DNA of 64,000 nucleotides from Chachezhania sediminis (lineage in GTDB: Bacteria > Pseudomonadota > Alphaproteobacteria > Rhodobacterales > Rhodobacteraceae). Made by a program: the position numbers and the translations under genes. Shown piece by piece: positions 1-64,000 of the stretch (its first letter is position 1; every line of letters begins with the position of its first letter). The stretch is from positions 434,001 through 498,000 of the forward strand of contig NZ_VOPH01000002.1 of assembly GCF_009765275.1 (NCBI RefSeq). Reading direction: 5' to 3'. The notes below the pieces were generated by a model that worked only from the letters and a program-made list of their open reading frames with translations, did no database searches and was not told the DNA's origin.

Positions 1-335
1 GCGTCGCAATCGTGGAACAGCGTCACCTCGTCCCCCAGCGCCGCGCGGGTTGGCGCGGCGGCGATCCCGGGCGAGGCAAGAGAGCCGCGCCAGGCCTCGG
101 GGCGCCAGGCCCAATCGGTGCCGTGGGGGCGGGCGAAGTTGGAGTTTCCGGGTTGCGGCAGGGAAAGCCGTTCGTCGGCGACATGGATCAGCCGGTTGAC
201 ATGGGTGCGCAGCTGCTGCGCGCGGGAGCGTTGGTTCCTCAGGTCCGTCAACAGGGCATCCGGCGCCTGTCGCGCTACCTTTCGCCAGCGCTTGACCGAC
301 AGGGAATGCAGAAACAGATCGTAGAAACTGGGCAT
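1..335 (-). CDS. DUF6478 family protein (partial, runs off the left edge)
   Basis: The gene is read leftward and has no stop inside the window. The first residues are MPSFYDLFLHSLSVKRWRKV, followed by an Arg/Gln-rich helix and then a segment with FARPHGTDWAWRPEAWRGSL. This start, with a short amphipathic helix followed by a Trp/Pro-rich stretch, fits my memory of the DUF6478 family, which is largely restricted to Rhodobacterales and has no known function. About 111 codons are visible; the C-terminal part lies outside. The start ATG is at 333-335, and about 110 bp without a gene separate it from the lipoprotein gene that ends at 444. The family assignment is from recollection of the sequence pattern. 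Confidence 0.6.
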   Translation of the reverse strand, partial: MPSFYDLFLHSLSVKRWRKVARQAPDALLTDLRNQRSRAQQLRTHVNRLIHVADERLSLPQPGNSNFARPHGTDWAWRPEAWRGSLASPGIAAAPTRAALGDEVTLFHDCD

Positions 336-443
336 GTTCGGATCCGTTCAGATTTTCCCGCCGTATCGACGTAACCGTGCGTTTATTCCGGTTTATGAAC
401 TGCAGGCGGGGTCGTCAAACAGGTGGATGTCGCACCAAACACC

Positions 444-1118
444 TCAGCCAGAGGTTTTGGCAATTGTGCCTTCGTTTCGGGCTGCCGATGACGGCTTTGC
501 GGTTGCGGCCGTCGTCCGGCGCGCCAGCTGGCGCAGCGCGCGGGCACCGGCATCGCCCAGGGCGGCGCTGCCCGGGGGGGCGTAGAGCGTCAGCCCGACC
601 AACTGGCCACCGGCGGCAAAGGCCCCGCGCCAGCGCCGCGGGCTGGCCAGGGCCACGTCGCTGCCGGTGTCGTTCACCTGGATCAGGGTCAGGATGCCGT
701 CGTCCGACCGGGTCACGGTGGCGCCACCCTGAAGCCGCGACAGGCGCGCGGCATCCGGCACGGTGGAGCCGTCCTGAAGGGGCGTCGTCGTCACCGCGAT
801 CATCGCCGGCGCCGCCCCAAGCGAGTTCGCGCAGCGCGACATCAGCACGAAGCCCCCGTCATCGACCCGCCGGACCGATCGGCGGTCGACGCAGAATCCG
901 TCCGGGGCGACGATTGTGACCTGCCCACCGGCAAAGGCCACACTGGACGGCGCCAGACCTGCAAGGCCGCCGGCGCCGTCGGTACAGCCCGAAAGGGCAA
1001 GTCCTGCAAGGGCGTAGAGCCCCGCGATACCGCCCCGCGCAACAAGCGGGGCCTTTCCGCGATCCCTTCGGCGGTGCGACCGCGCGACGGGTCCGGTGTT
1101 ACTCGTACTGTTGGTCAC
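444..1118 (-). CDS. Predicted lipoprotein downstream of ilvD, function unknown
   Basis: A 224-residue protein. After an Arg/Lys-rich N-terminus there is a hydrophobic segment ending in a lipobox-like LSGC, with the candidate lipidated cysteine at residue 45, so it is probably a lipoprotein facing the periplasm. The rest is a small domain rich in Val, Ala and Thr with no catalytic motif that I recognise. The gene starts 6 bp after the ilvD stop on the same strand, so it is probably co-transcribed with it. Only one ATG lies ahead of the signal region, so the start at 1118 is the simplest choice although the n-region is unusually long (about 30 residues). The function is unknown. Confidence 0.6.
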   Translation of the reverse strand: MTNSTSNTGPVARSHRRRDRGKAPLVARGGIAGLYALAGLALSGCTDGAGGLAGLAPSSVAFAGGQVTIVAPDGFCVDRRSVRRVDDGGFVLMSRCANSLGAAPAMIAVTTTPLQDGSTVPDAARLSRLQGGATVTRSDDGILTLIQVNDTGSDVALASPRRWRGAFAAGGQLVGLTLYAPPGSAALGDAGARALRQLARRTTAATAKPSSAARNEGTIAKTSG

Positions 1119-1124
1119 CCGGTT

Positions 1125-2888
1125 CTATAGATCCATGTAGTCGTGTTTTTCCGCCGCCCCGCCGGGATGCGTGACTGCCCCCTTGTAGGTGGCCCCCACC
1201 AGCTGGGCGTATTTCCAAAGCGCACCCGAGGCATAGATCGTCTCGCGCGGGCCTGTCCACTGGGCCTTGCGGGCGGCCAGTTCCTCGTCCGTCAGATCGA
1301 CGGAAATCTCGCCGATGGTGGCGTCGATGGTGATCAGGTCGCCGTCCTTCAGCAGGGCGATGGGTCCGCCATGGGCGGCTTCGGGCCCCACATGCCCCAC
1401 GCAGAAGCCGCGCGTCGCGCCGGAAAAGCGGCCGTCGGTGATCAGCGCCACCTTCTTGCCCATGCCCTGACCGGACAGGGCCGCGGTGGTGGCCAGCATT
1501 TCCCGCATGCCGGGCCCGCCGGACGGGCCTTCGTTGCGGATGACGATGACCTCGCCTTCCTTGTAGGTGCGGGCCTTCACGGCGGCAAAAGCGTCTTCTT
1601 CGCATTCGAAGACCCGTGCCGGGCCCACGAAACGCTGGTGCTGGGTGTCGATACCCGCCACCTTCACGATGGCGCCTTCAGGTGCAAGGTTGCCCTTCAG
1701 GCCCACGACGCCGCCGGTCTTGGTCAGCGGCGTTTCGATCGGATAGATCACGCGGCCGTCGGCCTCGCGGCTGATGCGGTCCAGTTCCTCGCCGATGGTG
1801 CGGCTGGTGGCGGTCATGCAATCCTCGTGGATCAGGCCCGCCTTGCGCAGTTCCTTCATCACGACTGGGATACCGCCCGCGTCATAAAGATCCTTGGCCA
1901 CGTATTGTCCGCCCGGCTTCAGGTCGACGAAATAGGGCGTGTCGCGGAAGATCTCGCACACATCGTCCAGGAAAAAATCGATCCCCGCCTCGTGCGCGAT
2001 GGCCGGCAGGTGCAGGCCGGCATTGGTCGACCCGCCGGTACAGGCCACGACGCGCGCGGCGTTTTCCAGCGACTTGCGCGTAACCACGTCGCGCGCGCGG
2101 ATGTTCTTTTCGATCAGGTCCATGACCGCCTGGCCCGACGCTTCGGCATATTGATCGCGCGATTCATAGGGCGCGGGCATGCCGGAGGAGTTCATCAGTG
2201 CCAGCCCGATGGCCTCGGACACGCAGGCCATGGTATTGGCGGTAAACTGGCCGCCGCAGGCGCCCGCCGACGGGCAGGCGACCCGTTCCAGCATGTCCAG
2301 CGCGGCATCCGACATCTCGGCGTTCTGGTGGCGGCCCACCGCTTCGAACATGTCCTGGACGGTCAGGTCGCGGCTGCGAAAATCTTCCGGGATCTCGGCC
2401 ACCTGGGGCGCCTTGCCCGGCAGGATCGAGCCGCCGTAGATGAACACCGACGGCACGTTCAGCCGGACCATGGCCATCATCATGCCGGGCAGGGACTTGT
2501 CGCAGCCGGCAAGGCCCACGATGGCGTCATAGCAATGGCCGCGCATCGTCAGTTCTACCGTGTCGGCAATCGCCTCGCGCGACGCCAGCGAGGACCGCAT
2601 CCCTTCGTGCCCCATGGCGATGCCGTCGGTCACGGTGATGGTGGTGAACTCGCGCGGCGTGCCGGATGCCGCCTTCACGCCCAGCTTCACGGCCTGGGCC
2701 TGCCGGTTCAGGGCGATGTTGCAGGGCGCGGCCTCGTTCCAGCAGGTGGCGACGCCGACCAGGGGCTGGTGGATCTCCTCCTCGGACATGCCCATGGCAT
2801 AGTAGTAGGACCGGTGCGGCGCACGCTCGGGCCCTTCGGTCACATGTCGGCTGGGCAGCTTCGACTTGTCGAACTTGCGCTTGAGCAC
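1125..2888 (-). CDS. ilvD: Dihydroxy-acid dehydratase
   Basis: IlvD converts 2,3-dihydroxy-3-methylbutanoate or -pentanoate to the 2-keto acids of valine and isoleucine synthesis in the cytoplasm, using an iron-sulfur cluster. The conserved cysteine motifs are all present: CWNEAAPCN near residue 49, GCDKSLPG, and PSAGACGGQFTAN. The C-terminal half has the family signatures GGSTNAGLHLPA, GPSGGPGMREML and DGRFSGATRG. I chose the GTG at 2886-2888 as the start because an AGGGAGG ribosome site lies 7-8 bp upstream and homologues begin at this residue (LKRKFDKSKLPSRHVTEGP); a further in-frame ATG at 2927 would add 13 unconserved residues. This gives 587 residues, normal for the family. It is the first gene of a two-gene unit with the lipoprotein gene. 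Confidence 0.96.
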   Translation of the reverse strand: MLKRKFDKSKLPSRHVTEGPERAPHRSYYYAMGMSEEEIHQPLVGVATCWNEAAPCNIALNRQAQAVKLGVKAASGTPREFTTITVTDGIAMGHEGMRSSLASREAIADTVELTMRGHCYDAIVGLAGCDKSLPGMMMAMVRLNVPSVFIYGGSILPGKAPQVAEIPEDFRSRDLTVQDMFEAVGRHQNAEMSDAALDMLERVACPSAGACGGQFTANTMACVSEAIGLALMNSSGMPAPYESRDQYAEASGQAVMDLIEKNIRARDVVTRKSLENAARVVACTGGSTNAGLHLPAIAHEAGIDFFLDDVCEIFRDTPYFVDLKPGGQYVAKDLYDAGGIPVVMKELRKAGLIHEDCMTATSRTIGEELDRISREADGRVIYPIETPLTKTGGVVGLKGNLAPEGAIVKVAGIDTQHQRFVGPARVFECEEDAFAAVKARTYKEGEVIVIRNEGPSGGPGMREMLATTAALSGQGMGKKVALITDGRFSGATRGFCVGHVGPEAAHGGPIALLKDGDLITIDATIGEISVDLTDEELAARKAQWTGPRETIYASGALWKYAQLVGATYKGAVTHPGGAAEKHDYMDL

Positions 2889-3082
2889 GGGCGGCCTCCC
2901 TCTTCCTTGCGTGTCCCGAACGGGCATAGCCTGTCCGGGACGGTCCGTACAAGCATCATGGCCGGACGGGCAGGGCGGGCGCCAGCCCCCTGGGCCGGAG
3001 TACCTTTCAGCCGCCTGCCGCAGTGATTAGGTTCACCGGGCGCTTCGCACCGCGCCCCCGATCCGGACATCTGACCCAGCCC

Positions 3083-3982
3083 ATGGCCAACGACCGCTAT
3101 CCCGAACACGAGATCCTTGTCGGCCCTGTCCGGGCGCGGCCCGAAATCTGGCGGATCCTGGCGACCCTGGCGGCGGCCTTCGTGGCGTTCTATGGCCTTG
3201 ATTCCCTACTGAACGGCGTACTGTCGGCCGTCCTGCGGGACCGCTGGTGGACCTGGCTGCGCGATGACGGGCTGACCGGGTCGACGGCGCCGGGGCTTCT
3301 GATCCTGCTGTACTGGTTCGGGGTGATGGGTGTGGCGCTGGCCCTTGGTGTCCGGCTGGTTCAGGCGCGCGGGCCGCAGACGCTGCTTGGCCCCGCGTCG
3401 CTCTTCGTCCCGCAATTCGTGCGGGTCTTCCTGTACTGCGCGGGCGTCACGGCCGTCATCGGCATCCTTCCGCCCTACGATTTCGGCGATCCGCTGGTGC
3501 CCAACATGGAGCTTGGCCGCTGGATCGCCTTCCTGCCGCTGGCCATCCCGGCGGTTCTGGTCCAGGTCGGCACCGAGGAGGTCATCTTTCGCGGCTTCCT
3601 GCAGCAAAGCCTGGCCGCGCGCTTCAACCGGCCCTGGGTCTGGATGGCCGTGCCTTCGGCCCTGTTCGCCTTGGGCCATTATGCGCCGGACGAAATGGGC
3701 GACAGCGCGGTGCTTTACGTCCTGTGGTCCTTCACTTTCGGCGTGCTGATGGCGGACCTGACGGCACGGGCCGGCACGCTGGGCCCGGCCATCGCCGTGC
3801 ATTTCGTCAACAATCTGGTGGCGATCCTGTTCATTTCGCTGCCCGACAGCCTGAACGGACTGGCGCTTTACCTCACGCCCTACGATCTGAGCGAAGGGGT
3901 CGATGCGCAGGGCTGGCTGCTGGTCGACCTTGCCGGCATCATCGTCATGTGGCTGGCCGCGCGGCTGGCGCTGCGGCGATGA
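3083..3982 (+). CDS. CPBP-family intramembrane metalloprotease
   Basis: A polytopic membrane protein of about 299 residues with at least six hydrophobic segments. The CPBP (CAAX protease and bacteriocin-processing, Abi) signature is present: TEEVIFRGFL near residue 164 supplies the paired glutamates and arginine, LFALGHYAP supplies the first histidine, and AIAVHFVNNLVAIL supplies the last motif. Family members are membrane-embedded glutamate-type proteases; the substrate here is unknown. The start at 3083 (MANDRYPEHEIL) is preferred because the upstream in-frame residues look like untranslated leader, but no clear ribosome site is visible. The gene diverges from ilvD and is followed after 100 bp by accD. 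Confidence 0.85.
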   Translation: MANDRYPEHEILVGPVRARPEIWRILATLAAAFVAFYGLDSLLNGVLSAVLRDRWWTWLRDDGLTGSTAPGLLILLYWFGVMGVALALGVRLVQARGPQTLLGPASLFVPQFVRVFLYCAGVTAVIGILPPYDFGDPLVPNMELGRWIAFLPLAIPAVLVQVGTEEVIFRGFLQQSLAARFNRPWVWMAVPSALFALGHYAPDEMGDSAVLYVLWSFTFGVLMADLTARAGTLGPAIAVHFVNNLVAILFISLPDSLNGLALYLTPYDLSEGVDAQGWLLVDLAGIIVMWLAARLALRR

Positions 3983-4081
3983 TCGGGACCCCCGATTGAT
4001 TTCACCCCTTGGGCGGTCTATCTGGTGCCCGTCAAGGCGGAGCCACGGGTCCGCGCAACATGGATCGAGTGGAAAACGGCG

Positions 4082-5074
4082 ATGAACTGGATTACCAACT
4101 ACGTCCGGCCGCGCATCAACTCCATCTTCTCCCGTCGGGAGATGCCGGATAACCTGTGGCTGAAGTGCGATAGCTGCGGAACGATGCTGTTCCACCGCGA
4201 ACTGACGGAAAACCTGCACGTCTGCACCCATTGCGGCCATCACATGGCGATCACGCCGCGGGAACGGTTCCACGCCCTGTTCGACGGCGGCACCTTTGCC
4301 GAGATCGCTGTGCCCGAACCGCTGGCGGATCCCCTGGCCTTCCGCGACCAGAAACGCTACCCGGACCGGATGCGCAGCGCGCAGCGCGACACCGGCGAAA
4401 AGGACGCGATGCTGGTCGCGACCGGAGAGATCGGGCGCACGCCCATCGTCGCCGCTGCGCAGGACTTTTCCTTCATGGGCGGGTCGATGGGCATGTATGT
4501 CGGCAACGCCATCATCGCCGCCGCGGAAGAGGCGGTGAAGCTGCGCCGCCCGCTGATCCTCTTTGCCGCCGCCGGCGGTGCGCGGATGCAGGAAGGGATC
4601 CTGTCCCTGATGCAGATGCCCCGGTCGACCGTGGCCGTGCAGATGCTGAAAGAGGCCGGCCTGCCCTATATCGTCGTGCTGACCAATCCGACGACCGGGG
4701 GTGTCACCGCGTCCTACGCGATGCTGGGCGATGTCCAGATCGCCGAACCCGGTGCGCTGATCTGCTTTGCGGGCCCCCGCGTCATCGAACAGACCATCCG
4801 CGAAAAGCTGCCCGAAGGCTTCCAGCGGGCGGAATACCTGCTGGATCACGGCATGCTGGACCGCGTCACCCCCCGCGGCGACATGCGGGAAGAGCTGATT
4901 TCCATCGTCCGGATGCTGCTGGGCCTGCCGCCCGCGATCCGCGGCGACCTGCCGCCGCCGGATGCGTCGGAACTGACCCAGGCGGACACCGCGGCCCCGG
5001 CCGAAACGGCGCCTGCGCCGGAAAAGGCGGCCAAGGACGCGCCCGCCGATCCCAAGAAACCCAAGGCGAAGTGA
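4082..5074 (+). CDS. accD: Acetyl-CoA carboxylase carboxyltransferase subunit beta
   Basis: AccD forms the carboxyltransferase of acetyl-CoA carboxylase with AccA and makes malonyl-CoA for fatty acid synthesis. The N-terminal zinc ribbon is visible at about residues 26-48 as CDSC...CTHC. The carboxyltransferase core has [10 protein letters not shown] and [17 protein letters not shown]. The start at 4082 ([12 protein letters not shown]) matches the usual N-terminus, and residues further upstream in frame are not conserved. The protein is 330 residues; the last 35 or so form an Ala/Pro/Lys-rich tail ending in PKKPKAK that is probably disordered and is common in this order. folC follows after 28 bp, so the two are likely co-transcribed. 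Confidence 0.95.
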
Positions 5075-5102
5075 TCGCGCCCTCGTGTCGGCAGGAGACG
5101 TC

Positions 5103-6398
5103 GTGCTGAACCCGGTACACTCTGCGTCGCAGGACTCGTCCGAGGCGATCCTGGCGGGCATGATCGGCGTGCACCCCAAGGTCATCGACCTGGGGCTGGG
5201 CCGCATGGAACGGCTGCTGGCCGCACTGGGCAACCCGGAACGGAAGCTGCCGCCGGTGATCCATGTCGCCGGCACCAACGGCAAGGGATCGACCGTCGCC
5301 ATGATGCGTGCCGGGATCGAGGGCGCGGGCAAGACCGTTCATGCCTATACCTCGCCCCACCTTGTCCGTTTCCACGAGCGGATCCGCCTGGCCGGCACCC
5401 TGATCGACGAGGCCGCGCTGGTCGACCTGCTGCACGAATGCAAGGCTGCGAACGGCGACGAGCCCATCACCTTCTTCGAGATCATCACCTGCCTGGCGCT
5501 GCTGGCCTTCTCGCGCCAGCCTGCGGATTACACCCTGCTGGAGGTCGGCATGGGCGGGCGGCTCGATTCCACCAATGTGGTGGACCGTCCGGCCCTGACA
5601 GCGATTGCGCCCGTGTCGATGGACCACCAGCAGAACCTGGGCAACACGATCGAGGAGATCGCGGCCGAAAAGGCCGGGATCCTGAAGCGCGGCGTTCCTT
5701 GTGTCGTGGGCCCCCAGGACGACCGCGCGCTGGAGGTGATCGAACGCCAGGCCGCCCGCGTCGGTGCATCTCTGCTGGTCCATGGCCAGCACTGGCACGC
5801 GTGGACCGAAGGCGGCCGGCTGGTGGTGCAGGACGAAACCGGCCTGGCCGACCTGCCGCTGCCGAACCTTCTGGGCGCGCATCAGATCGACAATGCCGGC
5901 ATGGCCGTCGTGGGCCTCCGCCACCTGGGCTTTGCCGAGGACGCGCTGACCGCTGCCGTCACCCGTGCCGAATGGCCTGCCCGCCTGCAGCGTCTGACCG
6001 CGGGTCCGCTGATCGATGCCGCGCCCAGGGCGCAGCTGTGGCTGGACGGCGGGCATAACCCGGCCGCGGGGCAGGTTCTGGCCAATGCCCTGCAGGCCAT
6101 GCCGAAGATGCCGACCTACCTCGTCTGCGGCATGCTGAACACGAAGGACCCGAAGGGCTTCCTGCGGCCGCTGGCGCCTCTGGCGCAGGCCCTGTTCGCC
6201 GTGGGCATCCCGGAGGAGACGGCGACCCTTCCGGCCGAAGCCACGCGGGAAGCAGCGGATGCCGTGGGCCTGACTGCCGAAACCGCGGACAGCGTCGATG
6301 CGGCCGTGGCACAGATCGTCGCCCGCGACCCCGCGGCGCGGATCCTGATCTGCGGATCGCTGTATCTGGCGGGCCATGTCCTGACCCTTAACCGCTGA
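5103..6398 (+). CDS. folC: Bifunctional folylpolyglutamate synthase/dihydrofolate synthase
   Basis: FolC adds glutamate to dihydropteroate and then further glutamates to folates, using ATP. The Mur-ligase-type P-loop is seen as HVAGTNGKGST near residue 54, with YTSPHLVRFHERI shortly after and VGMGGRLDSTNVV in the central region. DGGHNPAAG in the last third is the C-terminal ligase domain signature. The GTG at 5103 is preferred as the start because AGGAG lies at 5093-5097; an in-frame GTG at 5085 would add six residues but has no ribosome site. This gives 431 residues, within the normal range. The gene lies 28 bp after accD in the same direction, an arrangement common in alphaproteobacteria. 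Confidence 0.94.
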   Translation: MLNPVHSASQDSSEAILAGMIGVHPKVIDLGLGRMERLLAALGNPERKLPPVIHVAGTNGKGSTVAMMRAGIEGAGKTVHAYTSPHLVRFHERIRLAGTLIDEAALVDLLHECKAANGDEPITFFEIITCLALLAFSRQPADYTLLEVGMGGRLDSTNVVDRPALTAIAPVSMDHQQNLGNTIEEIAAEKAGILKRGVPCVVGPQDDRALEVIERQAARVGASLLVHGQHWHAWTEGGRLVVQDETGLADLPLPNLLGAHQIDNAGMAVVGLRHLGFAEDALTAAVTRAEWPARLQRLTAGPLIDAAPRAQLWLDGGHNPAAGQVLANALQAMPKMPTYLVCGMLNTKDPKGFLRPLAPLAQALFAVGIPEETATLPAEATREAADAVGLTAETADSVDAAVAQIVARDPAARILICGSLYLAGHVLTLNR

Positions 6399-6454
6399 TT
6401 GCCGCTCTTTGCGTTGCGGGCTAGGCTTTCGCGACCCCGCGGGAGAACCTGACC

Positions 6455-7321
6455 ATGTTGATACGGATCGGTGACGTCGAGATCTGGCGGATCCTGGAGC
6501 ACGAGTTGGCCATGGCGCCGCTGGTCCGGGTCTATCCGGACCTTGATGGCGACCCGGACGCGCAGGCGCTGTTCCGCGACCTGGCGCCCCGTCAGGTGGA
6601 TGCGGACGGCATGTGGGTCATCCCGGTGCAAAGCTTCCTGCTGAAGTCGCCGTCGCACGTGATCCTGATCGACGCCTGCGTCGGCAACGACAAGTCCGTC
6701 AGCCAGCCCCCCGAATGGGCCAACCGGACCGACGACCGGTTTCTGGCCGGGCTGACGGCGGCCGGGGTGACGCCCGGGGATGTGGATTACGTCCTGTGCA
6801 CCCATCTGCATGTCGACCACACCGGCTGGAACACGCGGCTGCTGGACGGGCGCTGGGTTCCGACCTTCCCGAAGGCGCGTTACCTGCTGCCGGCCGAGGA
6901 CAACGCCCATTTCTCTGTCGCGGGCCCGGACGGTGGGCCCACCCTTTCCTTCAGCGAAAGCGTGGCCCCCGTGATCGCGGCGGGGCAGGCGGATTTCGTG
7001 TCGGGGGCCCATGCGCTGGGCGATCACGTCACGCTGGTGCCGGCCCCGGGGCATACGCCCGGCCATGTCTCGGTCCATATCCAGTCGAACGGCGCGCAGG
7101 CCCTGATCACCGGCGACGCGATGCATTCGCCGGCCCAATGTGCAAGGCCCGACTGGCGCTTTGCCTGGGATGTCGACACCGCGCAGGCGGCCGAGTCGCG
7201 GGTGAAATTCCTGGGCCTTGCGGCCGAAAGCGGCGCCAAGGTGCTGGGCAGCCACTTCCCGCTGCCCTCGGTCGGCAGGGTCACGGCAAAGGGGAACGCG
7301 TTCCGCTTCACCGAAGACTAG
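6455..7321 (+). CDS. MBL-fold metallohydrolase
   Basis: A 288-residue cytoplasmic metallo-beta-lactamase-fold enzyme. The metal-binding signature HLHVDHTGW is at about residues 116-124, GHTPGHVSVH provides the next histidine, TGDAMHSP the bridging aspartate, and LGSHFPLPSVGR the C-terminal histidine. There is no signal peptide. A GGGAG ribosome site precedes the ATG. The family includes lactonases (AHL lactonase-like) and other hydrolases, and the sequence alone does not decide the substrate. It stands alone between folC and zapE; its stop is only 21 bp from the convergent stop of zapE. Confidence 0.88.
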   Translation: MLIRIGDVEIWRILEHELAMAPLVRVYPDLDGDPDAQALFRDLAPRQVDADGMWVIPVQSFLLKSPSHVILIDACVGNDKSVSQPPEWANRTDDRFLAGLTAAGVTPGDVDYVLCTHLHVDHTGWNTRLLDGRWVPTFPKARYLLPAEDNAHFSVAGPDGGPTLSFSESVAPVIAAGQADFVSGAHALGDHVTLVPAPGHTPGHVSVHIQSNGAQALITGDAMHSPAQCARPDWRFAWDVDTAQAAESRVKFLGLAAESGAKVLGSHFPLPSVGRVTAKGNAFRFTED

Positions 7322-7342
7322 TGTCAGGACCCTGGTCCGGGA

Positions 7343-8449
7343 TCACACCTCGGCCTTGCCCCATTCGCGGTCCTGCATCTCGATCAGGCGGCTGACGGTG
7401 CGTTCGAACTCGAACGATCCCTCGCCCTCGACATAGAGCATGTCGGGGGTCGCTGCGGCCGAGCAGACAAGGCGCACCTTCGCCTCGTAGAGCGTGTCGA
7501 CCAGCGTGACGAAACGCTTCGCCTCGTTGAAGTTCGACCGCGACAGGCGGGGAATGCCTTCCAGCACCAGGATGTCGACCGCGTCGGCGACGGCCAGGAA
7601 ATCGGCCGGGCCCAGAGCGTGGCCGCAGAGGTCATAGAACGACGCCCGCGCGCGGCGGTCGCGATAGGCGGGCAGCACCACCTTGCGGCCATAGACGTCC
7701 AGTTCCAGCGGTTCGGTATGACCGCCGGACAGGCCTTCCCAGATCCGGTTGATCTCGGCCCTTGTCTCGGCATTGTCGGGGGTGAAATAGACCTGCGCCA
7801 GGTCGGTGTGCAGCAGACGGTAATCGGTTTCGCTGGCCAGTTCGTGGACGACCATCCTGTCCTTGATCATCTCGATGAACGGAACGAAGAGCTGGCGGTT
7901 CAGACCGTCCTTGTAGAGGTCGTCGGGCGGCCGGTTCGAGGTGGTGACGACCACCACCCCTTCGGCAAAGATCTTTTCGAACAGGCGGCCCACGATCATG
8001 GCGTCGGTGATGTCGGTGATCTGCATCTCGTCGAAGGCCAGCACCTTGACCGAGGATACGACGCTGTCGGCCACGGGGCCGATCGGGTCCTGGATGTGCT
8101 GTTTCCGGGCCGCGTTCATGCCGGCGTGGATTTCCTGCATGAAGGCGTGGAAGTGGACGCGGCGCACGGGGATGTCGTCCAGCGTTTCCACGAAGAGGTC
8201 CATCAGCATCGACTTGCCGCGTCCGACGCCGCCCCACATGTAAAGGCCCTTTGGCGCCTCGGGCACCTTGGCGGTCCGGCGCAGGAAGCCGCGGCGCTGC
8301 GGTTGCGCCGGGGCTGCCCGCAATTCGGTGTGGATCCGGTCCAGTTCCGGCAGCGCGGCCGTCTGTGCGGGATCGGGCTTCAGATCGCCTGCGGCCACCC
8401 GGGCGGCATAAAGCGACGCAACGTCGGAATAGGAACTGGCATCGGTCAT
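7343..8449 (-). CDS. zapE: Cell division protein ZapE (AFG1-like ATPase)
   Basis: A 368-residue AAA-type ATPase. The Walker A motif GGVGRGKS is at residues 73-80 and the Walker B-type motif LAFDEMQI follows, with the family's FHAFMQEIH and TSNRPPDDLY segments (sensor region). In E. coli ZapE associates with the division ring under stress; in mitochondria the relative AFG1 acts in protein quality control. In this bacterium the role is inferred from the family. It is transcribed alone, leftward, and is separated by 177 bp from the divergent MFS gene. Confidence 0.93.
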   Translation of the reverse strand: MTDASSYSDVASLYAARVAAGDLKPDPAQTAALPELDRIHTELRAAPAQPQRRGFLRRTAKVPEAPKGLYMWGGVGRGKSMLMDLFVETLDDIPVRRVHFHAFMQEIHAGMNAARKQHIQDPIGPVADSVVSSVKVLAFDEMQITDITDAMIVGRLFEKIFAEGVVVVTTSNRPPDDLYKDGLNRQLFVPFIEMIKDRMVVHELASETDYRLLHTDLAQVYFTPDNAETRAEINRIWEGLSGGHTEPLELDVYGRKVVLPAYRDRRARASFYDLCGHALGPADFLAVADAVDILVLEGIPRLSRSNFNEAKRFVTLVDTLYEAKVRLVCSAAATPDMLYVEGEGSFEFERTVSRLIEMQDREWGKAEV

Positions 8450-8626
8450 GGCCGAGCCATAGCCCGCGCCGAAGCCGTTGAAAAGCGGCCAAGCCGCCGC
8501 GACCGTATGGGATTTTGCCTACCGGAGGGCAGAGCGTTCACCGGGCGGCATGGGTGCCATTCCAAATCCTGAATTGACCCTTCCTTCACATTCCGTAGTG
8601 TCCGTGCATCTGCAGCAGGAGTTCCC

Positions 8627-9868
8627 ATGGACCGCAGTACCCGTTTCTTCACGCCGGTCCTGGTGGGCGGCTGCATCATCGTTGTCGTCAGTTTCGGCGC
8701 ACGCGCCGGTTTTGGCCTGTTCCAGATTCCGGTTTCGGAAACCTTTGGCTGGCCGCGGGCCGATTTCTCGATGGCGATCGCGATCCAGAACATCGCCTGG
8801 GGCATCGGGCAACCGATCTTCGGCGCCATCGCGGAAAAGCTGGGGGACCGGAAGGCGATCCTGCTGGGGATCGTGCTGTACACGCTGGGCCTTTTCGCAT
8901 CGGCCTTTGCCGTGACGCCGGGCGCGCACCAGTTCCTGAACATGGTGATCGGCTTCGGCATCGCCGGCAGCGGTTTTGGCGTGATCCTGGCCATGGTGGG
9001 GCGCGCGGCGTCCGACAAGAACCGGTCGCTATCGCTGGCGTTGGCCACGGCCGCGGGCAGCGCGGGGCAGGTCTTTGTCCCGCCCTTCACCGAAGGGCTG
9101 ATCGGCAATGTCGGCTGGCAGACGACCTTCATGATCCTGGCGGGGATCGTCGCGGCCTCGGCCCTGATCCTGCCGATGATGAAGACGACGCCTGTCGCCT
9201 CGAAGACGGAGCTGGAATTGAGCATGGGCCAGACCCTTGCCGTCGCCTTCCGCGATCCGTCCTATGTCATGATCTTCCTGGGCTTTTTCAGCTGCGGCTA
9301 TCAGCTGGGCTTCATCACGGCCCACTTCCCCGCCTTCGTGACGGAACTGTGCGGCCCGATTGCGCCGGGTGGGATGCTGGACAGCATCGGCATCAGTTCC
9401 ACCTCGGCGCTGGGGGCGATTTCACTGTCGCTGATCGGGATGGCCAATATCGCGGGCACGTTGCTGGCGGGCTGGGCCGGGAACCACTTTACCAAGAAGT
9501 ACATTCTGGCGCTGATCTACACCCTGCGCACGCTGGTGTCGGCCGCCTTCATCCTTATGCCGATCACGCCGCTGACGGTGATCCTGTTCTCGGTCTCGAT
9601 GGGGTCGCTGTGGCTTGCCACGGTGCCGCTGACCTCGGGGCTGGTGGGCTATATCTACGGCCTGCGCTACATGGGGACGCTTTACGGGTTCGTCTTCTTT
9701 TCGCACCAGCTGGGCAGCTTTCTGGGCGTCTGGCTGGGCGGGCGGATGTACGACATCTATGGCAACTACAACGCCGTCTGGTGGATCGGCGTGGGCGTGG
9801 GCGCGTTTTCGGCACTTGTGCACCTGCCGATCAAGGAACGGCCGAACGCGGGCCTGGTCGCCGCCTGA
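8627..9868 (+). CDS. MFS transporter
   Basis: A 413-residue membrane protein with about 12 hydrophobic segments in two six-helix halves. The loop between helices 2 and 3 reads GAIAEKLGDRKAILLG, the typical major facilitator motif A. The N-terminus resembles the OFA/monocarboxylate-type MFS subgroup (FGLFQIPVSETFGWPRADFSMAIAIQNIAWG), so a small carboxylate is a plausible substrate, but this is inference. The AGGAG ribosome site is followed by ATG at 8627. The gene is monocistronic and ends at a hairpin shared with the convergent ornithine cyclodeaminase-like gene. Confidence 0.9.
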   Translation: MDRSTRFFTPVLVGGCIIVVVSFGARAGFGLFQIPVSETFGWPRADFSMAIAIQNIAWGIGQPIFGAIAEKLGDRKAILLGIVLYTLGLFASAFAVTPGAHQFLNMVIGFGIAGSGFGVILAMVGRAASDKNRSLSLALATAAGSAGQVFVPPFTEGLIGNVGWQTTFMILAGIVAASALILPMMKTTPVASKTELELSMGQTLAVAFRDPSYVMIFLGFFSCGYQLGFITAHFPAFVTELCGPIAPGGMLDSIGISSTSALGAISLSLIGMANIAGTLLAGWAGNHFTKKYILALIYTLRTLVSAAFILMPITPLTVILFSVSMGSLWLATVPLTSGLVGYIYGLRYMGTLYGFVFFSHQLGSFLGVWLGGRMYDIYGNYNAVWWIGVGVGAFSALVHLPIKERPNAGLVAA

Positions 9869-9883
9869 CCTGCCTGTGACCTG

Positions 9884-9919
9884 TCGGGCCCAGGCGCGCC
9901 GAACGCGCCCGGGCGGTTT
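9884..9919 (+). terminator. Hairpin between convergent MFS and cyclodeaminase-like genes
   Basis: A GC stem pairs GGCGCG with CGCGCC around a CCGAA loop and extends with CCCG/CGGG after one mismatch; it is followed by GGTTTC. It lies between two convergent stop codons, so a bidirectional terminator is likely. The T run is short. Confidence 0.45.
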
Positions 9920-10830
9920 CAGGCGTTCCAGCGATCCAGGATGTAGCGGGCGGTCATCAGGTCCAGATGCGCACCGCCGCCGTTCTTGAACAGCGTGATC
10001 GTGTCGGGCTTTGCCTGTGCGAAGGCATCCAACTGGTAGAAGTCGCCCAGAACGTCCTGCCGCCCGATCACGCCGTGGGACAGGGGGGACTTCAGTTCGC
10101 CGATATGGTCCAGCGTGGTGTCGAAGCAATCGACATAGACGCGCGACCGGAACAGCGCAGTATTGTCCGTTTCCCGCATGTCGGGGCGATAGGCGCCGAT
10201 CAGGTTCAGGTGCTGGCCGGGCCGTAGCCAGTCGCCCAGAACCACGGGTTCCGACGACATGGTGGCCGTCACGATGATGTCCGCATTTTCGACGGCATCT
10301 TCCAGATCGGTCACGGTGGTCACGCCGGGATAGGCCTTCGCGGTTTCCTCGGCGGTGGCGGGCGTCCGGCTCCACATCTGGAACTCGGCATCGGGGAAAC
10401 CGGCGCCGAAGGCCTCGATCAGGGACCGGCCGACCGTGCCGGCGCCGACGATCAGGATCTTCTTCGAATCCGGCCGGGCCAGAAGGCGCGCGGCCAGCAG
10501 GCTGTCGCCCGCGGTCTTCCATTTGGTCACGAGGTGAAAGTCGACCATCGCCTCCAGCGTGCCGTCGGTGTCGGAAAACAGGCTGACCGCCCCGTTCACC
10601 ATGGGCTTGCCGCTGGCGGGATTCTTCGGGAACACGTTCGCCGTCTTGACCAGCGATCCCATGCCGTCGATCCACGCCGACCGCGACAGAAGCGTGTCGG
10701 GGTCGCGATACAGGAACGTGTCGCCGATGGACGCCTTGGGCAGCTTGTGCCCAAGGGCCAGCGCATCGGTCAGGCCGATCCAGTCCAGCTTGGCCTCGCC
10801 TTCGGCGAAGGGGATGAAGGGTATGCTCAT
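9919..10830 (-). CDS. Ornithine cyclodeaminase/mu-crystallin family protein
   Basis: A 303-residue NAD(P)-dependent enzyme. The Rossmann signature ILIVGAGTVGRSLIEAFG lies near the middle, after an N-terminal substrate domain with a basic FHLVTKWK motif. The C-terminal part has TATMSSEPVVLGDWLRPGQH and LIGAYRPDMRE, typical for the family. Members act as ornithine cyclodeaminase, alanine dehydrogenase or ketimine reductase; the substrate is undecided. The ATG at 10828-10830 overlaps the stop of the upstream HAD gene by 4 bp (ATGA), so the two are translationally coupled. Confidence 0.88.
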   Translation of the reverse strand: MSIPFIPFAEGEAKLDWIGLTDALALGHKLPKASIGDTFLYRDPDTLLSRSAWIDGMGSLVKTANVFPKNPASGKPMVNGAVSLFSDTDGTLEAMVDFHLVTKWKTAGDSLLAARLLARPDSKKILIVGAGTVGRSLIEAFGAGFPDAEFQMWSRTPATAEETAKAYPGVTTVTDLEDAVENADIIVTATMSSEPVVLGDWLRPGQHLNLIGAYRPDMRETDNTALFRSRVYVDCFDTTLDHIGELKSPLSHGVIGRQDVLGDFYQLDAFAQAKPDTITLFKNGGGAHLDLMTARYILDRWNA

Positions 10831-11450
10831 GCCGCTTCCTCTGCTGTCAGCAGGCCTTCGGCGACCAGACGGTCGGCCCAGCCCTGCGGATGTTCGAACA
10901 GGTGCGTCTGCCAGCCGCGCGCGGCGGCAGTGGCGATGTTGTCGGCCCGGTCGTCGGCGAACAGAAGGCTTTCGGGGGCCAGTCCGCAATCGGCCTCGAC
11001 CATTTCATAGATCGCGTGGTCCGGCTTGATCATCGCCATGTGGCCGGAGACGTACTTGCGGTCGAACCCTTCCAGGAACGGATAGGCGGTGCAGGCGGTC
11101 TCGAAGGTCTGGATGCCGAAATTGGTCAGGGCAAAGACCGGCACCCCCTTGGCCCGCAGCGCGTCGCGCAGGCGGACCGAATGGGGGATCGCGGGGCTGG
11201 CCAGTTCCAGCCACTTGTCGTGCCAGGTCTGGATCTCGTCCTGCCAGTCGGGGTGTAGCGCGCGGGTTTCGGCGATCACCGTCGCGAAATCCTCGCCCAG
11301 GTCGAGGCGTTCATTCATCGCCAGCAGGTCGACCGCGGCGAAAGCCTCCTTCCGCCGCGCCTCTCCGAAGGTCCGGTCATAGTACCGTTCGGGATTCCAC
11401 TCGATCAGCACGTTTCCGATGTCGAAGATGACCGCTTCGATCTTGCCCAT
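10827..11450 (-). CDS. HAD-family hydrolase
   Basis: A 207-residue haloacid dehalogenase-like protein. Motif I is FDIGNVLIEWNPERYY at about residues 8-23, with the first Asp as predicted nucleophile and Gly-Asn in place of the second Asp, as in the YihX/2-haloacid dehalogenase branch. Motif II is ALTNFG and motif IV is LLFADDRADNIATA. It probably dephosphorylates a small molecule. The ATG at 11450 follows a GGAG site by 8 bp; an upstream in-frame ATG lacks one. It lies 10 bp downstream of fghA and overlaps the next gene by 4 bp, giving an fghA-HAD-cyclodeaminase unit. Confidence 0.88.
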   Translation of the reverse strand: MGKIEAVIFDIGNVLIEWNPERYYDRTFGEARRKEAFAAVDLLAMNERLDLGEDFATVIAETRALHPDWQDEIQTWHDKWLELASPAIPHSVRLRDALRAKGVPVFALTNFGIQTFETACTAYPFLEGFDRKYVSGHMAMIKPDHAIYEMVEADCGLAPESLLFADDRADNIATAAARGWQTHLFEHPQGWADRLVAEGLLTAEEAA

Positions 11451-11460
11451 GGGCCGCTCC

Positions 11461-12291
11461 TCAGGCGTAGAGAGCCTCGGCATGGAAGGCTATGTGCTCT
11501 TCCATGAAGCTCATCATGAAGAAATAGGAATGGTCGTATCCCTTCTGCATCCGGAACGCGCCTTCCTGGCGGCGGGCGGCCATGGCGGCGGACAGGGTTT
11601 CGGGCTTCAGCAGGTCCAGGAACTGGTCCTTGGTGCCGGTGTCGACCAGAACGGGACCGTCGAAGCCCCTGTCGGCCATCAGCAGGCTGGCGTCATGGGC
11701 GGCCCACTTCGTCTCGTCCGCGCCGAGGTAGGCCTTGAACTGCTTGCGGCCCCAGTCCGACGCGGTCGGGTTGCAGATCGGCGCGAAGGCCGAAACCGAT
11801 TTGAAGCGGCCCGGCAGCGACATCGCCAGCGTCAGCGCACCGTGCCCGCCCATCGAATGGCCGGTGATCGCCTGGCGCTCCATGTCCAGCGGGAATTCGT
11901 TGCCCAGAAGGTCCGGCAGTTCGTTCGCCACATAGTCCCACATGCGGAAATGCGGCGCCCAGGGCTTTTCGGTCGCGTTCACGTAGAAGCCCGCACCCTG
12001 ACCCAGATCGTATGCGTCGTCATTGGCCACGCCTTCGCCCCGGGGCGAGGTGTCGGGGAAGACCAGCGCGATCCCGTTTTCGGCGGCAAAGCCCTGGGCC
12101 GCGGCCTTGGTCATCGCGTTTTCGTGGGTGCAGGTCAGGCCCGACAGATACCACAGGACCGGAACGGGTCCGTCCTGTGCCTCGGGCGGCAGGTACAGAC
12201 CGAAGGTCATGTCACAGGAACAGGCGGACGAAGCGTGGGTATAGACGCCCTGGACGCCACCGAAACAGGTGTTTTCCGAAACCGTTTTCAT
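11461..12291 (-). CDS. fghA: S-formylglutathione hydrolase
   Basis: FghA (esterase D family) hydrolyses S-formylglutathione to formate and glutathione in glutathione-dependent formaldehyde detoxification. The nucleophile elbow is GHSMGGHG near residue 147, the acid is in DTGTKDQFL and the histidine in GYDHSYFF. The N-terminal part has WYLSGLTCTHENAMTKA and FPDTSPRGEG, both diagnostic. The length of 276 residues is normal. The glutathione-dependent formaldehyde dehydrogenase partner is not in the window. A formate dehydrogenase alpha subunit is encoded 33 kb away. Confidence 0.95.
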   Translation of the reverse strand: MKTVSENTCFGGVQGVYTHASSACSCDMTFGLYLPPEAQDGPVPVLWYLSGLTCTHENAMTKAAAQGFAAENGIALVFPDTSPRGEGVANDDAYDLGQGAGFYVNATEKPWAPHFRMWDYVANELPDLLGNEFPLDMERQAITGHSMGGHGALTLAMSLPGRFKSVSAFAPICNPTASDWGRKQFKAYLGADETKWAAHDASLLMADRGFDGPVLVDTGTKDQFLDLLKPETLSAAMAARRQEGAFRMQKGYDHSYFFMMSFMEEHIAFHAEALYA

Positions 12292-12403
12292 GCGAGTTCT
12301 CCCGTGAATGCGGGGATTGGGTAGCGCCTTGGGCCCGCGCGGTCCAGCCGTGGGGCCGGGGCAGGCTGATTTGTCCCGCCCGGCCCGCCGGACATCCTAT
12401 GCG

Positions 12404-13330
12404 TCACGGGGTGACCCAGGCGATGACCAGCGGCAGCGTCACGATGGACACGATGGTGGAAATCAGGATCGAGGTCGAGACCCGCACCGGCGCGATGCGA
12501 TAGTGCTGGGCCAGCATGAACACGTTGTTGGCCACCGGCATCGCCGCGGCGGAAATGACGATGGCCGCCGCGAACGGGTCCAGGGGGATGATGTAAAGGA
12601 CCGAGATGGCGACCAGCACCGGGTGAAGCACCAGTTTGCAGAAGCTGAGCCAGCCGGCGATGAACGGCCGTTCCGCTGACCGTCCGGCCAGCGAGGCGCC
12701 GATGGCGAACAGCGCACCGGGCGTTGCGGCGCCGGCCAGGATGGACACGGCATTGGTCATGGCTTCGGGCTGGGGCAGCTTCAGGATCGACCAGCCCAGG
12801 CCCACCACCAGCGACACGATCATCGGGTTCTTCAGAAGCCCCATTCCCGCCATCCGGAAGGACGCCAGGCTGACATGGCCGGACCGCGCGGCGTTGATCA
12901 GGATGACGATCAGGCTGGAAAAGACGATCAGGTCCACCGACAGGACCAGCATCAGGGGCGGGATCGCCTCGGGCCCGAACAGAAGCAGGAACATCGGCAG
13001 GCCCAGGAAGCCCACGTTGCCGATGGCGGCGCACTGCGCCTCGATCGCGGCGGTCTGGACGTTCTGGCGGCGGACGAAGGCCACCGCCATGGCGATGACA
13101 TAGACCCCGACCGTGCCGATCAGGTAGGCCCAGACCAGCCGGGGATCGAAGATCTCGGCCACCGGAAGGGCGGCGGAGAACTTGAAGATCAGGGCCGACA
13201 GCGGGAAGAAGAAGACGAACTTGGTCAGGGACGCGGTCCCGGCCTCGTCGATGAAGCGTGCCTTGCCCGCACCGTAGCCAAGCCCGATGATGACAAAGAA
13301 CGGCAGGGTGCGCAGGAAGATATCGAGCAT
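12404..13330 (-). CDS. AEC-family transporter
   Basis: A 308-residue membrane protein with about ten hydrophobic segments, in the auxin efflux carrier family (membrane transport protein). The N-terminus FFVIIGLGYGAGKARFID and the first-half motif GLPMFLLLFGPEAIPPLML are typical. Bacterial members transport malonate, malate or related anions; the substrate here is not known. It is separated from fghA by 110 bp and from the following hydrolase by 77 bp, all on the minus strand, so it may be transcribed alone. Confidence 0.88.
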   Translation of the reverse strand: MLDIFLRTLPFFVIIGLGYGAGKARFIDEAGTASLTKFVFFFPLSALIFKFSAALPVAEIFDPRLVWAYLIGTVGVYVIAMAVAFVRRQNVQTAAIEAQCAAIGNVGFLGLPMFLLLFGPEAIPPLMLVLSVDLIVFSSLIVILINAARSGHVSLASFRMAGMGLLKNPMIVSLVVGLGWSILKLPQPEAMTNAVSILAGAATPGALFAIGASLAGRSAERPFIAGWLSFCKLVLHPVLVAISVLYIIPLDPFAAAIVISAAAMPVANNVFMLAQHYRIAPVRVSTSILISTIVSIVTLPLVIAWVTP

Positions 13331-13407
13331 GTCCGAGGGTTAGCCGCCCGAAGCCCGTCGGGCAAGGGCGCAACCTGCAGGACAGGCCTGCGTTTCTGAA
13401 CGTGTGT

Positions 13408-14211
13408 TCAGGCGCACAGGAAATCGGTGACGGCCGCCAGCGTTTCTTCCGCCTTCAGGATCCGGTTGTGACCAAGGCCCGCGGTTTTGACCACGGTCGC
13501 CCCGGGCCACCGGGCGGCGATGGCGTCCCCGTCGGACTGCTGCACCCGGTCGTCGTCGGCGTCATAGATCGCCAGCATGTCGGCGCCGTCTTCTGGGGCG
13601 AAGCTGATTCCGCCCGCGATGTCCGACCAGCGCGTCTGGAACTGCAGGCTCAGCGAGAACTTCACATGCTCCAGCGCCTCTTCCGTGACGCCGTTGGCGC
13701 GCATCGTATTCAGCGGCGGGTAGGGAAAGAAGGGGGCGGCGATCACGCCGTACCTGCGGGCGGTCACGCCATAAAGCGCGCGGGACCGCATCATGCCAAG
13801 ACCCCCGGCGGAATGGCCGATCAGCCCGTGCACCGGCCGATCCAGAACGGCGCAGATGTCCCGGGTGTCGGACATGAAGGTGCTGAAGCCGATCTGCTCG
13901 GGCGCCGCATCGCCGTGGCCGCCGGCATCGAAGAACACCGCGCGAAAGCCGTTTTCGGCCAGGCGGTGCGCCAGCGGTGCCATCTGCGATCCACGCCCGC
14001 CATAGCCGTGGACCAGCACGACCAGGGGGCCTTCGCCCACCGACCAGGCCGGGCGGCTGTCCCCGGGGCCGAAGCGGAAGGGTTCGGTGCCGTCGAACAA
14101 CGCTGCGTCCTGCGGGCGCAGCGGCATCACCTCGGCCTTGCCCATGTGCGAGGCCAGGACGCCCGCAAGTTCGAGCGCGGGAGAGGTTCGGCGGTTCAGT
14201 TCCATGCTCAT
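13408..14211 (-). CDS. Alpha/beta hydrolase
   Basis: A hydrolase of about 267 residues. The oxyanion-hole motif LVHGYGGRGSQM is followed by the nucleophile elbow IGHSAGGLG; candidate acid and base are in IYDADDDRV and GLGHNRIL. There is no signal peptide, so it acts in the cytoplasm; the substrate is unknown. The start is uncertain: ATG codons at 14211 and 14205 both fit, and an AGGA about 8 bp upstream favours 14211. A strong hairpin lies just upstream between this gene and mbfA. Confidence 0.82.
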   Translation of the reverse strand: MSMELNRRTSPALELAGVLASHMGKAEVMPLRPQDAALFDGTEPFRFGPGDSRPAWSVGEGPLVVLVHGYGGRGSQMAPLAHRLAENGFRAVFFDAGGHGDAAPEQIGFSTFMSDTRDICAVLDRPVHGLIGHSAGGLGMMRSRALYGVTARRYGVIAAPFFPYPPLNTMRANGVTEEALEHVKFSLSLQFQTRWSDIAGGISFAPEDGADMLAIYDADDDRVQQSDGDAIAARWPGATVVKTAGLGHNRILKAEETLAAVTDFLCA

Positions 14212-14237
14212 GACGGCGGCGTCCTGTGGGTCATTTT

Positions 14238-14261
14238 CCGGACCCTTGCGGCAGGGTCCGG
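14238..14261 (-). other. Perfect 9-bp stem-loop ahead of the hydrolase gene
   Basis: CCGGACCCT pairs perfectly with AGGGTCCGG around a six-base loop. On the minus strand it is followed by AAAATG rather than a T run. It is therefore not a standard intrinsic terminator, but could be a processing site or leader structure between mbfA and the hydrolase. Confidence 0.5.
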
Positions 14262-14322
14262 GCCAAGACTTCCCCTTGCTGCACCGCGGCGTCAATGATC
14301 GCCGGGATAAAGGGACGTACCG

Positions 14323-15297
14323 TCACCCGCTGCCGATCAGGATCCCGGCGCCCAGCACCAGCGCACCGCCGACCACGACCTGGAAGGCGGACCGCCAGAA
14401 CGGCGTATGCATGTACCGGTTCTGGATCCAGGCGATGGCCCAGAGTTCCACGATCACGACGCAGATCGCGATGCTTGTGGCGGTCCAGAAGTCGGGGATC
14501 AGGTAGGGCATCGCATGGCCCAGCCCACCCACGGCCGTCATCACGCCCGAGGCGATCCCGCGCTTGACCGGCGATCCGCGGCCCGACAGTTCGCCGTCGT
14601 CCGATGCTGCCTCGGTAAAGCCCATCGAGATGCCGGCGCCCACAGAAGCCGCAAGCCCCACAAGTAGTGTCGTCCAGGAATTGTGCGTGGCAAAGGCGGT
14701 GGCGAAGATCGGCGCCAGCGTCGACACCGACCCGTCCATCAGCCCCGCCAGCCCCGGCTGGATCCAGGTCAGGATGAACTGACGCTTGTCCGCGGCCTCT
14801 TCGCTGTTCAGGGCATCGGTATCCAGGTATTCCCGCGCCAGGTCGTCGGCCACCACCTGGTGACCGGCTTCTGCCGCGGCCAGGAAGCCCAAAAGCTTGC
14901 GCGTCTGGCTGTCCTGTGTGCGCTGGGCGGCGGCGACATAGAAGCGTTCGGCGTCCCGCTCCATCGCTTCGGCTTCCTCGCGGATCCGTTCGATCCCCAG
15001 GTTTTCGACCAGCCAGATCGGGCGACGGGTATAATAGCCGGCTACATGTTCCCGCCGGATCAGCGGAATCACCTTGCCGAAGCGCTGTTCGTGCAGGCGG
15101 ATCAACCGCTCGCGGTGATCGTCCTCTTCGGCGGCCATACCGTCGAAGATCTTGGCCGTGGACGGAAATTCTTCCCGAAGTCGTTCGGCATAACCGCGGT
15201 AGATGCGGGCGTCGTCCTCTTCGGACGAAATCGCCAGCGCCACGATTTCCTGTTCGGTCAGATCCCGGAATTGCTTGCGTTGGGACAGAAACCGCAT
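14323..15297 (-). CDS. mbfA: MbfA: membrane-bound ferritin with VIT1/CCC1 iron-transport domain
   Basis: A 324-residue protein with two parts. Residues 1 to about 165 form a ferritin-like (rubrerythrin-type) four-helix domain with metal-ligand motifs SSEEDDARIY, AAEEDDHRERL and AAAEAGHQVV. Residues from about 180 to the end hold five hydrophobic segments of the VIT1/CCC1 family (GLMDGSVSTLAP, GAGISMGFTEAASDDGE). Such proteins, called MbfA in Agrobacterium and Bradyrhizobium, export iron and protect from iron and peroxide stress under Irr control. A small inverted repeat lies about 33 bp upstream and could be an operator. The gene is monocistronic and diverges from a GST gene. Confidence 0.92.
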   Translation of the reverse strand: MRFLSQRKQFRDLTEQEIVALAISSEEDDARIYRGYAERLREEFPSTAKIFDGMAAEEDDHRERLIRLHEQRFGKVIPLIRREHVAGYYTRRPIWLVENLGIERIREEAEAMERDAERFYVAAAQRTQDSQTRKLLGFLAAAEAGHQVVADDLAREYLDTDALNSEEAADKRQFILTWIQPGLAGLMDGSVSTLAPIFATAFATHNSWTTLLVGLAASVGAGISMGFTEAASDDGELSGRGSPVKRGIASGVMTAVGGLGHAMPYLIPDFWTATSIAICVVIVELWAIAWIQNRYMHTPFWRSAFQVVVGGALVLGAGILIGSG

Positions 15298-15329
15298 GCT
15301 CCGTTCGCTCCCTGCTCGATGGGGTTAAA

Positions 15330-15344
15330 TGCGTCTTATTCGCA
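15330..15344. promoter_or_regulatory. Candidate metal-regulator operator upstream of mbfA
   Basis: TGCG and CGCA form an inverted repeat with a 7-bp AT-rich spacer, 33 bp ahead of the mbfA start. mbfA orthologues are controlled by iron, so this is a possible regulator site. It does not match the Irr box I know from rhizobia. Confidence 0.3.
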
Positions 15345-15500
15345 ACTGGCGCGAAAGGACGCCGTCACCCACCAAGGTGCGGTGCGGCCGCGCCCCCGTC
15401 AATGCGACCCATCGGAACATCGTGTGGATGGACGGGACATGGACAGGGCGGGGGGCGCTGTCTACGGTCCGGCCCAACGGTTCGGAGAGGAGACCTCGCA

Positions 15501-16112
15501 GTGAAGCTATACTATTCCCCGTCATCCCCCTTTGTCCGGAAGGTGTTGGTCGTCGCGCACGAGACCGGACAGGCGGATGATCTCGCGCTGGTCGAGATTT
15601 CGACCACGTCCATCGCCCCGTCCGAGGAGCTGCGTGCCCAGAACCCGCTGGCCAAGCTGCCGGCCCTGGCGCGCGACGACGGGCCCGCGATCTATGATAG
15701 CCGCGTCATTTGTGCCTTCCTCGACGACCGCGCCGGTGCGGGCCTTTACGGCACTGGCCCCGCCCAGTGGGAGATGCGCACGCTGGAGGCGACCTGTGAC
15801 GGAATCCTCGATGCCGCGGTGCTGATGGTCTACGAAAGCCGGGTCCGCCCCGAGGACAAGCGTTTCGACGGCTGGGTCGAAGCGCAATGGGGCAAGGTGG
15901 TCAGCGGCCTGAAGGGGATCGAGGATCGCTGGATGGGCCACCTGAGCGGCAAGCTGAACATCGGCCAGATCGGCCTGGGCTGCGCATTGGGCTATCTCGA
16001 CCTTCGTCACGGCCCGCGCGACTGGCGTCAGCACGTTCCTGCCCTTGCGGCATGGTACGAAACCTTTGGCGCACGGCCGTCGATGGAGGCCACGAAACCG
16101 CCCGCGGCCTGA
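15501..16112 (+). CDS. Glutathione S-transferase family protein
   Basis: A 203-residue protein that starts at a GTG preceded by a strong GGAGAGGAG site. The N-terminal thioredoxin-like domain opens with KLYYSPSSPFVRKVLVVAHE, with Ser as probable glutathione-contact residue, followed by NPLAKLPALARDDG (cis-proline region) and YDSRVICAFLD. The C-terminal helical domain follows. The substrate is unknown. The gene is followed by a strong terminator, so it is a single-gene unit ahead of petABC. Confidence 0.9.
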   Translation: MKLYYSPSSPFVRKVLVVAHETGQADDLALVEISTTSIAPSEELRAQNPLAKLPALARDDGPAIYDSRVICAFLDDRAGAGLYGTGPAQWEMRTLEATCDGILDAAVLMVYESRVRPEDKRFDGWVEAQWGKVVSGLKGIEDRWMGHLSGKLNIGQIGLGCALGYLDLRHGPRDWRQHVPALAAWYETFGARPSMEATKPPAA

Positions 16113-16189
16113 GTCGACTGCCGAGTCGATCCTTGCGAAGACCCCCGAGTCGACCCGGCCGAACCTGTGTCGGACCACGACCGGAACGC

Positions 16190-16222
16190 GACGGCCCGCG
16201 GCGGGCCGTCACATCGTTTTTT
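16190..16222 (+). terminator. Intrinsic terminator of the GST gene
   Basis: GACGGCCCG pairs perfectly with CGGGCCGTC around a 3-base loop (9 bp stem at 16190-16210). A six-T run follows after a short gap at 16216-16221. It separates the GST gene from the petABC operon. Confidence 0.75.
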
Positions 16223-16383
16223 CTACATCTTTGGGTGCAGTACAGGGATCTTGGGGCCTCCTGCGCGGCTTTGACCGCTGGACGAACGATATCGTCGCCG
16301 ATACAGGAAGTCTTTGAAACGCTTCCGCTCACGCGGTCGAGAGGTATAAGGCCCCAAGGGTCACGGAACTGGAGAGAAACCTC

Positions 16384-16944
16384 GTGTCACACGCAGAAGA
16401 CCACGACGAAGACCGCCGGGATTTCCTTTACTACGCAACCGCCGGCGCCGGAGCCGTGGTCGCCGGTGCCGCGATATGGCCGCTGGTGAACCAGATGAAT
16501 CCCTCGGCCGACGTCCAGGCAATGTCGTCGATCCGTGTCGACATCGCCGGCGTCGAGGAAGGCACCCAGCTGACCGTCAAATGGCGCGGCAAGCCCGTGT
16601 TCATCCGTCACCGCACGGACGAAGACATCGAACTGGCCCGCGCCGTCCAGATCAGCGATCTGCAGGATCCCATCGACCGGAACGAGAACAAGCCGGGCCT
16701 GCCCGCCACGGACGAAAACCGCACGCTGGATGCGGACGGCCGCTGGCTGGTGATGATCGGCGTCTGCACCCACCTGGGTTGCGTTCCCGTCGGCGATCGC
16801 TCGGGCGATTTCGAAGGCTGGTTCTGCCCCTGTCACGGGTCGCACTATGATACGGCCGGGCGGATCCGCCGCGGGCCGGCACCGCGGAACCTGGAAGTTC
16901 CGATCTCCGCCTTCGATGGCGAGACCACGATTGTTCTGGGATAA
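16384..16944 (+). CDS. petA: Ubiquinol-cytochrome c reductase, Rieske iron-sulfur subunit
   Basis: The Rieske protein of the cytochrome bc1 complex, which passes electrons from ubiquinol to cytochrome c1. An N-terminal [20 protein letters not shown] acts as Tat-type signal and membrane anchor. The 2Fe-2S ligands are in CTHLGCVP (about residue 128) and CPCHGSHYD (about residue 148). The protein is 186 residues, normal for alphaproteobacteria, and starts at a GTG with a GGAGAG site upstream. petB follows after 12 bp. The 170 bp between the GST terminator and the start must hold the operon promoter: a TATAAG at 16345-16350 is a possible -10 element, but no matching -35 is clear. Confidence 0.97.
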
Positions 16945-16956
16945 GGGAACGCGCTG

Positions 16957-18300
16957 ATGTCCGGAATTCCGCACGACCACTACGAACCGAAGACCGGTAT
17001 CGAAAAGTGGATCCACACCCGCCTGCCGATCGTTGGTCTGCTTTACGACACGATCATGATCCCGACGCCGAAGAACCTGAACTGGATGTGGATCTGGGGC
17101 ATCGTCCTGGCATTCTGCCTGGCGCTTCAGATCGCGACGGGCGTCGTCCTGGTGATGCACTACACCCCGCATGTCGACCTGGCCTTCGCGTCGGTCGAAC
17201 ACATCATGCGTGACGTGAACGGCGGCTTCATGCTGCGCTATCTGCATGCCAACGGCGCTTCGCTGTTCTTCTTCGCCGTCTACATCCACATCTTCCGCGG
17301 TCTCTACTACGGGTCCTACAAGTCCCCGCGGGAAATTACGTGGATCGTCGGCATGCTTATCTACCTGCTTATGATGGCCACCGGCTTCCTCGGTTACGTG
17401 CTGCCGTGGGGCCAGATGTCCTTCTGGGGCGCGACCGTGATCACCGGCCTGTTCGGCGCCATCCCCTTCGTGGGCGACGCGCTGCAGACCTGGCTGCTGG
17501 GCGGGCCCGCCGTGGACAACGCCACGCTGAACCGCTTCTTCTCGCTGCACTACCTGCTGCCCTTCGTCATTGCGGGCCTGGTGATCGTGCACATCTGGGC
17601 CTTCCACAACACCGGCAACAACAACCCCACGGGTGTTGACGTCCGCAAGGGGTCGAAGGCCGAGGTCGAGAAGGACACCGTTCCGTTCTGGCCCTACTAC
17701 ATCATCAAGGACTTCTTCGCCCTGGCGGTGATCCTGCTGATCTTCTGGGCCGTCGTCGGCTTCATGCCGAACTACCTGGGCCACCCCGACAACTATGTCG
17801 AAGCCAACCCGCTGGCCACGCCGGCGCACATCGTCCCCGAATGGTACTTCCTGCCGTTCTACGCGATGCTGCGTGCCATCACCGACGATCTGTGGATCTC
17901 GCAATTCGCCAAGTTCATCACGGGCGGCATCATCGACGCGAAGTTCCTGGGCGTGCTGGTCATGTTCGGCTCGATCCTGATGCTGGCGCTGGTGCCCTGG
18001 CTGGATACCTCGCGGGTCCGTTCGGGCCGCTACCGGCCGATGTTCCGCTGGTGGTTCTGGCTGCTGGTCGTCGACTTCATCATGCTGATGTGGCTGGGGG
18101 CCATGCCTGCCGAGGAGCCCTATACCTCGCTGGCCGCCATCGGTGCCGCCTACTGGTTCGGTTACTTCCTGATCGTCCTGCCCGTCCTGGGCGTGATCGA
18201 GAAGCCCGATCCGATCCCGGCGACGATCGAGGAAGACTTCGAGGCGCATCTTGCCAAACACAAAGCGGCCGACAGCGCCCAAGCGACACCTGCAGAGTGA
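16957..18300 (+). CDS. petB: Cytochrome b of the bc1 complex
   Basis: A 447-residue membrane protein with eight transmembrane helices, binding two b-type hemes. Heme-ligand histidines are seen in [22 protein letters not shown] and in [21 protein letters not shown] (each motif continuous in the sequence). The ubiquinol-oxidation site motif PEWY is at about residue 294 ([17 protein letters not shown]). This is the full-length fused cytochrome b, not the split b6/subunit IV form. It lies between petA and petC in the standard order; petC starts 23 bp downstream. Confidence 0.98.
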
Positions 18301-18323
18301 CAGGCCAGGGAACGACAAGGACG

Positions 18324-19133
18324 ATGCACATGTTCAAGCAACTCGCATTCGGAGCCGCCGCGGTCCTGTCCATGGGGCTGGCAACGGTCGCCTACGCCGC
18401 GGAAGAGGGTGGCGGCCATAGCGGCGGCCATGTCGAGGACGTCCGGTTCCCCTTCGAAGGGCCGTTCGGCGTCTACGATCAGAACCAGCTGCAACGCGGC
18501 CTGCAGATCTACACCGAAGTCTGCTCTGCGTGCCACGGCCTGCGCTATGTCGCGTTCCGGACGCTGGCGGATCAGGATGGCCCGGGACTGTCCGAAGCCG
18601 AGGTTCGCGCCTATTCCGCGAACTACAATGTGACGGACAAGGAAACCGAAGAAGACCGCGTCGCGATCCCGTCGGACCACTTCCCGCACGTGACCTCGAT
18701 GAATGCGCCCGACCTCAGCCTCGTGGCCAAGTCGCGCGCCGGGTTCCACGGCCCCTACGGCACCGGCTTGTCGCAGCTGTTCAACGGCATCGGCGGCCCG
18801 GAATACATCTACTCGCTGATGACCGGCTACACCGGCGTTCAGCAGGAACAGGCCGGCCGGCTGTACTACGAGAACACCGCTTTCCCGAGCGGCTGGATCT
18901 CCATGCCGCCGCCGCTGTCGGGTGAGGACGTGGAGTTCGTCGACGGCTCGCCCAACGACCTGCATAACGAGGCGATGGACATCGCGGCCTTCCTGATGTG
19001 GACCGCCGAGCCGAAGATGATGGCCCGCAAGCAGGCCGGATTTGTCGGTGTGCTGTTCCTGGTGGTGCTATCGGTGCTGCTTTACTGGACCAACAAGCGC
19101 ATCTGGGCCGGGATCAAGGGCAAGAAGGCCTGA
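18324..19133 (+). CDS. petC: Cytochrome c1 of the bc1 complex
   Basis: Cytochrome c1 accepts electrons from the Rieske protein and passes them to soluble or membrane cytochrome c. An N-terminal Sec signal ends at AYAAEEGG. The covalent heme site is CSACH at about residue 67, and [19 protein letters not shown] carries the probable methionine ligand. A single transmembrane helix near the C-terminus ([17 protein letters not shown]) anchors the protein. Length is 269 residues. The ATG at 18330 is an alternative start, as the AAGGA site is better spaced for it. A strong terminator follows after 20 bp. Confidence 0.96.
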
Positions 19134-19153
19134 TCCCTCCGCTCGCTGGATTA

Positions 19154-19191
19154 CGAAGACAGCCCCGTGCCTCTGGCCGGGGCTGTTTTCG
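19154..19191 (+). terminator. Intrinsic terminator of petABC
   Basis: CAGCCCCG (19160-19167) pairs with CGGGGCTG (19178-19185) around a 10-base loop. Flanking GAAGA and TTTTC extend the stem, and a TTTT run follows the core. The A run on the other side could make it bidirectional. Confidence 0.88.
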
Positions 19192-19700
19192 TTGCCGGGC
19201 TGGGCTGTTCTTCCTGCCCGTCGTTGCCGGCATGCGTGGCTGTTCCGCATGGCAATACGGATCGGTCCCGGGGCGCCGACCTTGGGGGTTCGCCTCTTTC
19301 TCCCCTCCGCGGCACCGGCACTTGGCGGTGGCTCGCCATCTGGGCCGGCAGCGTGGATCGTTTCAGACCGATTGAATCTACCGGCAGCGCCTGCGGAACG
19401 GATCCGTCGGTCCGGCTTTGCGGCGTTTGGACGGGCCCAAGGACGCCCGGGTTCGGCAACCGGGACTGCCTTGATACCTGACGTGCGAAATCCTCCGGCG
19501 ACGGGGGGCATCGGATCGGGGGCGCCAGGACCCAACGCCTTGGCCCGTCGATGCGCGCAGGACCGGGAAATTCCGCCGCTGCACAACTGCAGTCCCGATT
19601 GCCCGGAAGCCGGCACAGGGTCCATACGCATTTGGCAGGCCATGGGAAGCCGGACACCGCTCTGATCCCCAAAGGGTTGACCCCGTGCGCCATGACTGCA
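19192..19700. other. Gene-free segment between petABC and the 7-bp array
   Basis: About 510 bp with no reading frame that looks coding on either strand. The open frames that cross it translate into low-complexity sequences rich in Gly, Pro, Arg and Cys, with no motif and no ribosome site. I see no terminator, tRNA or long inverted repeat in it. Together with the array and its right flank it makes up 778 bp without a gene, unusual for this densely packed window. Confidence 0.6.
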
Positions 19701-19829
19701 GTGCTCGGTGCTCGGTGCTCGGTGCTCGGTGCTCGGTGCTCGGTGCTCGGTGCTCGGTGCTCGGTGCTCGGTGCTCGGTGCTCGGTGCTCGGTGCTCGGT
19801 GCTCGGTGCTCGGTGCTCGGTGCTCGGTG
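19701..19829. repeat. Tandem array: 18 perfect copies of a 7-bp unit (GTGCTCG)
   Basis: The unit GTGCTCG is repeated 18 times without a single mismatch from 19701 to 19826, followed by a partial GTG before the sequence changes to TCCG. All three frames remain open through it on both strands because 7 is not a multiple of 3 and the unit has no stop. The array ends 83 bp from the fliP stop and lies downstream of both petC and fliP, so it is not in a promoter or a gene. It has no spacers and is not a CRISPR. Confidence 0.97.
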
Positions 19830-19911
19830 TCCGCCTTGTCTGGTTGTCCGGCCTGCGAGGCCTTTCGTCGTTTGCCTCCGCCCTGGGACTGACCCGGCTG
19901 TCGTGGCCACT

Positions 19912-20643
19912 CTACTGCAGGTAACTACGGACAAGTGCGCCGGCCACCAGGCTCCACCCATCGGCGATGACGAAGAAGGCCAGCTTGAACGGAAGAGATA
20001 CGATGGCGGGCGGAACCATCATCATTCCCATGGACATCAGGACCGCCGCCACGACCAGGTCAATGATCAGGAAGGGAAGGAAGACCAGAAACCCGACCTG
20101 GAAGGCGCGGGCGATTTCGGACAGCATGAAGCTGGGCACAAGGACCGAAAGCGGTGCGTCCGGGGCAGGGGTTCCAACCGTCACATCCGGCCGCAGATCG
20201 GCCATCGAGGCGAATGTTTCCGCGTCGACCCGGGCTGCCATGAAAACCCGGAAGGGTCTCAGCGTCTCGATCACGGCCTCCTCAACCGCAATCCGCTCGG
20301 CGATCAGCGGGGAAATCCCGTTCTCCCACGCTGTCGTGAAAACCGGCGCCATCACGAAATAGGTCAGGAACAGCGCAAGGCTGACGATCAGCATGTTGGG
20401 TGGCGACTGCTGCAGCCCGATGGCCTGCCGCAAGATCGCCAGCACCGTCACGATGAACGGGAAACAGGTGATCATGATGGCCAGACCGGGGGCGAGGCTG
20501 AGCACCGTGACCATCGCGATCAGCTGAATGGCCCGGGCCGAGATGGATTGGCCATCCCCCAGCGACAGCGTCACGTCCTGTGCTGCGGCGGGCCCTGCAC
20601 CAAGCCCCAGCCACATGGCTCCGACGAAAAGGACCCAGATCAC
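19912..20643 (-). CDS. fliP: Flagellar export-gate protein FliP (start uncertain)
   Basis: FliP is a pore subunit of the flagellar type III export gate (FliPQR). The core motifs are complete: SISARAIQLIAMVTVLSLAPGL, MITCFPFIVTVLAILRQAIG, GLQQSPPNMLIVSLALFLTYF and GFLVFLPFLIIDLVVAAVLMSMGMMMV, followed by the final LPFKLAFFVIADGWSL. A hydrophobic signal-like segment ends at PAAAQ. The GTG at 20641-20643 would give the family's usual length (243 residues), but it has no ribosome site and leaves a signal peptide without positive charges. The frame stays open upstream to an ATG at 21132, just after fliN. FliP is the last gene of the fliF unit. Confidence 0.9.
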   Translation of the reverse strand: MIWVLFVGAMWLGLGAGPAAAQDVTLSLGDGQSISARAIQLIAMVTVLSLAPGLAIMITCFPFIVTVLAILRQAIGLQQSPPNMLIVSLALFLTYFVMAPVFTTAWENGISPLIAERIAVEEAVIETLRPFRVFMAARVDAETFASMADLRPDVTVGTPAPDAPLSVLVPSFMLSEIARAFQVGFLVFLPFLIIDLVVAAVLMSMGMMMVPPAIVSLPFKLAFFVIADGWSLVAGALVRSYLQ

Positions 20644-21132
20644 AATGAAAAGGTATCGGGCCCGGGGCTCCGGCGATCGACGATGAAGGGTCCGAAGCTG
20701 AGGAACCGACGCCGTGCCTGCGGCACGTCCAAACTGCCCGGTGCCATGGACCCGCCGGGCACCTGGTGTGCCTCCGGTCAAGGAAGCCCGGGCGAGATCT
20801 CGATCCTCCTTGACGGGCCCCTGCCGATAGCGCCCGATTTCTTGTATCAGCCGACCGTTGCCACGGCCGTGACACAACTGAGCGCCACTTATGAAGCGGT
20901 GCATGGGCCCGTCGTCCGGTCCGGGGATCGGGCGATCGGTCTGCCGGTTCCGGACCTGGCTTTCGATGCGGGACAGGGGGATTGTCAGCCCATCCCCCGG
21001 TTTTCGCGTCACCTGTATACTACCGACGCCGGGCGCAGTCGGACCGACGGGGTCCCGTCCCGCCCGGGCGCTGTCCGGCAGCGCCGGTCGGGCCTTGGCT
21101 CCCGAAGCCGGGCCATCGGCCGGGCCGGTCAT
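20644..21132 (-). other. Unassigned in-frame segment between fliN and fliP
   Basis: These 489 bp are open in the same frame as fliP and begin with an ATG one base after the fliN stop (TGAGATGA). Translated, they give about 163 residues that are Arg/Pro/Gly-rich, have no hydrophobic segment and match no flagellar protein I know; the place is where fliO sits in other bacteria, but no membrane helix is present in any of the three minus-strand frames. It could be an N-terminal extension of FliP, a decayed gene, or a long leader. Confidence 0.4.
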
Positions 21133-21133
21133 C

Positions 21134-21427
21134 TCAGCCCAGCCCGTTCTTCAGGTCCGCGATCTCTGTCAGGCGGACGCCCAGCTGGCCTTGCTGGTCG
21201 CCGTCCAGCTCTTCCAACTGGCCGCGGGCGACCAGCCGGTCGCCGACATACAGGTCCACCGGATCCTCGACCCGCTTGTCGAGTTTCAGGATCGCGTTCT
21301 CGCCCAGGTTGATCAGGTCGCGGATCAGGGGCCTTGCCTTGCCGACTGCCACCACGATCTCGATCGGGACAGAGACGAACGGGTTCGACGGTTCGCCGTC
21401 GCGCATCGGGCCGTCCTGGTCAGCCAT
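21134..21427 (-). CDS. fliN: Flagellar motor switch protein FliN
   Basis: A 97-residue SpoA-domain protein. The stretch VPIEIVVAVGKARPLIRDLINLGENAILKLDK is the FliN core, followed by DPVDLYVGDRLVARGQLEELDGQ-like strands and VRLTEI near the end. FliN forms the base of the C-ring with FliM and FliG and docks the FliH-FliI export ATPase. The start overlaps the upstream FliH-like gene by 8 bp. fliM and fliG are not in the window. Confidence 0.92.
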   Translation of the reverse strand: MADQDGPMRDGEPSNPFVSVPIEIVVAVGKARPLIRDLINLGENAILKLDKRVEDPVDLYVGDRLVARGQLEELDGDQQGQLGVRLTEIADLKNGLG

Positions 21428-22019
21428 GACGGATGTCCTCCTTGGTTTGATATATGAATGCGTCGACCGCGGCGCGGATGGCGTCCAGCACGCCGCTGCC
21501 GTCGATCTCGCGCCCGGTTTCGCCCAGCCTCAGGCTCGCCTGGCCCGGGGAAAGGGTGTCGTCCTCGGTCAGGGACAGGTCTTCATAGCCGTTGGCGTCC
21601 AAGACGGTGCGTATTGCATCGACCGAACCGGGGGGCACCGACAGGATCAGCGGCACGTCGGCCCGGGCGCGGGCCATGGAGGCCAGTTCCTCCACGATCT
21701 GGGGGCCAAGGGCCGCGGCCAATGCCTCGGGCAGGATCGTGTCGGTCAGGATCTCGAAGACCGGCTCGACCTTTTCCAGAAGCTGCTGCAGCGCGTCGTG
21801 GTACGAGAAGTTCAGCTTCTCGATCCCCTCGACCAGGTCTGCGGTCAGTTGCACCCCCTCCTTCGACTTCGCGGAGATCGCGTCGTCCCAGCCGGCGGTA
21901 TAGCCCTTCTCGAACGCTTCCAGCCGGTGCTCTTCCAGGTCGACATCGCTCATCATGTGCAGCACGTCGTCATCCGATGCGGAGGAGGCGAAATCCTCAA
22001 GCAGGTGGGCAATGCTCAT
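21420..22019 (-). CDS. FliH-like flagellar assembly protein
   Basis: A 199-residue soluble protein between fliF and fliN. It has an acidic N-terminus, then FEKGYTAGWDDA (the Gly-spaced helix typical of FliH), a helical middle, and a C-terminal domain with LILSVPPGSVDAIRTVL and LSPGQASLRLG...EIDGSG, which resembles the V-ATPase E-subunit-like domain of FliH. FliH would regulate the export ATPase FliI, which is encoded 17 kb away. The start overlaps the fliF stop by 1 bp. The assignment rests on pattern and position; sequence identity to enteric FliH is low. Confidence 0.72.
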   Translation of the reverse strand: MSIAHLLEDFASSASDDDVLHMMSDVDLEEHRLEAFEKGYTAGWDDAISAKSKEGVQLTADLVEGIEKLNFSYHDALQQLLEKVEPVFEILTDTILPEALAAALGPQIVEELASMARARADVPLILSVPPGSVDAIRTVLDANGYEDLSLTEDDTLSPGQASLRLGETGREIDGSGVLDAIRAAVDAFIYQTKEDIRHG

Positions 22020-23641
22020 CAGGCCTTCTCCTTGCTTTCCTGAAGCCAGCTGCGGAGGATCTCGACCGTCTCCTCCTGCTTTTCGCCGATCAGTTCGCGG
22101 AGCTGGTCGACAGGTATCTCGTCGACCGGATCGTCGCCCTGGGCATTGGCCAGCATCATTGCCGGATCGGCGGTGCCGAAGCCGCTCGTCAGGCCGTCAC
22201 CCATCGGCTGGAAGGCCGGGGCGATGTCGAAGCCCGGTAATTCCGGCAAGCCGCCAAGACCGCCGCCCATGTCGTTGTCGCCCCCCAGCGGCCCGTCGCC
22301 CATCGGCGCCGCCGAGGCCAGGATCGGCCGCACGACGAAGAGACCCAGCAATAGGGCCACGATTCCCAGGACCGCCAGCTGCAGCACCGCGCCAACGTCG
22401 ATGTGAATGCTGTCTAGGAAACCGGGCACCGCAAGCGTGCCTGCAGGTTCGATGGCCGCAAGATCCATCGACTTCAGCGTGATCACGTCGCCTCTTTCCG
22501 CGTCGAATCCAACGGCCGAGGCGACGAGTTCGCGCAGCGACTCCAGTTCCTCTGTCGGGCGAGGTTCGAAGGCTGCAATCGCGCCCGCCGCACCCGGGAT
22601 CCCGTTGACCAGCACCGCCACGGTCAGTCGCTTGACCGCGCCCGGGACGCGGCGGATCTCTCGCTCCGTCTCGGACACCTCGTAATTGATCCGTTCCCGG
22701 GTCGAGGTGCCGGATGATTTCGATTCCCCGCCATTGGCGCCCTGTCCGTCCGGCAGGTTCGACGCGACGGTGACGTCGGAATTCTGGTTGGTGGAGGTGT
22801 CGCTGCTTTCCTCGGTATCGGTGCTGATCGCGACCCGGCCCTCCGGGTCGAAGCTGCGCTGGCGGATCGTCTCTGCCTCGGTATTTGTATCGACGCTGAC
22901 CTCGACCACGGCATTGCCACGGCCGACGCGCGCCTCCACCAGGCGCAGCACGCGTTCGCGCAGAACCTCGGCCCGGGCTTCGGCCGTGGTGCCGGCGGTC
23001 GATTCGTCGTTGGTGCCGACGACCGTGCCGTTCGCATCGATCACTGCCACGTCGTCGACGGCCAGCCCGGCCACGGCCGAGGCCACCAGATAGCGCAACG
23101 CATTGGCCTGATCGGCCGTCAGCGTGGTTCCCGTCGGCACGACGGACACCGACGCCGTGGGTTCGGCCCCGCGCAAGAACGGGCTGGACTGCGGATTTGC
23201 GATATGAACCCGCGCCTGGCCGATATGCGGGCTGGCCACGATGGTGCGGGCCAGCTCCCCTTCCTTCGCGCGCCAGTAGGCGGCGTCGAACATCTGCGAG
23301 GTGGTGCCGAACCCGCTGAGGGCATCGAGCAGTTCGTAGCCCTTGCCCCCGGTCGCCGGCAGCCCCTCGCCGGCTAGGGACATCCTAAGGCTGTCGCGGT
23401 CGCTGCCCGGCACGAAGATCGAAGAGCCCCGTACCTCGTAGGCGACGTTCCGGGCCTCCAGTTCGCGAATCACGTCCGCCGCGGCAGAGCTTTCCAGCCC
23501 GGCATATAGAAGCCGCATCGTCGGCGCGGTTGCGACGCGCGACATGAAGACCACGGCCGCCACGATGGCCAAGGCGGCCAGCACGACGCTGACTTGCTTG
23601 CGTGTATCGAGCCCGGCCCAGACAGTTGCGATCTGCTGCAC
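22019..23641 (-). CDS. fliF: Flagellar M-ring protein FliF
   Basis: FliF builds the MS-ring in the inner membrane. Two transmembrane helices are seen: near the N-terminus (VVLAALAIVAAVVFMSRVA) and near the C-terminus (VLQLAVLGIVALLLGLFVV). The ring-building domains include YAGLESSAAADVIRELEARN and VHIANPQSSPFLRGAEPTASV. I place the start at the GTG at 23639-23641 because GGAGG lies 5 bp upstream and homologues begin with a similar QQ..VW..LD; an upstream ATG at 23707 has no ribosome site and falls inside a probable regulator site. This gives 540 residues. It opens the fliF-fliH-fliN-fliP unit. Confidence 0.94.
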   Translation of the reverse strand: MQQIATVWAGLDTRKQVSVVLAALAIVAAVVFMSRVATAPTMRLLYAGLESSAAADVIRELEARNVAYEVRGSSIFVPGSDRDSLRMSLAGEGLPATGGKGYELLDALSGFGTTSQMFDAAYWRAKEGELARTIVASPHIGQARVHIANPQSSPFLRGAEPTASVSVVPTGTTLTADQANALRYLVASAVAGLAVDDVAVIDANGTVVGTNDESTAGTTAEARAEVLRERVLRLVEARVGRGNAVVEVSVDTNTEAETIRQRSFDPEGRVAISTDTEESSDTSTNQNSDVTVASNLPDGQGANGGESKSSGTSTRERINYEVSETEREIRRVPGAVKRLTVAVLVNGIPGAAGAIAAFEPRPTEELESLRELVASAVGFDAERGDVITLKSMDLAAIEPAGTLAVPGFLDSIHIDVGAVLQLAVLGIVALLLGLFVVRPILASAAPMGDGPLGGDNDMGGGLGGLPELPGFDIAPAFQPMGDGLTSGFGTADPAMMLANAQGDDPVDEIPVDQLRELIGEKQEETVEILRSWLQESKEKA

Positions 23642-23700
23642 GACATCCTCCGAAGCGCCGCCGTTCTGCGCGGCACGGAAACGAACATCGCGGGTTTGAC

Positions 23701-23715
23701 TTAACATTCGGTTAG
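23701..23715. promoter_or_regulatory. Probable CtrA-binding site between fliF and fliL
   Basis: TTAA-N7-TTAG, followed by G, is one base from the CtrA full-site consensus TTAA-N7-TTAAC. It lies in the 119-bp divergent region between the fliF start and the fliL start, so it could control both units. CtrA activates flagellar genes in several Rhodobacterales. Confidence 0.6.
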
Positions 23716-23760
23716 GTCTGCCCGGTTAGAAAGGCATCGGTCGCAGAAACGGGACGAACG

Positions 23761-24261
23761 ATGTCGGACGCAACTGCAGAAATGGCAGAACCCTCTGAAG
23801 AGAAGGGCAAATCCGGAAAGATGAAGTTGATCCTCGGGGTCGTCCTGGCGCTTGTCGGGGCCGGCGGGGGATTCTTCGCGACGCAGATGGGTCTGATTCC
23901 CTCAGGCAGCTCCGCCCCGCACGAGGAAGCGGCACCCGTCTTCCAGGGAGAGGACCTTTCCGGCATCGCCTTTGTCGAGATGGAGCCGATCGTGATCTCG
24001 GTCTCGATGGGCGGCCGGTCGCGTCACCTGCGGTTCCGTGCCCAGCTGGAAGTGCCCGCCGGGGCCGAGGCCGATGTCGTCAAGGTCATGCCGCGGATCG
24101 TCGATGTTCTGAATGGCTATCTGCGCGCACTGGAAGTCAGCGATCTGGAACATCCGGCGGTGCTGCCCCGCATGCGGGCGCAAATCCTGCGTCGAATCCA
24201 GATCGTTGTCGGCAAGGAGCGGGTGCGCGACCTGCTGATCATGGACTTCGTGCTGAGCTAG
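23761..24261 (+). CDS. fliL: Flagellar basal body-associated protein FliL (copy 1)
   Basis: A 166-residue inner-membrane protein: a short cytoplasmic Glu/Lys-rich tail, one transmembrane helix (LILGVVLALVGAGGGFFATQ) and a periplasmic domain with VEMEPIVISV, LRFRAQLEVP and the ending VRDLLIMDFVLS. FliL surrounds the stator in other bacteria and supports motor torque. It is the first gene of the fliL-to-motA unit; an AGGAGG site for the next gene overlaps its stop region. A second, more divergent FliL is encoded at 34337-34900. Confidence 0.9.
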   Translation: MSDATAEMAEPSEEKGKSGKMKLILGVVLALVGAGGGFFATQMGLIPSGSSAPHEEAAPVFQGEDLSGIAFVEMEPIVISVSMGGRSRHLRFRAQLEVPAGAEADVVKVMPRIVDVLNGYLRALEVSDLEHPAVLPRMRAQILRRIQIVVGKERVRDLLIMDFVLS

Positions 24262-24270
24262 GAGGCTTTG

Positions 24271-24906
24271 ATGGAACTGGTGGCTGACATATTGCTGGTG
24301 GCCGGTGCGCTGGGGGCGGGGTTCTATTGCTATTTCCTGGCCCAGCGGTTGAACCGGTTCAACGACCTCGAGAAGGGTGTCGGCGGCGCGGTTGCGGTCC
24401 TGTCGACCCAGGTCGATCACCTCAGCAAGGCGCTGGAGGCTGCGCAGTCCACCTCGGAAGGATCAAGCGCTGCGCTGGAGGCGTTGACGGAACGTGCCGA
24501 ATCAGTGGCGCAGCGCCTGGAACTGATGATGGCCTCGATGCACGACATGCCGCTGCCGGAGACCGCCGACCCGCAGCCGGCTGTCCCGCCTTCCCCGCCG
24601 CAGAGTGCTGCTCCGGCCGTCGCGCCGCGGCATGCCGCACAGGCTGCGGCCCCGTTTGCGGCTCAAACTGCTTCCCACACTGCGGCCCAGCCTTTTGCCG
24701 AAGCCTCTGTGCCCGCGCCAGCGGCTCCGGCGCCTTCCATGGCGGCCACGCCCGGGGAGTTGAGGCCAACCACGCCCGACCCAGATCCATATCCTGTGGC
24801 GGAACCGGATCCGCCACAACCTTTCCGCGCAGAGGAACCGATGGTCGAGGCATCGGGTCCGATGTTCATCCGCCATGACCGCTCGGCACGAAGGGCTGCA
24901 CAATGA
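24271..24906 (+). CDS. Membrane-anchored coiled-coil protein of the flagellar cluster (DUF6468-like)
   Basis: A 211-residue protein with one N-terminal transmembrane helix (ILLVAGALGAGFYCYFLAQ), a coiled-coil region to about residue 95 (RLNRFNDLEKG, VDHLSKALEAAQ, ALTERAESVAQRLELMM) and a long Pro/Ala-rich tail that is probably disordered. Position between fliL and a MotE-like gene and the helix-plus-coil layout fit the DUF6468 proteins of alphaproteobacterial flagellar clusters, but I cannot confirm the family. The ATG at 24271 has a perfect AGGAGG 5 bp upstream. The stop overlaps the next gene by 4 bp. Confidence 0.7.
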   Translation: MELVADILLVAGALGAGFYCYFLAQRLNRFNDLEKGVGGAVAVLSTQVDHLSKALEAAQSTSEGSSAALEALTERAESVAQRLELMMASMHDMPLPETADPQPAVPPSPPQSAAPAVAPRHAAQAAAPFAAQTASHTAAQPFAEASVPAPAAPAPSMAATPGELRPTTPDPDPYPVAEPDPPQPFRAEEPMVEASGPMFIRHDRSARRAAQ

Positions 24907-25595
24907 AGATCAAGGTGAAACGCGCGCCTGGGTCAGCCGCGAAGCCGGCCAAGGCGGCAGGCAGGGCCGGAAAGAAGCGCCGCAAGGCCGCAACCGGGAC
25001 ACGCCGCGGTGCCCTGGTCCTGTTGTCGGCGCTGCTCGTCGCCTCGGCCCTGATCCGGATCGGGATCGAGGCCGGGCCGGCGCTGGCGGAAGCGACGTCG
25101 TCCTCCCACGCGGCCGATCAGGGCGCCTCGGAGCACGGGGCGGCCGGATCGGACAACGGGGATGGCCATGGCGACGCCCGCACGGCGGACGACCTCGCGC
25201 CCATGATCCAGGCGCTTCAGGCCCGGGAACACGCGCTGGATTCGCGGGAACGCCAGATCGAGGATCGGATGAAGGCACTTGCCATCGCCGAACGTTCGGT
25301 CCGCGAAAAGATCGCCGCGATGCAGGAGGCCGAGGCACGGCTGAATTCCAGCCTCGCCATGGCGGAAGCCGGGGCTGAAGACGACGTGGCGCGGCTGACA
25401 TCGGTCTACGAACGGATGAAGCCCAAGCAATCGGCCGAGCTTTTCTCGCAGATGGATCCGGAATTCGCGGCAGGATTCCTGGCGCGGATGAAGCCCGAAG
25501 CTGCGGCGAGCATCCTGGCGGGGATGGAGCCGCAGACCGCCTACACGATCAGTGTCGTCCTGGCGGGTCGCAACGCCCGCGCTCCGGCCCAGTAG
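24903..25595 (+). CDS. MotE-like flagellar protein (MgtE-N-type domain)
   Basis: A 230-residue protein with a Lys/Arg-rich cytoplasmic tail, one transmembrane helix (GALVLLSALLVASALIRIG), a periplasmic coiled coil (about residues 95-150, ALDSRERQIEDRMKAL) and a C-terminal helical repeat LTSVYERMKPKQSAELFSQM...AAGFLARMKPEAAASILAGM. The last part resembles the MgtE N-terminal-like domain found in MotE, which in Sinorhizobium acts as a periplasmic chaperone for MotC. The ATG overlaps the preceding stop by 4 bp. motA lies 73 bp downstream. Confidence 0.78.
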   Translation: MKIKVKRAPGSAAKPAKAAGRAGKKRRKAATGTRRGALVLLSALLVASALIRIGIEAGPALAEATSSSHAADQGASEHGAAGSDNGDGHGDARTADDLAPMIQALQAREHALDSRERQIEDRMKALAIAERSVREKIAAMQEAEARLNSSLAMAEAGAEDDVARLTSVYERMKPKQSAELFSQMDPEFAAGFLARMKPEAAASILAGMEPQTAYTISVVLAGRNARAPAQ

Positions 25596-25668
25596 GTCCC
25601 GGGCAGTGAGCCTTTTTTAAGCGATTCTGCTGCACTGTCGCGGCAGAGCAATCTGGAGAACCTGACGC

Positions 25669-26538
25669 ATGGTCGGTCTGATCGGCATAGTCGTGATCTT
25701 CGCGATGGTTTTCGGCGGCTACATCCTGGCCGGCGGAAAGCTCGGGATCATCCTGAAATCCCTGCCGTTCGAGATGATGATGATCGGGGGCGCCGCCATC
25801 GGTGCCTTCCTGATCTCGAACGAGATGTCGGCGGTCATCCATACGCTGAAGGATATCGGCAAGGTCTTCAAGGGCCCGAAGTGGAAGCATGACGACTACC
25901 GCGACCTGCTGTGCCTGCTGTTCTCGCTGATCCGCCTGGCCAAGCAGAACCAGGTCGAGGTGGAAAGGCATATCGAGGCGCCGAACGAATCCGAACTGTT
26001 CTCGAAATACCCCAAAATCCAGGCCGACAAGGAGGCCATCGCCATCATCTGCGACACGATGCGCTCGGCTGCCATGAACTATGACGATCCGCACCAGGTG
26101 GAGGAAGTTCTGGAAAAGCGGATGGAGGCGGCACTGCATCACGCCATGCATTCCAGCCATGCGCTGCAGACGGTCGCCGATGGCCTGCCGGCCCTTGGGA
26201 TCGTGGCGGCCGTGTTGGGCGTAATCAAGACCATGGGCTCTATCGACCAGCCGCCCGAGGTTCTGGGCAAGATGATCGGCGGCGCGCTGGTGGGAACGTT
26301 CCTTGGCGTGTTCCTGGCCTACGGGCTGGTCGGTCCCTTTGCCGCGAAGCTGAAGACCGTGATCGACGAGGACGCACATTTCTACCAGCTCATCCGCGAG
26401 GTGCTGGTGGCCAACCTGCATAACCACGCGCCCGCCATCTGTATCGAGGTGGGCCGCCAGAACACGCCGGCGCACATGCGCCCCGGCTTCTCCGATCTGG
26501 AGGAGGCGCTGAAGGCGCTGAAGCAGGACGCGGCATGA
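25669..26538 (+). CDS. motA: Flagellar motor stator protein MotA
   Basis: MotA and MotB form the stator that converts ion flow into rotation. The 289-residue protein has four membrane segments: the first two at residues 1-45 (GLIGIVVIFAMVFGGYILAGG), the last two around LPALGIVAAVLGVIKTMG and GALVGTFLGVFLAYGLVGP. The cytoplasmic loop between them carries the rotor-facing charged residues (CDTMRSAAMNYDDPHQVEEV). Naming it the proton type is family-based. The GGAG site is 10 bp upstream of the ATG. Its stop overlaps the start of the following 800-residue gene; motB is not in the window. Confidence 0.95.
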   Translation: MVGLIGIVVIFAMVFGGYILAGGKLGIILKSLPFEMMMIGGAAIGAFLISNEMSAVIHTLKDIGKVFKGPKWKHDDYRDLLCLLFSLIRLAKQNQVEVERHIEAPNESELFSKYPKIQADKEAIAIICDTMRSAAMNYDDPHQVEEVLEKRMEAALHHAMHSSHALQTVADGLPALGIVAAVLGVIKTMGSIDQPPEVLGKMIGGALVGTFLGVFLAYGLVGPFAAKLKTVIDEDAHFYQLIREVLVANLHNHAPAICIEVGRQNTPAHMRPGFSDLEEALKALKQDAA

Positions 26539-28937
26539 TGTGGCGGACGGCGCCTGCCCTTGTCCTGGCCGTGCTTCTGGCGCTGTGGGGTGGCGGCGTC
26601 CGGGCCCAGGCGCTGACGATTCAGTCGGGTGAACATGACGGTTTCACCCGGCTGGTGATCCGCCTGCCCGAGACCGAAAGCTGGTCGATCACCCGGGACG
26701 GCCGGACCGCGCAGCTGAAGGTCTCGCGCCCGCAGGCGAGGTTCGACCTTTCGGGCATCTTCACGAAGATCCCGCGGACCCGGTTGCTGCAGGCGGCACA
26801 GAACGACGGGATGCTCGACCTGACACTGGGCTGCGATTGCACGATCGACGCCTTCCGGGTCAGGGGCGGCTATCTTGTTCTGGACATCCGCGGCACGCCG
26901 GGCGCGGGCATTGAAGGGGCGGCGGGCCGCAATGACCGGGCTGCCCTGCGGGACGCGGCCCGTGCTGGCAGTGTCGTGCAGGCGCGTTTGGACGATCTGC
27001 GCCGTGTCGGCCTGCAGCACCCGTATCGCTATCGACAGTCCGATCTTTCGCCGGGGGAGTTCAGGTTTCCGACACGGCGTGCCGAACCGGCGTCCGGGCC
27101 TCTGCCGGACATGCCGACGGTGCCACCCCCGGGGCCTGGGGGTATTCTGCCGGTGGTGCCCCGAATGGGATCGGATCGTGTGGCCGGGGCTGGTCGCGCG
27201 TCAAACCCGCTGGAGCAGCCGTTGATCGATCGCGCGGTCTCGGCCGGATATGGCGGTGCGCTGGACATTTCCGAGGACCGGCTGATCGAGCAGCTTGAAC
27301 GTGCGACCGATCAGGGCCTGCTGGAACGCTCTGGCAACCGGTTGGAAGCTCCGCACGGCGACACCGGGGAGAGGGGCAGCCCGTTGCCCATCGGGATATC
27401 TTCTATGACGGCCGTCGACCGGGAGATGAGGGAGCTGAGCGATGCCCTGCAACGCACGGGCGAAGGCACGAGGTGTATCCCGGACGAGATGATCGCGGTG
27501 CACAAATGGGCCGGCGACGGTTCCTTCGACGACGAGATCAGCGCCCGCCGGGGCAATCTGATCGGTGAATTCGACACGGTCCAGTCGGGGTCGGTCATGT
27601 CCCTGTCACAGGTCTATCTGTATTTCGGCTTCGGTGCGGAAGCGCGTTACACCCTTGGCCTTCTTGAGGACGACAACCGGGACATGGACGTTCTGAAAGC
27701 CATGTCACGCATCATCGACGGGGATCCCTTGGCTGAGGACAATCCCTTTGCCACGCAGGGCCGCTGCGGCAGCGATGTCGCGCTTTGGGCCTATCTCGCG
27801 TCCGCCGACCCCAAGATGCCCGACCTGAATGTCGAGGCTGTCCTGACCGGCTTTGCCCGGCTGCCGGCACATCTGCGGCGCCATCTTGGCCCCCGTCTCG
27901 GCCGGCAGTTCGCGGAACGCGGCGACCTTTACGCCGCCGAAACCGTCATGCGGGCTTCTGACAGGGCGGGGTTGCAGGAGACTGCACCGGCGGACCTGGC
28001 CCGCGCGGCCATCGCGGATCTGAAGGGCGACACTCGTGCAGAGGAAACCTACCTGGAAAAGGCGATCACCAAGGCCGACCAGGAAACCCCCGAAGCGCTG
28101 GTGTCACTGGTGGAAACCCAGTTCAAGGCGCGCGGCCACATCGATCCGGACTACCCGGACCTGATTGCGGGGTATGCGCACGAATACCGCAATGTGGAAA
28201 GGGGACGTCAGTTGCGCAGGGCCCATGTCCATGCTCTGGCCCTGCTGGATCAGTACGACGAAGCCTTTGGCGAGCTTGCCTCCGTCCGGGCCCGGGACGG
28301 CAAGGAGGCCGAGGACGCACTGACGCAGGATCTGCTGGCCATCCTGACCGGGATCGGGCGCGATGCCGATTTCATGAAACACGTCCTGGCGCAGGCTCAG
28401 AACGGGGCGCACCGATGGCCCGAACAGACGGGAATGGATGTCGCGGACCGCCTGATGGGCCTGGGCTTTGCGTCAGAGGCGGCACGAATACTGGACGACA
28501 CCGCGCCGCCGCACCCGACGGACGCGCGGCGCATCCTGCGCGCGCGGGCAGCTCTGGCCGAGGCGCAGCCAAACCGGGTCCTGACAGAGCTTGCGGATCT
28601 GACCGGCCCCGAGGCGGACCGCCTGCGCAGCGATGCGCTGCTGATGACAGGACATATCGACCAGGCCGGTGCGCTGCTCGCGGCGCAGCCCGACCCGCAG
28701 GCGCGGGATCGCGGTCTGTGGCTCAGCGACGATCCGGATGCGCCGGACCTCGCTACGGGCGAACAGTTCTCGGCCTTGCTGGCGGCAAGTCAGGGCGTCG
28801 AAGCGCTGGCCGATGCGCCGGAAGGAAAGCCGCCGCTGGCGGCCGCCCGGGCCCTGCTGGAGGAAGGGGCCGCCCTGCGTGGCGCTGTCAGCGATCTTCT
28901 CGGCATGGTCTCGGTCGAAGGGCTGGCCACGAACTAG
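26535..28937 (+). CDS. Large periplasmic protein coupled to motA (AMIN-like and TPR-like), function unknown
   Basis: An 800-residue protein with a Sec signal (residues 1-25, ending VRAQA). Residues 26-125 look like an AMIN-type beta domain (FTRLVIRLPE, GRTAQLKVSRP, GYLVLDIRGT), a fold that binds peptidoglycan or envelope parts in other proteins. A Pro/Gly-rich linker follows (to about 300), then a pair of cysteines and a long helical region of TPR-like repeats to the end (AHVHALALLDQYDEAFGELASV, ADRLMGLGFASEAARILDD). The start overlaps the motA stop by 4 bp (ATGA), so it is co-translated with the stator. I do not know a named homologue; a role in motor-envelope contact is inference. It is followed by 80 bp and a CtrA-like site. 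Confidence 0.75.
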   Translation: MMWRTAPALVLAVLLALWGGGVRAQALTIQSGEHDGFTRLVIRLPETESWSITRDGRTAQLKVSRPQARFDLSGIFTKIPRTRLLQAAQNDGMLDLTLGCDCTIDAFRVRGGYLVLDIRGTPGAGIEGAAGRNDRAALRDAARAGSVVQARLDDLRRVGLQHPYRYRQSDLSPGEFRFPTRRAEPASGPLPDMPTVPPPGPGGILPVVPRMGSDRVAGAGRASNPLEQPLIDRAVSAGYGGALDISEDRLIEQLERATDQGLLERSGNRLEAPHGDTGERGSPLPIGISSMTAVDREMRELSDALQRTGEGTRCIPDEMIAVHKWAGDGSFDDEISARRGNLIGEFDTVQSGSVMSLSQVYLYFGFGAEARYTLGLLEDDNRDMDVLKAMSRIIDGDPLAEDNPFATQGRCGSDVALWAYLASADPKMPDLNVEAVLTGFARLPAHLRRHLGPRLGRQFAERGDLYAAETVMRASDRAGLQETAPADLARAAIADLKGDTRAEETYLEKAITKADQETPEALVSLVETQFKARGHIDPDYPDLIAGYAHEYRNVERGRQLRRAHVHALALLDQYDEAFGELASVRARDGKEAEDALTQDLLAILTGIGRDADFMKHVLAQAQNGAHRWPEQTGMDVADRLMGLGFASEAARILDDTAPPHPTDARRILRARAALAEAQPNRVLTELADLTGPEADRLRSDALLMTGHIDQAGALLAAQPDPQARDRGLWLSDDPDAPDLATGEQFSALLAASQGVEALADAPEGKPPLAAARALLEEGAALRGAVSDLLGMVSVEGLATN

Positions 28938-28957
28938 TCCGATCCGAATGGCGGCAG

Positions 28958-28972
28958 CTAACGGATTGTCAA
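28958..28972. promoter_or_regulatory. CtrA-like site upstream of the transglycosylase-flhA unit
   Basis: Read on the minus strand the site is TTGA-N7-TTAG, followed by C, two bases from TTAA-N7-TTAAC. It lies 47-61 bp upstream of the ATG at 29019. It is weaker than the site at 23701 but has the same spacing. Confidence 0.4.
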
Positions 28973-29018
28973 TGTCCGGCCGCTAGCATTGGGCATCCCC
29001 TCCTCGGGCGGAGACAGA

Positions 29019-29948
29019 ATGTCTACCTTGCGCAACGACGGCATGGGCCGGACCAGTCGGCCAAAGAGAAAAAGATCGGCGGATCGGGTGGCACGGCCAC
29101 GGAAAGTCCTGCCGACACAACCTGCTGCAGGGTTGGCGTCGAGGCCTGGAACCAGCCATGGGGCCACGGCCCGGTGGGTATGCTCCGGGCTGCACTTGTT
29201 CGCTTTGGCCATGGTGCTCTGCCTTCCGGCAGGGAATGCGGGCGCGGTCGCCCGTCTGGCGCAGATCTGCGACAGCGTCGCCGTGACGGCGTCGCAGCGG
29301 TACAACGTGCCGCTGGACGTCCTTCGCGCCATCACCCGAAGCGAAACGGGCCGCCCGGGGCCGGACGGACTGGCCCCATGGCCCTGGACCGTGAACATGG
29401 AAGGCGTCGGCAAGTGGTTCGATACCCGCGACGAAGCCCGCGCCTATGTCTTCCAGCACTACAAGCGTGGCGCCCGCAGTTTCGACGTCGGCTGCTTCCA
29501 GATCAACTTCAAATGGCACGGTCAGGCCTTCGCCTCCATCGACGAGATGTTCGAGCCACAGCCAAATGCCGATTACGCCGCACGGTTCCTGGGCGAACTG
29601 TATCAGGAGCTCGGGTCGTGGGAAGCGGCAGCCGGTGCCTATCATTCCCGGACCCCGAAATTCGCCAACCGTTACACCGACCGGTTCCAGCGCATCCGGT
29701 CCGGCCTGTCGGGCGATGTGATCCCGGCGGCGGAAACCGCGCCGTCGAGGATCCTGCGCCGCCGCGGCCCGCCGCCGCCGTGGCCGCAGGTGGCCATCGA
29801 AGCGGATCGCGTGCGCCCGATCCTGGGAACTGGCGGCACGGCCCTTCTCGGTAACCCGGATGACACGGCCGAGACTGCCGAGCTTGCGCGCGGATCGCTG
29901 TTTCCCCTGGGTGGCGGCGCTGGATCTTCGTTCATTTCGGTCGATTGA
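29019..29948 (+). CDS. Lytic transglycosylase of the flagellar cluster (SLT domain)
   Basis: A 309-residue exported protein. A basic N-terminal stretch of about 50 residues precedes a hydrophobic signal (LHLFALAMVLCLPAGNAGA). The SLT domain follows with the catalytic glutamate in ITRSETGRPG, then VGCFQINFKWHG and AAGAYHSRTPKFANRY. Such an enzyme would open a gap in peptidoglycan for the flagellar rod, as SltF does in Rhodobacter sphaeroides; equivalence is inferred from position. The ATG at 29019 has GGAGA upstream. The tail is Pro/Arg-rich. flhA starts 4 bp after the stop. Confidence 0.85.
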   Translation: MSTLRNDGMGRTSRPKRKRSADRVARPRKVLPTQPAAGLASRPGTSHGATARWVCSGLHLFALAMVLCLPAGNAGAVARLAQICDSVAVTASQRYNVPLDVLRAITRSETGRPGPDGLAPWPWTVNMEGVGKWFDTRDEARAYVFQHYKRGARSFDVGCFQINFKWHGQAFASIDEMFEPQPNADYAARFLGELYQELGSWEAAAGAYHSRTPKFANRYTDRFQRIRSGLSGDVIPAAETAPSRILRRRGPPPPWPQVAIEADRVRPILGTGGTALLGNPDDTAETAELARGSLFPLGGGAGSSFISVD

Positions 29949-29952
29949 TGCC

Positions 29953-32034
29953 ATGCCGACCCTGACGCTCAAGCAGCTTTTCAGCCCGACGATCCTTCTG
30001 GCGATTGCCCTGATGACGGTCATCGTGATGATGATCCTGCCGGTCCCGGCCTGGTTCCTGGACGTGGGGCTAGCCGCCTCCTTTGCGCTGGCGATCCTGA
30101 TCTTCACGGTGACGCTGTTCATAGAAGAACCGCTGGATTTTTCGGCCTTTCCGACGATCCTCCTGGCCTCGCTGATGCTGCGGCTGTCGCTGAACGTGTC
30201 GTCGACCAAGCTGATCATCGGGCAGGGACACACCGGTCCGAATGCCGCGGGCGACGTGATCGAAGGTTTCGCCCAGTTCATCATGGGCGGCAGCGTGTTC
30301 CTGGGCCTGGTGGTCTTCGGCGTGCTGCTGATCGTCAATTTCGTCGTGATCACGAAAGGCGCCGCCCGGATGGCCGAAGTCGGGGCACGTTTCGCGCTCG
30401 ACGGGATGCCGGGCAAGCAGTTGGCCATCGACAGCGACATGGCCGCCGGCGCCATCACGCACGAGGAGGCGCGCGCCCGCCGGACCCACGAACAGCAGGA
30501 AACGACCTTCTTCGGCTCGCTGGACGGTGCGTCGAAATTCGTGAAGGGCGATGCCGTTGCCGGCCTGCTGATCACCCTGCTGAATCTGGTCATGGGTCTG
30601 GTCATGGGCATCGTCGTTCATGGCATGGATATCGGCAATGCCTTTGAAACCTATGCCATCCTGACCGTCGGCGACGGGCTGGTGACCCAGATCCCGGCCG
30701 TGATCATCTCGATCGCCTCGGCGCTGCTGCTGGCGCGGGGGGGCACGCTCGGCGCCACCGACATGGCGATCTTCACCCAGATGGGCCGGCACCCGGCCGC
30801 GCTGGCGACTGTGGCGGGGCTGATGACGGTCTTTGCCCTTGTCCCCGGCTTGCCTTTCCTGCCCTTCATCGCCGCCGCCGGGCTGCTGGGCGCTGCCGCC
30901 TATATCCTGGCGAACCGCGGCAGAACGGCCAAGCCCGTGACAGACGACGACGCGGCCCAGGCCCCCGCGGCGGAACGGTCGATGGGTGATGTGCTGGACC
31001 TGGACGATATCCACGTCGAATTCGCGCCGGACCTCGTGTCGATGGTCCTGGATGCAGGCACCGGACTGGACGTGCGCATTGCCAACATGCGGACCTATGT
31101 TGCCACGGTTTTCGGTCTGATCCTGCCGGAAATCCGCCTGACCGATCAGCCGGAGCTGCCGGTCGGCACCTATGTCGTGCGGATCCAGGGCGTGGAACAG
31201 GCCCGCGGCAGCCTGCACCCGGACCTGGTCCTGGCGCTTCTGCCCCATGCGACCGAAAACCTGCCCGCGGGCCGCGACGTGACCGAACCGGTCTATGGCG
31301 CCCCGGCCCGCTGGATCGCGCCCGATGATCAGGAGGACGCGGCGCTGGTCGGCGCCACCATCGTCGCACCGCCGGAAATCCTGGCCACCCACCTGCTGGA
31401 GGTGATCAAGCAGAACTTTGCCCGTCTTTTGACGTTGAAGGCGCTGCGCCGCCTCCTGACGGAGATGACACGCCTGTCCGACCCCGTCCGTGCCGAGGCA
31501 AACCGCAAGCTGCTGGACGAACTGATCCCCGACAAGGTGCCGCTGGACACGCTCCATGCGGTCTTGCGGCTGCTGCTGGACGAAAGGGTCTCGATCCGGA
31601 ACCTGCCTCTGATCCTCGAAGCCGTGGCCGAGGCGCGCCTGTCCACGACCCAGGCCGAATCCATCTGCGAGAAGGTGCGCCAGCGTCTGGGCTTCCAGAT
31701 GGTGGCCGAGATGAAGCGTGCCGACGGGTCTGTCCCGCTGATTCAACTGGCGCCGGAATGGGAGGAAATCTTCGGCGCTTACCAGATCGACAACCAGGGA
31801 GGGCTGGACGTGGCGCTGCCGCCGGACCTGTTCAACAAGCTGGCCGACGGGGTGACGCGTCAGGTGACGGAAACTGCCGAACGGGGACTGAACGCGGCGG
31901 TGGTCACTTCGTCCCCGAGGCGGCGGTTCCTGCGCACGATCATGAAGGCGCGCGGTATCTCCAACCCTGTGTTTTCCTACGAGGAAATCGGCCTGGACGC
32001 CCGGCCCGCGCTGGTGGGCGTGGTGGCCGCGTGA
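29953..32034 (+). CDS. flhA: Flagellar biosynthesis protein FlhA
   Basis: FlhA is the large export-gate subunit with a cytoplasmic nonameric ring. The 693-residue protein has an N-terminal domain with about eight transmembrane helices, the FHIPEP-type signature SAFPTILLASLMLRLSLNV-like stretch, and FALDGMPGKQLAIDSDMAAG. The cytoplasmic domain begins near residue 330 and ends with KARGISNPVFSYEEIG. The ATG at 29953 gives the standard N-terminus. fliR starts within its stop codon (GTGA, 4-bp overlap). Confidence 0.96.
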   Translation: MPTLTLKQLFSPTILLAIALMTVIVMMILPVPAWFLDVGLAASFALAILIFTVTLFIEEPLDFSAFPTILLASLMLRLSLNVSSTKLIIGQGHTGPNAAGDVIEGFAQFIMGGSVFLGLVVFGVLLIVNFVVITKGAARMAEVGARFALDGMPGKQLAIDSDMAAGAITHEEARARRTHEQQETTFFGSLDGASKFVKGDAVAGLLITLLNLVMGLVMGIVVHGMDIGNAFETYAILTVGDGLVTQIPAVIISIASALLLARGGTLGATDMAIFTQMGRHPAALATVAGLMTVFALVPGLPFLPFIAAAGLLGAAAYILANRGRTAKPVTDDDAAQAPAAERSMGDVLDLDDIHVEFAPDLVSMVLDAGTGLDVRIANMRTYVATVFGLILPEIRLTDQPELPVGTYVVRIQGVEQARGSLHPDLVLALLPHATENLPAGRDVTEPVYGAPARWIAPDDQEDAALVGATIVAPPEILATHLLEVIKQNFARLLTLKALRRLLTEMTRLSDPVRAEANRKLLDELIPDKVPLDTLHAVLRLLLDERVSIRNLPLILEAVAEARLSTTQAESICEKVRQRLGFQMVAEMKRADGSVPLIQLAPEWEEIFGAYQIDNQGGLDVALPPDLFNKLADGVTRQVTETAERGLNAAVVTSSPRRRFLRTIMKARGISNPVFSYEEIGLDARPALVGVVAA

Positions 32035-32819
32035 CCGCCCTGGCAGAGCTTCTGACCGGCGCTGCCGCCTTCTGGTTCTGGGCCGGCGCGGCGGTGTTCC
32101 TGCGGGTCGGCGCGATGGTGTCGGTCATGCCGGGCTTCGGCGAACAGGTCGTGCCGATGCGCATCAAGATCGCGATCTCGCTGGCCTTCACCGTCGTCGT
32201 GACACCGGCGATGGTCGACGGTCCCGGCGCGATCTGGTCGGAACCGCCGTCGACGCTGCTGACCTTTGCGGCGGTGGCCTTTCCGGAAACGATCGTGGGC
32301 CTGGCGCTGGGCGTCGGCATCCGACTCTTCGTCAATGCGATGCAGATCGCCGGCGCCATGGCGGCGCAGGCGACGTCCCTGTCGCAGATCCTGGGCGCCG
32401 CGGCCGTGGAACCGATCCCGGCCATGGGCCATGTCCTGGTGATGGCGGGCTTTGCGTTGGCGATGATGTCGGGGCTCCACGTCGCGGCGGCCCGGATCAT
32501 GATCGAAAGCTATTCCGTCTTCCCGCCGGGCCAGCCGCTTGATGCGTCGGAACTGGGGCAATGGGGCGTCAGGCGGGTGGCGGCAGCCTTCTCGCTCGCC
32601 TTTTCGCTGGCGGCGCCCTTCATCATCGCTTCGGTGCTCTACAACGTGATGCTGGGTGTCATCAACCGCGCGATGCCGCAGCTGATGGTGGCCTTCGTCG
32701 GCGCACCGGTGATCACATTCGGCGGGCTGGCGCTTCTGCTGATCGCCGGGCCCTACATGCTGATGCTTTGGCGAGAGGAACTTATGCTGTTCCTTGCCGA
32801 TCCGCTGAGGCCGCAATGA
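32031..32819 (+). CDS. fliR: Flagellar export-gate protein FliR
   Basis: A 262-residue membrane protein with about six hydrophobic segments. Family signatures are AAVFLRVGAMVSVMPGFGEQ near the start, MRIKIAISLAFTVVV, ETIVGLALGVGIRLFVNAM and the conserved C-terminal INRAMPQLMVAFVGAPV. FliR joins FliP and FliQ in the export pore. The start is a GTG overlapping the flhA stop, and the stop overlaps the flhB start, so translation of the three is coupled. Confidence 0.95.
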   Translation: MTALAELLTGAAAFWFWAGAAVFLRVGAMVSVMPGFGEQVVPMRIKIAISLAFTVVVTPAMVDGPGAIWSEPPSTLLTFAAVAFPETIVGLALGVGIRLFVNAMQIAGAMAAQATSLSQILGAAAVEPIPAMGHVLVMAGFALAMMSGLHVAAARIMIESYSVFPPGQPLDASELGQWGVRRVAAAFSLAFSLAAPFIIASVLYNVMLGVINRAMPQLMVAFVGAPVITFGGLALLLIAGPYMLMLWREELMLFLADPLRPQ

Positions 32820-33901
32820 GCGAGGAAGACGACGAAAGCCAGAAGGTCTTCGACCCCACTCCCGAGAAACTGCGCAAGGCGCGCGAGAAGGGGGATGTTG
32901 CCAAGTCGGTCGACCTGTCGGTGGCGGCGACCTATGCCGGCGTCCTGGTCGCGGGCATGACCTTTGGCGCCGCCTCGATCGAGGAAACGGGCCGCCGGAT
33001 GGCCATACTGCTGGACCGGGCGCCCGAACTGTCGCAGCTGCTGTTCGAAGGCGCCCCGCAGGCGCCCTTGGGTGGCATCATCGGCGGCGTGGCGCTGGCG
33101 CTGGCCCCGTGGTTCGGGATCCCGGCGGCCGCGGTCCTGATCTCGATCGTCGGGCAGCAGGCCTTTGTGGTGGCGCCATCGAAACTTGAACCGAAGATGT
33201 CGCGCATCTCGATCATGCAGAACGCGAAGAACAAGTTCGGCAGATCCGGCCTGTTCGAATTCGGCAAGAGCCTGGTCAAGCTGGTGCTCTATTCGGTCTG
33301 CCTGGGCCTCCTGCTGGAAACGATGCTGCCCGAAATGATTGGCGCGATGAATGCCGGGGCCGCCCCGGCCGCCGCCCTGATGGTCGAGATGTGCCGGCAG
33401 TTCCTGTTCATCGTCGTGCTGATCGCGGCTGCGCTTGGCATTGTCGATGCGCTGTTCCAGCAGATGGAACACCAGCGCAAGAACCGTATGACCCGGAAAG
33501 AGGTCATGGACGAAACCAAGGACAGCGAAGGCGATCCGCACATCAAGTCCCAGCGCCGGCAGCGCGGGCAGGAGATCGCGATGTCCCAGATGATGGCCGA
33601 GGTGCCGAAGTCGGACGTCGTGATCGTGAACCCGACGCATTATGCCGTGGCCTTGAAATGGGATCGCAAGCCAGGCACCGCGCCGGTCTGCGTCGCCAAG
33701 GGCGTCGACGAGATGGCTGCCAGCATCCGCCGTACCGCGGCCGAGGCCGGCGTGCCGATCCACCTGGATCCGCCAACCGCCCGCGCACTGCACGCAACGA
33801 CCGAAATGGGGCAGGAAGTTTCGCCCGACCATTACGCCCCGGTTGCGGCCGCGATCCGCTTTGCCGAAGCCATGCGCAAGCGCGCGAAGATGGGCGTATG
33901 A
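32816..33901 (+). CDS. flhB: Flagellar biosynthesis protein FlhB
   Basis: FlhB controls the switch in export substrate. The 361-residue protein starts with the typical DPTPEKLRKAREKGDVAKS, has four transmembrane helices, and ends in a cytoplasmic domain with the self-cleavage motif NPTH at about residue 272 (VIVNPTHYAVAL). A charged linker, MEHQRKNRMTRKEVMDETKD, precedes it as expected. The start overlaps the fliR stop by 4 bp, and the stop overlaps the next gene by 4 bp. Confidence 0.96.
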   Translation: MSEEDDESQKVFDPTPEKLRKAREKGDVAKSVDLSVAATYAGVLVAGMTFGAASIEETGRRMAILLDRAPELSQLLFEGAPQAPLGGIIGGVALALAPWFGIPAAAVLISIVGQQAFVVAPSKLEPKMSRISIMQNAKNKFGRSGLFEFGKSLVKLVLYSVCLGLLLETMLPEMIGAMNAGAAPAAALMVEMCRQFLFIVVLIAAALGIVDALFQQMEHQRKNRMTRKEVMDETKDSEGDPHIKSQRRQRGQEIAMSQMMAEVPKSDVVIVNPTHYAVALKWDRKPGTAPVCVAKGVDEMAASIRRTAAEAGVPIHLDPPTARALHATTEMGQEVSPDHYAPVAAAIRFAEAMRKRAKMGV

Positions 33902-34311
33902 CCACGCGTCGTGACCTCGAGGACCTGACCCGGGCGAGCGAGATGCTCTACGCCCGCGAACGGCAGGCCGTGGCCTCGATCTTGCAGGAGGAGGCGCGCC
34001 TGCGGGCGCAACTGGCGCGGCTGGATCGGATGATCGTCGCGGCAAGGGAAGAGGCCGGGCGCGACACCGCCTTTCGTGCGCTGGGCGCCGACCTGCAATG
34101 GCAGCAATGGACCGCGCGGGCCCGCGCGGGCCTGAACGCCGATCTGGCCAGGGTCATGGCGCGCAAGATGCGGGTCATGGACCGCCTGCGCCGCGCCTTC
34201 GGCCGCCGTGATGCGGTGGCGCGTTTGGAGCAGGGGCGCCAGCAGGAAGTCCGGGATGCCGCGCAACGGCGGGCCTGGGACAGGATCGCCGAGCTGATGG
34301 TGATGAAATAG
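33898..34311 (+). CDS. Small coiled-coil protein after flhB, possible FliJ counterpart
   Basis: A 137-residue, almost entirely helical protein rich in Arg, Ala, Glu and Leu, with heptad-like patterns (ARERQAVASILQEEARLRAQLARLDRM within one long helix). It has no signal or membrane segment. It is translationally coupled to flhB (ATGA). Size, helical character and place in the export operon recall FliJ, the coiled-coil chaperone-escort of the export ATPase, and no other FliJ candidate is in the window; direct sequence similarity is not evident to me. It ends the transglycosylase-flhA unit, convergent with the second fliL gene 25 bp away. Confidence 0.65.
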   Translation: MTTRRDLEDLTRASEMLYARERQAVASILQEEARLRAQLARLDRMIVAAREEAGRDTAFRALGADLQWQQWTARARAGLNADLARVMARKMRVMDRLRRAFGRRDAVARLEQGRQQEVRDAAQRRAWDRIAELMVMK

Positions 34312-34336
34312 GGCGACAGTCCTGATGATCGGGATG

Positions 34337-34900
34337 TCAGCTGTCCGAACGCGCGATGTCGACGATCAGCACGTCCTTGACGGTGTCGCCAAGCATCAGC
34401 TGCGCCTCTTCCTTCAGGGCGGTGCGCAGCAGGTCCAGTTGGTCGGGATGGGTGAAGGTTCCGCCGAAGCCGCCGCGATTGGCATGTTCGAACAGCACCC
34501 GCAGGAACGCGTCCCGAAGCTTGGGTTCCTTCTTGAAGATCAGTTCCGTTCCGCCGGGGCCTGTTTCAAGGCTCAACGTCAGGACGATCATCGATGTCAC
34601 CCGGTCCTTCTTGACGACGGGAACAATGAACTGGCTCTTGAAGGGCACGAATTCATTCGGATGCTCGGGGTCTTCGTCGCCGCCGCTGCCATGATCGCCA
34701 GCAGCCCTTGCGGCCTGTCCGCCACCATGGCCGTCATCCGATGCGGCGCCATGGTCCCCCGCGCCCGCATCCGTGCCGTGACCCTCTGCCCCGTCCATCG
34801 CCTGTTCCTCGGCCGGGGGAGGCGCCAGGAACAGGCCGGCGCCGACGCCGATACCGGCGCCGACCAGGAGAAAGATCAGGGGCATGAGTTTGCCGAGCAT
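34337..34900 (-). CDS. FliL-family flagellar protein (copy 2)
   Basis: A 187-residue protein with an N-terminal transmembrane helix (LMPLIFLLVGAGIGVGAGLFL), a His/Gly/Asp-rich linker of about 55 residues with many GDHG-type repeats, and a FliL-like periplasmic domain (FKSQFIVPVV, MIVLTLSLETGPG, VKDVLIVDIARS). It differs clearly from the FliL at 23761. The His/Asp-rich linker could bind metal, which is speculation. It lies 9 bp downstream of flgH and is the last gene of the flgB unit. Confidence 0.82.
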   Translation of the reverse strand: MLGKLMPLIFLLVGAGIGVGAGLFLAPPPAEEQAMDGAEGHGTDAGAGDHGAASDDGHGGGQAARAAGDHGSGGDEDPEHPNEFVPFKSQFIVPVVKKDRVTSMIVLTLSLETGPGGTELIFKKEPKLRDAFLRVLFEHANRGGFGGTFTHPDQLDLLRTALKEEAQLMLGDTVKDVLIVDIARSDS

Positions 34901-34909
34901 GGGACGTCC

Positions 34910-35644
34910 TCAGAAAGGCAGGATCATGTCGAGCACCTGCTGACCGTAACGGGGTTGCTGCACGTCGGTGATCTGACCGCGCCCGCCGTAAGAAATCCGT
35001 GCCGAGGCGATCTTGTCATAGGTGATCTGGTTCAGGCGCGAGATGTCCTCGGGGCGCACGAAGCCGGTGACCAGCAGTTCGCGCATCTCGAAGTTGACCC
35101 GCACTTCCTGCGAACCGGCGATCGAAAGGATTCCGTTCGGCAGCACGTCGATGACGGTGGCGGCGACCTTCAGTTCCAGCTTCTCGTTCCGCTTGACCGA
35201 CCCCTTGCCATTGGTGGCGCTGTCCGAATTGATGCCGACGGCATTCGCCATCGACGCCCCTTCGGGCAGGTGCCGGTCGATCCGCTGCGGCACGCCGAAG
35301 AAATCCGGGACGCCCATCGATTCCGACCCCGAGCGCGACCGGTTGGTGTCGTTCGAGATCTCGGCCTTTTCATCGATCTCGATCACCACGGTCAGGATGT
35401 CGCCCTTCTGCACGGCCCGCCGGTCGCCCAGAAGCGATTCCGGCCCGTGGTTCCACAAGGATGCCTGCTGTGTGGGGCTGCGCGGCTGCGTGTTCCGCGG
35501 CAGGCCGGCGCTGAGCATGGCGACATGTTCGGCGCTGTTGGTGTTCGGCGTGAAGCTGGGCGGTTTGCCGAAGTGATCCATCCGGCCGCAGCCGGCAAGG
35601 CCCGTGGCCAGCGCAAGGGCGGAAAGGGTGACGGCGCGGATCAT
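34910..35644 (-). CDS. flgH: Flagellar L-ring protein FlgH
   Basis: FlgH forms the outer-membrane L-ring. The 244-residue precursor has a lipoprotein signal with lipobox LAGC at about residue 19. Characteristic segments are SLLGDRRAVQKGDILTVVIEI, FEISNDT-like conserved strand (EKAEISNDTNRSRS) and the C-terminal LVTGFVRPEDISRLNQITYD and YGGRGQITD. The start overlaps the flgA stop by 4 bp. Confidence 0.95.
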   Translation of the reverse strand: MIRAVTLSALALATGLAGCGRMDHFGKPPSFTPNTNSAEHVAMLSAGLPRNTQPRSPTQQASLWNHGPESLLGDRRAVQKGDILTVVIEIDEKAEISNDTNRSRSGSESMGVPDFFGVPQRIDRHLPEGASMANAVGINSDSATNGKGSVKRNEKLELKVAATVIDVLPNGILSIAGSQEVRVNFEMRELLVTGFVRPEDISRLNQITYDKIASARISYGGRGQITDVQQPRYGQQVLDMILPF

Positions 35645-36057
35645 TCGACCACCACCGCGCCATCGTCCCGGATCCGGCCGGTGACCGTCGTCCGCGAAGC
35701 CGTGTTCATTACGCGCACATCCTCTCCTGCTGCGCCGCGGCCCAGTGCGCGGCCCTCGGCTGTAATGGTCAGGCCGCCCCGCACGAAGACCAGGGTGACC
35801 AGGTCATTGCGGTCGACCAGGGCGGGCGGCCCGATATCGCCCGGGTGGACCGGCCGGCCCGGGTACAGCGCCACGCGCGCCTCCAGCCCGACGATCTCGT
35901 CGATGTCGGTGATGGCGCCGGGCACCTTGGTGGGGTTGAACATCAGGTCCTCGGCCTCGATCACTTCCTTGGCGCGGATGACGCGGGTGGGGACCAGGAT
36001 GTCGGCCAGGGCGGATTGTGCGGCCAGGGCCAGGACAAGAGCGACCAGGATCCGCAT
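35641..36057 (-). CDS. flgA: Flagella basal body P-ring formation protein FlgA
   Basis: A periplasmic chaperone of 138 residues for P-ring assembly. It has a Sec signal ending at QSALA and a SAF-type domain (VPTRVIRAKEVIEAEDL, GLEARVALYPGRPVHPGDI) with the C-terminal strand RGGLTITAEGRALGRGAAGE. It is short for the family, lacking the extra N-terminal domain of the enteric protein, which is usual in this order. The ATG at 36057 shares a base with the flgG stop (TGATG); a GTG three bases earlier is also possible. Confidence 0.92.
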   Translation of the reverse strand: MRILVALVLALAAQSALADILVPTRVIRAKEVIEAEDLMFNPTKVPGAITDIDEIVGLEARVALYPGRPVHPGDIGPPALVDRNDLVTLVFVRGGLTITAEGRALGRGAAGEDVRVMNTASRTTVTGRIRDDGAVVVE

Positions 36058-36845
36058 CACCGCACCTGTGTCAGCGCGGCCATCATCTGGTCGGCGGCCG
36101 AGATCACCTTGGCATTCATTTCATAACCGCGCTGCGCCTCGATCAGCTCGGTCACTTCCTGCACCGCGTCGACGGAGCTGCCTTCGAGGTAGCCCTGTCG
36201 CACGGTGCCCAGCCCGTCCTCACCGGGGTTGGACACCAGCGGCGGGCCCGATGCTTCCGTCTCGGCAAAGAGATTGCTGCCCAGGGCCTCCAGGCCCTTG
36301 GCATTGACGAAGTTCGCCATGGTGATCTGGCCCAGTTGCTGGCCCTGCGGGTTGTCGCGGAAATAGGCCCAGACCTCGCCCGCCCCGTTGATGGAAATCG
36401 ACAGCGCGTCCTGCGGGATCACGATTTCCGGCTGCAGGGGATAGCCGTCCGAGGTCACGACCACCCCGTCGGGCGACCGTTTCATGCTGCCGTCGCGGGT
36501 ATAGGCCGACTGGCCCGAGGGCATAAGCACCTCGAGATAGCCGGCGCCCTCGATCGCGATGTCCAGGTCGCTGCCCGTGCGGGCCAGGGCGCCCTGCGCC
36601 AGTTCCACGGTCACGGCGGCGGGGCGGACGCCCAGGCCCAGCTGGATGCCGGTGGGCAGCACCGTTCCGTCCGTGGCCGACACCGATCCGGCCCGCGCGA
36701 TCTGCTGGTAATGCAGGTCGGAAAACTCGGCCCTGCGGGTGTTGTAGCCGGTCGTGTTCATGTTCGCGAGGTTGTTCGACGTCGTCTCCACCCGCATCTG
36801 CTGGGCGCTCATGCCCGTGGCGGCGATCTTCAGGGCGCGGATCAT
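36057..36845 (-). CDS. flgG: Flagellar distal rod protein FlgG
   Basis: A 262-residue rod protein. The N-terminal rod signature is QQMRVETTSNNLANMNTTGYN and the C-terminal one is EGSSVDAVQEVTELIEAQRGYEMNAKVI. The middle has GVRPAAVTVELAQGALARTGSDLDIAIEGAGYLEVL, which identifies FlgG rather than FlgF. The length fits FlgG (about 260). It lies 12 bp after flgF. Confidence 0.96.
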   Translation of the reverse strand: MIRALKIAATGMSAQQMRVETTSNNLANMNTTGYNTRRAEFSDLHYQQIARAGSVSATDGTVLPTGIQLGLGVRPAAVTVELAQGALARTGSDLDIAIEGAGYLEVLMPSGQSAYTRDGSMKRSPDGVVVTSDGYPLQPEIVIPQDALSISINGAGEVWAYFRDNPQGQQLGQITMANFVNAKGLEALGSNLFAETEASGPPLVSNPGEDGLGTVRQGYLEGSSVDAVQEVTELIEAQRGYEMNAKVISAADQMMAALTQVR

Positions 36846-36857
36846 CGGAACTCTCCC

Positions 36858-37571
36858 TTATCGGTTCAACGTGTCGAGCGCGTCGCGGACGCGGCGGTCC
36901 TCGGCGTCGAGAAATTTCTGGCCCAGCTCATAGGCGCGCTGGACCTCGATCATGCGGGCGACCTGAAGCACGGCATCGACGTTCGAACCTTCCAGGAAGA
37001 ACTGCAGTACGCGCGCCCCTTCGGCGGGTTCGACACCCTCGTCGGCACGGAACATCACGCCGTCCTCGCGCACGATGTTTTCCGGGGTCGTTGGCATGAC
37101 GATGCCAACCTGGCCGATCTGGACACCGTCGGCGCTGATCGTGCCGTCCGATCCGATCAGGATCTGGGCATAGGTTCCGGGCACGAAGACCGGCGCCCCG
37201 CCGGCGTCCAGCACGCGGTGGCCGTCCATCGTGACCAGGTCCCCGGCGGCATTGGGTGAAAAGGCCCCGGCGCGGGTCAGGCGCTGGCCATTGGGCGTGT
37301 CGATCAGGAAGAAGCCGTCGCCTTCGATCGCCAGGTCGAAGACGCCGTCGGTGCGGCGCAGCGCACCCTGGCTGTGGGATGTCGTCTCGATCCGCGCACC
37401 GGCCATCGACACGGACGGTTCCCCCGGCGCGCGGCGGATGAATTCCGAAAAGGTCAAGCCTTCCTGCCGGAAGCCGGTGGTCGATACATTGGCGATGTTG
37501 TTCGCCACGATCTGCATTTCGCGCATCAATCCCGACTGGCGGGAAAGCGTGGCATAGACAGTGGTTTCCAT
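36858..37571 (-). CDS. flgF: Flagellar proximal rod protein FlgF
   Basis: A 237-residue rod protein with QIVANNIANVSTTGFRQEGL at the N-terminus and EGSNVDAVLQVARMIEVQRAYELG at the C-terminus. Shorter middle domain (GVFDLAIEGDGFFLI, NGQRLTRAGAFSPNAAGDLV) and length indicate FlgF. The ATG at 37569-37571 shares one base with the fliQ stop (TGATG), so translation is coupled to fliQ. Confidence 0.95.
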   Translation of the reverse strand: METTVYATLSRQSGLMREMQIVANNIANVSTTGFRQEGLTFSEFIRRAPGEPSVSMAGARIETTSHSQGALRRTDGVFDLAIEGDGFFLIDTPNGQRLTRAGAFSPNAAGDLVTMDGHRVLDAGGAPVFVPGTYAQILIGSDGTISADGVQIGQVGIVMPTTPENIVREDGVMFRADEGVEPAEGARVLQFFLEGSNVDAVLQVARMIEVQRAYELGQKFLDAEDRRVRDALDTLNR

Positions 37572-37843
37572 CAGTTCCCCCCGGCTATCAAAGGCACGAT
37601 CTGCATCTGGAAGAACGAGATCAGGCTGTTGGTCATGAAGCCCATGGACAGCCAGAACACGATCACGATGGCGATCAGCTTCGGCACGAAGGTCAGGGTC
37701 ATTTCCTGGATCGAGGTCAGCGCCTGGAACAGCCCGATGGCCAGGCCGGTCACCAGCGCGACCGTCAGGATCGGGACAGAGGTCACCACCGCGATCCACA
37801 GACCCTGCCGCATCGTGTCGAAGAAGACGCCTTCATCCAGCAT
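37571..37843 (-). CDS. fliQ: Flagellar export-gate protein FliQ
   Basis: A 90-residue protein with two transmembrane helices. The family signature is GLAIGLFQALTSIQEMTLTFVPK, followed by the second helix FWLSMGFMTNSLISFF. It forms the export pore with FliP and FliR, which are encoded in two other units of the cluster. It lies 1 bp after fliE. Confidence 0.95.
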   Translation of the reverse strand: MLDEGVFFDTMRQGLWIAVVTSVPILTVALVTGLAIGLFQALTSIQEMTLTFVPKLIAIVIVFWLSMGFMTNSLISFFQMQIVPLIAGGN

Positions 37844-37844
37844 G

Positions 37845-38135
37845 TCAGACCGGCATCCTCAGGATTTCCTGGTAGGCCTCGACGACCTTGTTGCGCACGG
37901 TAACTGCGGTCTCGACCGCCAGTTCGGTCTGGGCCAGGGCCTGGACCAGCGCGTGCGGATCGGCCTTGCCGCCCATCGACGACAGCGCGGTCTGTTCGCC
38001 TTGCTGCAGCGTCTGGACGAAGTCCTGCGTCGCCTGGCGCAGGGTCGCGCCGGCCCCGGGCTGGGTCGGATCGGGTTTCGTTGCCGTCCGCGCGGCGGAA
38101 TAGCTTTGCAGGGCTGAAATTTGTCTCAGGTCCAT
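37845..38135 (-). CDS. fliE: Flagellar hook-basal body protein FliE
   Basis: A 96-residue protein that links the MS-ring to the rod. The C-terminal part is characteristic: QTELAVETAVTVRNKVVEAYQEILRMPV, with the ending PV as usual. The N-terminal half is variable. AGGAGG lies just ahead of the ATG. It lies between flgC (12 bp upstream) and fliQ. Confidence 0.93.
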   Translation of the reverse strand: MDLRQISALQSYSAARTATKPDPTQPGAGATLRQATQDFVQTLQQGEQTALSSMGGKADPHALVQALAQTELAVETAVTVRNKVVEAYQEILRMPV

Positions 38136-38147
38136 TCTGGAACCTCC

Positions 38148-38540
38148 TTATCGTCTGAGCAGATCCAAGAGGCCGGAAGACATCTTCCGCGCCTGGTCGA
38201 ACATCTTCAGGTTGGCTTCGTAGCTGCGTTGCGCCTCGCGGGCGTCCGCGATCTCGATCATCAGGTCGACATTCGAACCCTTGTAATGCCCGGTGTCGTC
38301 CGCCAGCGGATGGCCGGGATCGTAGATGTCGACCGGATCGGTCCTGGACAGGCGCACGCGCCCAACCTCTACTTTCTCGGGGCCGCCGGTTTCCTCGCGG
38401 ACAGCGTTGAATGCCACGGTCTTGCGCCGGTAGCCGGGCGTATCCGCGTTGGAGATGTTTTCGGATGTCAGCCGCAGCCGCATGGCCTGTGCCTTCAACC
38501 CGCTGGCGGAAACGGACAGGGCATTGGAAAAGTCGCTCAT
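38148..38540 (-). CDS. flgC: Flagellar proximal rod protein FlgC
   Basis: A 130-residue rod protein with SENISNADTPGYRRKTVAF near the N-terminus and SNVDLMIEIADAREAQRSYEANL near the C-terminus, both FlgC signatures. Two ATGs are possible at 38546 and 38540; GAGGG spacing favours the second, giving MSDFSNALSVS. It lies 10 bp after flgB. Confidence 0.95.
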   Translation of the reverse strand: MSDFSNALSVSASGLKAQAMRLRLTSENISNADTPGYRRKTVAFNAVREETGGPEKVEVGRVRLSRTDPVDIYDPGHPLADDTGHYKGSNVDLMIEIADAREAQRSYEANLKMFDQARKMSSGLLDLLRR

Positions 38541-38550
38541 CCCCATTCCC

Positions 38551-38937
38551 TCAGCTCCGGCCCAGGCTGGCGCGCAGGATGGTCAGCGACGACCTGTAGA
38601 TCGCCAGGGCCCGGTCATGCTGGCGCTTGGTTTCCACCGCCTTCACCATCTCCTCCTCGATCGAGACGGCGTTCTGGCCGTCCGTCAGCCGCATGGCGCG
38701 GCCGTCCTCGTCGGCGCGGAAGGGACCGTCTGTTGCGTGCAGATGTCGGGGTCGGGTGGCGCGCAGGGCGGCATCGTCGGGCCCGCCCGAAAGGGATTCG
38801 GCAAAGGGCACCAGGTCACGCGCCTTGAATCCGGGCGTGTCGGAATTGGCCATGTTCTCGGAAATCAACGATTGCCGCTGGCCCGCGTGATAGGCCATCG
38901 CGTGGGCAACTCGAAAGATGTTCAGATCAGCAAACAC
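38551..38937 (-). CDS. flgB: Flagellar proximal rod protein FlgB
   Basis: A rod protein with LISENMANSDTPGFKARDLVP near the N-terminus and SIEEEMVKAVETKRQHDRALAIYRSSL near the C-terminus. I prefer the GTG at 38937 (GGGAG 8 bp upstream), giving 128 residues; an ATG at 38964 would add nine residues but overlaps the CtrA-like site and lacks a ribosome site. It is the first gene of the flgBC-fliEQ-flgFGAH-fliL unit. Confidence 0.94.
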   Translation of the reverse strand: MFADLNIFRVAHAMAYHAGQRQSLISENMANSDTPGFKARDLVPFAESLSGGPDDAALRATRPRHLHATDGPFRADEDGRAMRLTDGQNAVSIEEEMVKAVETKRQHDRALAIYRSSLTILRASLGRS

Positions 38938-38960
38938 CGGGGCTTCTCCCTCGATCCATT

Positions 38961-38975
38961 TCAATCAAGGCTTAA
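38961..38975. promoter_or_regulatory. CtrA-like site between flgB and fliI
   Basis: On the minus strand the site reads TTAA-N7-TTGA, two bases from the consensus TTAA-N7-TTAAC. It lies 24 bp upstream of the flgB start and 56 bp upstream of fliI on the other strand. It is the third such site in the flagellar cluster. Confidence 0.45.
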
Positions 38976-39030
38976 CGGGGATTCCTTTAGAAACGGTTTT
39001 CGGGAGGGGGCCTTGGAAAGGCAGGCACCC

Positions 39031-40350
39031 ATGGGCCAGGCATTGGAAACCCTGATTGCGGACCTTGGCGCCGTCCGCAGGTCGCATCCGGCTGGGCGCG
39101 TTCTATCTGTGGGCGACGGCGTCGTGCGCATCGGCGGGCTGGCACAGGTCGCCCGAATCGGCGACCGGGCGGCGATCCGGATGAAGGGCGGCCGGTCCCT
39201 GGCCGGAGAGATCATGGCCGTGGGCGAGAGCGATATACAGTTGTTCGTCGACCGCGCACCGGACGGGGTGGCAGTGGGCGACCGGGTGGCGCTGATGCCG
39301 GCCCCGCCCTTCGCGCCCTGCGACGGCTGGCTGGGTCGCGTGATCGACCCGGACGGGCATCCGCTGGACAATCGCCCGCTGCCGCGTGGCAGCCGTGCCT
39401 GCACCACCACCGCCGCGCCGCCGCCCGCCGCCTTGCGCCGCGGGCTGGGCCAGCGGCTGGCAACGGGCATGTCGGTCCTGAACACGCTTTTGCCCCTGGT
39501 CCGGGGCCAGCGGATCGGCCTTTTCGCAGGTTCTGGCGTGGGCAAGTCGCGGCTGCTGGCCCATCTGACCAAGGCGGTGGAGGCGGACGTCGTCGTCGTG
39601 GCCATGATCGGCGAGCGTGGCCGCGAGGTCAGCGAATTCGTCCGCCGCACATTGGGAGAGGACGGGCTGGCGCGCACGGTTGTCGTCGCCGCGACCTCGG
39701 ACCAGTCGGCGCTGATGCGGCGTCGCTGCGCCTGGTCCGCGATGACGGTGGCCGAACATTTCCGCGACAAGGGCCTGAACGTGTTGTTCCTGGCCGATTC
39801 CATCACCCGCTATGCCGAAGCCCATCGCGAGATTGCCGCCGCCTCTGGCGAATTACCGGCGCTCAGGGGGTTTCCCGCCAGTATCGTGCCGCTGATCACC
39901 GGTTTGTGCGAACGCGCGGGCCCCGGTGTCGGCGACATGGGCGACATCACGGCGGTCTTCAGCGTGCTGGTGGCGGGTTCGGACATGGACGAACCCGTGG
40001 CCGACATCCTGCGCGGCGTGCTGGACGGTCATATCGTCCTGAACCGCGACATCGCCGAACGCGGCCGCTATCCGGCCATCGACGTCCTCCGATCCGTGTC
40101 GCGCAGCCTGCCGGATGCGGCGACCGACGAGGAAAACCGCCTGATCTCCGAAGCACGGGCATTGCTGGGCGCTTACGAACGGTCCGAGGTCATGATCCGC
40201 GCGGGCCTCTACTCCGAAGGCAATGAGCCCCAACTGGACCGCGCCGTTCGCATCTGGAGCGACCTTGACGCCTTCTTTGCCAAGACCGGGGACCAGACCG
40301 TTCAGGCGAGTTTCGACCGGCTGGCCTTGTTGATCCGGCGCGCGGGGTAG
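39031..40350 (+). CDS. fliI: Flagellum-specific export ATPase FliI
   Basis: A 439-residue F1-type ATPase that powers flagellar export. The Walker A motif is GLFAGSGVGKSRLL near residue 165; catalytic-site motifs AMIGERGREVSEFV and VLFLADSITRYAEAHREIA (Walker B) follow; GDMGDITAVFSVLVAGSDMDEP is typical of FliI. The ATG at 39031 has AAGG upstream; an in-frame TTG at 39013 after a strong GGGAGGGGG is an alternative. It is read away from flgB and stands alone. Confidence 0.95.
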   Translation: MGQALETLIADLGAVRRSHPAGRVLSVGDGVVRIGGLAQVARIGDRAAIRMKGGRSLAGEIMAVGESDIQLFVDRAPDGVAVGDRVALMPAPPFAPCDGWLGRVIDPDGHPLDNRPLPRGSRACTTTAAPPPAALRRGLGQRLATGMSVLNTLLPLVRGQRIGLFAGSGVGKSRLLAHLTKAVEADVVVVAMIGERGREVSEFVRRTLGEDGLARTVVVAATSDQSALMRRRCAWSAMTVAEHFRDKGLNVLFLADSITRYAEAHREIAAASGELPALRGFPASIVPLITGLCERAGPGVGDMGDITAVFSVLVAGSDMDEPVADILRGVLDGHIVLNRDIAERGRYPAIDVLRSVSRSLPDAATDEENRLISEARALLGAYERSEVMIRAGLYSEGNEPQLDRAVRIWSDLDAFFAKTGDQTVQASFDRLALLIRRAG

Positions 40351-40405
40351 CGCCGGACATGTCGTCCCGGGCTGCCCGGGCTCGGGTCCGCCGGGTCAGG
40401 GTCCG

Positions 40406-41179
40406 TCACGGCGTAACGAAATGCAGGCGCATCCCGCAGGCGGTGACGGTGTTGCCATCCACCGGCAGTTTCAGCGATGCCGCCCGCGCGATCACTGCAT
40501 CCGGATCTGCACATGCCAGGTCGATCCCGCCCAGGCAGGGCCCGCGCCCGTCCGTCATCGGCACGAAGCGCAGCACGGCATTGCCCAGGGCGACCGACCA
40601 CAAGTCGCCCGACCGCTCGACGTCACAGCCGATCACCTCTGCCCACCGTACGGCCAGTGCGGCCGGGTCCTCTGCCTGCATTTCGGCGGCGACGATGCCC
40701 GTGACCTCTGCACTGGCGGCTTCCTGCCACGCCATCCCGCCGGCCGGTTCCCAGTTGCCGGTCACATCGCCCGAGGCATCCCAGTCCACTTCCAGGAAGG
40801 CGGCGCCCATGTCGGCGGGGTGCAGCTGCATCAGGCTCCAGCTCTCGCGGTCCTCCTCAAAGGCCACCCGAACCCCGGCGGCGGCGGAACGGGTCCGTAT
40901 GGCCTGTTGCTCGGCCTTCGCGGCCACCTGCGTGATCACCATGTAGCCGCCGTCGCCGCCACGCCGTGCCAGGAAGCGGCCGGCCGCCGTGCCGTCCCGC
41001 AGGGGCGAGACGACCTCCAGGAACTGCGTTCCCAGCGCCAGCAGGGCGTTTTCCAGACCGAAGGTCCCGACCGCCGGATCGACATGGGCGACGCGCGCGC
41101 CCAGCAGGGCGCCAAGGGGCGAGATCGCATCGTCCAACCGGGCGGCGACCAGGCAGATCTGTCTCAGGTGAAGTGTCAT
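40406..41179 (-). CDS. VOC-family (glyoxalase-like) protein
   Basis: A 257-residue protein of the vicinal oxygen chelate superfamily, apparently with two domains of the glyoxalase-like (PF13468-type) arrangement: LRQICLVAARLDDAISPLGALL with FGLENALLALGTQFLEVVSP in the first half, and VTGIVAAEMQAEDPAALAVRW with LGGIDLACADPDAV in the second. No complete metal-ligand set can be assigned by eye. It is downstream of a TetR gene by 40 bp and may be co-transcribed with it; a role in the same acyl-CoA or aromatic pathway as the divergent enoyl-CoA hydratase is inference. Confidence 0.8.
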   Translation of the reverse strand: MTLHLRQICLVAARLDDAISPLGALLGARVAHVDPAVGTFGLENALLALGTQFLEVVSPLRDGTAAGRFLARRGGDGGYMVITQVAAKAEQQAIRTRSAAAGVRVAFEEDRESWSLMQLHPADMGAAFLEVDWDASGDVTGNWEPAGGMAWQEAASAEVTGIVAAEMQAEDPAALAVRWAEVIGCDVERSGDLWSVALGNAVLRFVPMTDGRGPCLGGIDLACADPDAVIARAASLKLPVDGNTVTACGMRLHFVTP

Positions 41180-41219
41180 GGCGCCTCCTCCCCGATGCGC
41201 TGCCGATGCAGTGCCCGGG

Positions 41220-41909
41220 TCAGCCGTTCGCAGGATCCTTGCAGATTTCGTCGATCATCTTCTCGACTGCCGCCGCGGCCCCGGCCGAGATCAGCTGCAC
41301 CATGTCTTCGTTCGGGATGTCGCGGGTCAGCCAGTCGCGCATGGGCGCGAAGGCGGTCAGAAAGACCAGGAGGTTCGCGATCACCTCCACCCGCTTGTCG
41401 TCGGGCATGTTGCCGGCGCGGCGGTGCAGCTGAACGCACAGGTCCTCGATCAGCTTGCGTTCGCGCATCCGCATCGCCTTGCGATCCTCGGCCTGCATGT
41501 GGGGGACGGACCGGTAAGCCAGGAGCGTCCCCTTGCGCTTCATCGCCCAGGCCTCGCGGAAGTACCGCGCCAGTACCTCCTGCATCGACAGGTCCTGATT
41601 CGCCATCAGTTCCGGCAGGTTGACCACGTCGCGGCGGAACCAAAGCTGGTTCAGAAGCCGCCGCAGGATATCGTTCTTGTTGGCGATGTAGTCGTAGATC
41701 GAGGCCTGGTTCACACCGGACCCCGCGCAGATGTCGCGGATCGTCGTGGCGGCGAAGCCCTTCATCAGGAACAGCTCGAGCGCCGCATCGCAGATCTGTT
41801 CACGCCGCTGGCGGACAAGATCCTCGTTCCGGACGCCGTTCAGTTCGGCCTCGGCCAGCATCGGTTCGGCGGACTGCAGATCGGGCGTCTCCGGTTTCCC
41901 GTTGGTCAT
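41220..41909 (-). CDS. TetR-family regulator
   Basis: A 229-residue repressor. The N-terminal helix-turn-helix spans about residues 37-80: REQICDAALELFLMKGF, ATTIRDICAGSGVNQASIYDYIANK. The ligand-binding helical domain follows. It is divergent from an enoyl-CoA hydratase gene, and a perfect 14-bp palindrome lies between them, so it probably represses itself and that gene; an acyl-CoA ligand is plausible. The ATG at 41907-41909 is the first Met next to the domain; upstream in-frame residues look untranslated. Confidence 0.9.
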   Translation of the reverse strand: MTNGKPETPDLQSAEPMLAEAELNGVRNEDLVRQRREQICDAALELFLMKGFAATTIRDICAGSGVNQASIYDYIANKNDILRRLLNQLWFRRDVVNLPELMANQDLSMQEVLARYFREAWAMKRKGTLLAYRSVPHMQAEDRKAMRMRERKLIEDLCVQLHRRAGNMPDDKRVEVIANLLVFLTAFAPMRDWLTRDIPNEDMVQLISAGAAAAVEKMIDEICKDPANG

Positions 41910-42049
41910 TGCGCTGTCGCTCTTCCTGTGCCGTCCAGAACCGTCATGTCGGGCAAGCCTAGTCGCACCCGCGCCGCCGCACAAGCTTGGCGCCCGACCT
42001 GCCGCAGATGGTTGACCGGTCGTCCGGCCGCCCCTAGCGTGCAGCGTGC

Positions 42050-42063
42050 CTGACATATGTCAG
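42050..42063. promoter_or_regulatory. Perfect palindrome, candidate TetR operator
   Basis: CTGACATATGTCAG is its own reverse complement over 14 bp. It lies between the divergent TetR (start 41909) and enoyl-CoA hydratase (start 42143) genes, 79 bp before the latter. Operators of TetR proteins often look like this. Confidence 0.6.
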
Positions 42064-42142
42064 ATTTTAACCCGCCCGCCCGGAGCCACCGTCAGATGCG
42101 GCTAGGGGCCAGGGGCAGGGTGCAATGAGGGAGGAGACCCCG

Positions 42143-42937
42143 ATGACCGACGTGCTTCTGTCCGAACGACGGGACGGACTGCTGATCCTGACCATGAACC
42201 GGCCGGACCGGCGCAATGCGCTGGATGCGGCCCTGACCCAGGCGCTGGTGTCCGCCGCTGCGGAAGCTGCGCTGGACGATACGGTGCGCGCGGTGGTGCT
42301 GACCGGGTCTGCCGGGCATTTCTGCGTCGGCGGCGACGTTAAGGCGATGAACGCCGGGGCGGGCGCGGACCTGTCGCTGGGCGAACGGATGCATGGTCTG
42401 CGGGACCGGATGACCGTGTCGCGGTATCTGCACGAGATGAAGAAGCCCACCATCGCCGCGGTCGAAGGGTCCTGTGCGGGGGCGGGCCTGTCCATCGCCC
42501 TGTCCTGCGATTTCCGCATCGTGGCCGAGGATGCCAAGATCACCACGGCCTTCAAGAACGTGGGCCTGTCTGGCGATTTCGGCGGGACGTATTTCATGAC
42601 CCGGATCCTTGGCGCTGCGAAAGCGCGCGAGATGTACCTTCTGTCGCCGCTTCTGTCCGGAACCGACGCCGCGGCGATGGGCCTGGCCACCCGCGCCGTG
42701 CCGGAACCGGACGTGCTGGAAACGGCCATTGCGCTTGGCGCTGAACTGGCCGCGGGACCGACCCTGACCTTGGGCCGGATCAAGGACAACTTCCTTCTGG
42801 CGGAATCCGGGGCCAGCCTGACGGAGTGCTTCGACCGCGAGGCGCTGAACCACACCCTGTCCGCGACCACCGCAGACCACAGGGAGGCCGCTGCGGCCTT
42901 CGTGGAAAAGCGCAAGCCGGTCTTTACCGGACGCTGA
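42143..42937 (+). CDS. Enoyl-CoA hydratase/isomerase family protein
   Basis: A 264-residue crotonase-fold enzyme. The oxyanion-hole strands are RAVVLTGSAGHFCVGGDVKAM and KKPTIAAVEGSCAGAGLSIALSCDFRI. At the usual catalytic position GLSGDFGGTYFM replaces the glutamate of classical hydratases with Asp/Gly, so it may be an isomerase or a ring-modifying enzyme rather than a true hydratase. The ATG at 42143 has GGGAGGAG 7 bp upstream. It is convergent with a LysR gene and divergent from the TetR. Confidence 0.88.
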   Translation: MTDVLLSERRDGLLILTMNRPDRRNALDAALTQALVSAAAEAALDDTVRAVVLTGSAGHFCVGGDVKAMNAGAGADLSLGERMHGLRDRMTVSRYLHEMKKPTIAAVEGSCAGAGLSIALSCDFRIVAEDAKITTAFKNVGLSGDFGGTYFMTRILGAAKAREMYLLSPLLSGTDAAAMGLATRAVPEPDVLETAIALGAELAAGPTLTLGRIKDNFLLAESGASLTECFDREALNHTLSATTADHREAAAAFVEKRKPVFTGR

Positions 42938-42985
42938 CCTTTTCGGCTGGTGCCTTCGGGCGCCGGCACTGGCCTGTTTGGCCTG

Positions 42986-43858
42986 TCAGGCCACGAAATC
43001 CTGCCGCCGGGCACGGAAATGGGGCACCAGCAGCGTGCGGAAGGCCGCCACCTTGGCCGACCGCCAGATGTCGTCGTAGGCCACGGCCCAGACATCCGGA
43101 TAGGGTTCCGGCGGCAGGAACGGCACCTGCACCAGCCAGGGCGTCGAGCGGCCCAGGAAGAACGGGATCCGCACCACGCCCAGACCCGCCTGTGCCGCGC
43201 CCAGAAGCGCCGCCATGTCGTCGAAGACCATGCGCACCCGCCCGTTGGGACAGCGGTCCTGCGCGGCCTTCGGGATCTCCGGCCGGTCCGCGAAGACCAG
43301 CCAGGGGATCGGGGCGGCGGGGTCCCTCTCGATCCGCTTCGCGGCTTCGGTACTGGCGAAGGAGGCGCGCTGCTGTGCGCACAGCCGCACGCCGATCAGC
43401 GCATCGCCGGGCGAGTCGTGGATGCGGATCGCCAGGTCGGCCTCGCGCCTGTTCAGGTCCAGAAGGTCGTTTGTGGCGCGGATCTGCAGGTCGACGGCGG
43501 GATGGATGCGGGTGAACTGGTCCAGCACCGGCGCCAGGTACGGCCCGATCAGCAGCTGCGGCGCCGTGATCACCAGCTTTCCCGACAGTCGCCTGTCCCG
43601 CCCCTGGATCTTGCGCAGCAGCGTCGTCTGTTCGCTTTCCATCCGGTGGGCGTAATCCGCCACCAGCCGCGCCGTGTCCGTCGGGCGATAGCCGTCGGCC
43701 AACCGTTCGAACAGCTTCTCTCCCAACGCCTGTTCCGCCCGCTGCACCCGGCGGGCGACGGTGGTGTAGGACACGCCAAGATCCGCCCCCGCCGCGGCAA
43801 GGGTCCCATGGCGCACCAGCGCCAGCACGGTCTTCAGATCGTCCCAGTCGGCATCCAT
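42986..43858 (-). CDS. LysR-family regulator
   Basis: A 290-residue regulator with an N-terminal winged helix (DLKTVLALVRHGTLAAAGADLGVSYTTVARRVQRAEQ) and a LysR substrate domain (LVITAPQLLIGPYLAPVLDQF). It resembles the subgroup whose helix-turn-helix begins with WDDLK. It is divergent from the DUF1330 gene, 102 bp apart, and may control it. Start choice between 43864 (GTG) and 43858 (ATG) is open; neither has a clear ribosome site. Confidence 0.9.
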   Translation of the reverse strand: MDADWDDLKTVLALVRHGTLAAAGADLGVSYTTVARRVQRAEQALGEKLFERLADGYRPTDTARLVADYAHRMESEQTTLLRKIQGRDRRLSGKLVITAPQLLIGPYLAPVLDQFTRIHPAVDLQIRATNDLLDLNRREADLAIRIHDSPGDALIGVRLCAQQRASFASTEAAKRIERDPAAPIPWLVFADRPEIPKAAQDRCPNGRVRMVFDDMAALLGAAQAGLGVVRIPFFLGRSTPWLVQVPFLPPEPYPDVWAVAYDDIWRSAKVAAFRTLLVPHFRARRQDFVA

Positions 43859-43960
43859 GCACACAGAATTGCACGGGCCGCATGCAAAGACACGCGTTTT
43901 CGCGCGAACCCGCGCGATCCAGGGTTGCGAAACCTAACCCTGACATATCGGAGTGAACAG

Positions 43961-44242
43961 ATGATTTATGCCATCTTTCGGGCCACGATCACCAACCCTG
44001 ACTCGATGGCCCGCTACCGCGAGGTCGCGGGGCCGGTGCTGGAAAAGCACGGCGGAAGGGTCGAGAAGATGTCCCGCGAAGCCGAAGCGCTGGACGGCAC
44101 GCCTGACATCCCGTCGATGATCGCGGTGATGTCCTTCCCGGACGCGGAGGCCGCCCGTGCCTGGATCGCCGACCCCGACCATGCCGATGTGCACGCCCTG
44201 CGCCGTGGTGCAGGGCGCACGGACATCACCCTGCTGGTGTGA
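43961..44242 (+). CDS. DUF1330 family protein
   Basis: A 93-residue protein, probably a ferredoxin-like alpha+beta fold of the dimeric barrel type. It has YAIFRATITNPDSMARYREVAGPVLEKHGGR at the start and MIAVMSFPDAEAARAWIADPD in the second half, as in DUF1330 proteins. The function of the family is not known. GGAGTG precedes the ATG. It lies next to a divergent LysR gene and is convergent with the HNH gene 6 bp away. Confidence 0.85.
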   Translation: MIYAIFRATITNPDSMARYREVAGPVLEKHGGRVEKMSREAEALDGTPDIPSMIAVMSFPDAEAARAWIADPDHADVHALRRGAGRTDITLLV

Positions 44243-44248
44243 AGGCCG

Positions 44249-45184
44249 TCAAAAGGGCAGGTCGCCGGACATCGGCAGGACCTGCCCGAACCGGTTCTCG
44301 CGGTGCCATTTCAGCGCCTCGGGGTTCGGGCGGTTCCTTGCATCTTTCGGCAGGATCAATCGCCCGCCCGGGTGGATCAGCCGGTTGACGACATCCCCGG
44401 GCACCTTGTTGTGCGAAACCAGGATTTCGTCCTGCGGCCCGACCGAGATCAGGCCGCGGTCGAACATCCAGTGCAGCGTGGCCGACAGGGCCAGCCCGTT
44501 GTTCACGCTGTCGCTGCCATTCTCGGCCACGGGCCGGATATGGGCGGCCTGGACCTCGGGCCGGTCGCCGCCATTGCGCAGCTTCAGGCCGGAAATGGCG
44601 CAGGTATAGTCATAGGCCTCGCGCACCTTCCGGCGAAAGGCCACGTCCCGATATTTGCGGTTCGTCAACCGTTCGACCACGGGTCGGTCAAAGTGCATCT
44701 GCGCATCGGCCAGGCCGGGGACCTCCGCCGCGGTATCGTACCGGCGGGCTTCCAGGGTTTCGAGGTCGGCCGGCAGGCCGGCATTCACGATGGCCGCGAA
44801 TTCGGCGTCGGGTAACAGGCGGACGGAATTCTGATTGTTCCCTCCTCGCATGGGGGTGCCGTCTGGGTTAACCAAGCTGCTTTCCCGAAGTCGCCCTTGA
44901 TCTTCACGCGGAAGCTCATGGTCAAACGGAAAGAATGTGCCAGGTTCCATCAAGGCGAGGTACCGACCTTTTGCACCTGGTTTGGGGATTACATCCTGAA
45001 CTTTTGCGACTGCAAAGTATCCTCGGCTGCCGCGAACCCTTGTTGGTTCGTAGTAGACAATCCAATCACCCACAGTCTCCTGGGCGTCCTGGACGTATCG
45101 TTTGATGTCGGGAAAATCGTACACCGACTCCAGCTTGTCGCCGTAATGCGTGTCCGCACGGTGAAGAAGAACAGCCTTTGCCAT
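44249..45184 (-). CDS. HNH endonuclease with an N-terminal sensor-like domain
   Basis: A 311-residue protein. The C-terminal part (about residues 185-260) is an HNH domain: RKVREAYDYTCAISGLKLRN, VQAAHIRPVAENG and SVNNGLALSATLHWMFDRG give His, Asn and His. The N-terminal 130 residues contain VGDWIVYYEPTR and GYFAVAKVQDVIPKPG, which resemble a PUA/EVE-type nucleic-acid-base binding domain, so a nuclease against modified DNA is possible; this is inference. The gene's 5' part (about 44900-45180) is visibly richer in A/T than its surroundings, a hint of transfer. No methylase or other restriction gene is nearby. Confidence 0.82.
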   Translation of the reverse strand: MAKAVLLHRADTHYGDKLESVYDFPDIKRYVQDAQETVGDWIVYYEPTRVRGSRGYFAVAKVQDVIPKPGAKGRYLALMEPGTFFPFDHELPREDQGRLRESSLVNPDGTPMRGGNNQNSVRLLPDAEFAAIVNAGLPADLETLEARRYDTAAEVPGLADAQMHFDRPVVERLTNRKYRDVAFRRKVREAYDYTCAISGLKLRNGGDRPEVQAAHIRPVAENGSDSVNNGLALSATLHWMFDRGLISVGPQDEILVSHNKVPGDVVNRLIHPGGRLILPKDARNRPNPEALKWHRENRFGQVLPMSGDLPF

Positions 45185-45246
45185 GCCGTCATCTAAGCGT
45201 GTGCAGACGCTCCCTGCAACACGCGACACACGCGCGGGACCCCGGG

Positions 45247-45290
45247 CAAGGATTTTCGAAAAACCTTGCAAGGCGCTTTGAAGCGCCTTG
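45247..45290 (-). terminator. Two tandem 22-bp hairpins after the formate dehydrogenase gene
   Basis: Two back-to-back 22-bp hairpins (45247-45268 and 45269-45290) share the same outer stem CAAGG/CCTTG. On the minus strand the first has a GC stem and is followed by CAAGGTTTTT, a T run, so it should terminate the upstream formate dehydrogenase transcript. The second has an AT-rich stem with one mismatch. Confidence 0.7.
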
Positions 45291-45292
45291 GC

Positions 45293-48061
45293 TCACTCTG
45301 CTGCGACCGTATCTTTCAGGGCTTCGACGCGGACGGCCGAATACTTGAACTCCGGGATCTTGCCGAAGGGATCGAGTGCGGGGTTGGTCAGAAGGTTTGC
45401 CGCCGCCTCGACGAAGGCGAAGGGGAGGAAGACCATGTCCTCGGACACCGCCCGGTCGGCCCGCGCCATGATCTCGACACTGCCCCGCCGCGTCGTCAGG
45501 CGCAGCATCTCGCCCGGGGCCACGCCCAGCTTGCGCAGCGTCGCGGGGTGCAGGGAACAGTTCGCCTCGGGCTCCACCGCGTCCAGGACCGATGCGCGGC
45601 GGGTCATCGACCCCGTGTGCCAGTGTTCCAGCTGCCGGCCTGTGGTCAGGATCATCGGGTAATCCGCATCCGGCGCCTCGTCCGGCGGAATGACCGAGGC
45701 CGGGGTGAACTTGGCTCGTCCCCCGGCCCGCGGGAAGCCGTCGCCGAAGACGATCGGCTGCCCCGGATCTTCGGGCGACAGCGACGGATAGGTCACCGCG
45801 TTCTCGGCCTCCAGCCGGGCCCAGGTGATGTTGTCGAGCGACTCCATCCCCAGCTTCATCTCGGCAAAGACCTGCGCCGGATTTTCGAAATGCCAGTCCA
45901 GCCCGCAGCGCTTCGCCAGTTCGACCGTGATCGCCCAGTCCTCGCGCGCCTCGCCCGGGGGGGCCACCGCCGGGCGGCCCATCTGCACCTGCCGGTTGGT
46001 GTTGGTGACGGTCCCGGTCTTTTCGGCAAAGGCCGAGGCAGGCAGGATCACGTCGGCATAGTTCGCCGTTTCCGTCAGGAAAATGTCCTGCACCACCAGG
46101 TGATCCAGTGTCGCCAGCGCCTGGCGGGCATGGGCCACGTCGGGGTCCGACATGGCCGGGTTTTCGCCCAGGATGTACATCGCCCTGATCTGGCCCGCGT
46201 GGACGGCATCCAGGATCTCGGTCACCGTCAGGCCCTTCTCGGCGTCGGCATAACGCTGGTTGCCCCAGATCTGGGTAAAGGTCGACCGCACGCCGTCGTC
46301 GCGCACGTCCTTGTAGTCCGGCAGGAACATCGGGATCATCCCGGCATCGGACGCGCCCTGCACGTTGTTCTGCCCCCGAAGCGGGTGCAGGCCCGTGCCT
46401 GGCCGCCCGACCTGTCCGCACATCAGCGCCAGGCTGATCAGGCAGCGGGAATTGTCGGTTCCGTGGATGTGCTGCGACACGCCCATGCCCCAGAAGATCA
46501 TGCCCGCCCGTGCCGTGGCAAAGGTCCGCGCCACGTCGCGCAGGACGTCAGGGGCGATGCCGCAGATCTCGGACATCCTCTCGGGGCTGAAATCGGCCAG
46601 ATGCGCCTTCTCGGCCTCCCAGTTCTCGGTGAAGGCCTCGATGTATTGCCGGTCGTAGAGCCCCTCGTCGACGATCACGTGCATGATCGCGTTCAGCATC
46701 GAAACGTCTGCGCCGGGGCGGAACTGCAGCATGTGGCTGGCGTGGCGCTTCAAGGCCTGCCCGCGCGGGTCCATGACGATCAGCTTGCCGCCGCGCTTGG
46801 CGAACTGCTTGAAATAGGTGGCGGCGACGGGATGGTTCTCGATCGGGTTGGCGCCGATGACGATGGCGACGTCCGCATTCTCGATCTCGTTGAAGGTGGC
46901 CGTGACGGCGGCCGACCCCACGTTCTCCATCAGCGCCGCGACCGAGGACGCGTGACACAGCCGCGTGCAGTGGTCCACGTTGTTGTGCCCGAACCCTTCG
47001 CGGATGAAACGCTGGAAAAGATAGGCTTCCTCGTTCGTACACTTGGCGGAACCGAAACCCGCCACCTCGCGCCCGCGGTCCTTCAGGCCCCTTGCGGCAA
47101 ACTCCATCGCCTCGTCCCATGTGGCTTCGCGGAAATGGGTCTGCCAGTTGGCGGGATCGACGTTCAGCCCCTTGGCCGGGGCGTCGTCCCGCCGGATCAG
47201 AGGTTTCGTCAGCCGGTGCGGGTGGTGGATATAGTCGAAGCCGAAGCGGCCCTTGACGCACAGCCGCCCCTCGTTCGCGGGTCCGTCCACGCCCTCGACA
47301 TAGACCACCCGGTCGCCCTTGACCTTCAGCGAGACCTGGCAGCCCACGCCGCAGAAGGGACAGACGCTCTGCACCTCGCGGTCGAAGTCCTGGCTGTCGC
47401 CGACCTGTGCGCCGTCCAGAACGGTCGCGGGCATCAGGGCGCCGGTCGGGCAGGCCTGCACGCATTCGCCGCAGGCCACACAGGAACTTTCGCCCATCGG
47501 ATCCGACAGGTCGAAGACAGGATAGGCGTCGTGGCCGCGCCCCCCCATGCCGATCACGTCGTTCACCTGCACCTCGCGGCAGGCGCGCACGCACAGCCCG
47601 CACTGGATGCACGCATCCAGGTTCACCCGCATGGCGACATGGCTGTCGTCCAGAAGCGGCACGCGGTCGGCCTCCAGCACCGGCAGGCGGCTTTCCGCAA
47701 CACCGTTCGCCGCCGCCATGTCCCAGAAATGGCTGGATCTGTCGTGGGCGGCCTCGGGCTCCGGCTGGTCGGCCATCAGCATCTCGATCACCATCCGCCG
47801 CGCGCCTTCGGCCCGGGGCGTGGCGGTCTTCACCACCATGCCGTCCGACGGTTCGCGGATGCACGAGGCGGCCAGTGTCCGCTCGCCCTCGATCTCGACC
47901 ATGCAGGCGCGGCAGTTGCCATCGGGGCGATAACCCGGCGCCGGCTTGTGGCACAGATGCGGGATCACCAGCCCGCGGCCATTGGCGACTTCCCAGATCG
48001 TCTGGCCGGGCGCGGCCTCGACTTCGGCGCCGTCGAGCGTGAAGCGGATCGTGTCGGTCAT
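45293..48061 (-). CDS. fdhF: Formate dehydrogenase alpha subunit (molybdenum, FdsA/FdhF type)
   Basis: A 922-residue molybdopterin oxidoreductase that oxidises formate to CO2. Domains in order: a 2Fe-2S ferredoxin-like domain (HLCHKPAPGYRPDGNCRAC-type cysteines, residues about 36-64), two 4Fe-4S clusters (CIQCGLCVRACREV; CVACGECVQACPTGA), a further 4Fe-4S site (CPFCGVGCQ) and the bis-MGD domain. The catalytic cysteine is in DHCTRLCHASS, where enteric enzymes carry selenocysteine. The Asn/Asp-rich C-terminal MGD domain ends in FPFAFVEAAANLLTNPALDPFGKIPEFK-like sequence. The ATG at 48061 has AAGGA upstream. The beta, gamma and delta genes (fdsB, fdsG, fdsD) are not next to it, which is unusual. 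Confidence 0.94.
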   Translation of the reverse strand: MTDTIRFTLDGAEVEAAPGQTIWEVANGRGLVIPHLCHKPAPGYRPDGNCRACMVEIEGERTLAASCIREPSDGMVVKTATPRAEGARRMVIEMLMADQPEPEAAHDRSSHFWDMAAANGVAESRLPVLEADRVPLLDDSHVAMRVNLDACIQCGLCVRACREVQVNDVIGMGGRGHDAYPVFDLSDPMGESSCVACGECVQACPTGALMPATVLDGAQVGDSQDFDREVQSVCPFCGVGCQVSLKVKGDRVVYVEGVDGPANEGRLCVKGRFGFDYIHHPHRLTKPLIRRDDAPAKGLNVDPANWQTHFREATWDEAMEFAARGLKDRGREVAGFGSAKCTNEEAYLFQRFIREGFGHNNVDHCTRLCHASSVAALMENVGSAAVTATFNEIENADVAIVIGANPIENHPVAATYFKQFAKRGGKLIVMDPRGQALKRHASHMLQFRPGADVSMLNAIMHVIVDEGLYDRQYIEAFTENWEAEKAHLADFSPERMSEICGIAPDVLRDVARTFATARAGMIFWGMGVSQHIHGTDNSRCLISLALMCGQVGRPGTGLHPLRGQNNVQGASDAGMIPMFLPDYKDVRDDGVRSTFTQIWGNQRYADAEKGLTVTEILDAVHAGQIRAMYILGENPAMSDPDVAHARQALATLDHLVVQDIFLTETANYADVILPASAFAEKTGTVTNTNRQVQMGRPAVAPPGEAREDWAITVELAKRCGLDWHFENPAQVFAEMKLGMESLDNITWARLEAENAVTYPSLSPEDPGQPIVFGDGFPRAGGRAKFTPASVIPPDEAPDADYPMILTTGRQLEHWHTGSMTRRASVLDAVEPEANCSLHPATLRKLGVAPGEMLRLTTRRGSVEIMARADRAVSEDMVFLPFAFVEAAANLLTNPALDPFGKIPEFKYSAVRVEALKDTVAAE

Positions 48062-48226
48062 GGGGCGGTTTCCTTGCGGCGGGCTTGGCTTCGTTGCGCA
48101 GAATACAGAAGTCGGGCCGCCTTGCGGACCCCAATCGCGACATGGTGGCCGAAATTTGCGTCCGGGCTGTGGACCGGACCGCCGCCGGCGGGGATATCCG
48201 GGGGCCAAAGAAGGCCGGTCGCGCGG

Positions 48227-48281
48227 CCCCTTTCTTCTTTGATCTTCAAATACCTCGGGGGTGCGGGGGCAGAGCCCCCGC
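48227..48281. repeat. REP-like intergenic element with perfect 8-bp hairpin
   Basis: CTTTCTTCTTTGATCTTC and AAATACCTCGGGGG are followed by GCGGGGGC-AGA-GCCCCCGC at 48263-48281. I recall very similar sequences (ending in AAATAC..C.GGGGG and a GC hairpin) dispersed between genes of Rhodobacterales. Only this copy is in the window, so the dispersed nature is from memory. It lies between the P450 and formate dehydrogenase genes, downstream of the P450. Confidence 0.5.
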
Positions 48282-48312
48282 TTTGCGCGCAATGCCGGGG
48301 CGCCCGGGCGCC

Positions 48313-49521
48313 CTACATCCGCACGACCATCGGTGTCAGGGCCCGCGTCGCACCATAGCCGCGCAGACGCGCGGGCGGGCTCTCCAGCTCCATGTCGGGT
48401 GCCAGGCGGACCAAGGCCTTCAGCGCCTCTTCCAGTTCCAGACGTGCCAGAGCTTCGCCCAGGCAGCGGTGGGGACCGCCGCCGAAGATCGGGTGCAGCT
48501 TCGGGTGATCCGTCCGCGTGATGTCGAAGCGGTGCGGATCGGCATAGACCGCCGGGTCCCGCAGGGAGGTCAGCATGCAGGCGCCGATGAAGGTCCCGGC
48601 CGGCAGGTCGTAACCCGCGACGCTGTGCCGTTCCGTCAGGATCCGGGCCAGCGATCCGATCACCGGGTCATAGCGCAGCCCTTCCGAAACCGCAGCCGGG
48701 ACCCAGCGGTCGGGATCGGCGACCAGCATCTGCCACTGGTCCCGGTTCTGCATCAGTTGCGACACGGTGGATGTCAGCGCCCCGCGCGTCGTGTCTGACC
48801 CGGCCAGGACCAGGACCATGATCTGTGTCCGGATCTCGGCCTCGTCCAGGGGGCCGCCCTCGACCCGGTCCAGGAAGCGGGTCAGGAAATCGTCGGCGCC
48901 TTTCGCCCGGCGGGACGCAATCAGCCGTTCGACATAGGCCGCCAGCGCGGCCATGTCGGCGTTGGCCTCCAGCCAGACCTCCTCCTTCACCAGGGACAGG
49001 CCGCGGATGGCGGAATAGACGTGGCGGGCGACCAGCTCCACCTCGCCCTCGGGCGCACCGATGATCGAGGCGATGACATGCGCGGGCAGGGGGCTCGCCA
49101 GTCTGCCCACGAAGTCCACCGGGCCCGATCCGGCCAGTTCCGCTACCATTCGTTCGCAGCGGGCGGCGATGGCGGGGCGCGAGTCCTCGATCACACGGTG
49201 GGCGAAGGTGCGCACCAGCGGCCCGCGGCGATTGCGATGGACCTGTCCGTTCGAAAACAGCAGGACGTTGTCGAAGAAATCATAGACCGGCCCGCCGCTG
49301 ATGGCGGCGATCTGCATGCTTTCCATCTCGATCTGCCGGGTCCAGCGGTCGTCCATCAACTCGGACATCAGTGCCGCCGGGAACGCCCGGATCAGGCCCC
49401 GCCGGTCGCGGGCCAGCGGGCCGCGGGCCCACGCGCCGTGCATGTAGTCGTGGTCGGTCTGCCCGTCGACGTAATCGGGCAGCTCGGGAATATCGCGGAA
49501 CTTTGCCAGCGTTTCGACCAT
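48313..49521 (-). CDS. Cytochrome P450
   Basis: A 402-residue soluble P450. The heme-binding loop is FGGGPHRCLGEALARLEL with the cysteine near residue 357; the I-helix is VLVLAGSDTTRGAL and the K-helix has SEGLRYDPV (ExxR). The residue after the second I-helix Asp-Thr is Thr as expected for oxygen activation. The substrate is unknown; no dedicated ferredoxin or reductase gene is next to it. GGAGGAGGGG lies ahead of the ATG. A TetR gene lies 168 bp upstream in the same direction and could regulate it. Confidence 0.95.
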   Translation of the reverse strand: MVETLAKFRDIPELPDYVDGQTDHDYMHGAWARGPLARDRRGLIRAFPAALMSELMDDRWTRQIEMESMQIAAISGGPVYDFFDNVLLFSNGQVHRNRRGPLVRTFAHRVIEDSRPAIAARCERMVAELAGSGPVDFVGRLASPLPAHVIASIIGAPEGEVELVARHVYSAIRGLSLVKEEVWLEANADMAALAAYVERLIASRRAKGADDFLTRFLDRVEGGPLDEAEIRTQIMVLVLAGSDTTRGALTSTVSQLMQNRDQWQMLVADPDRWVPAAVSEGLRYDPVIGSLARILTERHSVAGYDLPAGTFIGACMLTSLRDPAVYADPHRFDITRTDHPKLHPIFGGGPHRCLGEALARLELEEALKALVRLAPDMELESPPARLRGYGATRALTPMVVRM

Positions 49522-49633
49522 GGGTCCCCTCCTCCATGAGGCGCGGCCGCAGCTTATGATGCCGGTCCGCGCGTGGCCTGGTCGGGCCCAGCCTAGCATC
49601 CGGGGACAGGATTTGGTGCGCGTCAGGAGTACA

Positions 49634-49646
49634 TGACCCAAGGTCA
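49634..49646. promoter_or_regulatory. Inverted repeat upstream of the P450 gene
   Basis: TGACC-N3-GGTCA is a perfect inverted repeat 113 bp upstream of the P450 start and 44 bp after the TetR reading frame begins to end. It is a possible operator for the neighbouring TetR protein; short repeats of this size can also occur by chance. Confidence 0.25.
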
Positions 49647-49689
49647 AGCCCGGGTGCCCTTACGTGAGGTTCTTCTGAAAGACGGGCCG

Positions 49690-50307
49690 TCAGGCGCTGT
49701 AGCGGGCCATGAACACATCGACGGCCGACTGTACGACGCGGTCGATTTCGGCCTGAGTAAAGCTGGTCTGGATGCCGAAGACGGCCCGCGCGAACAGGTG
49801 CGACTTGCACAGCTCGGAAAACTGTTCCGCGGCCAGCGACAGGTCTTCGATCTTCAGCTCGCCCCGGTCGCGGGCCTTGCCCATGTACTCGACCAGTCGC
49901 TTGCGCCCCATTTCCGGACCGCTGGCATAGAAATCGGCGCCCAGTTCCGGGAACCGGTCCGATTCCGCCACGCAGATGCGGAACATCTTGATCGAAAATT
50001 CCGACAGCATGAACGGGATCAGCTTCTGGGCGGTGCGGGTCAGCACCTCGCGCGGGGGAAGGGTGGCATCGATCTCGTTCACCGCAAGTTCGGCCAGGCG
50101 CATGCATTCGACCCGTGCCACTTCCATGAACAGCAGCCGCTTGTCCGGGAAATAGCTGTAAAGCGTGGCCTTCGACACGCCGGCGGCGCGGGCGATGTCG
50201 TCGACGCTGGCCCCTTCGAACCCGTCCTTCAGGAAAACCGTGCGCGCACCATCCAGGACCTGGTCGAACTTGCGACCGGTGCGGACGATGACGGCGGCTT
50301 GGGACAT
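49690..50307 (-). CDS. TetR-family regulator upstream of the P450
   Basis: A 205-residue regulator. The helix-turn-helix is at about residues 15-60: DQVLDGARTVFLKDGFEGAS, VDDIARAAGVSKATLYSYFPDK. The C-terminal part has a TetR_C-type AefR-like helical domain with MFRICVAESDRFPELGADFY. The ATG at 50305-50307 is preferred because AGGAG is 8 bp upstream; another ATG two codons earlier is too close to it. The P450 gene follows on the same strand after 168 bp. A divergent nucleotide cyclase gene starts 251 bp upstream. Confidence 0.9.
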   Translation of the reverse strand: MSQAAVIVRTGRKFDQVLDGARTVFLKDGFEGASVDDIARAAGVSKATLYSYFPDKRLLFMEVARVECMRLAELAVNEIDATLPPREVLTRTAQKLIPFMLSEFSIKMFRICVAESDRFPELGADFYASGPEMGRKRLVEYMGKARDRGELKIEDLSLAAEQFSELCKSHLFARAVFGIQTSFTQAEIDRVVQSAVDVFMARYSA

Positions 50308-50558
50308 GGACATATCTCCTGGCGGGGCGTTCAGGGCGGTGGGGCTGGCCGGAACGGACCCGGTCGGAAGCCCGGGCCCGCGACCTGCGTGGCCAAACAT
50401 AGCCGCTGGTGCATATAAGGGGCAACCGTTACGGCAAGCTGCTTGTGCCAAGTCGTGGCGGATGTCGCGACGGAAATGGCCGTTTGCCGTGTGTCAGTCT
50501 ATGACGGTCCCGGGGGTCGTCCCCGTTTCCCGCGTTCCGGATCAACGAAGCCGCCGAC

Positions 50559-51899
50559 ATGTCCCGTGAATTGCCCGCCAGTCCCATCAGTGCCGAGCCG
50601 GAGCCGGATATCCGCCCCCTGCTGCTGGAGGCGGAGCTGGACACCGAACGCCTGGTCGCGGTGCTGCGGATGGCGGTGGCGGCGGGGCTGGCGCTCTTTT
50701 TCTCGACCGTGATCATTCCGGGCGCGCAGGGATATGGCGATCCGGTGCTGGGTCGGCAATGGCTTTACGCCGCCGGGGCGATGGGGGCCTATTTCGTGCT
50801 GGGCCTGGTGACCTGGTTTCTGGCACGGCGCGGGTTGCTGCGGCGCTGGATGATCTGGGTGGGGGCCACAGCCGACCCGATGTTCCTCGTGATCAACGTG
50901 GCCCTGGGGCTGGAGAACACGGGCTTTTCCGGCGACATGGTGTTCCTGCTGCCGCCGGTCTGGCTGATGCCGATGGTGCTGGCGATCAGCGTCCTGCGGA
51001 TCAATCCCTGGGCCATGGTCTATGTGCTGACGCTGTCGATCCTGGGGCTTGGGGTTCTCGTCGTGCTCTATTCCGGGCCGGAACTGACGGTTGGCAGCGA
51101 CACCGGGCCGATCCGGTTCTTCCTGTCCCTGCCGCCCAACGCGATGCGGCTGGCCATGCTGGCAGTGGGCGGCGTCGTCTTCGTCGTCGGCGCCCGGCGG
51201 ATGCGCACCCTGCTGAAACGGTCCATCGCGGAAACGCTGGCCCGCGTGAACCTGACCCGTTACCTGCCGCAGCAATTGGCGCCGCGGCTGGGAAGCGGCG
51301 GCCTGGACGAGCTGCGCCGCGGAGCCCGGGCCGAGATGGCGGTCCTGTTCGTCGACATGCGTGGCTTCACCGGCCTGACCCAGAACATGGCCCCGGAAGA
51401 GATTTCGGGCTTCGTCACCGCCTACCGCGCGCGGATCACGGCGGCGGCGCGGGCGACGGGCGGGCTGATCGACAAGTTCATGGGCGATGCGGCGATGATC
51501 GTCTTCGACGATCCCGCCGGCCCGGGGGCTGCGGCACGGGCCTGCCTGGACTGCGGCGCGCGGCTGGACCGGGACATCGCGGCCTGGTCGGCCGAACGCG
51601 TGGCCAGCGGCCTGCCGCCGGTGCACATCGGCGTCGGCATGCACTGGGGAACGGTCTTTTCCGGGGTGATCGGCGATGCCGAACGGCTGGAATTCTCTGT
51701 CTTCGGGGACACGGTGAATATCGCCGCGCGGCTGGAGCAGCTGACGAAAGAGCTCGGTTATCCCTCGGTCGCCTCGGTCGCGCTGCTGAAGGTGGCCGGT
51801 ATCGACTGCACGCAGGACCGGGCGTGGACGCGGCTTGCCGACACGCAGGTCCGGGGACGGGATACGCCGCTGGCCATTGCAGGGGCTTCGTCCGACTAG
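50559..51899 (+). CDS. Membrane-bound class III adenylate/guanylate cyclase
   Basis: A 446-residue protein with about six transmembrane segments (residues 35-215) followed by a HAMP-free linker and a class III cyclase domain (residues 250-410). The metal-binding aspartates are in VLFVDMRGFTGLT and DKFMGDAAMIVFDD; the purine-specifying Lys is in the DKFMGD motif, and FGDTVNIAARLEQL carries the second specificity residue and the transition-state Asn and Arg. All catalytic positions are thus present, with the Lys/Asp-type pattern of adenylate cyclases. The stimulus seen by the membrane part is unknown. It is transcribed alone and ends 17 bp before a convergent gene. Confidence 0.9.
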   Translation: MSRELPASPISAEPEPDIRPLLLEAELDTERLVAVLRMAVAAGLALFFSTVIIPGAQGYGDPVLGRQWLYAAGAMGAYFVLGLVTWFLARRGLLRRWMIWVGATADPMFLVINVALGLENTGFSGDMVFLLPPVWLMPMVLAISVLRINPWAMVYVLTLSILGLGVLVVLYSGPELTVGSDTGPIRFFLSLPPNAMRLAMLAVGGVVFVVGARRMRTLLKRSIAETLARVNLTRYLPQQLAPRLGSGGLDELRRGARAEMAVLFVDMRGFTGLTQNMAPEEISGFVTAYRARITAAARATGGLIDKFMGDAAMIVFDDPAGPGAAARACLDCGARLDRDIAAWSAERVASGLPPVHIGVGMHWGTVFSGVIGDAERLEFSVFGDTVNIAARLEQLTKELGYPSVASVALLKVAGIDCTQDRAWTRLADTQVRGRDTPLAIAGASSD

Positions 51900-51916
51900 G
51901 GCCAGGGCCCTGGGCG

Positions 51917-52687
51917 TCAGGCGCGGGCAAAGATCCGGCTGGCCCGTTCCGTCAGCTGTGCCATGGCGGCGATGAAGGGCGCGGGGCCGAAACTGATCCG
52001 CGACACGCCCAGACCGGCCAGCGCGCGGATGTCCGCCGTCTCTCCCGGTTGCATGACGTTGACGGGCAGGGGCGCTGCCCCGCACAGCTGTTCGATCAGG
52101 TCATGGTCCAGAAGGCCCGGCACGAACAGCCCGTCGGCCCCGGCATCCGCATAGGCCGCCGCGCGGTCCAGCGCCTGCGGCATCAGCCGGGCGTGCACCT
52201 CGCGCGACTGGCCCTTGAAGAACAGGTCGGTCCGGGCATTGATGAAGACCGGGACGCCCGCCGCCTCGGCCGTGCGGCGCAGGGTGGCGATGCGGGCGCT
52301 CTGGTCCTCGACGTTGCGCAGGTCGCCGGTGCCCCCGATGCGGTCGTCGAAGTTCACGCCGACCGCACCGACATCGATGATGCGGGCGAAATTCGACGAC
52401 AGTTCGCGCAGGTCATCGGCAAAGCCGGCTTCGAAATCGTGGGTAACGGGCAGGGACACGGCCCGCACGATCCGGGCCAGGTTCAGGGTGCTGGCGGCGA
52501 AGGGCACCCGTTCGCCGTCGGCGATGCCATGGGCGGTGGACAGGGCCCAGCTGCTGGTGGCGATGGCATGCGCGCCGGCGCGGGCAACGGCCTTGGCGCT
52601 GCCGACATCCCACACGTTATAAAGGATCAGCGGGTGCCCGGATCGGTGCATCGCAGCGAAAACGCGGGCCAGGTCTGCCTGGGACAT
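51917..52687 (-). CDS. Isocitrate lyase/PEP mutase family protein
   Basis: A 256-residue TIM-barrel enzyme. The N-terminus LILYNVWDVGSAKAVARAGA and ATSSWALS are typical of the PEP mutase/ICL superfamily, with the DFEAGFAD motif (acidic metal site), GVNFDDRIG and NARTDLFFKG following. The short catalytic loop that in isocitrate lyase carries KKCGH is missing, so it is not isocitrate lyase; oxaloacetate decarboxylase- or carboxyvinyl-phosphonate-like functions are possible. A TetR-type palindrome lies 48 bp upstream. It is convergent with the cyclase gene. Confidence 0.85.
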   Translation of the reverse strand: MSQADLARVFAAMHRSGHPLILYNVWDVGSAKAVARAGAHAIATSSWALSTAHGIADGERVPFAASTLNLARIVRAVSLPVTHDFEAGFADDLRELSSNFARIIDVGAVGVNFDDRIGGTGDLRNVEDQSARIATLRRTAEAAGVPVFINARTDLFFKGQSREVHARLMPQALDRAAAYADAGADGLFVPGLLDHDLIEQLCGAAPLPVNVMQPGETADIRALAGLGVSRISFGPAPFIAAMAQLTERASRIFARA

Positions 52688-52734
52688 GCGCGGCTTCCCT
52701 TTGCCGTTGCCGGAGGTCTGACAAGATGTACGAT

Positions 52735-52750
52735 TTTACCGATCGGTCAA
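52735..52750. promoter_or_regulatory. TetR-type palindrome upstream of the ICL/PEP mutase family gene
   Basis: ACCGATCGGT is a perfect 10-bp palindrome flanked by TT and AA on both sides at one-base distance (TTTACCGATCGGTCAA). Such a sequence is a common TetR operator. It lies 48-63 bp ahead of the start at 52687; no TetR gene is adjacent. Confidence 0.45.
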
Positions 52751-52785
52751 TCTTAGCACTCTGCTTTTGAGTGTGTCGAGTCTGG

Positions 52786-53445
52786 TCATATCCGCAGAAG
52801 GGGTTGAAGCAGTCGGGGGATCAGGCTGTTGAACCGCAGGCGGGCATCGGCGGCGATCACGCAAAGGCAGGCCTTGTCGTCTGTCGCCACCGGCACGTGA
52901 TCGACGGAGGCATCGGCCACGGCGATGTCGCCGGCGCGGTAGAGGCCGAAGGCGTCGCTGAAGGCCCCGTCCAGTACCAGCGTCATTTCCATCCCGTGGT
53001 GGCCGTGGTCGGGCATGGCGACGCCGGGCGGAATGTGCATCATCCGTGCGGTTGCCGTCCTGCTGGTGCGCAGGATGGCCTGTTTCACGCCCATGCCGAC
53101 GGGGCGCCAGCGGATGTCCGACAGGCGGCTGCCGGCATAGTCGGCCAGCGGCTGGGGCAGGGTGAAGGCGCTGTCGCGCGTTTTCGCGCGGCGCGCCGGT
53201 TTCGGGTCGGGGGCCTGCAGCATGGCCAGCGTGGCGGCCAGACTGGCCTCGGACATCGCGGCCTCGGGCACGTCCTCCAGCAGCGCGCCGCCCACGGCGT
53301 CATAGCTTTCGGCGGCAGCGCGGCAGCGGTCACACATCGACAGATGCGTGGCGACCAGAAGCGAAAACGCCTCGGGCAGGGACCCTGCGGCATAGGCCAT
53401 CAGCAGGTCGTCGGGAAGGTGATGTCGGATCGTGTCGGTCATCAT
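52786..53445 (-). CDS. chrR: ChrR-family anti-sigma factor
   Basis: A 219-residue zinc anti-sigma factor that holds RpoE until singlet oxygen appears. The N-terminal zinc domain has a histidine in DTIRHHLPDDLL and HLSMCDRC (HxxxCxxC) near residues 34-41. The C-terminal cupin domain shows MPDHGHHGMEMTLVLDGAFSD with its histidines and acidic residue, as in R. sphaeroides ChrR. The gene is 10 bp downstream of rpoE; start codons at 53445 and 53442 are both possible. Confidence 0.94.
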   Translation of the reverse strand: MMTDTIRHHLPDDLLMAYAAGSLPEAFSLLVATHLSMCDRCRAAAESYDAVGGALLEDVPEAAMSEASLAATLAMLQAPDPKPARRAKTRDSAFTLPQPLADYAGSRLSDIRWRPVGMGVKQAILRTSRTATARMMHIPPGVAMPDHGHHGMEMTLVLDGAFSDAFGLYRAGDIAVADASVDHVPVATDDKACLCVIAADARLRFNSLIPRLLQPLLRI

Positions 53446-53455
53446 CGGTACATCG

Positions 53456-54052
53456 TCAGGTCATGGCGTGGCGCAAGCGGTCCAGCGCCAGGCGGATACG
53501 GGATTTGATCGTGCCCAGCGGCAGGCCGGTGCGGTCCGCGATCTCTCGGTGGGACAGGTCGCCGAAATAGGCTTGCCGGATCAGGTCGGCCTGCGCCTCG
53601 GGCAGATCCGACAGGGCCTGGTGCAGGATCTCGGACTCCTGCTTCAGGACGGCGACGTCTTCGGCGGGGGGATCGGCTTCGGGCCCCCATCCCAGGTCTT
53701 CGGGTTCGGGTCTTCGTTCGCGGCGCAGAAGGTCGATCCTGCGGTTTCGGGCGATGGTGAAGATCCACGTCGCGGCCGAGGCGCGGGCGGGATCGTACAT
53801 GTGCGCCTTCCGCCAGAGCGTCGCCATCACGTCCTGGGCGCATTCCTCGGCCTGGGTGGCTTCGGCGCCCGATTTCATCAGAAAGCCCTTCACCCGCGGG
53901 GCGAAATGCCGGAACAGCGCGGCAAAGGCCGCCTGATCCTGGTGATCGCGGATCCGCAGGATCATCGCCTCCCAGTCGGGGGCTGCCTCGACCGCGCGGG
54001 CGCTGCGGGCAAGATCCTGGGCAGAGCGGGAAGACGGCGTTTCGGGCGTCAT
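53456..54052 (-). CDS. rpoE: RNA polymerase sigma factor RpoE (ECF, singlet oxygen)
   Basis: A 198-residue ECF sigma factor. Region 2 has FRHFAPRVKGFLMKSGAEATQAEECAQDVMATLWRKA and ASAATWIFTIARNRRIDLLRRERR; region 4 has LPEAQADLIRQAYFGDLSHREIADRTGLPLGTIKSRI (all in order in the protein). It belongs to the ECF11-like group that pairs with ChrR. The ATG at 54050-54052 follows GAGGA; a longer in-frame start upstream is not conserved. A sigma-E-type promoter lies 93-121 bp upstream, so it probably controls its own expression. Confidence 0.94.
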   Translation of the reverse strand: MTPETPSSRSAQDLARSARAVEAAPDWEAMILRIRDHQDQAAFAALFRHFAPRVKGFLMKSGAEATQAEECAQDVMATLWRKAHMYDPARASAATWIFTIARNRRIDLLRRERRPEPEDLGWGPEADPPAEDVAVLKQESEILHQALSDLPEAQADLIRQAYFGDLSHREIADRTGLPLGTIKSRIRLALDRLRHAMT

Positions 54053-54144
54053 CGTCCTCGGGCACGTGGCGACACGGGCCCGGCGTGGCCGGGACGCCGG
54101 GCCGGCATCTGGAATTTCTGGTTCGACCGTCAGCAACATGAACG

Positions 54145-54173
54145 GGTTACGGGGACGAGGGAAGGGTGGATCA
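54145..54173 (-). promoter_or_regulatory. Sigma-E (RpoE) promoter of rpoE-chrR
   Basis: On the minus strand TGATCC (54173-54168) is followed after exactly 18 bp by TAACC (54149-54145). The R. sphaeroides RpoE consensus as I know it is TGATCC-N18-TAAGA, so the -35 box is perfect and the -10 box keeps TAA. It drives toward rpoE, 93 bp away. Confidence 0.75.
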
Positions 54174-54284
54174 CTTCCTCGGGAAGATTTTTGGGCCCCG
54201 TCGTTCCGCGCGCATTTCTTTGTCATCCGGTTTCGGCCCTGCTGCGTACATCCTTTGGAAGAGGCCGTTTAAGAAGGACAGGAC

Positions 54285-55673
54285 ATGCCGTTCGAATACC
54301 CGCAGATCTCCGGTGCCAACGAATTCGGGCCGGCCATGCGTGATGCGCGCCCGGCGCCTGGCGCCCGCATTGCAGTGATCGGCGGCGGCATTTCCGGGCT
54401 GGGGGCGGCTGCACTTCTGTCGGGTGCGCATCGCGTGACCCTGTTCGAATCCGACGACCGACTGGGCGGTCACGCCCGCACCGTGATGGCGGGCCGCACC
54501 GGGCAGCAGCCGGTCGATACCGGGTTCATCGTCTTCAACCACGCGAACTATCCGCACCTGACTGCGCTTTTCGACCGGCTCGGGGTCGAAACGGCGAAAA
54601 GCCGGATGGGCTTCGGCGTCTCGGTCGATGGCGGGCGCTTCGAATATGCGCTCAGCGGGCTTTCGGCGCTGTTCGCCCAGCCGGGCAATGCGCTGCGCCC
54701 CGCCTTCCTGCGCATGGTCCGCGACATCTTCCGCTTCAATGCCGGGGCCGAGGCCGCGGTGACTGGTCCCGACATGACCGTGGGCGACCTGCTGCAGGCG
54801 CTGGGCACGGGCGAGGCCTTTCGCGACTATTACCTGACGCCCTTTTCCGGGGCCATCTGGTCCTCTCCCAAGGCGCAGATGCTGGATTTCCCGGCCGAGG
54901 CGATGATCCGCTTTTTCCGCAATCACCACCTGCTGTCCGCCACGGGCCAGCACCAGTGGTACACGGTGAAGGACGGATCGGCCCGCTATGTCGAGCGGCT
55001 GGCGGCGATGCTGCGGGCGCAGCAGGTCGATATCCGCCTGAAGGCCCCGGTACAGGCCGTACGGCGCAATGGGCAGGACGTGATGGTTCGCGCCTGGGGC
55101 GGCCAGTGGGAGGTCTTCGACCAGGTCGTCCTGGCCACCCATTCCGACGACAGCCTGCGGATGCTGGACGATGCCGACCTGTTCGAACAGGCCGCGCTGG
55201 GCGCCATAGCCTATCGGCCGAACCAGGTGACGCTGCACGCCGATCCGTCGCTGATGCCGAAGCGGCGCAAGGTCTGGTCGTCCTGGAACTATGCCGAGGC
55301 CGCGGGCGGCGGCGCGGGCGAAATCGACGTGACCTACTGGATGAACGCGCTGCAGCCGATCCCGGCCGACGATCCGCTGTTCGTGACCCTGAACACACGC
55401 CGCCCGATCCGGGAAGAGCTGATCCACGATCAGGTCACCCTGCGCCACCCGGTCTATGACGCGGGCGCCTTCGATGCGCAGGGACGGATCGCCCGCCGGA
55501 ACGGGCGGAACCGCACCTGGTTCTGCGGCGCCTGGATGAAGAACGGCTTTCACGAGGACGGGCTGGCCAGCGCCGTCGACGTGGCCCGCGCCATGGGGGT
55601 CGAGGAACGGCCCTGGGGCGCCGCCCCCGCAGGTCCGTGCCCGGTGGGGCCCGCCGCGATGGCCGCGGAATGA
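54285..55673 (+). CDS. FAD/NAD(P)-binding oxidoreductase of the RpoE-linked operon (RSP_1091-like)
   Basis: A 462-residue flavoprotein with the Rossmann motif IAVIGGGISGLGAAALL near residue 30 and FESDDRLGGHARTV, as in amine oxidase/desaturase-type flavoproteins, and a C-terminal FCGAWMKNGFHEDGLASA motif. In R. sphaeroides the orthologous operon (RSP_1087-1091) is controlled by RpoE-ChrR; its members have been linked to ChrR turnover and, as I recall, to furan fatty acid synthesis (desaturase UfaD). That link is by gene order and family. AAGGA precedes the ATG. The stop overlaps the DUF1365 start by 4 bp. No perfect RpoE promoter is visible on this side. Confidence 0.85.
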   Translation: MPFEYPQISGANEFGPAMRDARPAPGARIAVIGGGISGLGAAALLSGAHRVTLFESDDRLGGHARTVMAGRTGQQPVDTGFIVFNHANYPHLTALFDRLGVETAKSRMGFGVSVDGGRFEYALSGLSALFAQPGNALRPAFLRMVRDIFRFNAGAEAAVTGPDMTVGDLLQALGTGEAFRDYYLTPFSGAIWSSPKAQMLDFPAEAMIRFFRNHHLLSATGQHQWYTVKDGSARYVERLAAMLRAQQVDIRLKAPVQAVRRNGQDVMVRAWGGQWEVFDQVVLATHSDDSLRMLDDADLFEQAALGAIAYRPNQVTLHADPSLMPKRRKVWSSWNYAEAAGGGAGEIDVTYWMNALQPIPADDPLFVTLNTRRPIREELIHDQVTLRHPVYDAGAFDAQGRIARRNGRNRTWFCGAWMKNGFHEDGLASAVDVARAMGVEERPWGAAPAGPCPVGPAAMAAE

Positions 55674-56464
55674 GACCCTCTGTCGAACATATCTCCGGCA
55701 CGACCTGGCACGGTCGGCGCGGGGCGATCCGGAACGGGTTCAGCTATCACGTCGACATGCTGTGCATCGACCCGGAAGATCCCTGGCCCCGGGGTCCGCT
55801 GGGCTATGCCCGCAACCGCCGGGCGCCGCTGGCGATCCACGACCGGAACCATGGCGGCCCGCCCGGCCATGGCATGGGCGCCACCTGGGTCCGCCGGGTG
55901 CTGGCCCAGCGGCAGATCCCGTCCCCCGACCGGATCGAGCTTCTGACCCAGCCCACCGTTCTGGGCTATGTCTTCAATCCCGTCAGTTTCTGGCTGTGCT
56001 ATCGCGACGTTGCCCTGACGGCGGTGATCGCCGAGGTCACGAACACTTTCGGCGAGCGCCACAGCTATCTGTGCCACCGTCCCGATCACGGGCCGATCAT
56101 GGCCAGCGACAAACTGGAGGCGCGCAAGGTCTTCTATGTCTCGCCGTTCCAGCCGGTCGACGGGACCTATGTATTCCGCTTCGCGATCGATCCCGACCGG
56201 ATCGCGATCCGCATCGACTATCGCGTCGATGGAGAGGCCGAAAAGGGCGACGGTGAAGGTCTGATTGCCACGCTGACCGGCGAACGGCGGGCACTGAACT
56301 GGCTGCGGGTGATGGGGATCCTGTTGCGGCGGCCGCTGGGTTCGCGCTGGGTGATGGGGCTGATCCACTGGCAGGCGCTGAAGCTGTGGTGGAAGGGTGC
56401 GCGCTACCGGGACAGGGGCGCGCCACCGGATTCCGATGTGACGACGACGCGGGCGATGCGATGA
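55670..56464 (+). CDS. DUF1365 family protein (RSP_1090-like)
   Basis: A 264-residue protein with the DUF1365 signatures WHGRRGAIRNGFSYHVDML near the start, LLTQPTVLGYVFNPVSFWLCY in the first half and KVFYVSPFQPVDGTYVFRF. No membrane segment is clear. In R. sphaeroides the corresponding gene lies in the same RpoE-dependent operon, possibly as the oxygen-using step UfaO of furan fatty acid synthesis (from memory, to be checked). Start and stop overlap the neighbours by 4 bp, so the three genes are translationally coupled. Confidence 0.88.
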   Translation: MRPSVEHISGTTWHGRRGAIRNGFSYHVDMLCIDPEDPWPRGPLGYARNRRAPLAIHDRNHGGPPGHGMGATWVRRVLAQRQIPSPDRIELLTQPTVLGYVFNPVSFWLCYRDVALTAVIAEVTNTFGERHSYLCHRPDHGPIMASDKLEARKVFYVSPFQPVDGTYVFRFAIDPDRIAIRIDYRVDGEAEKGDGEGLIATLTGERRALNWLRVMGILLRRPLGSRWVMGLIHWQALKLWWKGARYRDRGAPPDSDVTTTRAMR

Positions 56465-57027
56465 TGGTGGCGGTCTGGATGGCATTGGGCGCGGCCCTGG
56501 TCCTGGCCTTGTTGTGGGCGCGTCGCCGCTGGCTGGGTTTCGCGGCACAGCGACCTGCGGACTATGCCGGGGTCGAAGGCCCGGCCCTGGACCTGCGGCA
56601 ACACCTGGACGGTCCGATCCTGTGCGACGGTGCGATCTTCGGGCCGACGGGGCGGATTTCCACCCGTTTCACCGGTACGTTTCATGCCACCTGGGACGGC
56701 AACCGGGGCCGGATGACCGAACATTTTCAATATGACAGCGGCACCACGCAGGACCGGGAATGGACCCTGCTGCTGGAGGACGACGGCAGCGTCCGGGCCC
56801 TGGCGCCCGACGTGATCGGAACCGGGCGGGGGCAACTGGCTGGCCCGACCCTGCAGCTGTGCTATCGCCTGAAACTGCCCGAGGGCGGCGGCGGACATGT
56901 GATCAACGTGACCGACTGGATGTATCTGGCGCCCAACGGGCACCTTGTGAACCGCAGCCAGTTCTTCATGTTCGGCCTGAAGGTGGGCGAACTGGTCGCC
57001 ACCCTGCGCCCCGCGCCCGCGGCCTGA
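56461..57027 (+). CDS. DUF3833 family protein
   Basis: A 188-residue protein with an N-terminal hydrophobic segment (VWMALGAALVLALLWARRRW) that should anchor it in the membrane or act as uncleaved signal. The rest is a beta-rich domain with LRQHLDGPILCDGAIFGPTGR, GTFHATWDGNRGRMTEHF and INVTDWMYLAPNG, typical of DUF3833. The R. sphaeroides RpoE operon carries the same family. A role in membrane lipid handling is inference. It overlaps the preceding stop by 4 bp (ATGATG). Confidence 0.85.
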   Translation: MMVAVWMALGAALVLALLWARRRWLGFAAQRPADYAGVEGPALDLRQHLDGPILCDGAIFGPTGRISTRFTGTFHATWDGNRGRMTEHFQYDSGTTQDREWTLLLEDDGSVRALAPDVIGTGRGQLAGPTLQLCYRLKLPEGGGGHVINVTDWMYLAPNGHLVNRSQFFMFGLKVGELVATLRPAPAA

Positions 57028-57031
57028 TCCG

Positions 57032-57763
57032 ATGCGCGACTGGACCGGCAAACGCTATTGGCTGATCGGCGCCAGCGAAGGGCTGGGCGCCGCCCTGGCC
57101 AAGCATATGGCCGATGCGGGGGCGCAGGTGATCCTGTCGGCGCGTTCTGCCGATCGCCTGCGGGACCTGGCGGACAGCCTGCCGGGCGATCCGCAGGCGG
57201 TTCCGATGGACGTGGCCGACCGGGACAGCGTGGCGGTGGCTGCGGAACAGGTCGGAAAGATCGACGGGCTGGTCTTCCTGGCCGGGCTCTACTGGCCGAT
57301 GGCCGCGACGGACTGGAACGCCGAACAGGCGGAACAGATGGCCGATGTGAACTTCACCGGCCTTGTCCGCGTGCTGGGCGCAGCGCTGCCGGGCATGGTG
57401 GCACGCGACCACGGACACATCGTGGTCGTGGGCTCGCTGGCCGGGTTCCGGGGGCTGCCGGGATCGGTGGGCTATGGCGCGGCCAAGGCGGGGTGCATGT
57501 CGCTGGCGGAAACGCTGGCGTGCGACCTTCGGAGGACGAACGTGCAGGTGCAACTGGCCAATCCGGGCTTCATCCGCACGCGTCTGACCGACAAGAACGA
57601 CTTTCGCATGCCTTTCCTGATGGAACCGGACGATGCGGCAAAGGTGATCTTCGATCACATGAACACGCGCCGGTTTCAGCGCAGTTTTCCCACGGTGTTC
57701 TCGTGGGTGTTCCGCCTGGCGCGCCTGCTTCCCGAACCGGTTTACCGGCACCTGTTTGCGTAA
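57032..57763 (+). CDS. Short-chain dehydrogenase/reductase (RSP_1087-like)
   Basis: A 243-residue NAD(P)-dependent SDR. The cofactor motif is GASEGLGAALA near residue 13, the active-site serine is in GSLAGFRG, and YGAAKAGCMSLAE supplies Tyr and Lys. A C-terminal extension of about 30 residues includes FSWVFRLARLLPEPVYR. It is the last gene of the RpoE-linked operon, 4 bp after DUF3833. The MFS gene that I remember in the R. sphaeroides operon is missing here. Confidence 0.9.
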   Translation: MRDWTGKRYWLIGASEGLGAALAKHMADAGAQVILSARSADRLRDLADSLPGDPQAVPMDVADRDSVAVAAEQVGKIDGLVFLAGLYWPMAATDWNAEQAEQMADVNFTGLVRVLGAALPGMVARDHGHIVVVGSLAGFRGLPGSVGYGAAKAGCMSLAETLACDLRRTNVQVQLANPGFIRTRLTDKNDFRMPFLMEPDDAAKVIFDHMNTRRFQRSFPTVFSWVFRLARLLPEPVYRHLFA

Positions 57764-57835
57764 GGTCAAAGACGCGCGGTATTCTATCTGATCGTAGCCT
57801 CCATTACGGGAGAGGCGACAGAACGGAGTGGGAAA

Positions 57836-58153
57836 ATGCAGGAACTGTCAGCACGAAAGGTGGCCGAGATCGCGATTCTCGCCCGCGAGATCGAACGGGC
57901 CGAACCGGAATTCCGGGGTCTGGTCGAAGCGATGACCGAGGACGAGCAGGCGGAACTGGTGGCCGTCATGTGGATCGGCCGCGGCGCCTTCGAGGCCGAG
58001 GAATATGCCGACGCGGTCGCAACCGCCCGGGCAGAGGCCACGACGCCGACCGCCGACTATCTGATCGGCACGCCACACCTGGCCGACAATCTGGAAGCCG
58101 GGCTGGAAGCCCTGGGCATTTCCGCCACGGGCGAGGAAGACGAACTGCTGTGA
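57836..58153 (+). CDS. DUF3775 family protein
   Basis: A 105-residue acidic protein with LSARKVAEIAILAREIE, MTEDEQAELVAVMWIGRGAFE and the ending LIGTPHLADNLEAGLEALG, as in DUF3775. No catalytic motif is known. GGAGTGGGAA precedes the ATG. It stands alone, 72 bp after the SDR gene, and is followed by a tetraloop hairpin. Confidence 0.8.
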   Translation: MQELSARKVAEIAILAREIERAEPEFRGLVEAMTEDEQAELVAVMWIGRGAFEAEEYADAVATARAEATTPTADYLIGTPHLADNLEAGLEALGISATGEEDELL

Positions 58154-58158
58154 TCCCG

Positions 58159-58176
58159 GGGGCCCTTCGGGGCCCC
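58159..58176 (+). terminator. UUCG tetraloop hairpin between DUF3775 and convergent gene
   Basis: GGGGCCC-TTCG-GGGCCCC forms a perfect 7-bp stem with a very stable tetraloop, six bases after the DUF3775 stop and 13 bp before the convergent stop. There is no T run. Confidence 0.5.
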
Positions 58177-58189
58177 GCAGGAACGATCT

Positions 58190-59332
58190 TCAGGCCAGCT
58201 GGTCGACCAGGGCAAGGTGCTGGGCCTGACGGCCAACTTCTTCCAGCCATTCGGTCACCAGCTCGGGCTGGCTGGGCGCGGCGTGGACGCCGGGCTCGAT
58301 CCGGCCCTTGGCGACCGCTTCCACGGCCAGCGCCACGGTGATCGACACCAGCCGTGCCATCGCCGTGCCGCGCTCGTCGCCCCAGGCATCCATCACATAG
58401 GCCTGGTGCCAGACAGGCTGGCCGTTCTTCTTCGCTTCCAGCGCCACGCACAGGACCACCCGGTCGGGCTCGCCCTCGTCATAGGCGTGGTCATTCCAGA
58501 ACTGGTCCGACATTTCCTTCAGGCGGGCATCGCCTTCGGGACCGGAGAGGGTTTCCACCTCGGCGAAGACGTTGGCCCAGGCCTTGGCCCAGCCGTCCAG
58601 CCGCAGCGTGCCGCGGACGAAGTCCGTGACCGGCCAGGCGGGGTCGAAATGGTACTGTTCCATGAAGGGAAGGCTGTCGCGGTTCGGATAGACCTCGAAG
58701 CTCTCGGCCTCCGGCAGCGGCGCGTCGTAATGGGTGATCGCGTCCCAGGGACGGTCGACCTTCAGTTCCGCCCCGTCCTTCAGCGACCGGGACGGCGAGC
58801 GCAGCGCCTTCAGCACGCCCAGCGGCGACCAGCTGAACTTGTAGCGGAAGTCGTTGGCGATCTTCGGCACGCCACCGCAATAGGAAATGAAGCTGAGCGC
58901 GTTGTCCGGCGCGTATTCCGGTGCTGCGCGGTACATCTCGACCAGGCGGTGGGCCATCAGGTGGTCGATGCCCGGGTCCAGCCCGACCTCGTTCACCAGC
59001 ACGACGCCGGCGGCCTTGGCATCATCCTGAAGCGCCCGCATTTCCGGCGCGATGTACGAGGACGAGACGAAATGCGCCTTGGCCGCGATGGCCGCCCTGG
59101 CCAGCGGCACATGCCAGTCGCCCGGCAGCATGGAAATGACGATGTCGCCGGGCGCCAGCGCGGTCGCGACCGCATCCAGGTCGAAGGCCCGGATGTCGTC
59201 GGTCAGATCGCCGACGGCTTCCTTCGCCTTTTCGACCGTGCGGTTCCACACGGTGACGGTCATGCCCTCTTCGATCAGGCGGCGAAGGCCGGGGATGGCG
59301 GACAGGCCGGTGCCGCACCAGTGGACGGTCAT
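58190..59332 (-). CDS. Saccharopine dehydrogenase family protein (reductase-type)
   Basis: A 380-residue protein with an N-terminal Rossmann region (MTVHWCGTGLSAIPGLRRL, where GTGLSA replaces the usual GxGxxG) and the saccharopine dehydrogenase/homospermidine synthase-like core: FVSSSYIAPEMRALQDDAK, NEVGLDPGIDHLMAHRLV and SYCGGVPKIANDFRYKFSWSP. This core matches Lys9-type (glutamate-forming) enzymes and carboxynorspermidine synthase relatives. It lies 23 bp downstream of a Lys1-type gene, suggesting two steps of one pathway (lysine to saccharopine to aminoadipate semialdehyde or the reverse). Confidence 0.9.
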   Translation of the reverse strand: MTVHWCGTGLSAIPGLRRLIEEGMTVTVWNRTVEKAKEAVGDLTDDIRAFDLDAVATALAPGDIVISMLPGDWHVPLARAAIAAKAHFVSSSYIAPEMRALQDDAKAAGVVLVNEVGLDPGIDHLMAHRLVEMYRAAPEYAPDNALSFISYCGGVPKIANDFRYKFSWSPLGVLKALRSPSRSLKDGAELKVDRPWDAITHYDAPLPEAESFEVYPNRDSLPFMEQYHFDPAWPVTDFVRGTLRLDGWAKAWANVFAEVETLSGPEGDARLKEMSDQFWNDHAYDEGEPDRVVLCVALEAKKNGQPVWHQAYVMDAWGDERGTAMARLVSITVALAVEAVAKGRIEPGVHAAPSQPELVTEWLEEVGRQAQHLALVDQLA

Positions 59333-59355
59333 GTCGAATGATCCTTCTATCTCGG

Positions 59356-60417
59356 TTACGCCGGAATACCGGCGGTATGGGTCTTGAAGACCTCTGCCGC
59401 ACGGCCCCAGACGCCCGCATCGGGGGTGCCCAGCGTCTTCAGGTGGGGCAGAAGCTGTGACGCGAAATCTTCGGAGCTTTCCAGCGGCAGAAGCGACGGC
59501 AGGTTGTCGATGGCGGTCACGTCAAGGACCGGGGCCTTTGCCACGCGAACGGCGGGATGGTCCCAGTCGGTGACGTGGTCATAGACCTTGATCGGGTTGA
59601 AGTCGCTTTCCGGATCGCAGGCGATGTCGCCGATCACGGTCAGGCGGCGGGGTTTGGCCGGATCTTCCGGATAGACGAAGACCGGGGTCTTCGGGCCCGC
59701 CAGGATGCAGTTCAGGAACAGGTCGTGGTGCAGGATGTCCGGGAACGGCCCGCCAGAGGCGGTTTCCGCCATGTCCCATCGGGTGACGGCCACGCCCATC
59801 GCGGTCAGAAGGTCTGTGGCCCCCGATCCCACGCGCCCCAGCGCGCCGATGACGATGGCCTTGGGCCGGTGGGGGCCCACGGCGGACAGTTCCGCCTGCA
59901 GGTCGGCTAGCAGCTTCTTCTTGTCGGTGCAGACGTCGACCGGTCCGCACAGTGCGCTGCGCTGCTGCGCGGCCCAGCATTTCAGCGCCACCCAGGCCCC
60001 GGCGAACCCGGCCCAGTAGCCGAAGGCCGCGACGCGGCGGCCGGTTTCGTCCACCAGGTATTCCAGGTCGTACAGCGCGCCGCCGCCGGCCTTCAGCCGT
60101 TCCAGCACCACCCGGCCTGCCGGCTGGCCCTTGAAGGCATGGCCGAAGAAGATGTGGCGATGCTTCAGCGCCGCCGGTGCGTCGGGCAGTTCCTTCAGGC
60201 CCAGGATGAAGGCCTCTGCGGGCGCGTCGATCCAGGAGCCTGCCGGCGCGATCTCGCATCCGGCGGCGCGGTATCCGTCCAGGCTCAGGCAGCGTGTCGG
60301 GCTGTCCTCGACCGTGACCTTGAAGCCCATCGCGATCAGTTCCGCCGCGCCGGCGGGGGTCAGCGGCGTGCGTTGTTCGTTGGCGCGCTGTTCGGCGCGG
60401 ACCCAGAGATGTACCAT
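59356..60417 (-). CDS. Saccharopine dehydrogenase, L-lysine-forming type (Lys1-like)
   Basis: A 353-residue NAD-dependent enzyme. The N-terminal alanine dehydrogenase/PNT-type half begins HLWVRAEQRANEQRTPLTP and has IFFGHAFKGQPA with substrate His/Lys; the Rossmann part is AIVIGALGRVGSGATDL. This fits yeast Lys1 (saccharopine to lysine and 2-oxoglutarate). Fungal Lys1 is about 370 residues, so length fits. The gene lies upstream of the other saccharopine dehydrogenase and 4 bp after a GST gene. Confidence 0.9.
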   Translation of the reverse strand: MVHLWVRAEQRANEQRTPLTPAGAAELIAMGFKVTVEDSPTRCLSLDGYRAAGCEIAPAGSWIDAPAEAFILGLKELPDAPAALKHRHIFFGHAFKGQPAGRVVLERLKAGGGALYDLEYLVDETGRRVAAFGYWAGFAGAWVALKCWAAQQRSALCGPVDVCTDKKKLLADLQAELSAVGPHRPKAIVIGALGRVGSGATDLLTAMGVAVTRWDMAETASGGPFPDILHHDLFLNCILAGPKTPVFVYPEDPAKPRRLTVIGDIACDPESDFNPIKVYDHVTDWDHPAVRVAKAPVLDVTAIDNLPSLLPLESSEDFASQLLPHLKTLGTPDAGVWGRAAEVFKTHTAGIPA

Positions 60418-60421
60418 GGTT

Positions 60422-61060
60422 CTATCGGCTCAGCATGTTGCGGCTGCGGACGGTCGCGACAGAGGCGCGTTCCTCCATCGCGGCGGCGAAGACGGCGAGT
60501 TTCGGATACTCGGCAATGTCGACCTCGTCCGCCTTCAGCCAGGTCGTGATCACGTAAAGATAGGGGTCGGCCAGCGTCAGCGTCTCTCCCAGTACGAAGG
60601 GGCCTTCGATGACGTTGTCTTCCAGGAAGGCACAGCAGTCGGCCATGTTCTGGGGGACCTTGGCGGCCATGTCCGCGAAAGAGCTTTCCTGCGTCGCCCA
60701 GCGGGTCCCGCGCCGCATGTGGGCATGGGCCACGTGCACGGTCGAGGCGAGGTAGTACATCACCGACCGCACCCGCGCCGCGTCATAGGCATCCGCGGGC
60801 ATCAGCGCCGCGCCCTCTGGCCCGCCGGCGGGGGCCAGCTGCGCCAGGTATTCCAGGATCGCGCCGGTTTCCGTCAGCGGTCCGCGAGCGGTGACCAGGA
60901 CCGGCACGCGGCCCTTGGGGTTCAGGGCGTGGAAGGCGGGCCCGGTCTGCTCGGCCTCGGCAAAGCTGACCTGCTGCAGTTCGTAGGGCAGGCCCAGTTC
61001 TTCGAGCGCGATGGCAACCGCACTGGCGATTGTTCCGGGGGCATAGTGCAACACCAGCAT
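60422..61060 (-). CDS. Glutathione S-transferase family protein
   Basis: A 212-residue protein: a thioredoxin-like domain (VLHYAPGTIASAVAIALEE, FHALNPKGRVPVLVT with cis-proline, LTETGAILEYLAQ) and a helical C-terminal domain. It resembles bacterial beta/GstA-type enzymes. It is 7 bp downstream of the histidine phosphatase gene and 4 bp upstream of the Lys1-type gene, so the four genes appear to be one operon. Confidence 0.9.
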   Translation of the reverse strand: MLVLHYAPGTIASAVAIALEELGLPYELQQVSFAEAEQTGPAFHALNPKGRVPVLVTARGPLTETGAILEYLAQLAPAGGPEGAALMPADAYDAARVRSVMYYLASTVHVAHAHMRRGTRWATQESSFADMAAKVPQNMADCCAFLEDNVIEGPFVLGETLTLADPYLYVITTWLKADEVDIAEYPKLAVFAAAMEERASVATVRSRNMLSR

Positions 61061-61067
61061 GGCGACC

Positions 61068-61721
61068 TCACAGATGGGTCTGGGCGAAGGCCCGATCCGG
61101 AGCTTCCAGATGGGGAACCGCGTTGAACAGGACCGGCGACAGCTGGGCGCCGATTGGGAACAGACGATGCACGGAGGTATTCATGATGGCAAGCGCCATC
61201 CGGGCCATGCCCGCGGGCGACAGCTCCATCGCCTGGCGCAGCGCATTGGCGATCACGCCCGACGAGGTGACGACCAGCGCCGGCCCGTCGCCCGCGTGGA
61301 TCTCGGCCAGGGCGGCCTGTACGCGGGTTTCGAAATCGGCGAACCGTTCGGGGGCATCGTCGATCCGGTCCTCGGCCCAGAAGGCGAAGACCTGCGGCAT
61401 GTGCAGGACGAATTCCTCGCGCCCGGCCGGGATCTTCAGCCCGTGCTGTTCCTTGGCCAGGCGGGCCAGGTCGAAATAGGCCAGTTCGTTCAGGCGCGGG
61501 TCCTGCACCACTTCGGCCTCCAGTCCCATCGCCGCGGCGGTCTGGACCTGCCGGTGCAGCGTCCCGCAATAGATGCGGTGATGGTACTGCTGGGTGTCTT
61601 CCAGGTGCCGCCCCAGCCAGGCCGCCTGCTGCGCGCCCAGGTCGCTCAGACGGTCGTATTCTTCCTCGGTCCGTGCGCCGGTATTGGCCTGTCCGTGGCG
61701 GACGAGGGTGATGTGCGACAT
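61068..61721 (-). CDS. Histidine phosphatase family protein
   Basis: A 217-residue phosphoglycerate mutase-fold phosphatase. The phospho-histidine motif is LVRHGQANTG at residues 6-15; the second catalytic histidine is expected in PALVVTSSGVIAN, where the usual GH is replaced by SSG. The missing histidine makes full phosphatase activity doubtful. It is the first gene of the phosphatase-GST-Lys1-Lys9 unit. The 281 bp upstream hold no gene. Confidence 0.85.
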   Translation of the reverse strand: MSHITLVRHGQANTGARTEEEYDRLSDLGAQQAAWLGRHLEDTQQYHHRIYCGTLHRQVQTAAAMGLEAEVVQDPRLNELAYFDLARLAKEQHGLKIPAGREEFVLHMPQVFAFWAEDRIDDAPERFADFETRVQAALAEIHAGDGPALVVTSSGVIANALRQAMELSPAGMARMALAIMNTSVHRLFPIGAQLSPVLFNAVPHLEAPDRAFAQTHL

Positions 61722-62002
61722 GGGTCTGGCTCCGGTCTGCCGGATGGCGGGGATGCCCGCTTAGGCGCCAACCGGACGGGCGAAGTCAAGAAGTGCCCTG
61801 CCGGAACGGCGGTGGAATAATGCCGCAACTGCACGATCAGGCGGGGGCGGTGGGCCGGCTTGCGTTGTCCTGCGTCGGTCCGGCCTGGTGCCAGGGCCGT
61901 TTTCACAGGCCTTCCCCCTGGCGGCGGTCTTCGGTCGCGGCGAAAGCGGATGAAGGAACGGCTTTCGCGGCGTTGACTGGTCGGGGCCTTGGCATGTGTC
62001 TT

Positions 62003-64000
<1,998 letters not shown>

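Follow-up and report, generated by a model that had tools for sequence, protein, structure and literature searches.

A perfect GTGCTCG tandem array in the petC-fliP spacer of Chachezhania sediminis, probably a heptanucleotide microsatellite

Heptanucleotide repeats are the most abundant class of long repeats in most genomes, as Mrazek (2007) is quoted in the passages on repeats of MacGregor (PMC4679880), and the corresponding passage of Rehm and others (PMC4692102), also citing Mrazek (2007), similarly describes them as over-represented in many bacterial genomes. A polymerase contact length of 7 nt has been proposed as the cause of this heptamer excess (MacGregor, in the same passages of PMC4679880). 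In Xanthomonas euvesicatoria, strains differ at several loci with a 7-bp unit, according to the locus descriptions of an MLVA study (PMC8002079). In open-licence full text, no paper on bacterial repeats was found with the two-unit GTGCTCG string in either orientation. Here, we describe an array of this heptamer in a window of 64,000 nucleotides of Chachezhania sediminis (the whole stretch of DNA analyzed: contig NZ_VOPH01000002.1, positions 434,001 to 498,000; positions below are those of the window). With a probability of roughly 0.86, we consider it a heptanucleotide microsatellite (a long simple sequence repeat, VNTR-like) that arose by slippage and is tolerated in a convergent spacer.

The array covers positions 19701-19829. 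Tandem Repeats Finder assigns it 18.4 copies of GTGCTCG over 129 bp with a period of 7, 100% matches and 0 indels, and a direct check of the letters gives the same uninterrupted period-7 run of 129 bp, in line with the perfect array reported in an earlier note on this DNA. The copies follow each other head to tail with a period of exactly 7 bp, which is the organization of a heptanucleotide long simple sequence repeat. Such repeats are also longer than chance allows, and the two-unit string GTGCTCGGTGCTCG has 17 matches in the window versus 0 in 100 dinucleotide-preserving shuffles. The edges of the array are abrupt: the flanking 14 bases agree with a periodic continuation at 5 and 3 positions, respectively. 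Abrupt edges are common among other GTGCTCG arrays, 65 of the 108 with both flanks available agreeing at fewer than 8 of 14 positions on both sides. The array has neither neighbouring arrays nor degenerate edge copies, which agrees with a young array and yet is common.

The earlier note placed the array between petABC and a flagellar cluster, at convergent gene ends, and this position holds (Table 1). The left cluster, on the + strand, encodes the Rieske protein, cytochrome b and cytochrome c1 (petABC) and ends at 19133, while the right cluster, on the - strand, includes FliP, FliN and FliF, with the fliP stop at 19912. The array thus lies outside genes, 567 bp from the petC stop and 82 bp from the fliP stop. 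The inverted repeat directly behind petC is probably the terminator for petABC. A scan of the sigma-70 type only revealed no promoter-like site in 18900-20200. Phase variation by repeats involves a coding region or a promoter; the array is located in neither, being in a convergent spacer after two stops.

Table 1. Coordinates of the array and of the features around it in the window.
Feature	Position	Strand	Evidence and remarks
petC, cytochrome c1	18297-19133	+	PF02167, 7.5e-67; start codon from simple ORF caller
petC-fliP spacer, 778 bp	19134-19911		no coding-like ORF called
Inverted repeat with T-rich tail just after petC, probable intrinsic terminator	19153-19192	+	
Tandem array, 18.4 copies of GTGCTCG (CGAGCAC on the - strand)	19701-19829		Tandem Repeats Finder, direct check, shuffles
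fliP	19912-21012	-	PF00813, 1.4e-67; start codon uncertain

The array stands alone in its own genome. A genome-wide search for further arrays of the heptamer, as proposed in the earlier note, returned none of at least three units in 5.6 Mb, and a degenerate pattern did not change this; the 864 kb of this genome examined are likewise free of arrays of other heptamers with at least three copies. Perfect arrays were scanned for with a period of 4-15, at least three copies and 20 bp. By this criterion the window holds no second perfect array, and the only others in 800 kb sampled together with the 64-kb window are an 8-mer of 3.1 copies and a 6-mer of 3.3 copies; none was found in 400 kb of the same-genus genome G001. 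A single array in a single-copy spacer differs from a dispersed family, which has many copies across the genome. Among 295 sampled family genomes, three exact units in a row occur in one, the window genome itself. What is unusual about the array is that it is long and solitary, the examined part of the genome holding almost no others, and a slippage-prone background fails to explain 18 copies because the genome is otherwise poor in tandem repeats.

The genome G001 encodes petC and fliP in the same arrangement, with matched parts that are 80-85% identical, but its petC-fliP spacer measures 115 bp and contains no array, the window spacer being 663 bp longer. Among 41 genomes searched with window positions 16384-19133 and 19912-23707, DNA matches to petC and fliP are adjacent only in G000 and G001; in genome G014 they lie about 9 kb apart (G014:C1:1473116-1482240). 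The spacer of G001 carries an inverted repeat (L051:748-786; G001:C1 about 129447-129485) with 18-nt arms that are 94% complementary and with A- and T-tracts at the outer ends, which we read from its sequence as a putative two-way terminator, although a consensus terminator scan scored 0 sites there. By eye, the window shows only a short remnant-like stem near fliP, at about 19850-19870.

The difference in spacer length (778 bp versus 115 bp) would be explained if the whole extra 663 bp, array included, had arrived as a mobile or foreign segment, an origin that we consider very unlikely. The array is enclosed by an imperfect inverted pair of 13 nt (19647-19659 / 19825-19837), but this pair includes the last five array bases and is internal to the extra DNA instead of marking its ends. 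The spacer has an excess of near-perfect 13-nt inverted pairs (7 overlapping windows versus 0-4 in 20 mononucleotide shuffles); going by its arm lengths, the petC terminator should contribute about three of the 7, and the remainder are the enclosing pair and the distant pair 19455-19469 / 19589-19603. These extra pairs were given little weight. On the other side, the spacer matches neither plasmids nor phages and has no second copy in its own genome, and its G+C content of 67.7% is close to that of the window (66.6%). For the longest spacer ORF starting outside petC and the array (180 aa, - strand), 60 other genomes yielded no relative and Pfam no match; an ORF running through the array yields one sub-threshold Pfam match (E 0.11). 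A foreign insert or a decayed gene was rejected on these grounds. As two genomes of the genus were compared, a gain here and a loss in G001 are not separable.

GTGCTCG arrays are not restricted to this genome. The genome collection contains at least 117 stretches with an exact four-unit match, some of them from the same genome, which belong to Actinomycetota, Pseudomonadota, Planctomycetes, Acidobacteria, Chloroflexi, Bacteroidota and others (phyla assigned from record names); shorter or absent orthologous arrays are invisible to such a match. Among the 117 listed arrays, some of them truncated where a contig ends, the median copy number is 5.7 and the maximum 21.7, and four of the 117 reach at least 18 copies, so that the window array is long for its unit. 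Orthologous arrays were found at four loci of Streptomyces species, with 12.1, 7.7, 7.7 and 5.0 copies between flanks that are 83-94% identical; they are no clean parallel for a spacer array because the simple ORF caller places all four inside coding-like ORFs. Two Pseudovibrio species also apparently share an array (flanks 88-89% identical), with 21.6 copies in one species and, in the other, two contigs that end in or just beyond the array.

A full scan of the viral collection revealed GTGCTCG arrays in 8 stretches of 6 contigs. The IMG/VR contigs 3300039159_000385 (L043/L044) and 3300044712_000982 (L046/L050) have both ends inside GTGCTCG arrays, and look as if the repeat were the site of a break in the assembly or of the opening of a circle. 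Several loci (L073, L099, L128, L162 and others) contain compound arrays, in which GGTGCTC, GGTGCTT, GGTGCTG, GGTACTC and similar units succeed each other with the period of 7 kept. Other heptamer arrays of at least three copies number 37 within 1 kb of the 117 listed arrays versus 3 in all remaining parts of the 875,631 bp, many of the 37 being compound arrays with variant units. At more than 1 kb from the recruiting arrays, in contigs that had been chosen for heptamer arrays, 22 of 47 arrays in viral loci have a period of 7, more than any other period, and in genome loci this period shares first place with 3 of 7 arrays.

These arrays also bear on the reality of the one in the window. The assembly is a draft of 32 contigs, and contigs of other genomes and viruses end inside GTGCTCG arrays, indicating that such arrays trouble assemblers. 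Nevertheless, an assembly error in the array or in its copy number, which the earlier note had allowed for, is most improbable: independent genomes carry GTGCTCG arrays of up to 21.7 copies, making the array itself credible, its flanks are continuous, and the spacer is present once in the genome. In a draft of this kind, the exact number of copies is uncertain.

The gene context was analyzed for 96 of the 117 listed loci (at least 3 kb long, at least 62% G+C) using a simple ORF caller that recovers the known window genes, petB and fliP included. At 22 of the 96 loci the array lies at the locus edge. The other 74 were classifiable: 18 arrays fall in coding-like ORFs, 32 in tandem gaps, 18 in convergent gaps and 6 in divergent gaps. 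Arrays are thus inside coding-like ORFs at 18 of 96 loci (18 of the 74 not at an edge) versus 80% of random placements, a preference for sites outside genes as it belongs to heptanucleotide long simple sequence repeats. Among the 56 intergenic arrays, convergent gaps are commoner than expected (18, or 32%, versus about 20%; binomial p 0.027) and divergent gaps are rarer (11% versus 26% at random; binomial p 0.006), both tests treating the loci as independent. Given this convergent share, a convergent spacer is a usual place for a GTGCTCG array, and the placement agrees with tolerance away from promoters and genes. For 16 of the 18 arrays inside coding-like ORFs (among L055-L171), the gene strand is the one that reads CGAGCAC; this bias may be an effect of ORF calling or a preference at the protein level (STEHRAP versus VLGARCS readings).

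Orientation outside genes is relevant to a functional alternative, in which the array would be a 3' element of the fli operon whose unstructured (CGAGCAC)n RNA loads Rho or otherwise ends transcription, replacing a lost inverted repeat. The inverted repeat with 18-nt arms in the G001 spacer is compatible with such a replacement, as is the window, where no terminator-like site was found on the - strand between fliP and the array and where the array follows the fliP stop at a short distance (82 bp). The - strand array RNA is also predicted to be nearly unstructured, with -11.2 kcal/mol for 18 units versus -56.5 kcal/mol for the + strand. We nevertheless regard this alternative as very improbable, for intergenic arrays in other genomes have no clear preference of orientation, CGAGCAC being on the transcript (of the nearest gene for convergent gaps) in 13 of 32 tandem and 7 of 18 convergent cases; a Rho-type terminator was rejected as a candidate for this lack of bias. 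In addition, G001 is devoid of the array, the terminator status of its inverted repeat is a reading of the sequence that the consensus scan leaves unscored, and Rho dependence is not readable from sequence alone. Still less probable, in our judgement, is a reading in which the shared inverted repeat was lost and the array now works between petABC and the fli operon as a collision buffer or as a transcription end tunable by its length; if true, slippage would adjust the read-through between respiration and motility genes.

Two RNA candidates were rejected as well. The region 19190-19911 folds no better than its shuffles (18 of 20 at least as good), which argues against a structured RNA, and the one Rfam match lies below the gathering score, overlaps petC and has an E-value of 0.77. 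As to the roles that the earlier note had left open, the sequence offered no evidence for one in DNA structure, in protein binding or at the end of a transcript.

We also asked how special the unit is. The count of at least 117 matches first suggested a unit-specific phenomenon, an idea that was rejected since heptamers of matched composition also form arrays and GTGCTCG exceeds them slightly at best. When the whole viral collection was scanned for four such heptamers, 2, 6, 3 and 3 stretches were obtained; GTGCTCG, with its 8 stretches in 6 contigs, comes first among the five, and a mild preference for this unit is conceivable. Two degenerate class scans revealed, among the matches listed, perfect arrays of at least 42 bp in 91 of 118 and 37 of 115 new loci, with 47 and 29 units, respectively, and no unit in common (76 other units in total). 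In the class scan that covers GTGCTCG (at least 120 stretches), none of the 118 new loci listed has a GTGCTCG array of at least 42 bp; among the matches listed, GTGCTCG makes up at most 2 stretches (L043 being listed) and ACGGCTG 13 loci, with the limit that four known GTGCTCG loci fit the class pattern and the matches listed therefore miss some. Hairpin-driven slippage was likewise rejected: in the predicted folding of ten tandem units on the better strand, GTGCTCG ranks 26th as DNA and 28th as RNA among 30 composition-matched necklaces. The unit is therefore not clearly special, and the arrays in many phyla, the matched heptamers and the heptamer neighbours together fit a general preference for a 7-bp period and not a function of one sequence.

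In the microsatellite reading, GTGCTCG would first have been duplicated by chance into a short repeat in the petC-fliP spacer, which is non-coding, and this repeat would then have grown by slipped-strand mispairing during replication. The array would be tolerated because of its position outside genes and promoters, after the stops of two convergent clusters, in a spacer that is presumably little constrained, and it would have no function. The earlier note had claimed a recent expansion by slippage; the perfection of the repeat and its absence from G001 favour this claim indirectly, and the array is probably young, with slippage as its likely mechanism. By analogy with the orthologous Streptomyces arrays and the 7-bp loci of Xanthomonas euvesicatoria, the copy number may be variable in this species. 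Speaking against the microsatellite reading, the genome is otherwise poor in tandem repeats, the array is long for its unit, GTGCTCG leads the five heptamers compared in viral contigs, and the predicted hairpin strength offers no reason for strong slippage; our confidence in the reading is lowered slightly by the excess of inverted repeats in the spacer and by the coding-like context of the Streptomyces parallels. If its copy number varies, the array is a possible typing marker for the species, though of little significance alone. Of some use are the side results that GTGCTCG arrays arise in many phyla, that composition-matched heptamers do likewise, and that arrays of other heptamers often adjoin them.

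Compared to described systems, the array shares its seven-base unit with the GGGAATC and GGGGA(C/T)T G-quadruplex repeats of Xanthomonas and Nostoc, which are over-represented in non-coding DNA (passages on these repeats in PMC4692102). However, those repeats are dispersed genome-wide, prefer four units and have G-tracts of at least three, whereas GTGCTCG forms one array here and its longest G run is two, so that it lacks the G-tracts per unit of a GGGNATC-type quadruplex. The TAACTGA direct repeats of Beggiatoaceae are also intergenic heptamer arrays scattered over distant groups, but, as far as their description in PMC4679880 goes, they make up 169 sets in one genome, each with two to six copies, and most of these sets lie immediately upstream of a start codon, whereas the window array is single, long and downstream of two genes. 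Closer in kind are the VNTR loci of Xanthomonas euvesicatoria, 7-bp arrays at seven loci with alleles of 4-18 copies in the locus data of PMC8002079; their units differ from GTGCTCG, and strain variation was measured there, whereas the window array is known from one strain. The closest likeness is with the heptanucleotide long simple sequence repeats of bacteria (Mrazek, Guo and Shah 2007, as cited in PMC4679880 and PMC4692102), which have a 7-bp unit in perfect head-to-tail copies far beyond chance, with the difference that repeat-rich species have many such repeats and the present genome has one array in the part examined. Without sign of a special role, the array looks like an ordinary bacterial microsatellite of this described kind.
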